Source of the DNA: Mycobacteriales bacterium
Lineage (GTDB): Bacteria; Actinomycetota; Actinomycetes; JAFAQI01
Reading direction: 5' to 3'
Assembly (NCBI GenBank): GCA_035550055.1
Contig: DASZRO010000081.1
Coordinates: 1 to 34,696, forward strand
DNA length: 34,696 nt
Program-made: the position numbers and the translations under genes
Shown: positions 1 through 34,696 of the stretch, piece after piece
Layout: every line of letters starts with the position of its first letter
Position numbering within the stretch: position 1 is the first letter of the stretch
The notes under the pieces: model-generated
Databases searched by the model: none
Seen by the model: only the letters and a program-made list of their open reading frames with translations
What the model was told of the DNA's origin: nothing

Positions 1-455
1 CGCCAGCGTTCCAGGTCGCCGGTCGGCTGCTCGACGAGCAGCACGATGCCGCGGTTGGGCCGGAACGCAACGACGTCGGCCGACACCGCGACCCGCGGCG
101 CGGCCTGGACACCGCGAAGCGCGAGCAGCCGGGTTGACAGCGACGGCCGTCGTTCGGGGAACCGGCCGACCTCGGCGAGGTGCGCGCCGAGTGCCATGAA
201 GTCGTCGTAGGTCTGCTGCACCGGGTCGGCGAACAGATAGCTGACGACGCCGCCGACGCTGCGTAACGGCTCGGTCGCGGCGATGACGTGGTCGGCGTAC
301 TCGCCGTCGGCGATCCACCGGGCGCCGAGCGCCACGCCCGGCAGCGAGTACTGCTCGGGCATGTGGTCGAGCAGATGCCAGCGCAGGTAGCTGCCGTCGT
401 CGCCGGCCGGCGCCGGCGGGGTGATGCTGAAGAATCCGGCGCGGACGCGGCTCAT
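1..455 (-). CDS. Partial protein of unknown function, possibly ferredoxin-like (EthD/DABB) fold
   Basis: The gene reads leftward from an ATG at 455 and runs off the left edge, so the C-terminus is missing. About 151 residues are visible. The N-terminus (MSRVRAGFFSITPP) is followed by a segment containing YLRWHLLDHMPEQ, which resembles the HxPE-like stretch of EthD/dimeric alpha-beta-barrel proteins. That resemblance is weak and I do not assign a function. There is no signal peptide or membrane segment. It is divergent from prfB, with about 50 bp between the two start codons, and the hexamer CATGAT ends six bases before its ATG, as expected for a leaderless transcript. The reading frame is open throughout with typical high-GC codon use. 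Confidence 0.7.
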   Translation of the reverse strand, partial: MSRVRAGFFSITPPAPAGDDGSYLRWHLLDHMPEQYSLPGVALGARWIADGEYADHVIAATEPLRSVGGVVSYLFADPVQQTYDDFMALGAHLAEVGRFPERRPSLSTRLLALRGVQAAPRVAVSADVVAFRPNRGIVLLVEQPTGDLERW

Positions 456-461
456 GGGTAG

Positions 462-467
462 ATCATG
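462..467 (-). promoter_or_regulatory. Candidate -10 element of the partial gene (leaderless start)
   Basis: CATGAT on the minus strand is separated by six bases (CTACCC) from the ATG at 455. It keeps the A at position 2 and T at position 6 of actinobacterial -10 boxes. No convincing -35 is seen. The call rests on the same spacing at many genes in the window. Confidence 0.4.
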
Positions 468-492
468 GCCGAGCCGGCCCGGCCGGCCCCGG

Positions 493-498
493 TAGCCT
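493..498 (+). promoter_or_regulatory. Candidate -10 element of prfB (leaderless start)
   Basis: TAGCCT lies eight bases before the GTG at 507. No Shine-Dalgarno sequence precedes this GTG, so a leaderless mRNA starting at or next to the start codon is likely. The element supports 507 over the upstream in-frame ATG at 465. Confidence 0.5.
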
Positions 499-506
499 CG
501 CTGTTC

Positions 507-1622
507 GTGTCAGCCGAACCGAGTGAGGAGCTCAAGGAGCTCGCGGCGACGCTCTCCTCGATCGAGGTGGTGCTCGGACCGGATGAGATGCGTGGCGAGC
601 TCGCCGCGCTGGAGACCGAGGCCGCCGACCCCGATCTGTGGGGGGACCAGGAACGCGCGCAGCGGGTGACCCGCCGCATGGCGACGTTGCGCGCCGATCT
701 GGCCCGGCTCGACGGGCTGCACAGTCGCCTCGACGACCTCGCCGCGGCGATCGAGCTGGGCGACGAGGACCTGCTCGGGGAAGCCGTCGCGGATCTGCCG
801 TCGCTGCGCTCGGACATCGAAGGGCTCGAGATCCGCACCCTGCTCTCGGGCCAGTACGACGAGCGTGACGCGGTCGTCACGATCAACTCCGGTACCGGCG
901 GAACGGACGCCGCCGACTGGGCCGAGATGCTGATGCGGATGTACCTGCGGTGGGCGGAGCGCCACGACTACGCCACCGAGGTCTTCGACACCTCCTACGC
1001 CGAGGAGGCCGGCATCAAGTCGGCAACCTTCGTCGTACGCACGCCGTTCGCGTACGGCACGCTCGCGGGCGAGCACGGCGTCCACCGGCTGGTCCGGATC
1101 TCGCCGTTCGACAACCAGGCGCGCCGCCAGACCTCCTTCGCCGGCGTGGACATCACGCCGGTCGTCGAGGAAGCCGACCACGTCGACATCCCCGAGGACG
1201 AGATCCGGGTCGACGTGTATCGCTCGTCCGGCCCAGGCGGGCAGGGGGTCAACACGACCGACTCGGCGGTCCGGCTCACCCACATCCCGACCGGGATCGT
1301 CGTGACGTGTCAGAACGAGCGCAGCCAGATCCAGAACCGCGCCCGCGCGATGGAGGTGCTCGCCGCGAAGCTGCTGGAGGAGCGCCGCAAGGCCGAGGCG
1401 GCCGAGATGGACCGGCTCAAGGGTTCGCGCAACACGGTGGGGTTCGGCAGCGACGACAAGGTCCGCGACTACGTGCTGCATCCCTACCAACTGGTCAAAG
1501 ACGCCCGAACCGGGCTCGAGGTGGGCAACACGGGCGCGGTCCTCGACGGCGACATCGACGCGTTCATCGAGGCCGAGGTCCGCTGGCGTCGCAGCCAGGC
1601 TGACGGGGCGTCGTCCAACTAG
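507..1622 (+). CDS. prfB: Peptide chain release factor 2
   Basis: RF2 recognises UGA and UAA stop codons in the ribosomal A site and triggers peptidyl-tRNA hydrolysis. The anticodon-like SPF tripeptide is present in [15 protein letters not shown], and the catalytic GGQ motif in [14 protein letters not shown]. The GTG at 507 gives 371 residues, normal for bacterial RF2, and follows a -10-like TAGCCT. An in-frame ATG at 465 would add 14 residues with no homology expected. There is no in-frame UGA early in the gene, so the autoregulatory +1 frameshift known in E. coli prfB is absent. The stop codon TAG at 1620-1622 doubles as the first half of the ftsE -10 hexamer. The order prfB-ftsE-ftsX-smpB is a familiar actinobacterial arrangement. 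Confidence 0.96.
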
Positions 1623-1625
1623 ACT
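1620..1625 (+). promoter_or_regulatory. Candidate -10 element of ftsE, overlapping the prfB stop codon
   Basis: TAGACT begins with the prfB TAG stop and ends six bases (GTCGGG) before the ftsE GTG at 1632. This predicts an internal promoter giving a leaderless ftsE mRNA in addition to read-through from prfB. Confidence 0.5.
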
Positions 1626-1631
1626 GTCGGG

Positions 1632-2321
1632 GTGATTCGCTTCGAGTCGGTGACCAAGACCTACCCGACGAGCACCCGCCCAGCGCTGGACAACGTGAGC
1701 GTCGACGTCGACAAGGGCGAGTTCGTCTTCCTGGTCGGTCAGTCCGGCTCCGGCAAGTCGACCTTCCTGCGGCTCGCGCTCAAAGCGGAGATCCCGACGA
1801 AGGGCGAGATCTGGGTGGCCGGAAAGCAGCTGTCCCGGCTCTCCCATTGGCGGGTCCCCGCGCTGCGCCGTCAGATCGGCACCGTGTTCCAGGACTTCCG
1901 GTTGCTGCCGAACAAGACGGTGGCCGAGAACGTCGCCTTTGCCCTCGACGTGATCGGCAAGCCGCGCCACGTCGTCGCCAAGGTGGTGCCGGAGGTGCTC
2001 AGCCTCGTCGGCCTCGACGGCAAGGAGAACCGCAAGCCCGACGAGCTCTCCGGTGGTGAGCAGCAGCGCGTCGCGATCGCGCGCGCGTTCGTCAACCGGC
2101 CGCGGGTCCTGCTCGCCGACGAGCCGACCGGAAACCTCGACCCGGCCACCAGCGTCGGCATCATGAAGCTGCTCGACCGGATCAACCGCACCGGTACGAC
2201 GGTCGTCATGGCGACCCACGACTCGAACATCGTCGACTCGATGCGCCGCCGCGTGGTCGAGCTCGAAGGCGGCCACGTCACGCGCGACCAGAGTCGCGGC
2301 GTGTACGGGTACGCGCAGTAG
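1632..2321 (+). CDS. ftsE: Cell division ATP-binding protein FtsE
   Basis: This is the ATPase of the FtsEX complex, which links cytoplasmic ATP hydrolysis to activation of peptidoglycan hydrolases at the septum. The 229-residue protein has Walker [10 protein letters not shown] near residue 37, a Q-loop at VFQDF, the ABC signature [15 protein letters not shown] and Walker [13 protein letters not shown], followed by the H-loop in MATHDSN. The length is typical for FtsE. The start is GTG, ten bases after prfB, with TAGACT six bases upstream. ftsX follows after 12 bp. Confidence 0.96.
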
Positions 2322-2333
2322 CGGGCGGTCGAG

Positions 2334-3233
2334 ATGCGTACTGAGTTCGTGCTGTCCGAAGTCGGGATGGGACTTCGCCGCAACGTGACGATGACCATCG
2401 CCGCGGTCATGACCGTCGCGATCTCGTTGACCCTGCTCGGCATCGCGCTGATCATCCGGATCGGCGCCGACCAGCTCGAGCACGACCTGCTCAACCAGAT
2501 CGAGGTTTCGGTCTACCTGCAACCCGAGTGCGGCACCCCCAACGCCGGCGCGAACTGTTTGACGCCCGCCGACCGGACCAGCGTGGAGAGCACGCTCCAG
2601 CAGCTCCCGCAGGTCGAGGACATCACCTACATCTCGCAGGCTGACGGGTTCAAGCGCTTCGAGAGCGAGTTCCGCGACGATCCCGATCTGGTCAAGCACA
2701 CCCCGCCGGATGCGATCCCTGAGTCCTTTGCGGTGAAGCTGAAGGATCCGCACGAGTTCGCAGTCGTCAACAGCGCGGTCGGGCGGGCGCCGGGCGTCCA
2801 GTCGGTCACGAACGCTTCCTCGAGCCTGAAGCGGCTGTTCTCCTTCTTCCATCACGTCACGCTCGGTGCGCTGCTGCTGACCGTGCTGTTGCTCATCTCG
2901 ACCTGTCTGCTGATCTACAACTCGATGCGCGTTGCGGCCTTCAGCCGACGTCGCGAGACCGGGATCATGCGACTGGTCGGTGCCTCCGACTTCTACATCC
3001 AGGCGCCGTTCGTGCTCGAGGGGACCGCCGCCGGCGTCGCCGGATCCGGGCTGGCGGTGCTGCTGCTGATCGCGGTGAAGTGGTACATCAGCTCGACACT
3101 CGCCACGCGGGTGCTGACGCCGTTCGGCGAGTGGTCGACGCTCGCCGAGGCGCTCCCCATCGTGATCGTGATCGGCATCCTGCTGCCCGCGATCGCTTCG
3201 TTCCTCACGCTGCAACGCCACCTGCGGGTCTGA
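2334..3233 (+). CDS. ftsX: Cell division permease-like protein FtsX
   Basis: FtsX is the membrane partner of FtsE. The 299-residue protein has a short cytoplasmic N-terminus, a first membrane helix at about residues 20-43, and a periplasm-equivalent domain of about 130 residues containing two Cys (in PECGTPNAGANCLTP) that could form a disulfide. Three more helices follow at roughly 180-203, 228-250 and 270-290. The topology and length fit actinobacterial FtsX, whose outer loop recruits RipC-type cell-wall hydrolases. The stop TGA shares one base with the ATG of the following protease gene, suggesting translational coupling. Confidence 0.95.
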   Translation: MRTEFVLSEVGMGLRRNVTMTIAAVMTVAISLTLLGIALIIRIGADQLEHDLLNQIEVSVYLQPECGTPNAGANCLTPADRTSVESTLQQLPQVEDITYISQADGFKRFESEFRDDPDLVKHTPPDAIPESFAVKLKDPHEFAVVNSAVGRAPGVQSVTNASSSLKRLFSFFHHVTLGALLLTVLLLISTCLLIYNSMRVAAFSRRRETGIMRLVGASDFYIQAPFVLEGTAAGVAGSGLAVLLLIAVKWYISSTLATRVLTPFGEWSTLAEALPIVIVIGILLPAIASFLTLQRHLRV

Positions 3234-4390
3234 TGTTCGCGGGTCGCGGCCGGTCGATCACCGCGGTCGCGGCGGCGGTCGCGGCTGCCTTCGCCGCCGG
3301 TGGTGCGGTGGGTGCGACGGTGCATCCCGGTCAGCATCACGCTGACGGGAGCGTGCTCGATCAGGCGCAGCAGGCGATCGAGGCCCGCGCGGCCAACCCG
3401 ATCCCGCTGGCTGAGCTCCAGCACGCCGCGGTCGAGGGCATGCTGCACGCGCTCGGCGACCCGTGGTCGGCGTACTACGAACCGGCGCAGTACGCGAGCT
3501 TCCAGCAGACGCTGTCCGGCTCCTACAGCGGTGTCGGCGTGTGGGTGCGTCGTACGCCGGACGGGGTGCTGCTGATCGACAGCGTCGAAGCGGGCTCACC
3601 GGCCGCGGCAGCCGGCCTGCGTCCCGGAGACGTCCTCGAAGCGGTCGCCGGACTGCCGGTCGCGGGCATGACGGTCGCCGACGTCGTCTCGCGGTTGCGT
3701 GGCGAACCGGGCACTGACGTGTCGATCCGGGTCCAGCGAGACGGACGGTCGCAGCTCGACGTGCTGGCCCGCTCGACGATCGCCGACGACGACGTGACGG
3801 CCTCGCGGGTCGCGCCGGGGGTCGAGCGGCTCCGGATCGCCGCGTTCACCAGTGGCGTCGGACGGTGGGTCTACCAGCAGGTCGCCAAGGCCGCGGACGA
3901 GCACCTGCGCGGCATCATCCTGGACTTGCGCGACGACCCCGGTGGGTTGCTGACGGAAGCGGTGTCGACGGCGTCGGCGTTTCTCGCCCGGGGCCCGGTG
4001 GTGTCCTACGTGCAGCGGGGGAGCGCCCCCGACGTACTCGACGCGCTCGGTGGCGGCAACACCGGCATCCCCCTCGTCGTCCTCGTCAACGGCGGCACCG
4101 CCAGCGCCGCCGAGATCGTGGCCGGCGCGTTGCAGGACCGCGGCCGCGCGGTGATCGTCGGCACTCCGACGTTCGGCAAGGGCAGCGTGCAGGCGCCGGA
4201 CCAGCTCTCCGACGGTTCCGACATCGAGCTGACGATCGGCCACTACCTGACCCCCGACGGCCGTTCGCTCGACGGTGTGGGCATCACCCCTGACGTGCTG
4301 ATCGGTCCGGACACCTCGAATGCCGAGCTCTACCGGCGCGCGACCGAGGTGCTGTCCGGGCTGACCGCCGACGCCGGAAGCGCCGGCTGA
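3233..4390 (+). CDS. S41 family C-terminal processing peptidase with PDZ domain
   Basis: This is a CtpA/Prc-type serine protease, probably anchored or exported. The start chosen is the ATG at 3233, which overlaps the ftsX stop by one base. It gives 385 residues beginning with an Ala-rich hydrophobic segment (about residues 8-28) that fits a signal or anchor. An upstream in-frame GTG would run into ftsX and is rejected. A PDZ domain covers about residues 95-170 ([15 protein letters not shown]). The S41 catalytic domain has Ser291 in GGTASAAEI and Lys316 in TFGKGSVQ, the Ser/Lys dyad spacing of 25 seen in Tsp. Its coupling to ftsEX suggests a role in envelope processing at division, which is inference. 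The substrate cannot be told from sequence. Confidence 0.92.
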
Positions 4391-4403
4391 TGGGGGAGCA
4401 GCC

Positions 4404-4880
4404 GTGGTGAAGGAGTCCGGCCGCAAGCTGATCGTGCAGAACCGCAAGGCGCGTCACGACTACGCGATCGAGGACGTCCTCGAGGCAGGCATGGTCCTCG
4501 TCGGCACCGAGGTGAAGTCGCTGCGGGCCGGCCGCGCCTCACTGGTCGATGCCTTCGCCAGCGTGCGGGACGGGGAGGTGTGGCTGGAGAACCTGCACAT
4601 TCCCGAATACACCGAGGGCACCTGGACCAACCACGAGCCGCGGCGCCGCCGCAAGCTGCTGTTGCACCGCGGCGAGATCGACAAGCTGGTGCGCACCACC
4701 AAGGAGTCCGGCTTCACGCTGGTCCCGCTGTCGATGTACTTCAAGGACGGCCGGGTCAAGGTGGAGATCGCGGTCGCGCGCGGCAAGAAGGCCTATGACA
4801 AGCGCCAGACGCTCGCGGCACGCGACGCCCAGCGGGAGATCGCCCGCACCGCGGGACGCCGCCACAAGGGCCGGGAGTGA
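4404..4880 (+). CDS. smpB: SsrA-binding protein SmpB
   Basis: SmpB binds tmRNA and delivers it to stalled ribosomes for trans-translation. The 158-residue protein contains [20 protein letters not shown], the conserved EVKSLRAG stretch, [11 protein letters not shown] and the basic C-terminal tail [19 protein letters not shown]. The start is GTG at 4404 (a second GTG follows at 4407), preceded by GGGGGAG at about five bases, so this gene is translated through a Shine-Dalgarno site. Its stop overlaps the next gene in GTGA. The RNA partner ssrA is in the same window at 8607-8966, separated by an amidohydrolase, an HNH gene and a metal-type operon. Confidence 0.97.
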
Positions 4881-5770
4881 CCACGCCGCCGCTGTCCGAC
4901 TCCGACGTCGTCGGCTACTGGCACGCCCTCGGCCTGCCCGGCATCGTCGATGCCCACGTGCACTTCATGCCGGAGTCCGTGATGCGCAAGGTGTGGGCGT
5001 ACTTCGACGGCAAGGGACCGCTGACCGGACGCGAGTGGCCGATCGAGTACCGGTGGCCCGAGACAGACCGGCTCGCCCACCTGCGCGGCATGGGGGTCCG
5101 TGCCTTCCCTTCGCTCGTGTATGCCCACAAGCCCGGCATGTCCGAGTGGCTGAACGGCTGGGCGGCGCAGTTCGCGGCCGCCAACCCGGACGTGATCGCG
5201 ACGGCCACGATGTTCCCCGAGCCGGGGGTCGCGGGCTATGTCGATGCGGCGCTGCGGGAGGGCGCGCAGCTGTTCAAGGTGCACGTGCAGGTGGGCGGCT
5301 TCGACCCGCGCGACGCCTTGCTGGACGAGGCCTGGGGGATGGTGGCCGACGCCGGCGTACCGGTGGTGGTGCACGCCGGCAGTGGCCCGACGGCGGGCGC
5401 CTTCACCGGTCCCGGTCCGATCGGCGAGGTACTCGCGCGCCATCCGACGCTGGCCCTCATCGCGGCGCACATGGGAATGCCGGAGTACGACGAGTTCCTG
5501 GCCTTGGCTGAGACCTATCCGAATGTGATGGTCGACACGACACTGTGCTTCACCGACTTCAGTGGCAGCGCCGCACTCGGTCCCGTCCTCGCGTTCCGGC
5601 TGGCTGCGCTGCAGCACAAAGTGCTGCTCGGATCTGACTTCCCCAACATCCCGCACCCGTTCGCTCACCAGATCGAGGCACTTGCCCGGCTCGACCTGGG
5701 CGATGACTGGATGCGTGCGGTTCTGTGGAACAACGCCGCCCGGTTGTTCGGCGTCTCAGGCGACGGCTGA
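4877..5770 (+). CDS. Amidohydrolase family protein (amidohydrolase_2 / ACMSD-like TIM barrel)
   Basis: This 297-residue metal-dependent hydrolase or decarboxylase is of the amidohydrolase_2 type. Metal-ligand motifs appear in the expected order: VDAHVHF near the N-terminus, VVVHAGSG in mid-protein, [11 protein letters not shown], and [11 protein letters not shown] providing the late Asp. The GTG start overlaps the smpB stop (GTGA at 4877-4880), implying coupled translation. The substrate is unknown; relatives include 2-amino-3-carboxymuconate semialdehyde decarboxylase and other carboxylic-acid lyases. Its 3' end overlaps the convergent HNH gene by 15 bp. Confidence 0.85.
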
Positions 5771-7060
5771 TTCCGGCGGGTCGGGGTCGCCGGTCAGCGG
5801 GTCCTGCTCCCTCGTCGTATAGGTGAAGCCGAGGAAGCTGGTCCAGGTCAGGGACCCGTCGGCATTGACGCCGACCTTCCACCGCTTCTTGGTCTTGAGC
5901 TGATGGTGCAGCTTGCACAGCGGCTGGAGGTTGTCGGGATTGGTGTCGCCGCCGCGGCCGTGCTCGAGTCGATGGTCGAGCTCGCACTGGTAGGCCGGGC
6001 GCGAGCAGCCGACCATCACGCATCGCGGCTGGGTGGCTTCGACCAGGTCGCGGAGCAGCTTCGAGGGTCGGTACTTGCGGCCGAGGTCGATGACGGTCCC
6101 GGTCAGCGGGTCGGTGACGAGTCGCCGCAAGGTCGCGTCGGCGGCGATCCGGCGTGCGGTCTCGGCGGTGATCGGGCCGTACCCGCTGAGCTCCGCCGGG
6201 TCGTCGTTGTCGCCGAGCAGCGTCGGGAGGCCGACCGTCACCAGCACCTGTGCGCGCAGCGCATTCTTGGCCGAGCGCCCGGCCGCTGCGGTGACGGCGG
6301 CGAAGAGCGCCGCGAAGCGCCGCACTCCGAGCGGGCGCTCGTCGCCGGCGCGCCGCATCGCGGCGGCTCGTTCGTCGAGCAGATCCATCATCTGGCGGAC
6401 CTGCTCCGCTTCGCCGTGCGCGGTGATCGTGGCGGTGTCGTCCTCGCCGGGAAGGAACTCGACGTCCGAGTCGGCTCGGGCCTTCTCGGCTCGCTCGGCC
6501 GCGCCCGCCGGGTCGATCGCGATGATCTCCTTGCGAGCGGCACGGGCGAGCTGGCTGGGCGTCCAGCCTCGCGCCACCGCGAGCGGGACGAGCTTGGTCT
6601 CGACGCGTTCCACCACCGCCGGGGAGCAGTTGCGCGTGACGCGATGCAGCGACCTGAGGTGGCCGAGCGTGAGATCGCCGCGATCGAGCGCGGTCCAGCT
6701 CGCCGGCAGGCATTCGTCGATGCGCTCGACGAGCTCGAGGTGCGCCATCGCCGTCGCGAAGGGAGTCGCCGTCGCCGCCGCGATCTCGTTCGCGGCGAGG
6801 ATGTGTTCGTCACCGAGGACGTACGGGTAGAACTCGCGAACTCCGCGGACGCAGTCGCTGGTCGCGATCATCTGCTGGGCTGTGGCCCAGGCGATCAGCT
6901 TGCCCCACAGTGCGTGCACCCGCACCGCCGACCGGGCATCGATCGGAGCCGCCCGGAGCGCGACCAGTCCGGCGGCCATCGACGCGCCGACCGGCATCTC
7001 CTCGAGCACCGCGATCCGGGCGTCCGACCTCGCGAAGGCTGAGGCCAGCGCCGCGTTCAT
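5756..7060 (-). CDS. DUF222 / 13E12-type HNH endonuclease, LexA-controlled
   Basis: The 434-residue protein has an N-terminal DUF222 (REP13E12) region and a C-terminal HNH nuclease motif: Cys-containing RCVMVGCSRPAYQCE, then LDHRLEHGRGG, then NPDNLQPLCKLHHQLKT. Proteins of this family are abundant in actinobacteria, often in mobile or variable regions, and some mycobacterial members (REP13E12) are known to carry LexA sites. The start is ATG at 7060, because the promoter and SOS box lie just upstream and ATG is six bases after the -10. No integrase, repeat or att-like sequence flanks it. The function is DNA cleavage by family inference; the target is unknown. Confidence 0.9.
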   Translation of the reverse strand: MNAALASAFARSDARIAVLEEMPVGASMAAGLVALRAAPIDARSAVRVHALWGKLIAWATAQQMIATSDCVRGVREFYPYVLGDEHILAANEIAAATATPFATAMAHLELVERIDECLPASWTALDRGDLTLGHLRSLHRVTRNCSPAVVERVETKLVPLAVARGWTPSQLARAARKEIIAIDPAGAAERAEKARADSDVEFLPGEDDTATITAHGEAEQVRQMMDLLDERAAAMRRAGDERPLGVRRFAALFAAVTAAAGRSAKNALRAQVLVTVGLPTLLGDNDDPAELSGYGPITAETARRIAADATLRRLVTDPLTGTVIDLGRKYRPSKLLRDLVEATQPRCVMVGCSRPAYQCELDHRLEHGRGGDTNPDNLQPLCKLHHQLKTKKRWKVGVNADGSLTWTSFLGFTYTTREQDPLTGDPDPPESAVA

Positions 7061-7063
7061 GGC

Positions 7064-7079
7064 TCGAACATATGTTCGA
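7064..7079. promoter_or_regulatory. LexA operator (SOS box)
   Basis: TCGAACATATGTTCGA is a perfect 16-bp palindrome and an exact match to the mycobacterial/actinobacterial SOS box TCGAAC-N4-GTTCGA. It covers the -10 of the HNH gene promoter and ends only four bases before the ATG, so bound LexA would block RNA polymerase directly. Confidence 0.92.
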
Positions 7080-7095
7080 ACAAGCCCGACGTCAA
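7067..7095 (-). promoter_or_regulatory. Promoter of the HNH gene (-35 and -10)
   Basis: On the minus strand, TTGACG (7095-7090) is followed by a 17-bp spacer and TATGTT (7072-7067), then six bases and the ATG at 7060. This is a near-ideal housekeeping promoter for a leaderless transcript. The LexA box overlaps the -10. Confidence 0.85.
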
Positions 7096-7154
7096 GGCCT
7101 GTTCTTCGTTGTGGATGAACGGTTCTCGAGTGCGCCTTGTGGACGACGGCTCGG

Positions 7155-7442
7155 CTAGGAACGCACCAGCCGGGCGATGGCTTCTGCGGCCTCACGCAGC
7201 TTGAGGTCGGCCTCGTCGCCCTCGGCGACCGCTTGGCGCACGCAGTGTCCAAGATGGTCCTCGAGCAGGCCGAGGGCCACGGCTTGCAGCGCCTTGGTCG
7301 CGGCCGACACCTGGGTGAGGACATCGATGCAGTACGCATCCTCGTCGACCATGCGGGCGATGCCCCGGACCTGGCCTTCGATCCGGCGCAGCCTCCGCTG
7401 ATAGGCGGCCTTGTCCGCTGAGTAGCCACGCGTCGTGGTCAT
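7155..7442 (-). CDS. CsoR-family metal-sensing transcriptional repressor
   Basis: This 95-residue all-helical regulator belongs to the CsoR/RcnR/FrmR family. It has RRLRRIEGQVRGIARMV at the N-terminus and the metal ligands Cys38 (DAYCIDV), His63 and Cys67 (DHLGHC). The Cys-His-Cys spacing (25 and 4) is that of Cu(I)-sensing M. tuberculosis CsoR, and the extra N-terminal His of nickel/cobalt RcnR is not evident. It is expected to be a tetramer that releases DNA on metal binding. The ATG at 7442 overlaps the permease stop in ATGA, so the two are translationally coupled. The likely operator is 8549-8563, in front of the permease, giving autoregulation. Confidence 0.9.
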   Translation of the reverse strand: MTTTRGYSADKAAYQRRLRRIEGQVRGIARMVDEDAYCIDVLTQVSAATKALQAVALGLLEDHLGHCVRQAVAEGDEADLKLREAAEAIARLVRS

Positions 7443-8530
7443 GAGGCCGCCTTCATCTCGTGGTGAGCACAGTGCTCGATCGTGTCGGCAGAGTCGTTGC
7501 GGCCGCGTCGCAGCAGCACGATCCCGGCGAGGACGACCAGCGCGGCGAGGTTGAGCGCGGTCGTTGCGTCCCACGAGAAGTGCTCCGCGGCGATCAGCCG
7601 TGGCCGCCGGGTCGGCACGCCGCCAGCGGCGCGCATCAGCGGCTGGGTCAGCAGGCCGGCGGTGGTCATGGCGAACCACAGCGTCGCGACCAGGCGCACG
7701 GTGAGGGCGGCGCCGTACAGCTTGCGGTAGATCAAGACCATCGGCAGGGCGATCAAGTCGGCGAAGACGAACGCCATCACCCCGGCGAAACCCACGCCTC
7801 GCTGCCACAGGGCCGCGGCGAGCGGCACATTGCCGATCGAACACACGAAGCTGACCATCGCTACCAACGGACCCACCACCGCGTTCTCGATGGTGGTCCA
7901 CACGCCGTGGCCCGTGACGAAGACCGAGGTCCAGGCGCGGGTGGGTACGCCGACCGCGAGGAACCCCGCGACGACGAAGCCGATCACCATCTCTCGACGC
8001 AGCATCATCAGGTCGGCGAGGGTGTAGCGCGCCGCCGCGCGAAGGCGATCCGCGGGCCGGCCTGGGTCATCGGCCTCCGGCTTCGGGCCGGTCGCTCCCA
8101 CCGCCGCCTGGTCGGCGACCGTGGGCAGGATCGCGGCGATCAGCGCGATCATGATCGACCCGCCGACCAGCTCCGCGACGGCGAACTGCCAGCCGAGCAG
8201 TCGCCACATGACCAGGCCGAGCTCGACGACCAGGTTGGTCGAGGCGACCATGAACACGATCGAGGTCGTGAAGTCGGCGCCCTTGTCGAACAGCGAGCGC
8301 GCGATCGAGGTCGCGGCGTAGGAGCAGGACGAGCTCGCCGCACCCCACAACGAGGCGCGTACGACGGCAACGGGCCGGTGGTCACCAAGGGTTCGTGCCA
8401 TCGCCTGGCGGGAGACCGTGGCCTGGACGACTCCCGACAGGGCGAAGCCCAAGACGAGGGCCCACAGTGTCTGCCAGAGCATGAAGAACGCCTCGTCGAA
8501 GCAGTGCCAGACGGTAGTGACGGCGCCCAC
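7439..8530 (-). CDS. UPF0718/DUF318 (ArsP-like) permease
   Basis: This 363-residue integral membrane protein has about eight to ten predicted helices in two halves and belongs to the DUF318/ArsP permease superfamily. Each half carries a conserved-looking Cys motif: GAASSSCSYAA in the first and SFVCSIGNVPLAAAL in the second. The C-terminus carries a possible metal-binding cluster, EHCAHHEM (residues 352-359). The start is GTG at 8530, seven bases after TAACCT; extending to an ATG at 8596 would translate the operator. Co-transcription with a CsoR-type Cu(I)-like sensor suggests export of a soft metal or metalloid, but the substrate is not determinable here. Relatives include organoarsenical effluxers. 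Confidence 0.82.
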   Translation of the reverse strand: MGAVTTVWHCFDEAFFMLWQTLWALVLGFALSGVVQATVSRQAMARTLGDHRPVAVVRASLWGAASSSCSYAATSIARSLFDKGADFTTSIVFMVASTNLVVELGLVMWRLLGWQFAVAELVGGSIMIALIAAILPTVADQAAVGATGPKPEADDPGRPADRLRAAARYTLADLMMLRREMVIGFVVAGFLAVGVPTRAWTSVFVTGHGVWTTIENAVVGPLVAMVSFVCSIGNVPLAAALWQRGVGFAGVMAFVFADLIALPMVLIYRKLYGAALTVRLVATLWFAMTTAGLLTQPLMRAAGGVPTRRPRLIAAEHFSWDATTALNLAALVVLAGIVLLRRGRNDSADTIEHCAHHEMKAAS

Positions 8531-8537
8531 CCCAGCC

Positions 8538-8543
8538 AGGTTA
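8538..8543 (-). promoter_or_regulatory. Candidate -10 element of the permease-csoR operon
   Basis: TAACCT on the minus strand stands seven bases before the GTG at 8530. The CsoR-type palindrome starts five bases upstream, i.e. between -35 and -10. Confidence 0.6.
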
Positions 8544-8548
8544 CGCCG

Positions 8549-8563
8549 TACCCCCCGGGGGTA
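8549..8563. promoter_or_regulatory. CsoR-type operator
   Basis: TACCCCCCGGGGGTA is a palindrome with 7-bp arms around one central C. It has the TACCCC/GGGGTA form of CsoR-family operators. It sits in the promoter spacer of the permease-csoR operon and 44 bp upstream of the mature 5' end of tmRNA on the other strand. Confidence 0.8.
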
Positions 8564-8606
8564 TGACAGGCGTAGGCTGGACGCCGCAAGAAGCACGACC
8601 CTACGA

Positions 8607-8966
8607 GGGGGTGAACGGTTTCGACTTCGGACGTTGATTCAAGTGAAGCGGGCTGAGAACGTCACGTGATCTCATAAAACTCTCGTGGCAACTTCAATAA
8701 ATGCCGATAACAACCGGCTCGCTCTCGCTGCCTGACAGGTAGCGAAGCTGTCAGCCTAGGGGCGCCTCCGCTCTAGGACCTGGCATCGATAGGAGGCTCT
8801 ACCGCGGATCCCGGTCACGGGGGTCCAAGGGAAACCAAACAGTGACTGAGCTCGCAGCGGGGGGCCTGCACCGCCGCTGGAGCCGAGAAAACCACTGCAG
8901 GATGCGCCCGGAGAAGCCTTGATGATCCGCCGAAGGACGCGGGTTCGATTCCCGCCACCTCCACCA
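8607..8966 (+). ncRNA. ssrA: Transfer-messenger RNA (tmRNA)
   Basis: This 360-nt one-piece tmRNA rescues stalled ribosomes together with SmpB. The 5' end GGGGGTG (8607-8613) pairs over 7 bp, with one G-U, with CACCTCC (8956-8962), followed by discriminator A8963 and encoded CCA (8964-8966). The conserved GAACGGTTTCGACTTCG follows the 5' arm. The T arm is GCGGG-TTCGATT-CCCGC at 8939-8955. The tag reading frame ends in codons for LALAA and stop TGA at 8733-8735. Reading from GCC at 8703 gives (A)ADNNRLALAA, which I favour because of the upstream context; GCA at 8688 would give a longer tag. The 3' end is six bases from the convergent esterase stop. Confidence 0.95.
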
Positions 8967-8972
8967 GAATGA

Positions 8973-10234
8973 TCAGTCGCGGCAGCTGCCGCGCGGCACC
9001 CGGACCGTCGCCGGTGTTGCGGCGCGGATCGCGCAACCGCCGGGAGTGGTGACGGTGACCGGCGTACCGGCAGTGCTGATCGACAGCATCGCGCCGGACC
9101 GCTGGAACCGCACGACCGCCGTCGGCGGACGGGCGAAGCGGAAGCTGAGGTCCCACAGTCGGCCGCTGGTCGCCACGGTGTCGTTGGTCCACGACATCGG
9201 GTGCGCCGGGACCGGCTTGAACAGTCCCCACCGCAGCATCGCGGTGAGCTCCTGGTCGAAGTCCGGCAGGTCGTGCCCACCTGGATGCACCTCGTAGACC
9301 GTGTCGACCCCGGCCGCGACCAGCGCCTTGTGGAACGCCTGGCTCATCTCGTCGATGATCAGCGCCTCGAGCGCCGAACCGTAGAGGTCCGCGCCAGTCG
9401 CGTTGGGGTCACCGGCGGTTGCGTTGGCGATGCCGGCGGCGCTCGGTACGCCGGTTCCGGTGCTCTCGAACACGCGGGTGTGGGCGAGGTTCATGGCCAG
9501 CTTCGAGGGGTTGTGACCCGCCGCGTAGAAGCCGTACGGCGCGCCGTAGACCGGGAACAGGCCGTCCTCGCGCGGCCCGGCACCCGAGATGAGTCCCATC
9601 AGCGACCCGGCGATCGGGGAGAAGTACTGCGGGTCGACGAACCCCGACAGGCTCGCGACCGAGCCGAAGAACCCGGGCAGCCGGCCACCGAGGTAGGCCG
9701 CACCCAGCCCGCCCATCGAGAAGCCCGCAATCGCGTGGAAGCGGCGCTCGGGCAGGATCGGGAACCGGGCGAGGATGGTCGGCAGCACGGTGTCGAGCTC
9801 GTAGGTCTCCCACTTCGGCCCGCCGGGATGGCCACCGTTTCGCCAGTCGGCGTACCACCCGTTGCCGCCCTCGGGCATGGCGACGATCGCGTCGAGGTGC
9901 GCGGCTTCGAGCATCGCGACGATGCCGTCGGCGCGGTAGCTGTCGAAGTTGTTCGCAAGCGCGTTCAGCAACACGAGCAGTGGGTAGCGCCGGTGCGGGT
10001 CGTAGCCGGCCGGCAGCAGGACGTTCGCCTGCGGCGGGCCGGGTAGTTCAGCCACCGCTGCGGGATCTCATCGTGGGGCGCCGGAATCGAGATCTTGACC
10101 AGCCGAGCCTGGACGCCCGTCGCGGGGGCGGGTGCGGCGGCGGTTGCTGCTGCCGTCGCGCTCGTCGCGAAGCACGTGACGACAAACAGCGCCGACGCGG
10201 CCGCGAAGGCGGCGCGTCGAAGGCGGGTCGTCAC
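8973..10234 (-). pseudogene. Secreted esterase (PF00756-like alpha/beta hydrolase), interrupted by a 1-base frameshift
   Basis: Two overlapping frames make one protein. From GTG at 10234 the first frame encodes a signal peptide (basic start MTTRLRRAAF, hydrophobic core, ATAA cleavage region) and a mature start up to PQRWLNYP. The second frame then continues with GPPQANVLLPAGYDPHRRYP. Adding one C to the CCC run at 10043-10041 restores a continuous 420-residue frame. The body shows nucleophile Ser in GFSMGGLGAAY, late HPGGHDLPDF with catalytic His, and a beta-rich C-terminal extension of about 90 residues. Relatives include antigen-85/esterase-D type hydrolases. It may be a real pseudogene or a homopolymer sequencing error; the rest is intact, with no further stops. 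Confidence 0.85.
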
Positions 10235-10242
10235 CGCATGGT

Positions 10243-10283
10243 GCTTCGTGGTGCGGCAGGCGATCCCTGCCGCAGCACGAAGC
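10243..10283 (-). terminator. Strong hairpin between the small cytosolic gene and the esterase
   Basis: Arms of 18 bases (10243-10260 and 10266-10283) pair with a single mismatch around a 5-base CGATC loop. The hairpin lies 14 bp after the stop of the upstream minus-strand gene and 8 bp before the esterase start. There is no U-tract, which is common for actinobacterial terminators. An alternative role is a 5'-UTR structure that occludes esterase translation. Confidence 0.65.
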
Positions 10284-10296
10284 GGACCGAGAGGAG

Positions 10297-10698
10297 CTAG
10301 GCGAGCATCAAGACGTTCGGGTTGTTCGGGTCGACGAGCACGCTGACCGTCGCACCCGGCTGGATCTGCGGGATCTGCACCAACGGCACGACCGCGTCGG
10401 TCTCGGCGGGATAGGTGTTGCCGTCGACGGTGACGGTCAGCGCGAGGTGCACCTGCGGGTTGTCGTTGATGAACGCGCCTGTCTGGTTGATCGTCGTGAT
10501 GACCGCCGTGCCCGGCTTGCCGGTGGCGCGCAGCTGTGCGGCGAGCGCCGACTGCTGCTGGAGGTTCCCCATCATCTGGGCACCCATCGCGGCGGTATCC
10601 TTGAGGGCGCGGAAACCGCCGACGACGCCGCGGTGCTCCGGCGGGACCATTTCCTTGGCGGTCTTCTGCATGCTGCGGATGTCTTTGAACATGCCCAT
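10297..10698 (-). CDS. Conserved small protein of unknown function
   Basis: This 133-residue protein begins MGMFKDIRSMQKTAKEM. The N-terminal third is helical and Met/Gln-rich. The C-terminal part (about residues 55-133) looks like a small beta-barrel: TGKPGTAVITTINQTG, then LALTVTVDG, then GATVSVLVDPNNPNVLML. I see no signal peptide or membrane helix. The start is supported by TAGGAGG about seven bases upstream of ATG at 10698. Similar beta-domain proteins of unknown role occur in actinobacteria. It is transcribed on its own and followed by a strong hairpin. Confidence 0.8.
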   Translation of the reverse strand: MGMFKDIRSMQKTAKEMVPPEHRGVVGGFRALKDTAAMGAQMMGNLQQQSALAAQLRATGKPGTAVITTINQTGAFINDNPQVHLALTVTVDGNTYPAETDAVVPLVQIPQIQPGATVSVLVDPNNPNVLMLA

Positions 10699-10779
10699 TG
10701 CCGGGCCTCCTACGGCTCGAGGGTTCGGTCGGCGTTGCCGGAGTTGATCAAGGCTGACCCAAGCACTCGAAGTCGCTAT

Positions 10780-10795
10780 TGACAACAGAATGTCA
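10780..10795. repeat. Short inverted repeat TGACA-N6-TGTCA
   Basis: TGACA and TGTCA flank six bases in the gap upstream of the gene starting at 10698. This operator-like dyad could be regulatory. No regulator is identifiable and short dyads occur by chance. Confidence 0.3.
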
Positions 10796-10808
10796 GCAAA
10801 ACCTCCGA

Positions 10809-11612
10809 CTACTTCCGGGGTGGTAGCGGGACGAAGCCCGAGGTCCGCCTCATGTAGTCGGCGTACGCCGGCTTGCGTCTCGCCAGGTGCTTTTCGAGCA
10901 TCGGCTTGCCGGAGGCGAACCCGACCAGATAGGTCACGATCACCGGCGACAGTGCCGCGACGGCGCCCTGCCAGTCGACGGCTGCGGGCAGCCACAACCC
11001 GAACCACAGCAGTGCCTCGCCGAAGTAGTTCGGGTGGCGGGTGTAGCGCCACAGTCCGGTGTCGAGGACGCTCTCGCTGCTCGTGCGGCGCGCCTGATAC
11101 GTCGCGAGCTGACGGTCGGCCACGGCCTCGAAGGCGAACCCGGTCAGCCAGACGGCAGCACCGATCACGTCGAGCGGCGTGTTGCCGCCGTGCTGGTACA
11201 TCGCGATCTGCAACGGCATCGAGATCGCGAACGCGAGGACCGCTTGCGGCAGGTAGACCCGCACCAGGGCGTACGCCGCAACGGAGCCGCGCGCCCGGGA
11301 CAGGATCGCGGCGTAGCGCGGGTCCTCGCCGTGCCCCTTGCTTCGCTGCCCGATGTGGCCGGCGAGGCGCAGCGCCCAGATGACGGACGTGACCAGGACC
11401 ACCGTGCGGCGGGCGGCGTCGCCGTGTGCCGGGATCGACCCGCAGAACGCCGCTGCTCCCATCGCCGCGATCGCCAGGCTCCACGTGACATCGACGACGT
11501 TGTAGCGCCCGATGCGCCGCCCGATCAGCCAGGTGACCCCGAAGGCGACGATGTCGACGGCGGCGGTGATCGCCAGACCGGTGGCGAGCCGGTCACCCGC
11601 GAACGAGCTCAC
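10809..11612 (-). CDS. DUF1295 membrane protein (steroid 5-alpha-reductase/ICMT-like fold)
   Basis: This 267-residue integral membrane protein has about six helices and the family hallmark LDTGLWRYTRHPNYFGEALLWFG near residue 190, with SGKPMLEKHLARRKPAYADYMRRTSGFVP at the C-terminus. DUF1295 proteins share the fold of NADPH-dependent steroid reductases and isoprenylcysteine methyltransferases. A reductase acting on the lipid product of the adjacent methyltransferases is a reasonable inference. The GTG start at 11612 overlaps the upstream stop in GTGA. It corresponds in order and type to M. tuberculosis Rv0446c, which sits next to sigK. Confidence 0.88.
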   Translation of the reverse strand: MSSFAGDRLATGLAITAAVDIVAFGVTWLIGRRIGRYNVVDVTWSLAIAAMGAAAFCGSIPAHGDAARRTVVLVTSVIWALRLAGHIGQRSKGHGEDPRYAAILSRARGSVAAYALVRVYLPQAVLAFAISMPLQIAMYQHGGNTPLDVIGAAVWLTGFAFEAVADRQLATYQARRTSSESVLDTGLWRYTRHPNYFGEALLWFGLWLPAAVDWQGAVAALSPVIVTYLVGFASGKPMLEKHLARRKPAYADYMRRTSGFVPLPPRK

Positions 11613-12952
11613 CTCACCCGCTCGCGCGGCGTGCGACGTCGTTGCGCGGGCGACGGCGACGGCTCCCAGCCGGTACGGGTCGGCGGCATCCCGCTGATCC
11701 CGGCGGAGGTCGGCTTGACCGACAGGATCTGATCGACGCCCATCCGGTTCTCGGCGAAGGCGAGCGCCCCGCCCGCGAGGTAGAGCCGCCAGACCCGCGC
11801 CTGGGTCACCCCGACCGCTGCGACGACCTCGTCCCAGCGCCGGTCGAGCTGACGCTGCCAAGCGGCCACCGTGTGCACGTAGTGCTCCCGCATCGCGTGG
11901 ACGTCGCGGACCTCGAACCCCGCGGCGGCCAGGATGGCGATCGTCTCGTGCACCGGGCGCATGTGCATGTCAGGCGTGATGTAGCGCTCGATGAACGGCC
12001 CCCCGCCGGGGTGCGAGCCGCTCCGGGACATCTGCTGCACCAGCAGCCGGCCCTCGTCGGCGAGCAGCCCGTGCAGCGACGCGGCGAACGCTGGGTAGTT
12101 GCCCTTGCCGACGTGTTCGCCCATCTCGATGACCGAGATCGCGTCGTACGGTCCACCGGCAAGGTCTCGGTAGTCCAGCAGCCGCACGTCGACGAGGTGC
12201 CCGAGGTCGAGCTCGTCGACCCGGGCGGTCGCGAACGCCAGCTGCTCCGCCGAGATCGTGATGCCGGTGACCCGCGCGCCGTACTCGCGGGCGGCGTGGA
12301 TGGACAGTGCGCCCCAGCCGCAACCGACGTCGAGCAGGTGCTTGCCGGGCGCCAGACCAAGCTTGCGGCAGATCATGTCGAGCTTGTCCCGCTGTGAGTC
12401 CGCGACGTCGTAGGCCGGGTCGTCCGACGTCCAGTAGCCGCACGAGTAGGCCATGTTCTCGTCGAGCAGCAGCGAGTAGAGCGTGTTCGAGACGTCGTAG
12501 TGGTGGTGGATCACCGCGGCATCTCGCCGTTTGGTGTGCAGCCGACCTCGCAGTCGCAGCTCGCCGTCGGGCGGCGCGGGGCGGCGCAGCGCGCCGTTGC
12601 CGGCGAGCAGGCGCAGCCCGGCGAGCACGGTCCGCGCGTCGAGCCTGCTCCGCGGCGAGGCCGTGCCGGGTCGACGCCGGAGCGCCTCGCGGCGGGCGTC
12701 CCACACCGCGGACAGGCCGGCCGCGATGTCGCCCTCGACGTCGAGGTCGCCCGCGATGTAGGCACGCGCCATGCCGAGTTCGCCGGGCGCCCACGCGATG
12801 TGGGCGAGCGCGCGGGGGGAGTTGAGCACCGCGACCGGCGCGCCGTCGGGTCCGGCGCTGCTGCCGTCCCACGCCCGGATCGCGACCGGCAGCCGGCCGC
12901 CGAACATCGGTGCGACCAGCTCGGCGATCGCGTCGGCGACGTCCGACGTCAC
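11609..12952 (-). CDS. Cyclopropane-fatty-acid-synthase-like SAM methyltransferase (second paralog)
   Basis: This 447-residue protein has an N-terminal lipid-binding-type domain and a C-terminal SAM-dependent methyltransferase domain: IHHHYDVSN, then LLDVGCGWGALSIHAA (SAM site), then SVIEMGEHVGKGNY, then ERYITPDMHMRPV. Compared with E. coli Cfa from memory, the Cys of the GCGWG motif is kept. The bicarbonate-binding His (HTIG) reads QQM here, and the later Tyr (AWYERF) reads AWQRQL. It may therefore use different chemistry or substrate from classical cyclopropanation. GTGA overlaps occur at both ends. It is distinct from its neighbour at 12949-14226, so this is not a recent duplication. Confidence 0.88.
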   Translation of the reverse strand: MTSDVADAIAELVAPMFGGRLPVAIRAWDGSSAGPDGAPVAVLNSPRALAHIAWAPGELGMARAYIAGDLDVEGDIAAGLSAVWDARREALRRRPGTASPRSRLDARTVLAGLRLLAGNGALRRPAPPDGELRLRGRLHTKRRDAAVIHHHYDVSNTLYSLLLDENMAYSCGYWTSDDPAYDVADSQRDKLDMICRKLGLAPGKHLLDVGCGWGALSIHAAREYGARVTGITISAEQLAFATARVDELDLGHLVDVRLLDYRDLAGGPYDAISVIEMGEHVGKGNYPAFAASLHGLLADEGRLLVQQMSRSGSHPGGGPFIERYITPDMHMRPVHETIAILAAAGFEVRDVHAMREHYVHTVAAWQRQLDRRWDEVVAAVGVTQARVWRLYLAGGALAFAENRMGVDQILSVKPTSAGISGMPPTRTGWEPSPSPAQRRRTPRERVR

Positions 12953-14226
12953 GGCGTCGCTCCTCGGGTGAGCAGGAGCTGGACGACGTCGAGGTACCCG
13001 GCGGCGAACCCGCCTTGGCAGTACGCGAGGTAGAAGGTCCACATCCGCCGGAACGTGTCGTCGAACCCGAGCGCCTCGACGTCGCGGGCGTGGGCCTCGA
13101 ACGACTCGCGCCACCGGGCGAGCGTCTCGGCGTAGGACTGCCCGAAGGACAGCTGATCGGCGATCTGCAGCGTCGTGTCGGCGCCGACGATCTCTTCGAT
13201 CGCCCGCACGGACGGCAGCAGGCCGCCCGGGAAGATGTACTTGTGGATCCAGGTCCACGACCGGCGCGAGGCGAGCATCCGGTCGTGTGGCATGACGATC
13301 GCCTGGATCCCGATCCGCCCGCCGGGCGCCAGCCGCGCGTCGAGCGTCGAGAAGTACGCCGGCCACCACTTCTCACCGACCGCCTCGATCATCTCGACGC
13401 TGACGATCGCGTCGTAGGTGCCCGTCACGTCGCGGTAGTCGCGCAGCAACACCTCGATGCTGTCGCTCACACCGGCCGCCCGCGCGCGGTCGACGGCGAG
13501 TGATGCCTGTTCGACCGAGAGCGTGATCGTCGTGACCTTGGCGCCGCGTTTCGCCGCACGAATGGCGAGCTCGCCCCAGCCGGTGCCGATCTCGAGCAGC
13601 CGGGTGCCCTCGGTGACACCGGTCTGGTCGAGCAGCCGGTCGATCTTGCGGTGCTGCGCGTGCGTCAACGACTCCCGGGACGGGTCGGCGAACAGCGCGG
13701 AGGAGTAGGTCATCGTCTCGTCGAGGAACAGCGCGAACAGGTCGTTGGACAGGTCGTAGTGCCGCGCGATGTTTTGCCGTGCCCCGTTGCGGTCGTTGTC
13801 CTCGCTCGCCGGCTGGTGGGCGTCGTACCACCGGCGCAGCCACTGCAACCGGGCCGGGATCAGCGTGCCGACCTGGCGGGCGAGCGGCTCGATCGCCGCG
13901 GCGAGATCGGGTGCGTCCCAGTCGCCGGCCATGTACGACTCGCCGAACCCGATCTTCCCGTCGCGGCCGAGCCGGGTGAAGAAGCTGTCCGGGGACAGGA
14001 TCCGGATGACCGCAGCGTCCGCTGGCCCGAAGCACGCGCCGTCGGGAAGCTCGACCCGCAGCCGGGCGCGGTCTGCCACCCGGCGCATCACCGTGCGCGC
14101 GATCGCGGCGCGCAGGGGGGCCGGCTTCGGTGGCGCCATCTCCGGCCAGCGCGCGAGGTCCACGCCGCGCGGCGGTGCGGAGGGCCGGTCGGCGGTGCGC
14201 CGCGTCCGGGGATCAGTTGCAGTCAT
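12949..14226 (-). CDS. Cyclopropane-fatty-acid-synthase-like SAM methyltransferase, UfaA1/TmsB-like
   Basis: The 425-residue protein contains ARHYDLSNDLFALFLDE, LLEIGTGWGELAIRAAKRG (Thr215 replacing the Cys of classical Cfa), SVEMIEAVGEKWWPAYF and IHKYIFPGGLLPSVRAI. The GTGWGEL and MIEAVG signatures recall mycobacterial UfaA1 (Rv0447c) and TmsB-type enzymes that methylenate C9-C10 of unsaturated acyl chains on the way to 10-methyl fatty acids. This is a family-level inference. The start is ATG at 14226, overlapping the DUF1365 stop (ATGA). It lies in the middle of a five-gene run in which every junction is a 4-base overlap. Confidence 0.9.
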   Translation of the reverse strand: MTATDPRTRRTADRPSAPPRGVDLARWPEMAPPKPAPLRAAIARTVMRRVADRARLRVELPDGACFGPADAAVIRILSPDSFFTRLGRDGKIGFGESYMAGDWDAPDLAAAIEPLARQVGTLIPARLQWLRRWYDAHQPASEDNDRNGARQNIARHYDLSNDLFALFLDETMTYSSALFADPSRESLTHAQHRKIDRLLDQTGVTEGTRLLEIGTGWGELAIRAAKRGAKVTTITLSVEQASLAVDRARAAGVSDSIEVLLRDYRDVTGTYDAIVSVEMIEAVGEKWWPAYFSTLDARLAPGGRIGIQAIVMPHDRMLASRRSWTWIHKYIFPGGLLPSVRAIEEIVGADTTLQIADQLSFGQSYAETLARWRESFEAHARDVEALGFDDTFRRMWTFYLAYCQGGFAAGYLDVVQLLLTRGATP

Positions 14227-14888
14227 CGGGGGACAACCTCCAGTCCGCGTCGCCACAGCCGGATTCCTTGCCAGCGGATCAGGGTCGTAACACGCAACGG
14301 CGCCGCCGGATAGCGCAGCCACAGGCCGAGCAACGAGCGGGCGGTCGCGGGCCGGCGTACGCCGGTCATCGTCGCGGAGAACGGCTCACCGTCGCCGCGG
14401 TCCAACGTCACGGACACCGCGACCCGCTCGCCGGGCTCGGGCACGTTGATCTCGTAGCGGCCGTCGACCGGGTAGAACGGCGAGACGTAGAGCACCTTGT
14501 CGGCGCTGGCCCGTCCCGCGGCGTCCGGGTGAAGAACGTAGGCGTGGCGGCCGCCGTAGGTGTTGTGGACCTCCGCGACGACGGCGACCAGATCCTCGCC
14601 GTCGTAGCACCAGAACACGCTGAGCGGGTTGAAGACGTAGCCGAGCACCCGGGCGTTGGTCAGCATGAGCAGCCGGTCGGCGGCGATGCCCGCGTCGCGA
14701 AGCGTGGCGCGGATGTCCAGGTGGTCACTCGGGTCGAACGCGGCCAGCCAGCGCAACGGTCGCGGCAGCCGAGGGGGTGCGTCGAAGTCGACGAGCCAGC
14801 AGAAGCTGCGGTAGCGGAAGGCGTTGCGCACCGGAGCGGTCCGGGTGTGGCGGATCGTGACGTCGTAGAGCGCCGGCGTTGTGCTCAC
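14223..14888 (-). CDS. DUF1365 family protein
   Basis: The 221-residue protein has the family pattern: ALYDVTIRHTRTAPVRNAFRY near the N-terminus, then VLGYVFNPLSVFWCYD, AEVHNTYGGRHAYVL, KVLYVSPFYPVDGRYEI and a C-terminal LIRWQGIRLWRRG. DUF1365 has no settled biochemical role but is almost always found between a flavin amine-oxidase-like protein and a Cfa-like methyltransferase, exactly as here. The GTG at 14888 overlaps the upstream stop in GTGA. The mycobacterial counterpart is Rv0448c. Confidence 0.9.
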   Translation of the reverse strand: MSTTPALYDVTIRHTRTAPVRNAFRYRSFCWLVDFDAPPRLPRPLRWLAAFDPSDHLDIRATLRDAGIAADRLLMLTNARVLGYVFNPLSVFWCYDGEDLVAVVAEVHNTYGGRHAYVLHPDAAGRASADKVLYVSPFYPVDGRYEINVPEPGERVAVSVTLDRGDGEPFSATMTGVRRPATARSLLGLWLRYPAAPLRVTTLIRWQGIRLWRRGLEVVPR

Positions 14889-16144
14889 CACGACGCCCCG
14901 AAGCTTGCCGCCGCCTGCGCGCCGGACCGGCAGCCGTCCTCGTGGAACCCCCACCCGTGATAAGCCCCCGCGTAGGCCGTCCGCGCCGTGTTCAAGGCGG
15001 GCAGCAGGGCCTGCGCGGCCACCGACTCTCGCGTGAAGATCGGGTGTTCGTAAGTCATCTCGCTGATCATTGCCTCTGCCGCGATCTGCCCGCCAGGGTT
15101 GAGAGTCGCCAGATGCGGCACCGCTGTCGGCAGGTGCTGCAGCCGGGTGAGGTCATAGGACACCGTGACGTGGTCGGTCGCCGCGGCGCACGACGGCAGC
15201 CGGTAGTTCCACGAAGCGCGGGCGTTGCGTGATCGTGGCAGCACCGACGTGTCGGTGTGCAACACGGTCGGGTTGGACGAGTAGCCGAAGGCGCCGAGCG
15301 CTTTCGTCTCGGCGGCGGTGGGGTCGGCCAGTAGTGACAACGCCGTGTCGGCGTGTGTCGCGATGACGACCCGGCTGAACTCGTGTCGGTCGTCGCCGTC
15401 GTCGCGAATGGTGACACCGTCCGGGTGGCGGGCGATCGTGCGAACCGGCGTCGAGTCGCGTACCGCTGTCAGCTGCTTGGCGGCACGCTCGACGTACGTG
15501 CGGCTGCCGCCGACCACGACCCGCCACTGCGGCGACCCGGTCACGCTGAGTGCGCCGTGGTTGGACAGGAACGCGAACAGGTAGCGCGCCGGGTAGCGCA
15601 GCGAGTCGCCGGGTGCCGCCGACCACACCGCGGACACCAACGGGACGAGGAAGTGCGAGACGAAGTAGGCCGAGTGCCGCTGCGCCCTCGCGAACTCACC
15701 CAGCGTGGTCGAGTCGTCACCCGAGGCCAGGTGGCGTCGTGCCGCGCGATGAAACCGGGGGACCTCGGTGAGCATGCGCAGGTAGCGCGCCCGGCCGAGG
15801 GCGCCGGCAGTGGGGAACAGGCCGGTCAGCCCGCGGGCCCCGGCGTACTCCAAGCCGCACTGCGCGCAGGAGACGGACATGCTCATCTCGGTGGGGCGGG
15901 TCGCCACCTCCAGCTCGGCGAACAGCTGGATCAGCCGGGGATAGGTGTCGGCGTTGTGCACCAGGAAGCCGGTGTCGACGGCCAGCAGTCCGGCGTCGGC
16001 GGTGAGCACGTCATGGGTGTGGGCGTGCCCGCCGAGGCGGGGCTCGCACTCGAACAGCGTCACGTCGTACCGGCGCTGGAGCAGGTAGGCGGCGGTCAGC
16101 CCCGCCACGCCTGCCCCGACAACGGCGACCCGTTCTCTGCTCAC
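14885..16144 (-). CDS. FAD-dependent oxidoreductase (amine oxidase-like)
   Basis: The 419-residue protein starts with a Rossmann dinucleotide fold, RVAVVGAGVAGLTAAYLL, and FECEPRLGGHAHT binding FAD ribose. It belongs to the NAD(P)-binding amine-oxidase-like group encoded next to DUF1365 and Cfa-like enzymes (Rv0449c in M. tuberculosis). A role as reductase, desaturase or oxidase of acyl chains is inferred from context. GTG at 16144 leaves only four residues before the Rossmann strand; an upstream GTG at 16189 is possible but less likely. It is the first gene of the lipid operon, divergent from the sigma factor gene. Confidence 0.87.
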   Translation of the reverse strand: MSRERVAVVGAGVAGLTAAYLLQRRYDVTLFECEPRLGGHAHTHDVLTADAGLLAVDTGFLVHNADTYPRLIQLFAELEVATRPTEMSMSVSCAQCGLEYAGARGLTGLFPTAGALGRARYLRMLTEVPRFHRAARRHLASGDDSTTLGEFARAQRHSAYFVSHFLVPLVSAVWSAAPGDSLRYPARYLFAFLSNHGALSVTGSPQWRVVVGGSRTYVERAAKQLTAVRDSTPVRTIARHPDGVTIRDDGDDRHEFSRVVIATHADTALSLLADPTAAETKALGAFGYSSNPTVLHTDTSVLPRSRNARASWNYRLPSCAAATDHVTVSYDLTRLQHLPTAVPHLATLNPGGQIAAEAMISEMTYEHPIFTRESVAAQALLPALNTARTAYAGAYHGWGFHEDGCRSGAQAAASFGASW

Positions 16145-16169
16145 GACGGATGTTCGCCGGCCACCCCGG

Positions 16170-16175
16170 ATTCGG
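16170..16175 (-). promoter_or_regulatory. Candidate SigK-type -10 in front of the lipid operon
   Basis: CCGAAT on the minus strand resembles the -10 reported for mycobacterial SigK promoters (CCGAAT-like, with CCATCC-like -35). It stands 25 bases before the GTG at 16144. The matching -35 is poor, so the call is tentative. Confidence 0.35.
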
Positions 16176-16235
16176 ATCACAACTGGCACGCTGGTGAGAG
16201 GGACGTCACATCTGCGGCTTCACTGCCGATCGAAG

Positions 16236-16262
16236 TGATCCGGTCGCGGGTGGCGTGCGAAT
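16236..16262 (+). promoter_or_regulatory. Candidate autoregulatory SigK-type promoter of the sigma gene
   Basis: TGATCC (16236-16241) and GCGAAT (16257-16262) are separated by 15 bases. Both resemble SigK elements (CCATCC / CCGAAT). If real, the transcript starts near 16270, which excludes the ATG at 16261 as the translation start. Confidence 0.35.
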
Positions 16263-16302
16263 GCCGAGCGTGCCGATGCTGGAAGCCCTAGACGGGAGGC
16301 GA

Positions 16303-16881
16303 ATGCGCGCCGAGTCGCAGGAGGACGCAGTCCTCGTTCGTGAGCTGGCCGCGGGAAGCGAGCCGGCGCTCGAGGCGCTCTACGCCCGGTACGGCGCGGC
16401 TTGCTACCGCCTGGCCCACCGCATCCTCGCGGACGCCCAGCTCGCCGAGGACATCGTGCAGCAGGTGTTCCTCGCGCTCTGGCAGGGTTCCGGCTACGAC
16501 CCGTCGCGGGGCGCGTTGAGCACGTGGCTGCTCGGCGTGACCCATCACAAGGCCGTCGACATGGTCCGGCGCGAGGAGCGCCGCCGTGCCGACCACCTCG
16601 ACTCCCACGCAGCCGGGCTGCCCTCCGCCGGGCCGGGTCCGGAAGATCTGGCGTGGGAGGGGCTGCGCGCCGAGCGGACCCGCGAGGCGTTGCGCGAGCT
16701 GTCCGCGGAACACCGCGAAGTCCTGCTGCTCGCCTACTACGGCGGCTACACCCAGTCCGAGATCGCCGACCTCACCGGCCTGGCGCTCGGCACCGTCAAG
16801 AGCCGCACGTTGCACGCGATGCGAGGACTGCGCGCCCGCCTCGCCTCGACACTCATTACGGAGGAGGACAGGCCGCGATGA
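16303..16881 (+). CDS. sigK: ECF sigma factor, SigK-like
   Basis: The 192-residue extracytoplasmic-function sigma factor has region 2 at about residues 20-90 (RLAHRILADAQLAEDIVQQVFLALW, GALSTWLLGVTHHKAVDMVRR) and region 4 at about 125-180 (LSAEHREVLLLAYYGGYTQSEIADLTGLALGTVKSR). The start is uncertain. ATG at 16303 follows GGGAGG closely and begins just before region 2; ATG at 16261 or 16276 would add up to 14 residues. SigK identity rests on the paired RskA-like anti-sigma and on the divergent DUF1295/Cfa/DUF1365/FAD cluster, which matches the M. tuberculosis Rv0444c-Rv0449c neighbourhood. Confidence 0.88.
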   Translation: MRAESQEDAVLVRELAAGSEPALEALYARYGAACYRLAHRILADAQLAEDIVQQVFLALWQGSGYDPSRGALSTWLLGVTHHKAVDMVRREERRRADHLDSHAAGLPSAGPGPEDLAWEGLRAERTREALRELSAEHREVLLLAYYGGYTQSEIADLTGLALGTVKSRTLHAMRGLRARLASTLITEEDRPR

Positions 16882-17624
16882 GCGGACGTGCCGACCACAG
16901 CGAGTGGGACGAGCTGGTCGCCGGGCAGGCGCTGCACGCCCTCGACGGCGCCGACGCGGCACGCCTCGCGACGCACCTCGAAGGTTGCCCGGACTGTCGG
17001 GCCGAGCTCGACGCGCACGCGTTGACCGCGTCGCACCTGGCCTCCCTCGCCGACGACGCGCAGACCCCCCCGCCGCCGTGGTCGCGGATCCGGGCCGGCG
17101 TACTCGCAGCAGCGACGGTGGATGGCAGCGGTGTCCACGACGAGCTCGCGGCACGCCGGGAACGGCGCCGGCCCGCGCAGTGGCTGCTCGCTTCCGCGGC
17201 CGTCGTGCTGGTCGCGGCGGGCGCCACAGTGACCGGTTGGCAGGTGCTCGGGTCGCAAGCGGGCGGCAGCAAGCAGCCGGCCGCGATCGCCACCTGCTCG
17301 GCGGCCGGATGTGCCGAGATCGAGCTGCGGTCCGCCGACGGCGTCGACCGCGCCGCGGTGATCGTGAGCCATGGCGCGGTCCAGGTTCAGCCGATCTCGC
17401 TGAGCAAGCCGGCGGGCGGACGTACGTTCGTCCTCTGGCAGCTTCCGCGTGGCGGTGCGCCGATCCCGCTGGGCGAGTTCAGCTCGACCACCTCGGCGTC
17501 ACGCCCGCATCGGCTCGCCGTGTCCATGGCCGAGACGACGGCGTTCGCCGTCAGCAGCGAGCCCGCTGACGTCGAACCCACCGCGCCGACCGACGTCCTC
17601 GCGCTGGGCGGCGCGACAGCCTGA
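16878..17624 (+). CDS. rskA: Anti-sigma factor, RskA-like (zinc-finger type)
   Basis: The 248-residue membrane anti-sigma factor has an N-terminal cytoplasmic anti-sigma domain with HLEGCPDC (HxxxCxxC), one transmembrane helix at about residues 98-118 (WLLASAAVVLVAAGATVTG) and an extracytoplasmic RskA-type beta domain (GRTFVLWQLPRGGAPIPLG). It should hold SigK inactive until regulated proteolysis releases it. Its ATG overlaps the sigma stop (ATGA), preceded by GGAGGA, so the two are made in stoichiometric coupling. Only 22 bp separate its end from the convergent gene at 17647. Confidence 0.92.
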   Translation: MSGRADHSEWDELVAGQALHALDGADAARLATHLEGCPDCRAELDAHALTASHLASLADDAQTPPPPWSRIRAGVLAAATVDGSGVHDELAARRERRRPAQWLLASAAVVLVAAGATVTGWQVLGSQAGGSKQPAAIATCSAAGCAEIELRSADGVDRAAVIVSHGAVQVQPISLSKPAGGRTFVLWQLPRGGAPIPLGEFSSTTSASRPHRLAVSMAETTAFAVSSEPADVEPTAPTDVLALGGATA

Positions 17625-17646
17625 TCGGTCCCCGCGCCGACGCAGG

Positions 17647-18597
17647 TCAGGACTTCGGCGTCAGGCTCTCGAGGGTCAGCGAGTAGCGCTCCTGGTATTG
17701 CACGCCTTGCTGGGTGGCGTCGACCGTGCCGCTCTCCTTCACGAGCACCGGCTTGGCCGTCTCGATCCAGTAGTCCTGCGTCGACGTACCGCTCTCGGCG
17801 CCGGTCACGCGGACGTCGACCCGCACGTGGAGCACCCGTACCGACGTCCCGCCGACGGAGAGGGTCGAGTAGCCGAGCACGTGTCCGGCCTCGGTCGCCG
17901 TTGCATCCGCCGAGGAGCATTTGTAGTTCCACACGTGCCCCGCTTTGACGCCCGGCTGGTAGATGAAGGCGTCATTGCCACACGTGAAGCGCTCGCCGCT
18001 GCTGATGCCGAAGAAGCTGATCGTCGTGTCGTAGGAGGCCATGCGAATCGCGGTTCCCTCGGGGCACAGCTCCTGGGTCTGGACATGCTCCGAGACCGGC
18101 TTCCAGGTGCTCTCGACACCGCAGCCCGCCGCCTTGTTGGTGATCGTGGTCGTCGAGGGGAAGGTGCGCTTCGTGCCCGGGAGGCTGGTCTGCTCGTAGC
18201 CCGTGGTGGCGTAGCTGAAGGTGCCGAGCACGCCCGCGGGTACGGCGGCAGGGTGCTGCGAGCCGACCGGCGACGGGCTGGCGACCGGGCTCGTGGCCGC
18301 TGACGCCGTCGCGCTCGCCGAGGCGTGCGGCGGCGGGCTCGCGATCGCCGTGCCCCGCGGCGCGGGAGTGCCGTGCGGCGTCGCCGAGCGGCTCGAGTGC
18401 GGCGCTGCGGTGGCCGGCGTGGCCGGGGTGCCCGTGCCCCGGTAGGCGCTGGCGCCGGGTCGCGGTGTGGCGGAACCGGCCTTCGGCCCGGTGTCGCCCG
18501 CGTTGTGCCCGCTGATCGCGAAGGCGCCGACGACGATGACCACGGCGCAGCCCGCGCCTACCAACCAGGTCGACCAGGTGCCGGTGCGTTGCGTCAT
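17647..18597 (-). CDS. Membrane-anchored extracytoplasmic protein of unknown function
   Basis: The 316-residue protein has a short basic N-terminus and one hydrophobic helix (about residues 11-29, LVGAGCAVVIVVGAFAISG). An Ala/Pro/Thr/Ser-rich linker of about 75 residues (35-115) is probably extended and perhaps glycosylated. A globular domain of about 200 residues carries four Cys (AAGCGVE, ELCPEG, FTCGND, YKCSSA), enough for two disulfides. I do not recognise the domain. It is convergent with the anti-sigma gene and may be an envelope stress target, but nothing in the sequence shows this. An in-frame TTG at 18609 is a less likely start than ATG at 18597. Confidence 0.8.
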   Translation of the reverse strand: MTQRTGTWSTWLVGAGCAVVIVVGAFAISGHNAGDTGPKAGSATPRPGASAYRGTGTPATPATAAPHSSRSATPHGTPAPRGTAIASPPPHASASATASAATSPVASPSPVGSQHPAAVPAGVLGTFSYATTGYEQTSLPGTKRTFPSTTTITNKAAGCGVESTWKPVSEHVQTQELCPEGTAIRMASYDTTISFFGISSGERFTCGNDAFIYQPGVKAGHVWNYKCSSADATATEAGHVLGYSTLSVGGTSVRVLHVRVDVRVTGAESGTSTQDYWIETAKPVLVKESGTVDATQQGVQYQERYSLTLESLTPKS

Positions 18598-18645
18598 GGG
18601 GAAAGTCAACCAAACCGCCGATGACCCCGGCCGGGTCGCATCAGA

Positions 18646-18879
18646 TCAGGGCCGGGTGTCGACCTCGCCGTCGGGCTTGCCGGGCGGCACCTGCGGGTAC
18701 TCCGAGACGCCTTCGTGGGCCATCGACGGGTCATTGGCGGTACGGCCCTGCTCGTCGCGCGGCTCGGGCGGGGGCGCGCCGCCGACCAGCGGGCCTTGGC
18801 TGGCCTCGTTCGGGCGATCTGCGGCGGGGGGCGCGTCCGGCGAGGTCTTGGGGTCGGGGCCTTCGGGTTGCGTGGTCAT
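18646..18879 (-). CDS. Small Pro-rich, probably disordered protein
   Basis: The 77-residue protein has about one fifth Pro plus many Gly, Asp and Glu, with segments such as EGPDPKTSPDAPPAADRP and SEYPQVPPGKPDGEVDTRP. It has no Cys, no membrane helix and no recognised domain. It is supported as a gene by the ATGA overlap of its ATG (18879) with the stop of the upstream acyl-CoA oxidase-like gene, and by an open frame that ends just where coding bias ends. The function is unknown. Confidence 0.6.
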   Translation of the reverse strand: MTTQPEGPDPKTSPDAPPAADRPNEASQGPLVGGAPPPEPRDEQGRTANDPSMAHEGVSEYPQVPPGKPDGEVDTRP

Positions 18880-20801
18880 CGCTGGGCAATCGGGGCGGTG
18901 ATCAGCTCGTCGGGGATGCCGAAGGCATCGACGAGGAGCCCGGCGTACGGACGTAGCTCGTGGCAGAGATCGTTGACGGTGCTGGTCACGGCCTTGCTCC
19001 GGGTGGGGGTGAGTCGGTTGTGCTCGAGGAACCACGCCCGTTCGCGCTCGATCACGGACAGTGCGTGCAGGTCGCAGACCCGGTTCAGCAGCGCCGCGAC
19101 CGCGGGATCGGCAACGTTGCTGATGGCCGAGTCGAACGCCTCGAGAATGCGGGCGTCGATGTGGGCCCGGGCCGCCAGCAGCAGCTGGTCCTGAGCCTGG
19201 TTGAACACCTCGAACGGATCTGCGTCGGACTCGAACCCCTTGCGCAGGCGCCGGGCGAGCCCTTCGAGGACGTGCCGTTCGCGCCAGCCGAGCAGGGCCA
19301 GCTGGTGCTCGCGGTCGAGCAGGTCGGTCTCGTCGGCGCTGCGGGTCGGGACCGCGTCGACCAGGCGCTGGATCAGTCCCCGCGCCCCTGACCGCTCGAT
19401 GACGATCTCTGCGATCTGCTCCGCCGCGAACCGGACCGTGCCGATGGTGTCGAGATCGCCGAACTCCGCCTGGTAGTTGGTGAGCAGCGACTTCGCGGCG
19501 AGCTGCAGCAGCACGGTGTTGGCGCCTTCGAAAGTCGTGAAGACGTCCAGATCGGCGCGCAGCCCGACCAGCTGGTTCTCGGCAAGGTAGCCCGCGCCGC
19601 CGCAGGCTTCGCGGCAGGCCTGGACGGTCGCCGACGCGTGCCAGGTGGAGGTCGCCTTGAGCGCGGCGGCGAAGGTCTCCAGCCGCCGCCTGCCCTGCTC
19701 GTCGTCCTTGGGGGTGTCGTGGAGCTCGGCGACGAGCTCGGCTTGCGCGAAGGTCAGCGCGTAGGTCTGGGCGAGCGCCGGCAACAGGAGTCGCTGGTGG
19801 GCGAGGTAGTCCAGCAGCGGGATCTCGGTGTCGGTCCCGGGCGCCTTGAACTGGCAGCGGCGGTCGCTGTAGCGCACCGCGATCGTCAGTGCGTTCTTCG
19901 ACGCCGCCAGCGCGGCCCCGGAGATGCTGATCCGGCCCTGCACCAGCGTGCCGAGCATCGTGAAGAACCGCGCGCTGGCGCTCTCGATCGGGCTCGAGTA
20001 GACGCCGTCGGCGGACACCGCGCCGAACCGGTCGAGCAGGGCCTCGCGGGGCACGCGCACCTGGTCGAAGGACAGCCGGCCGTTGTCGACTCCGTTGAGA
20101 CCGGCCTTGTATCCGTCGTCTTCGATCGTGACGCCGGGCATCGGGTTGCCGGCGCCGTCCCGGATCGGGACGACGAGGGCGTGGACGCCGTGGCTGTCCT
20201 CGCCGACCTGGAGCTGGGCGAACACGACCGCGACCTGCCCGTCGCAGGCGGCGTTGCCGATGTAGTTCTTGGTGGCCAGCTCGTCGGGAGTGTGTACGAC
20301 GAACTCGCCGGTGGCCGCGTCGTACGTCGCCGTCGTCCCGAGCGACTGCACGTCCGAGCCGTGGCCGGTCTCCGTCATCGCGAAGCAGCCCATGAGCTGC
20401 AAGGTCATGATGTCTTCGAGGTAGCGCTTGTGGTGCTCGGGATTGCCGAGGTTTCGGATCGCGCCGCCGAACAGCCCCCACTGCACCCCGGACTTCACGA
20501 GCAACGACAGGTCGGCGTGCGCCTGCATCTCGAATCCGGTCACCGCGCCGCCGGTGTCGCCGAGCCCGCCGACCTCCTTCGGGAACAGCAGCTTCGGCAC
20601 GTCGGTGCGGGCCACCGCTGCAAGCTGCTCGCTCACCCGCGCCCGCTGCTGCGCCATCGACTCGCCGATGCGCGGCTTCAACATCGGGTCCCTCAACAAC
20701 TCGCGCACCTGCTCGCGGACGTGCTGCCAGCGGCCGTCGAGGACACGGCGCAGCGCCGCGACGTCGATCTCGGCGGGCAGGGCAGGAAGTGGTTCGCTCA
20801 T
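18876..20801 (-). CDS. Acyl-CoA oxidase/dehydrogenase family protein
   Basis: This 641-residue flavoenzyme is larger than ordinary acyl-CoA dehydrogenases (about 390) and has the acyl-CoA oxidase layout. It shows the FAD-binding motif GCFAMTETGHGSDVQSL near residue 150, CREACGGAGYLAENQL of the oxidase family, and the catalytic Glu in FTTFEGANTVLLQL. The C-terminal helical domain follows. It should introduce the first double bond in acyl-CoA beta-oxidation, with O2 or an electron carrier as acceptor; the sequence does not decide. It is the first gene of a two-gene unit, divergent from the MscS-like gene. Confidence 0.9.
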   Translation of the reverse strand: MSEPLPALPAEIDVAALRRVLDGRWQHVREQVRELLRDPMLKPRIGESMAQQRARVSEQLAAVARTDVPKLLFPKEVGGLGDTGGAVTGFEMQAHADLSLLVKSGVQWGLFGGAIRNLGNPEHHKRYLEDIMTLQLMGCFAMTETGHGSDVQSLGTTATYDAATGEFVVHTPDELATKNYIGNAACDGQVAVVFAQLQVGEDSHGVHALVVPIRDGAGNPMPGVTIEDDGYKAGLNGVDNGRLSFDQVRVPREALLDRFGAVSADGVYSSPIESASARFFTMLGTLVQGRISISGAALAASKNALTIAVRYSDRRCQFKAPGTDTEIPLLDYLAHQRLLLPALAQTYALTFAQAELVAELHDTPKDDEQGRRRLETFAAALKATSTWHASATVQACREACGGAGYLAENQLVGLRADLDVFTTFEGANTVLLQLAAKSLLTNYQAEFGDLDTIGTVRFAAEQIAEIVIERSGARGLIQRLVDAVPTRSADETDLLDREHQLALLGWRERHVLEGLARRLRKGFESDADPFEVFNQAQDQLLLAARAHIDARILEAFDSAISNVADPAVAALLNRVCDLHALSVIERERAWFLEHNRLTPTRSKAVTSTVNDLCHELRPYAGLLVDAFGIPDELITAPIAQR

Positions 20802-20882
20802 GTCACTGTCGGCGTACCCCTGACTCGGCCGGTTGATGCCCGTGGCGTATGTCACGCGCGGTGTTGCCCAGCGCGCCACGGG

Positions 20883-20888
20883 TAGATC
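20883..20888 (+). promoter_or_regulatory. Candidate -10 element of the MscS-like gene
   Basis: TAGATC stands six bases (GAGTCA) before the GTG at 20895. The last base deviates from the TANNNT consensus. No Shine-Dalgarno is present. Confidence 0.4.
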
Positions 20889-20894
20889 GAGTCA

Positions 20895-21623
20895 GTGAGA
20901 CTGCTGCGCAAAGCCCTTCCTACGCGCGACGTCGCCGCCCGGGCGGTCGAGGTCATCGAGGCCCGGATGCACCCCAACTTCCGCAACGCGGTCGCGGCAG
21001 GCGTCGTGGCGCTCGCCGCGCTGCTCGCCGGCAACAGCGTCGACGGGTTGCACGCCCACTCGTCGCGTCGATACGTCGCTATCGGCCTGGCGGTCATCTT
21101 CGCGGTCTTCGGGATCGTCGCCACTCGAAGCGCGGCGCGAGAGGCCGCGCGGGTCGCCGCCCTGCGAGGCGGACCCGGCACCGCGACCGCGGTCCGGCTC
21201 GGTGTCGGCGCCGTCGGCTTCGTGATCGTGCTGCTCGCCACGCTCGACCTGCTCAACGTCCGCATCGAGCGGCTGCTGCTCGGCGGAGCGATCACCGGCG
21301 TGATCGTCGGCATCGCGGCCCAGCAGTCTCTCGGCAACCTCGCCGCCGGCGTCATCCTGCTGGCGTCCCGGCCCTTCAGCGTCGGGCAGCGAGTGAAGGT
21401 GCGCTCCGGCTCGCTCGGCGGGACACTCGAAGGCTGCGTGACCTCGATCGGCCTCGTCTACACCTGGCTGGACACCGACGACGGCCCGGTCGCGCTGCCG
21501 AACCTCGGTCTGTTGAGCGCGGCGGTCGGGACGGTTCGCGAGCCCGGCAGGCCTTCCATCGTTTACCCGGGTGACGCGGCCCGAGCGAGTCGGCCTATCG
21601 GACGGCACACTCTTGTCAGATGA
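20895..21623 (+). CDS. Small MscS-like mechanosensitive channel protein
   Basis: The 242-residue membrane protein has helices at about residues 31-47, 59-77 and 100-122. A Gly/Ala-rich pore-like helix (LGGAITGVIVGIAAQQSLGNLAAGV) is followed by the start of the MscS beta domain (SRPFSVGQRVKVRSGSLGG). The typical large C-terminal alpha/beta vestibule is missing or much reduced compared with E. coli MscS (286 residues). It would release solutes on hypo-osmotic shock, or act as a permease. The GTG start fits the leaderless pattern. Confidence 0.85.
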   Translation: MRLLRKALPTRDVAARAVEVIEARMHPNFRNAVAAGVVALAALLAGNSVDGLHAHSSRRYVAIGLAVIFAVFGIVATRSAAREAARVAALRGGPGTATAVRLGVGAVGFVIVLLATLDLLNVRIERLLLGGAITGVIVGIAAQQSLGNLAAGVILLASRPFSVGQRVKVRSGSLGGTLEGCVTSIGLVYTWLDTDDGPVALPNLGLLSAAVGTVREPGRPSIVYPGDAARASRPIGRHTLVR

Positions 21624-21662
21624 TCATTGCTGCACCGTGCGTAAACCTGGGGAGGGACGCAC

Positions 21663-22196
21663 ATGGCCAGGGCTCGAGAAGAGGGCAAGGCGGGGGCGGG
21701 CAGCGCGCTGCCCATTCAGGCGGGTCCGCCTGAGCTCGACTGCGATGGGTTCGCCTCGGCGCTGCTCGCCGCGTCGGGGCTGCTGGTCAACATCTCCGGG
21801 CGTTCGGTCGGGGAGGTCGATCGCCGTACGACGCTGACCCAGTTCCGGACGATGGCCGTCCTCGCCCGGGGGGACATCAATCTGTCGCGGCTCGCCAGCG
21901 AGCTGGGCGTCAACGTCTCCACCGCGATGCGCAGCATCGACCGGTTGATCGCGGCCGGCTACGCGACCAGGCAGGAGAACCCGCTCAGCCGCCGCGAGGT
22001 GGTGCTGTGCCTGACCCCGGAGGGCAAGGCGTTCGTAGGTCTCGTGGCGGAACGCCGCCGCTCCGCTATCGAGCGGCTGCTCGACGCGATGCCGCACGAG
22101 TCGCGGGCCGGCCTGATCGCGGGGCTGGGGGCGTTCGTGGTCACGGGTGAGCAGGCGGGGATCCGGCCCGCGGCGCAATCCGCGCTGGGGTGGTGA
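21663..22196 (+). CDS. MarR-family transcriptional regulator
   Basis: The 177-residue winged-helix protein has the recognition helix region INLSRLASELGVNVSTAMRSIDRLIAAGYATRQ followed by the wing SRREVVLCLTPEGKAFV. The first 25 residues are a poorly conserved extension. The ATG at 21663 is preceded by GGGAGGG with suitable spacing. It lies 42 bp upstream of the carboxymuconolactone-decarboxylase-like gene in the same direction and is a reasonable candidate regulator of that three-gene unit. The ligand is unknown. Confidence 0.9.
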   Translation: MARAREEGKAGAGSALPIQAGPPELDCDGFASALLAASGLLVNISGRSVGEVDRRTTLTQFRTMAVLARGDINLSRLASELGVNVSTAMRSIDRLIAAGYATRQENPLSRREVVLCLTPEGKAFVGLVAERRRSAIERLLDAMPHESRAGLIAGLGAFVVTGEQAGIRPAAQSALGW

Positions 22197-22225
22197 ACCG
22201 GCCAGCGGCATCGCGTCGTCGCTGG

Positions 22226-22231
22226 TAGAGA
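22226..22231 (+). promoter_or_regulatory. Candidate -10 element of the gene at 22239
   Basis: TAGAGA ends seven bases before the ATG at 22239. It favours that ATG over the in-frame GTG at 22233. The sixth base is A rather than T. Confidence 0.4.
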
Positions 22232-22238
22232 TGTGGCC

Positions 22239-22799
22239 ATGACCGACGCGCCCACCGCGACCAGAATCGCGCCCAGCGATCGCGAGACCACTCAGCCGCT
22301 GCTCAACATCTTCCGCACGCTGTCCCGCAACCGCGACCTCTACAAGGCGTTCCTCGCCCTCGGCGGCCACCTGCTGCGCGGCGAGGCGCTGCCGGCGCGC
22401 GAGCGGGAGATCGTGATCCTGCGGGCGGGCTGGAACTGCGCGTCGGAGTACGAGTTCGGTCAGCACACCGTCCTCGGCGCAGCGGCCGGCCTCAGCGAGC
22501 AGGAGATCGCAGCGCTCGCAGAGGCCGCAGCGGTCGACTGGAGCGAGGACGATCGGGCGCTGATCGCGATGGTCGACGAGCTGTGCTCCGCCGACGTGGT
22601 CGGCGAGGGCACGTGGCAGGCGTTGAGTCACCGTTGGAACGACGAGCAGCTGCTCGAGCTCCTCGTGCTGGCGGGGTTCTATCGCCTGGTGTCGGGGCTG
22701 CTCAACAGCGCCGGGGTCGCGCTGGAGGCAACGACGCCGGGATGGCCGCCGGCCGCCCAGCCGCGCCGCCGCGCGCCGCGTGACGGCGAACCGTCGTGA
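22239..22799 (+). CDS. Carboxymuconolactone decarboxylase / AhpD-like family protein
   Basis: The 186-residue helical protein has the family core [22 protein letters not shown], with a single Cys (not the CxxC of AhpD) plus Glu and His. The conserved [23 protein letters not shown] follows. It could act as a hydro-lyase or decarboxylase on a cyclic acid or as a peroxide-related protein; the absent second Cys argues against classical AhpD reductase activity. Its stop overlaps the SDR start in GTGA. Confidence 0.86.
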
Positions 22800-23572
22800 G
22801 CGGCGCGCTCGCCGGTCGCCGGCTGCTGGTCATCGGCGGCGGCACGCGTGAGATCGGAGACCCTGACGCGCCGCCCGGCAACGGCCGCGCGATCGCGATC
22901 CTCGCCGCCCGCGAAGGCGCCGCCGTCGCGGTCACGGACATCGACGCGCAGGCGGCGCGGCGTACCGCTGAGCTGGCCGCCGCCGAGGGCGTGGCGGCCC
23001 ATCACCTCGCAAGCGATGCCGCCGACCCGGCATCCGGCGCCGAGGCGACCGCCTGGGCCGAGCAGCAGCTCGGCGGGCTGGACGCGCTCGTGCTCAACGT
23101 GGGCATCGGTGCCGGCAGACGCATCGACGGGACCACGGCGCAGGAGTGGGACACCGTCTTCGCGGTCAACGTCCGGGCGCACTTCCTGACGTTGCAGGCT
23201 GCTCTCCCGCTGATGGGCGAAGGGTCCTCGACCGTGCTCATCTCCTCGATCGCCGGCTTGCGGCCGGGTAGCGGCATCCCGTCGTACGACGCCTCCAAGG
23301 CGGCGCAGATCGGGCTGATGCGTCAGGCGGCGCGCGAGGCGGCCCGTACCGGCGGTCGGGTCAACGTGGTGGCGCCGGGCCTGATCGACACCCCGCTCGG
23401 CCGGCTGGCCACGTTGGGGCGTCCCAACCGCGCGAGCACCCGGGTGCCGCTCGGCCGGCAAGGCACGCCGTGGGAGGTCGCCGCGACCGTGGTGTTCCTG
23501 CTCAGCGACGCCGCCAGCTACATCACCGGCCAGACGATCGCCGTCGACGGCGGTCTGACGACGATCGGCTGA
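22796..23572 (+). CDS. Short-chain dehydrogenase/reductase with extended Gly-rich loop
   Basis: The 258-residue SDR has the NAG-like motif VLNVGIG, catalytic Ser in LISSIAG, YDASK (Tyr-Lys) and the C-terminal [13 protein letters not shown]. The cofactor loop differs from the usual TGxxxGIG: it reads [22 protein letters not shown], an insertion of roughly eight to ten residues before GRAIA. It is translationally coupled to the upstream gene and followed after 11 bp by the redoxin gene. The substrate is unknown; the context suggests oxidation or reduction of a small cyclic or acyl compound. Confidence 0.9.
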
Positions 23573-23583
23573 GGAGCTCACCC

Positions 23584-24618
23584 ATGACAGTGCTGATCGA
23601 CGACACCGGCACCCCTCACCGGCTCTCCGGCGACGACTGGCTGGTCGACGTCGCCGAGCTCGCCGCCGCCAGCGGCTGGAAGCTCGAGCCGTCGGGCCTG
23701 TGCCGCGGCTCGGCATGCGTCCCGCTGCGCGAGTCCGGGCTCGTCGCCGACGGCGGGCGGGTCGACCTGCGGGCATGGGCGGACGCGCTGAGCTATGCGA
23801 CCGCGCGCGACGACGAGCACGGCGTGCTCGCGGTCGCCTCGCCCCCTGACCTGGCCCGGGTGGCGGCGGTCGGGGACGAAGCCCCCGACCTCGAGCTGCC
23901 CGACGTCGACGGCGGTCTGCACCGGCTCTCCGACGCGGCCGGCCGCAAGCGGGTGCTCCTCACCTGGGCGTCCTGGTGCGGCTGCCGCCACGAGCTCGCC
24001 AGCTGGCAGGCGCTCTACACCGAGCTCGCGCCGCTGGGACTGTCGATCTTCTCGGTCGCGCTCGACAACTCACCCGAGGACGCGCGTCCGTGGATCGAGG
24101 CCGCCTGCCCGACGTACCCGGTCGTCGTCGACGCCGCGCACCTGAGCGCCGAGCGCTACGGGATCACCAACGTGCCGAGCACGGTGTGGGTCGACGAGGC
24201 CGGCCGGATCGTGAAGCCGGCGACCATCTCGCCCGGTGACGACCAGTTCCGGGACTTCACGCAGATCGACGCCGCTGCGCATCACGAGGCCCTTCGAGCG
24301 TGGGTGCGCGACGGCGTGCTCCCGGCTGCGGACGCCGCGCCGCAGCGCGGCCCCGAGGAGCAGGTCGCCTTGGCCGAGCGCCGGCTCGGCGCCTGGCTGC
24401 ACGCGGCCGGGAAAACCGACGCGGCGCTCGCTCACTTCCGCCGGGCCGTCGAGCTCGCGCCCTGGGACTGGACGGTACGACGGGGCAGCCTCGCGATCCG
24501 CGGCGAGGACCCGTTCCTCGGCGAGGAGTTCGTGTCCTTCTGGCAGGAGTGGGACGAGGCGGGCCGGCCCGGCTACGTCGCGACGCCGGCGCCGGACGAG
24601 CCGAGCGCCCGGCGCTAG
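23584..24618 (+). CDS. Redoxin (TlpA/AhpC-TSA-like) with CGC motif and C-terminal helical repeats
   Basis: The 344-residue protein has three parts. Residues 1-90 form an unrecognised N-terminal region with a Cys pair (LCRGSACVP). Residues about 97-240 form a thioredoxin-fold domain (GDEAPDLELPDVDG, LLTWASWCGCRHELASW, ITNVPSTVWVDEAG with the cis-Pro). Residues about 255-330 are helical and TPR-like (LAERRLGAWLHAAGKTDAALAHFRRAVELAP). The active site is C132-G-C134 instead of CxxC, so ordinary disulfide chemistry is doubtful. GAGGAG precedes the ATG at 23584. There is no signal peptide, so it acts in the cytosol. The 3' end overlaps the convergent nitroreductase gene by 4 bp. Confidence 0.85.
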   Translation: MTVLIDDTGTPHRLSGDDWLVDVAELAAASGWKLEPSGLCRGSACVPLRESGLVADGGRVDLRAWADALSYATARDDEHGVLAVASPPDLARVAAVGDEAPDLELPDVDGGLHRLSDAAGRKRVLLTWASWCGCRHELASWQALYTELAPLGLSIFSVALDNSPEDARPWIEAACPTYPVVVDAAHLSAERYGITNVPSTVWVDEAGRIVKPATISPGDDQFRDFTQIDAAAHHEALRAWVRDGVLPAADAAPQRGPEEQVALAERRLGAWLHAAGKTDAALAHFRRAVELAPWDWTVRRGSLAIRGEDPFLGEEFVSFWQEWDEAGRPGYVATPAPDEPSARR

Positions 24619-25046
24619 CCGCTCGGTTCGAAGATCACCACGGGGATCTCGCGGGTGGTCTTGTTCTGGTACTCGCCGTAGAAGGCGTGGGCGGCGACCA
24701 CCTTCGGCCACAGCTCCGCGCGTTCCTGCGGGTCGGCCACCCGGGCGTGCATGGTGCGGGTGCGGCCCTCGACGGTGAGCTCGACGGTGCCGTTCGCGCG
24801 GATGTTCCGGCACCACTGCGGCTCCCGGTCGTCGCCACCGAACGACGCGATCAGGATCACCGTCTCGCCGAGCTGGAGCGGCGTCGTGGCCATGATGGTG
24901 CGCGGCAGTCCGCTGGTCCGGCCGGTCGTCGTCAGCTTCACCATCGGCATCCCGCGGCCGCGGTGGAACAGCCGCCCGCCGGTCGCGCTGAACAGGGCGG
25001 TGTGCAGTCGGGTCCCGTAGCGGTAGACCAGGTCTTTGGCGGGCAC
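24615..25046 (-). CDS. Deazaflavin (F420)-dependent nitroreductase family protein
   Basis: The 143-residue split-barrel protein is of the Ddn type: MPMVKLTTTGRTSGLPRTIMA, then VILIASFGGDDREPQWCRNIRANG, then a C-terminal FYGEYQNKTTREIPVVIFEP. Such proteins bind F420 and reduce quinones or nitro compounds at the membrane. I chose GTG at 25046 because GAGGAT ends six bases upstream, following the pattern of this window; ATG at 25064 would give 149 residues and cannot be excluded. It is divergent from the P450 gene. Confidence 0.85.
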   Translation of the reverse strand: MPAKDLVYRYGTRLHTALFSATGGRLFHRGRGMPMVKLTTTGRTSGLPRTIMATTPLQLGETVILIASFGGDDREPQWCRNIRANGTVELTVEGRTRTMHARVADPQERAELWPKVVAAHAFYGEYQNKTTREIPVVIFEPSG

Positions 25047-25052
25047 GACAGC

Positions 25053-25058
25053 ATCCTC
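25053..25058 (-). promoter_or_regulatory. Candidate -10 element of the nitroreductase gene
   Basis: GAGGAT on the minus strand stands six bases (GCTGTC) before the GTG at 25046. If correct, the in-frame ATG at 25064 lies upstream of the transcript start. Confidence 0.35.
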
Positions 25059-25100
25059 GCGCATGATCCAATCCGGCATGCGACGCGCTGGGCGCGGGGA

Positions 25101-25106
25101 TACGGT
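25101..25106 (+). promoter_or_regulatory. Candidate -10 element of the cytochrome P450 gene
   Basis: TACGGT stands six bases (TTCGCT) before the ATG at 25113. There is no Shine-Dalgarno, so the mRNA is probably leaderless. Confidence 0.55.
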
Positions 25107-25112
25107 TTCGCT

Positions 25113-26332
<1,220 letters not shown>

Positions 26333-26336
<4 letters not shown>

Positions 26337-26887
26337 CGGTGACCAGCCTCGCCGGCAAGCTTCTGGTCGCCAGCCCCACGCTTCGGGCACCGGAGTTCTT
26401 CCGGAGTGTCATCGCATTGCTCGAGCACAACGACGACGGCGCGCTTGGGTTGATCATCAACCGGCCCGGCGACGCATCGCTGCTCGACGTCGTACCTCCG
26501 GTCGCCGACATCGCCAGCGCGCCCGCCGTCGTGTTCAGCGGGGGGCCGGTGCAGCCGGAGATCGCCATCGCGCTCGGCGTCACCGACGGGTCGTCGAGCG
26601 CGGGCTGGCGCCCCATCGTCGGGCCACTGGTCACCGTCGACCTCGACTTCGACCCCGCGATGCTCGCCGCGTCGCTGCGCGAGCTGCGTGTGTTCGCCGG
26701 TTACGCCGGGTGGTCGGGCGGGCAGTTGGAAGCAGAGATCGCCGACGGTGCGTGGTACGTCGTCGAGCGGTTGCCGGAGGACACCTTCGCCCTGTCTCCC
26801 GACCGGTTGTGGGCGCAGGTGCTGCGACGGCAGCCGTGGCCGCTGTCGGTGGTCTCGACCTATCCCGTCGACCCGTCGATGAACTGA
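26333..26887 (+). CDS. UPF0301 (YqgE/AlgH) family protein
   Basis: The 184-residue protein shows the family hallmarks LAGKLLVASPTL, FFRSVIALLEHNDDGALGLIINRP, VVFSGGPVQPE, LRVFAGYAGWSGGQLEAEI and WAQVLRR near the end. It is cytosolic and its biochemical role is not established. ATG overlaps the P450 stop (ATGA), so the two are translationally coupled. The length is normal for the family. Confidence 0.93.
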
Positions 26888-26894
26888 GGCTGCA

Positions 26895-27824
26895 GTGCCC
26901 AACGAGACCGACCGCCCGAGCGGCGAGCAGTACGTCATCCGCCACGGCGTGCAGGAGGCGGTGGCGGTCGAGGTCGGCGGGGGGCTGCGGACCTACCGCA
27001 TCGGGGACCGCGACGTGCTGGACGGGTACGCCGCGGACGCGATGTGTGACGGCGCGCGCTGCCAGACGCTCGTCCCGTGGCCGAACCGGGTGCAGGACGG
27101 CAGGTGGACCTGGCAAGGCACCCCGCAGCAGCTGGCGCTGACCGAGCCGGAGCAGCACAACGCGATCCACGGCCTGGTGCGCTGGTTGTCCTGGCATGTC
27201 GTCGAGCACGTCGAGTCGTCAGTGACCTTGCGCTGCCGGTCGATGCCACAGCCGGGTTACCCGTGGCAGCTCGAGGTCACCAACCAGTGGTCGCTCGGCG
27301 AGGAAGGGCTGACCGTCGACACGACGATTCGCAACGCGAGCGCCACGGCCGCGCCGGTGGCCGCGGGTTTCCATCCCTACCTCACGGTCGGCACCGCCAC
27401 GATCGACGAGGCACTGCTCACCATCCCCGCCGCGACCCGGCTGCTGACCGGGGCGCAGCAGATCCCGACCGGCACCGAGCCGGTCGCCGGCACGGCGTAC
27501 GACTTCACCTCGGCCCGGCCGATAGGCGATCTGGAGATCGACCACACCTATGCCGACCTCGATCGGGATGCCGACGGCAAGGCCCGGCTGCACCTGGCGG
27601 CTGCGGACGGGTCGGCCGCCGTCACGGTGTGGGTCGCCGCCGCCTACCCCTATCTGGAGATCTTCACCGGCGACGCGCTGCCCGACCCGGCCCGGCGCCG
27701 CCGCGGGCTGGGCGTCGAGCCGATGTCGGCGCCCCCCAACGCGATGGCAAGCGGTGAGTCGCTCGTCACGGTCGAGCCGGGTGGCGAGTGGCGTGGCGCC
27801 TGGGGCATCGTCCCGGCGAGCTGA
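26895..27824 (+). CDS. Aldose 1-epimerase family protein
   Basis: The 309-residue galactose-mutarotase-like protein has NRVQDGRWTWQG, the catalytic-type His in HNAIHGLVRWLSW, a second His in AAGFHPYLTVG, and late EPMSAPPNAMASG. It would interconvert alpha and beta anomers of an aldose or a related phospho-sugar. The start is GTG at 26895, seven bases after the previous stop, with a weak TGAGG upstream. It is probably in the same unit as the P450 and YqgE genes. Confidence 0.9.
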   Translation: MPNETDRPSGEQYVIRHGVQEAVAVEVGGGLRTYRIGDRDVLDGYAADAMCDGARCQTLVPWPNRVQDGRWTWQGTPQQLALTEPEQHNAIHGLVRWLSWHVVEHVESSVTLRCRSMPQPGYPWQLEVTNQWSLGEEGLTVDTTIRNASATAAPVAAGFHPYLTVGTATIDEALLTIPAATRLLTGAQQIPTGTEPVAGTAYDFTSARPIGDLEIDHTYADLDRDADGKARLHLAAADGSAAVTVWVAAAYPYLEIFTGDALPDPARRRRGLGVEPMSAPPNAMASGESLVTVEPGGEWRGAWGIVPAS

Positions 27825-27837
27825 CCGGACGTCGAGC

Positions 27838-29478
27838 ATGGTGGTGGATCGGATCGCGTCGATGGGGTACGGCGCGGCGCGTGGCGGCTGGAACGCCGCC
27901 GCGGTGGCACACCGGATCGGGTTGACCTCGCTGATCCGCCCGGACCGCCTGGTCGGCATGGCCGCCGCGATGCGACGGTGGGGACGGACTCCCGCCGGCC
28001 TGTACGCCGCCAACGCGGCGCGCGACCCGCAGGCGATCGCGGTGATCGACGAGCGCGAAGCCGTCACGTTCGCCGACATCGACCGGCGCAGCAGCATGGT
28101 CGCCGCGGCGCTCGCGGACAAGGGGGTCGGGCCGGGCGACGCGGTCGCGCTTCTGGCCCGCAACTCCGCGGCGTTCGTGATCGCCTTGGTCGCCATCTCG
28201 AAGGTCGGTGCCGACACGCTCTACGCCAACACCGGCTTCGCCGGGCCGCAGCTCGGCGAGGTGCTCGAAAGCGAGAACGCAGCCGCGGTCATCGCCGACG
28301 ACGAGTTCGCCGCCATCGTGGACGAGCACGCCGGCTCGCGGCCGGTGCTGTGGGCGTGGGACGAGGCGAACGACGCGCCGCCGGACAGCGTCGCCGGCAT
28401 CGTCGCGGCCGCCCGGGGTGCGGTCCCCGACCTGCCCTCGCCGGGTGTCGAGGGGCGTCACGTGATCCTGACCAGCGGCACCACCGGGAAGCCCAAGGGA
28501 GCCGCCCGCAGCTCACCGACCGCGCTGTCCAGCCTGGTGAGCTCGGTGTCGTTCCTCGCTGCGATCCCGTACCGGGCGAACGGCGTCACCGTCCTCGCCG
28601 CTCCCGCCTTTCACGCGTGGGGACTGGGCAACCTCACCATCGGCATGATCCTTCGATCCACGTTCGTGATGACACGGCGCTTCGACCCGGCCGTGACCCT
28701 CGGGCTGGTCGAGGAGCACCGCGCCGACACCATCGCGGCGGTCCCCGTGATGTGCCAGCGGATGCTTGACGTCGAGGTCACTCCCGACACCTCGAGCCTG
28801 CGGATCGTCGCGCTGTCCGGCTCGGCGCTCGCCCCGACGCTGGCGACGCGGTTCATGGACCGGTTCGGTGACGTGCTCTACAGCCTCTACGGCTCCACCG
28901 AGATCGCCTACGTCAGCGTCGCCGGGCCGAAGGATCTGCGCGAGGCACCGACCACCGCCGGCCGGGTGTTGCAGGGCGTGACGGTCCGGATCGTCGACGA
29001 GGACGGCGACGACGTCCCGGCGGGAGAGGTCGGCCGGATCTTTGCCGGCAGCGGGATGTCCTTCGAGGGCTACACCAGCGGTGAGGACAAGGCGCGGCTG
29101 GGGAAGCTGGCCTCGATCGGCGACGTCGGCCGGATCGGGCCGGACGGCCGGCTCTACGTCGAAGGACGCGACGACGACATGATCGTCTCGGGCGGCGAGA
29201 ACGTGTTCCCGGCCGAGGTTGAGGACGTGCTGCACGGCCATCCCGACGTGGCCGACGTCGTCGTGGTCGGCGTGGCCGACGACACGTTCGGGCAGGCGCT
29301 CGTCGCGCACGTGGTCCTGCGCGACGGCGCGGATGCCTCCGCGGCCGACCTGCGGGCGCACGTCAAGCAGCGGCTGGCGAACTACAAGGTGCCGCGACAG
29401 GTCGAGTTCCACGACCAGCTGCCGCGCAACGAGACCGGGAAGGTGCTCAAGACGCGATTGGCTGCCCCGTCAGCCTGA
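27838..29478 (+). CDS. AMP-dependent acyl-CoA synthetase/ligase
   Basis: This 546-residue member of the ANL superfamily has the P-loop ILTSGTTGKPKG, YGSTEIA, the GDVGRIGPDGRLYVEGRDDDMI hinge region, and C-terminal LPRNETGKVLKTRL with the adenylation Lys. It would activate a carboxylic acid, probably a fatty or aromatic acid, as acyl-AMP and then acyl-CoA. The N-terminal 45 residues are Ala/Arg-rich and precede the typical start of the fold. The ATG at 27838 is 13 bp after the epimerase stop. The 3' end overlaps convergent pncA by 32 bp. Confidence 0.93.
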   Translation: MVVDRIASMGYGAARGGWNAAAVAHRIGLTSLIRPDRLVGMAAAMRRWGRTPAGLYAANAARDPQAIAVIDEREAVTFADIDRRSSMVAAALADKGVGPGDAVALLARNSAAFVIALVAISKVGADTLYANTGFAGPQLGEVLESENAAAVIADDEFAAIVDEHAGSRPVLWAWDEANDAPPDSVAGIVAAARGAVPDLPSPGVEGRHVILTSGTTGKPKGAARSSPTALSSLVSSVSFLAAIPYRANGVTVLAAPAFHAWGLGNLTIGMILRSTFVMTRRFDPAVTLGLVEEHRADTIAAVPVMCQRMLDVEVTPDTSSLRIVALSGSALAPTLATRFMDRFGDVLYSLYGSTEIAYVSVAGPKDLREAPTTAGRVLQGVTVRIVDEDGDDVPAGEVGRIFAGSGMSFEGYTSGEDKARLGKLASIGDVGRIGPDGRLYVEGRDDDMIVSGGENVFPAEVEDVLHGHPDVADVVVVGVADDTFGQALVAHVVLRDGADASAADLRAHVKQRLANYKVPRQVEFHDQLPRNETGKVLKTRLAAPSA

Positions 29479-30016
29479 CGCCGGCGGCCCGCAGCTGCTC
29501 CAGGGCGGCCTCGACGGTCTCCGGCGCGACGCCTGCGGTGTGGTCGAGCAGCACGGTGGTGGCGAATCCCTCGGCTGCCGCGTCCAGGGCGGTCGCGCGC
29601 ACGCAGTGGTCGGTGGCGATCCCGACGACGTCGACCGAGTCGACGTCGTGGGCGCGCAGCCAGTCCGCAAGCCCGGCACCGTCCGGCCCGGTTCCCTCGA
29701 AGCCGCTGTACGCCGCCCGGTAGGCGCCCTTGTCGAAGACCGCGTCGATCCGCTGGGTGTCCAGCGCCGGGTGGAACTGCGCGCCCGCCGTACCGGCGAC
29801 GCAGTGGGCCGGCCAGCTCTCGACGTAGTCCGGGTGATCCGAGAAGTGCTCACCCGGGTCGCGGTGCGCGTCACGCGTGGCCACCACGAGCGGGTAGTCC
29901 GCGCCGGTGAGCAACGTGCTGATCCCCGCCGCGACGGCCGCACCGCCCGACACCGCGAGGGACCCGCCCTCGCAGAAGTCGTTCTGCACGTCGACCACGA
30001 TCAGTGCCCGCTTCAT
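29447..30016 (-). CDS. pncA: Nicotinamidase
   Basis: PncA hydrolyses nicotinamide to nicotinate and ammonia. The 189-residue protein has ALIVVDVQNDFCEGGSL (catalytic Asp and first metal ligand region), TRDAHRDPGEHF (metal His), a Lys in VFDKGAY and the nucleophile Cys in GIATDHCVRATALDA. This is the full Asp-Lys-Cys set. ATG overlaps the stop of pncB (ATGA), so the salvage steps are made together. Confidence 0.95.
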   Translation of the reverse strand: MKRALIVVDVQNDFCEGGSLAVSGGAAVAAGISTLLTGADYPLVVATRDAHRDPGEHFSDHPDYVESWPAHCVAGTAGAQFHPALDTQRIDAVFDKGAYRAAYSGFEGTGPDGAGLADWLRAHDVDSVDVVGIATDHCVRATALDAAAEGFATTVLLDHTAGVAPETVEAALEQLRAAGVRLTGQPIAS

Positions 30017-31305
30017 GGCGCGATTCTTTCCCAGACGGTCTCGATCGCCGGCTCGCCGGGGGAGAGCTTCATCGCGTGCAGCGGCAGCTCCGCGCACGAG
30101 CGCCGGCAGCGGGCGCGAGCCCCGTCGAGATCGGTGTCGGCGACGACCGCCCCGTCGCGCACCACCGGTTGCTGCAGCGCACGCTCGCCGTCGACGGTGT
30201 CGCCCGCGGTGAAGCGGAGCACTTCTGCGACCGCCTTGCCGTGGACGATCCGGCGAAACGCAGACTTGCGGCCGCCGGTCGACGTCTTGCCGGCCGACCG
30301 CTTCTCGACCTCGGCCCAGTCGCCGGCGTCGTCCTTGCGGCAGACCAGCTTGTAGACGAAGCCCGCGGTCGGGGTGCCGCTTCCGGTCACCAGCGACGTG
30401 CCGACGCCGTAGCCGTCCACCGGAGCGGAGGCGAGGCCGGCAATCGCGTACTCGTCGAGGTCGCTGGTCACCACGATGCGCGTGCTCGTGGCGCCGAGTG
30501 AGTCCAGCAGCGCACGGGCGTCCCGGGCCTGGGTCGGCAGGTCGCCGGAGTCGAGCCGGACCGCGCCGAGCTCGGGGCCGGCGACCTCGATCGCGGCGCG
30601 GATCCCGGCCTCGACGTCATAGGTGTCGACCAGCAACGTCGTACCCACACCGAGCGCGTCCACCTGAGCGCGGAACGCCGCGCGCTCGTCGTCGTGGACG
30701 AGGGTGAAGGCGTGCGCCGCGGTCCCGGTCGTCGGGATTCCCCATCGCCGCCCGGCGGCGAGGTTGGAGGTTGCGGTGAACCCACCGATGTAGGCGGCAC
30801 GTGCGCTGGCGATCGCGGCTTCCTCGTGAGTACGCCGTGAGCCCATCTCGATGCACGGCCGACCGGCGGCGGCGTTGACCATCCGTACCGCGGCGGTCGC
30901 GACGGCGCTGTCATGGTTGAGGATCGACAGCACCAGAGTCTCGAGGACCACGCACTCGGCAAAGCCGCCTTCGACGGTGAGCACCGGCGAGCCCGGGAAG
31001 TACACCTCGCCTTCCGGGTAGGCGTCGATCGAGCCGGAGAACCGGTAGCTCGTCAGCCAGTCCCGGGTGGTGGCGTCGATCACGCCTGCGGCCTGCAGGA
31101 AGCCGAGGGCGTCGTTGTCGAAGGTGAACTCCGGCAACACCTCGGCCAGCCGGCCGAGTCCTGCGACGACGGCATAGCGACGGCGGCCGGGAAGCGACCG
31201 GGCGAACACTTCGAACACGCATCGCCGGTCCGCCGCCCCGCTGCGCAGGGCCGCCTCGACCATGGTGAGCTCGTACTGGTCGGTGAGCAGCGCCGGGCTG
31301 GTCAC
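30013..31305 (-). CDS. pncB: Nicotinate phosphoribosyltransferase
   Basis: PncB makes nicotinate mononucleotide from nicotinate and PRPP, using the product of PncA for NAD salvage. The 430-residue protein contains LLTDQYELTMVEAAL, LNHDSAVATAAVRMV, EMGSRRTHEEAA, TLLVDTYDVEAGIRAA, VRLDSGDL and VTSDLDEY, matching the family throughout. The start is GTG at 31305, overlapping the stop of the EamA gene (GTGA). A longer open frame upstream is antisense noise. The mycobacterial equivalent pncB1 also neighbours clpS. Confidence 0.95.
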   Translation of the reverse strand: MTSPALLTDQYELTMVEAALRSGAADRRCVFEVFARSLPGRRRYAVVAGLGRLAEVLPEFTFDNDALGFLQAAGVIDATTRDWLTSYRFSGSIDAYPEGEVYFPGSPVLTVEGGFAECVVLETLVLSILNHDSAVATAAVRMVNAAAGRPCIEMGSRRTHEEAAIASARAAYIGGFTATSNLAAGRRWGIPTTGTAAHAFTLVHDDERAAFRAQVDALGVGTTLLVDTYDVEAGIRAAIEVAGPELGAVRLDSGDLPTQARDARALLDSLGATSTRIVVTSDLDEYAIAGLASAPVDGYGVGTSLVTGSGTPTAGFVYKLVCRKDDAGDWAEVEKRSAGKTSTGGRKSAFRRIVHGKAVAEVLRFTAGDTVDGERALQQPVVRDGAVVADTDLDGARARCRRSCAELPLHAMKLSPGEPAIETVWERIAP

Positions 31306-32276
31306 GACCGGATCTCGTCCGCGACCGGCTGCGCGTCCGGAACCGGCGGTGTTGCGACGGTGGGTTGCGGCCGGCGCAGCATGAGGATCACGCCGAGCAC
31401 GACGGCGACTGTAGCCGCCGCGGAACGCACCGTGAACGCTTCGCCGAGCAGCACCGCCCCGAGCGCGACGGCGACGACCGGGTTGACGAAGGCGTACGTC
31501 GTGACCAGCGACAGCCGGGCGTTGCGCAGCAGCCACACGTAGGCGGTGTAGGCGACCATCGAGCCGGCGACGACGAGCCAGCCGAACGCGAGCCAGGCGC
31601 GGTAGTTGACCGCGGCGAGGTGCAGGTCCCCGAACTCGCCGGTCAGTGCGGCGCTCACCAGGCAGCCGATCCCGCCGCAGAGCATCTCCATCCCGGTGGT
31701 GACGAGCGGCCGCCGTGCGGTCGGCGCGTCCTGTGACCACACCGACCCGGCGGCCCAGCTGAGCGCGGCGACGACGACGATGACCACTCCCGAGACGCTG
31801 GCCCGGCCGCTGCCGGAGCCCACGACCAGCGCGGCGACGCCGGCGAATCCCAACGCCAGCCCACACAGATGGAAGCGGGTCACGCGCTCCCGGCCCAGCG
31901 CGGCGGCGAACAGGGCAGCCCAGATCGGGACGGTCGCGACGACCACCGCCGCGACGCCGGACGGGATGCGCTTCTCGGCGACGCTCACCAGCCCGTTGCC
32001 GCCGAACGGCAACGCGAGCCCGATCACCGCGGCCGCTCCCCACTGCTTCCAGCCCAGCCGGTCGGCCAGGCCGTCGGGCGCCGGCTTCGTGATCGTGAAG
32101 GCGAGCATCAGCAGGCCGGCGAGGACGAACCGGGCGCCGGCGAGGACCAGCGGCGGGATGGCGGCGCCGTGGCTCGGGTGGACCGCGACCCGGATGGCGA
32201 GGTAGGTCGAGCCCCACAGGACGTAGACCAGCCACAGGGACAGCCACACCCGCGAGCTCGACGGCTGTTCTCCCAT
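31302..32276 (-). CDS. EamA/DMT family transporter
   Basis: This 324-residue inner-membrane protein has ten predicted helices in two EamA repeats: [13 protein letters not shown] starts the first, and [13 protein letters not shown] opens the second. It belongs to the drug/metabolite transporter group that includes RhaT/YedA-like exporters. It is first in an operon with pncB and pncA, each junction overlapping by 4 bp, so uptake or efflux of a pyridine such as nicotinamide or nicotinate is an attractive but unproven idea. The ATG at 32276 follows TAGGGT by six bases. Confidence 0.9.
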
Positions 32277-32282
32277 TCCTCG

Positions 32283-32288
32283 ACCCTA
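32283..32288 (-). promoter_or_regulatory. Candidate -10 element of the EamA-pncB-pncA operon
   Basis: TAGGGT on the minus strand stands six bases (CGAGGA) before the ATG at 32276. It is back-to-back with the clpS promoter, with only 28 bp between the two hexamers. Confidence 0.6.
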
Positions 32289-32316
32289 CGAACCGCTCCC
32301 ACCGGTTTTCGGGGGC

Positions 32317-32322
32317 GATGAT
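32317..32322 (+). promoter_or_regulatory. Candidate -10 element of clpS
   Basis: GATGAT stands six bases before the ATG at 32329. The intervening GGAGGC looks like a ribosome site but sits one base from the start codon, too close to work as one. Confidence 0.45.
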
Positions 32323-32328
32323 GGAGGC

Positions 32329-32619
32329 ATGACGGCGCCGACCATCGAGCGCTCGCAGACCCCGGGCGCCTGGGAGACCGAGGACCCTGACCGGCCCTGG
32401 GTCACGATCGTCTGGAACGACCCGGTCAACCTCATGAGCTACGTGACCTGGGTGTTCCAGAAGCTCTTCGGCTACAGCCGCGACAAGGCGACGGCACTGA
32501 TGATGGACGTCCATCAGAAGGGCAAGGCGGCGGTGTCCACCGGGACGCGTGAACAGATGGAGCACGACGTCGCCCGGCTGCACGCGGCGGGGCTGTGGGC
32601 CACGCTGCAACAGGACTGA
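32329..32619 (+). CDS. clpS: ATP-dependent Clp protease adaptor ClpS
   Basis: ClpS hands N-degron substrates to the ClpC/ClpA unfoldase of the Clp protease. The 96-residue protein has [20 protein letters not shown] with the Asn-Asp pair of the binding pocket, then [22 protein letters not shown] and [10 protein letters not shown]. The length is normal for actinobacterial ClpS. It is divergent from the pncBA operon and followed by a DUF2017 gene eight bases later, the same order as M. tuberculosis Rv1331-Rv1332. Confidence 0.96.
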
Positions 32620-32627
32620 ACCGACAG

Positions 32628-33188
32628 ATGGGGAAGGTACGCCGGCGCGGCAGCGTCGTACGGGTCGAGCTGGAAGCGGGCGAGGTCGTCCTGCTCGCCA
32701 GCCTGGTCGGCCAGGTCCGTTCCCTGCTCGTCTCCGGGCTGCCGCAGGCCGCTGACGCCGACGACCCGCTGGCCGCGATCGTGGGGCTGCCCGCCGGCCC
32801 GCCCGCGACCCCCGACGACCCGGCGCTCGCCAGACTGCTTCCCGACGCCTACCGCGAGGACCCGGACGCCGCCGCGGAGTACCGCAGCCTCATGGAGGGC
32901 GACCTGCGCAGCCAGAAGGCGGCGGTCCTCCAGCGGGTGCTCGACGACCTGTCCGGGACCGGCGCGCGGCGCGGCGACGCGCAGCGCTTCGATTTGCCGG
33001 AGGAGGCGATCACCCCGTGGTTGTACGCGCTCACCGACGTACGGCTCACGCTGGGCACCCGCCTCGACGTGTCCGAGGACTGGGAGGCCGACCTCGGCCG
33101 TTTCGACCCGCAGTCGCCGCAGTTCGCGGGGTTCGCCGCCTACGACTGGCTGAGCTGGCTGCAGAACGCGATCATCGAAGCGGCCTAG
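32628..33188 (+). CDS. DUF2017 family protein
   Basis: The 186-residue cytosolic protein is helical: VVRVELEAGEVVLLASLVGQVRSLL at the start, LARLLPDAYREDPDAAAEYRSLME in the middle and FAAYDWLSWLQNAII at the end, the usual DUF2017 pattern. The function is not established. Its constant position after clpS in actinobacteria suggests a link to proteolysis or to the downstream sulfur genes. The ATG at 32628 is chosen over an upstream in-frame start inside clpS. Confidence 0.9.
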   Translation: MGKVRRRGSVVRVELEAGEVVLLASLVGQVRSLLVSGLPQAADADDPLAAIVGLPAGPPATPDDPALARLLPDAYREDPDAAAEYRSLMEGDLRSQKAAVLQRVLDDLSGTGARRGDAQRFDLPEEAITPWLYALTDVRLTLGTRLDVSEDWEADLGRFDPQSPQFAGFAAYDWLSWLQNAIIEAA

Positions 33189-33196
33189 CCACTCGG

Positions 33197-33202
33197 TAGC
33201 CT
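33197..33202 (+). promoter_or_regulatory. Candidate -10 element of mec
   Basis: TAGCCT stands six bases (CGCGCC) before the GTG at 33209. It suggests an internal promoter for the mec-cysO-cysM group separate from clpS. Confidence 0.6.
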
Positions 33203-33208
33203 CGCGCC

Positions 33209-33616
33209 GTGCTCCGGATCTCCCGTGATCTCTACGACGCGATCGTCGACCACGCCCGTCGCGACCACCCCGACGAGGCGTGCGGACTGCTGGCCGGCCC
33301 GGCCGGCAGTGACGCGCCGCAGCGGTTCGTCCCGATGCTCAACGCCGCCCGCTCGCCGACGTTCTACGAGTACGACTCGATGGAGCAGCTGCGGGTGTGG
33401 CGGGAGATGGACGAGCGCGACGAGGAGCCGGTCGTGATCTACCACTCGCACACCGCGACCGAGGCCTACCCGTCGCGGACCGACATCAGCCTCGCCGCGG
33501 AGCCGGGCGCCCACTACGTCCTCGTGTCCACCCGTGATCCCGACACGGTGGAGTTCCGCAGCTACCGGATCATCGACGGCGAGGTCACCGAGGAGCCGGT
33601 CGAGATCGCTGCCTGA
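33209..33616 (+). CDS. mec: Mec: JAMM/M67 metallopeptidase releasing cysteine from CysO
   Basis: The 135-residue JAB/MPN-domain protein has the zinc site Glu23 (HPDEACG) and H79-S-H81 ... S89-x-x-D92 (YHSHTATEAYPSRTD). In mycobacteria Mec cleaves the CysO-cysteine adduct to give free cysteine and recycled CysO. The two genes needed for that pathway, cysO and cysM, follow directly. GTG start with TAGCCT six bases upstream. Confidence 0.93.
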   Translation: MLRISRDLYDAIVDHARRDHPDEACGLLAGPAGSDAPQRFVPMLNAARSPTFYEYDSMEQLRVWREMDERDEEPVVIYHSHTATEAYPSRTDISLAAEPGAHYVLVSTRDPDTVEFRSYRIIDGEVTEEPVEIAA

Positions 33617-33660
33617 GCCAGGCGGCCAGCCCGGAATCAGTGGTCTCCCGGTCGTGTTGG

Positions 33661-33666
33661 GAGAAT
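33661..33666 (+). promoter_or_regulatory. Candidate -10 element of cysO
   Basis: GAGAAT stands six bases (GTGACC) before the ATG at 33673. No Shine-Dalgarno is seen. Confidence 0.45.
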
Positions 33667-33672
33667 GTGACC

Positions 33673-34696
<1,024 letters not shown>

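Follow-up and report, generated by a model that had tools for sequence, protein, structure and literature searches.

Results

The HNH gene and its neighbors

The window, i.e. the whole stretch of DNA analyzed, comprises 34,696 nt and belongs to a genome of 3.54 Mb, referred to here as G000 (numbers such as C81, C88 and C103 denote contigs). Its genes are arranged in the order prfB-ftsE-ftsX-ctp-smpB, amidohydrolase, HNH gene, csoR, ArsP_1 permease and ssrA, where ftsE was identified from its place in this order and from the match to it in relatives. The features around the HNH gene are listed in Table 1.

Table 1. Features of the HNH locus with their positions in the window.
Feature	Start	End	Strand	Evidence
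smpB, conserved neighbor	4404	4880	+	Pfam SmpB, E 1.8e-62
Amidohydrolase gene, convergent; 3' end overlaps the HNH stop by 15 bp	4877	5770	+	Pfam Amidohydro_2, E 2.9e-37
DUF222-HNH endonuclease gene, product P0001 (434 aa)	5756	7060	-	Pfam PF02720, E 2.1e-15; PF01844, E 3.2e-4
ATG start codon, 6 nt 3' of the -10; predicted leaderless transcript	7058	7060	-	Direct reading and ORF translation
Predicted LexA operator TCGAACATATGTTCGA, perfect palindrome	7064	7079		Direct reading and genome motif search
-10 hexamer TATGTT, entirely within the operator	7067	7072	-	Direct reading; kept in 8/8 closest homologues
-35 hexamer TTGACG	7090	7095	-	Direct reading; -35-like hexamer at the same place in the closest homologues
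csoR-type gene for a metal-sensitive repressor, upstream of the HNH promoter; start approximate	7155	7442	-	Pfam Trns_repr_metal, E 1.1e-27
ArsP_1 permease gene	7439	8596	-	Pfam ArsP_1, E 8.4e-57
ssrA (tmRNA), landmark of the smpB-ssrA interval	8607	8966	+	Rfam RF00023, E 1.9e-55; ARAGORN

The DUF222 domain (PF02720) of P0001 scores 57.3 bits against a Pfam cut-off of 24.4. The protein was also classed as carrying a C-terminal HNH domain, although PF01844 scores 21.2 bits and hence marginally below its cut-off of 21.4; HNH families of the PHROG collection match as well, with a best E value of 4.7e-10. We take C347, C352, D362-H363, N377, C382 and H385-H386 to be the candidate zinc and H-N-H residues. 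AlphaFold, run on P0001 plus one homologue, gave a mean pLDDT of 50. Neither P0001 nor a seven-protein profile matched any PDB sequence; NCBIfam likewise had no match for P0001 or four other DUF222 proteins of G000, and PADLOC had none for the five G000 DUF222 proteins scanned. The reading frame of P0001, which ends at the stop codon at 5756, is open upstream as far as a GTG at 7429; the ATG at 7060, which no upstream stop codon fixes, is the start predicted from the position of the promoter and from the homologues.

The promoter and its palindrome

Positions 7096 to 7058, read on the minus strand, are CTTGACGTCGGGCTTGTTCGAACATATGTTCGAGCCATG. Direct reading between 7095 and 7058 confirmed what the first-pass annotation had described: TTGACG is followed after 17 bp by TATGTT and after another 6 bp by ATG, with a perfect palindrome over the -10. 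The 16-bp palindrome TCGAAC-N4-GTTCGA matches at 12/12 specified positions and spans the full -10 together with the 7 bp of spacer that precede it. Because an RNA start about 7 nt past the -10 would coincide with the ATG, the message of this gene should be leaderless. The earlier proposal, a promoter expected to give a leaderless message with its -10 covered by a putative LexA operator, is supported by the sequence.

With up to one mismatch allowed, the site at 7064-7079 is the single copy of the palindrome in the window. Up to two mismatches raised the number to 6, where shuffled sequence gave 2.1 on average. An occurrence of the palindrome by chance was ruled out by controls with reversed patterns and permuted palindromes. 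Control of the window gene by PafBC is not supported either. The corresponding signature, TGTC-N12-TAnnnT, does not fit the promoter, which has TTGAC at -16 instead; the tetramers at offset -21 and at the place fitting the -10 are AGGC and CGGG respectively, neither of which is TGTC.

The motif in the G000 genome

A search of the G000 genome for the 16-mer returned 9 perfect copies, compared with 1 for the reversed pattern; with one mismatch allowed the numbers were 35 and 13. RYAT is the centre of all 9 perfect sites when these are read on one of the two strands. Seven of them are located at DUF222 genes, and since G000 has 7 such genes, every one carries a perfect operator at its start. The two remaining sites head an ImuA' gene (NF058630, E 3.8e-44) and a HEPN_SAV_6107 gene (E 9.4e-35).

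The genome also encodes LexA (LexA_DNA_bind, E 3.6e-28) and RecA (RecA, E 3.3e-143). Three boxes with one mismatch lie 32-117 bp upstream of the candidate ATG of lexA, and one such box lies 197 bp upstream of the recA domain. Because the motif is perfect at the DUF222 genes and at imuA', and lexA and recA have copies that differ from it at one position, it is, as far as sequence tells, the SOS operator of this organism. The genes imuA', lexA and recA have the same operator motif as the window gene; the operators of lexA and recA contain one mismatch, whereas that of the window gene is perfect and contains the -10. This difference between perfect DUF222 operators and mismatched lexA and recA operators leads us to expect tight silencing and late induction of the DUF222 genes of G000.

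Conservation of the promoter among homologues

The window gene was compared with its 8 closest homologues, defined as matches of at least 39% identity with the N-terminus included. Two of these are in G000 and six in four other genera, and they share 39-51% identity with P0001. Five C-terminal pieces (G013:C148, G047:C13, G044:C88, G044:C34 and G040:C91) were left out, as was L232, which has 33% identity and a different promoter.

All nine promoters contain the perfect operator with TATGTT inside it. In each of them a -35-like hexamer begins exactly 16 nt 5' of the operator, so that the 17-bp spacing is kept; the hexamer is of the TTGAC type in seven cases and of the TTGAT and TGGAC types in one case each. 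An ATG or GTG follows 3 nt past the operator in 8/9 promoters and 4 nt past it in the ninth. The remaining upstream DNA has diverged among the nine.

Two other DUF222 genes of G000 are syntenic in the congeneric genome G043. The two genomes share the operator half-sites of these pairs but not the central four bases, and the proteins are 67% and 69% identical. The dN/dS values are about 0.33 and about 0.36, because of which the proteins of both pairs look to be under purifying selection.

As a separate observation, in G000:C88 (L006/L015) and G043:C84 (L245) a DUF222-HNH gene and a gene for a UvrD-family helicase (Pfam E 5.7e-95 in L015) diverge across one perfect operator of the predicted LexA type.

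DUF222 genes and operators across the class

PF02720 was detected in 32/40 genomes of the class, at 0-31 copies per genome. The RYAT-centred palindrome occurs in 23/40 genomes and its reversed control in 0/40. After merging two duplicate contexts, the initial 86 perfect sites were reduced to 84 distinct ones, of which one has a non-RYAT centre; 49/84 head a DUF222 frame. An HNH-like core was recognized by a regular expression in 60/65 full-length DUF222 frames and by a stricter expression in 25/94.

We then considered about 600 bp upstream of 141 DUF222 genes from 30 genomes, taken from the list of stronger matches. G013:C17 and G017:C57 were excluded for too little upstream DNA; rows holding a fragment or the second half of a split gene were also left out (G033:C251, G014:C105, several in G003 and one in G017). 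Among the matches listed, an operator with no more than one mismatch is present in 75/141 upstream regions, and in 39/141 it is perfect. The total includes three rows from G000 (C81, C88 and C103) that were added to the survey; the count at up to one mismatch is 72/138 without them and, among the matches listed, 68/134 without any G000 gene, with 32/134 perfect. Eighty permuted palindromes of the same composition, searched in the same 141 regions, gave a mean of 0.00 perfect matches and of 0.16 matches at up to one mismatch (largest number, 4). Paralogues within one genome are non-independent observations; counted by genome, an operator occurs at some DUF222 gene in 19/30 among the genes listed.

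In the same 600-bp regions, and again among the matches listed, 66/141 genes have no operator at up to one mismatch, and 11/30 genomes have none at any DUF222 gene listed. G016 has an operator at 0/11 genes examined, and the Arthrobacter homologue L023 has none within 9.4 kb. Judged by these counts, predicted LexA control is common in the DUF222-HNH family (about half of the genes examined), albeit not universal. Together with the homologues, the survey supports the suggestion of the first-pass annotation that a link with DNA damage may be conserved at many DUF222-HNH genes.

Several further observations came out of the survey. G016 (L047, L141-L148, L222, L224 and L226) contains long open DUF222 frames without an operator, 678-973 aa among the matches listed. 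Of the 35 perfect sites not linked to a DUF222 frame, 8 are at ImuA'-like genes and 3 at DnaB-like helicases; further ones occur at genes of the DUF6504, tRNA_edit and HEPN families. For each cluster one gene was verified with Pfam or NCBIfam, and the others were assigned by BLAST cluster. In three genomes (L054, L057 and L093) the palindrome is closely upstream of the gene for a DnaB-like replicative helicase (Pfam DnaB, E 8.5e-36 in L054), an unexpected SOS target. In L003 (1501-1516), L064 and L099 it is found at a HEPN_SAV_6107-type gene, which in several genomes is adjoined by a tRNA_edit-type gene. Seven unlinked palindromes (L059, L061, L079, L088, L090, L094 and L100) are situated within about 350 bp of contig ends in draft genomes, as if repeated DUF222 genes had broken the assembly.

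Three layouts of the switch

DUF222 promoters with an operator exhibit three recurrent layouts, of which the second and third overlap. The first is that of the window gene, in which a sigma-70 -35 is combined with a -10 inside the operator and a start codon just 3' of it. TTGA at -16 is present in 6/89 non-redundant promoters with an operator, and all 6 have TATGTT in the operator.

In the second layout the start codon is within the operator itself, as in 29 of the 49 operators linked to DUF222 frames. A gene-strand ATG is contained in 40 linked operators and is in frame with DUF222 in 29 of them (binomial P 4.7e-7 against an expectation of one third, with genes taken as independent); the window gene is one of the 11/40 without an in-frame start in the operator. 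The ATGTTCGA half of the operator then reads Met-Phe-Asp/Glu, and TAnnnT is located exactly 7 nt 5' of the in-operator ATG in 20/29 cases.

In the third layout, to which the window gene does not belong, a TAnnnT box ends at the operator edge (46/89 promoters), and in 20/89 TGTC-N12-TAnnnT abuts the operator. The corresponding control over all 256 tetramers gave a mean of 0.18 per tetramer, with CGTC as the runner-up at 4. Examples at DUF222-HNH genes are L001 (1460-1516), L006 (minus strand), L069, L115 and L122, among others. G000 itself has a tandem pair of WYL genes, the second of which encodes HTH_PafC (E 3.9e-43). Together with ImuA' and the type of LexA motif, this PafC-type gene points to an actinobacterial genome.

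The site is empty in relatives

The prfB-ftsE-ftsX-ctp-smpB...ssrA neighborhood is conserved among relatives; G047 was not informative for this site. The HNH gene is missing from the site in G043, which is of the same genus, and in G036, G013, G044 and G040. In G043 and G036 csoR directly follows smpB. In G013 the 3' end of the amidohydrolase gene adjoins csoR with no HNH gene between them; in G044 the amidohydrolase gene is followed by the permease gene with no HNH protein match in between, and in G040 smpB and ssrA are adjacent. The best match to P0001 anywhere in G043 has 32% identity. The extra piece in G000 amounts to about 1.4 kb, which corresponds to the gene plus its promoter.

No terminal repeats or target duplication were found at 5600-7300, and a mobile element with terminal repeats was rejected on these grounds. 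The locus does not qualify as an IS, an integrated phage or a plasmid. Plasmid and phage collections returned only weak partial matches (5/72,556 plasmid and 5/50,697 phage records), and viral contigs had no match. The site is empty in close relatives, namely the five genomes above, as in a homing-like gene. Within the taxonomic family, DUF222 copies vary from 0 to 10 per genome and 2/12 genomes have none.

The window gene is thus an accessory chromosomal gene that was probably acquired at this place as a single gene; losses in five lineages could give the same pattern but would be the less simple account. The first-pass annotation had noted no mobile-element flanks and had taken this to suggest that the gene serves a resident SOS function or derives from an old element. 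The observation holds in the limited sense that terminal repeats and a target duplication are missing; the conclusion drawn from it is not supported, since five relatives, one of them congeneric, lack the gene at this site.

In G040:C78 (L237) a different DUF222-HNH gene without an operator (1459-2772) is located just past ssrA (994-1350). The smpB-ssrA region thus holds a DUF222 gene on opposite sides of ssrA in G000 and G040.

Discussion

We consider it very probable that the site upstream of the window gene is a LexA operator that covers the -10 and the start of a leaderless sigma-70-type promoter, and that the DUF222-HNH gene behind it is released by DNA damage. As long as the DNA is intact, a LexA dimer on 7064-7079 would block RNA polymerase and the gene would be silent. 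Upon damage, RecA filaments on single-stranded DNA would trigger the self-cleavage of LexA; with the repressor gone, transcription would start at the ATG or within a base or two of it and the nuclease would be made. We infer LexA binding, damage induction, the transcription start and the nuclease activity of the window gene from its sequence. Because the operators are perfect, the product seems to be one that must be held off. Our best guess for the role of the enzyme is a cleavage of DNA from which only a damaged cell would benefit, or which only such a cell would tolerate. Because its copy number is patchy, the gene appears to behave as an accessory piece that is gained and lost and not as a part of core repair.

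What the cell gains from such a nuclease can be pictured in different ways. One possibility, which we treat as open to considerable doubt, is a lethal enzyme under SOS control that degrades the chromosomal DNA of badly damaged cells and causes their programmed death, with the perfect operator restraining a toxic product. The contrast between the seven perfect DUF222 operators of G000 and the mismatched ones of lexA and recA fits this idea, and seven copies in one genome are hard to reconcile with one repair step; on the other hand, the five DUF222 proteins scanned match no PADLOC model, and the main text of the paper on the HNH nuclease MSMEG_1275 does not mention DUF222 (PMC9416677). Also possible, but no better than tentative, is a self-spreading cassette of one gene, in which a homing-like endonuclease gene moves with its own SOS promoter and cuts while recombination is active. 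The occupied smpB-csoR site in G000 only, the variable copy number within the family and an operator that accompanies the gene at 39-51% protein identity at different places all speak for such a cassette, and the REP13E12 repeats are described as gene-conversion hotspots of M. tuberculosis in the available part of PMC13061034. Against it stand the missing terminal repeats and target duplication, the near absence from plasmid, phage and viral sequences and the synteny of 2/7 G000 DUF222 genes with G043.

An ordinary SOS repair nuclease seems rather unlikely to us. It could act, for example, in mismatch repair, a role proposed for the LexA-controlled 13E12 HNH proteins of M. tuberculosis (PMC4181829, in the text available). 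The regulator shared with imuA' and recA, the divergent UvrD-family helicase gene at another G000 DUF222 gene and the purifying selection in two other family members are in line with repair, but 0-31 copies per genome in the class, and none in two family genomes, are unlike core repair genes. Finally, the palindrome could be bound not by LexA but by another repressor of the ArsR or CsoR type. csoR lies directly upstream of the HNH promoter, and the available text of PMC8151990 points out a resemblance between the SOS box of mycobacteria and the ArsR motif of E. coli. The same motif is nevertheless present at lexA, recA and imuA', and the csoR-permease contigs of G043 (C48), G036 (C5) and G013 (C91) are devoid of the RYAT palindrome; we regard this explanation as very improbable.

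Taking a LexA-controlled nuclease as the preferred reading, a wider picture can be sketched, albeit as a speculation that we would not yet favor over its negation. The DUF222-HNH proteins would be class-wide accessory nucleases gated by damage, many of them spreading gene by gene, each along with an SOS switch of its own, and many with the start codon inside the operator. A subset would have two keys, activation by PafBC, which responds to single-stranded DNA, and cleavage of LexA; it would fire only when both signals are present, to kill the cell or to copy itself. The third layout, if real, would join a damage-activated promoter to a damage-released repressor and would provide a natural example of joint control of a promoter by PafBC and LexA. 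It agrees with a published damage promoter, tTGTCRgtg - 8 nt - TannnT (available text of PMC5656591), a type that is now attributed to PafBC (PMC11804915, in the portion available); the window gene, in contrast, uses a TTGAC -35. The combination in itself is not without precedent, since the accessible text of PMC8151990 refers to a locus near lexA that has SOS boxes as well as a PafBC motif. In a search largely confined to freely accessible papers, we found none on the fusion of operator and start codon and none on a joint action of PafBC and LexA at DUF222 genes.

The switch recurs at about half of the genes examined and would link the response to DNA damage with a gene family of unassigned purpose. 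If damage gates about half of the family, its purpose should be testable after DNA damage and not in normal growth.

Comparison with known systems

We take DUF222 and 13E12 to be one family. The accessible part of PMC10589994 implies the same, and a 2026 preprint, in its available text, still describes the REP13E12 regions as lacking a defined biological function (PMC13061034).

The HNH nuclease MSMEG_1275 of M. smegmatis resembles the window gene in its HNH type and in its stress-linked expression, which for the window gene is a prediction; its reported regulator is an ArsR-family protein (PMC9416677, available text). In a paper on LexA of Streptomyces venezuelae the word HNH is absent (PMC9380542).

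The mycobacterial precedent for REP13E12 genes as SOS targets, to which the first-pass annotation had referred, is real. According to the text available from these studies, the 13E12-family genes Rv0515, Rv1702c, Rv3074 and Rv3776 belong to the LexA regulon of M. tuberculosis (PMC5005354), the 28 genes of this regulon include 13E12 HNH genes, with LexA sites from ChIP-seq at 12 newly assigned members (PMC4181829), and mitomycin C turns on five putative HNH endonucleases in a RecA-dependent manner (PMC8151990). The refined LexA motif of M. tuberculosis, given as MKWMTCGAAMRYWTGTTCGA in the accessible part of PMC4181829, agrees with the RYAT centre of all 9 perfect G000 sites. LexA control of the 13E12 family is thus already published for M. 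tuberculosis, and the window gene adds a member. Predicted membership in the LexA regulon is what it has in common with the 13E12 HNH genes, a likeness at the level of the family. Unlike the M. tuberculosis precedent, 7/7 DUF222 genes in G000 carry a perfect operator.
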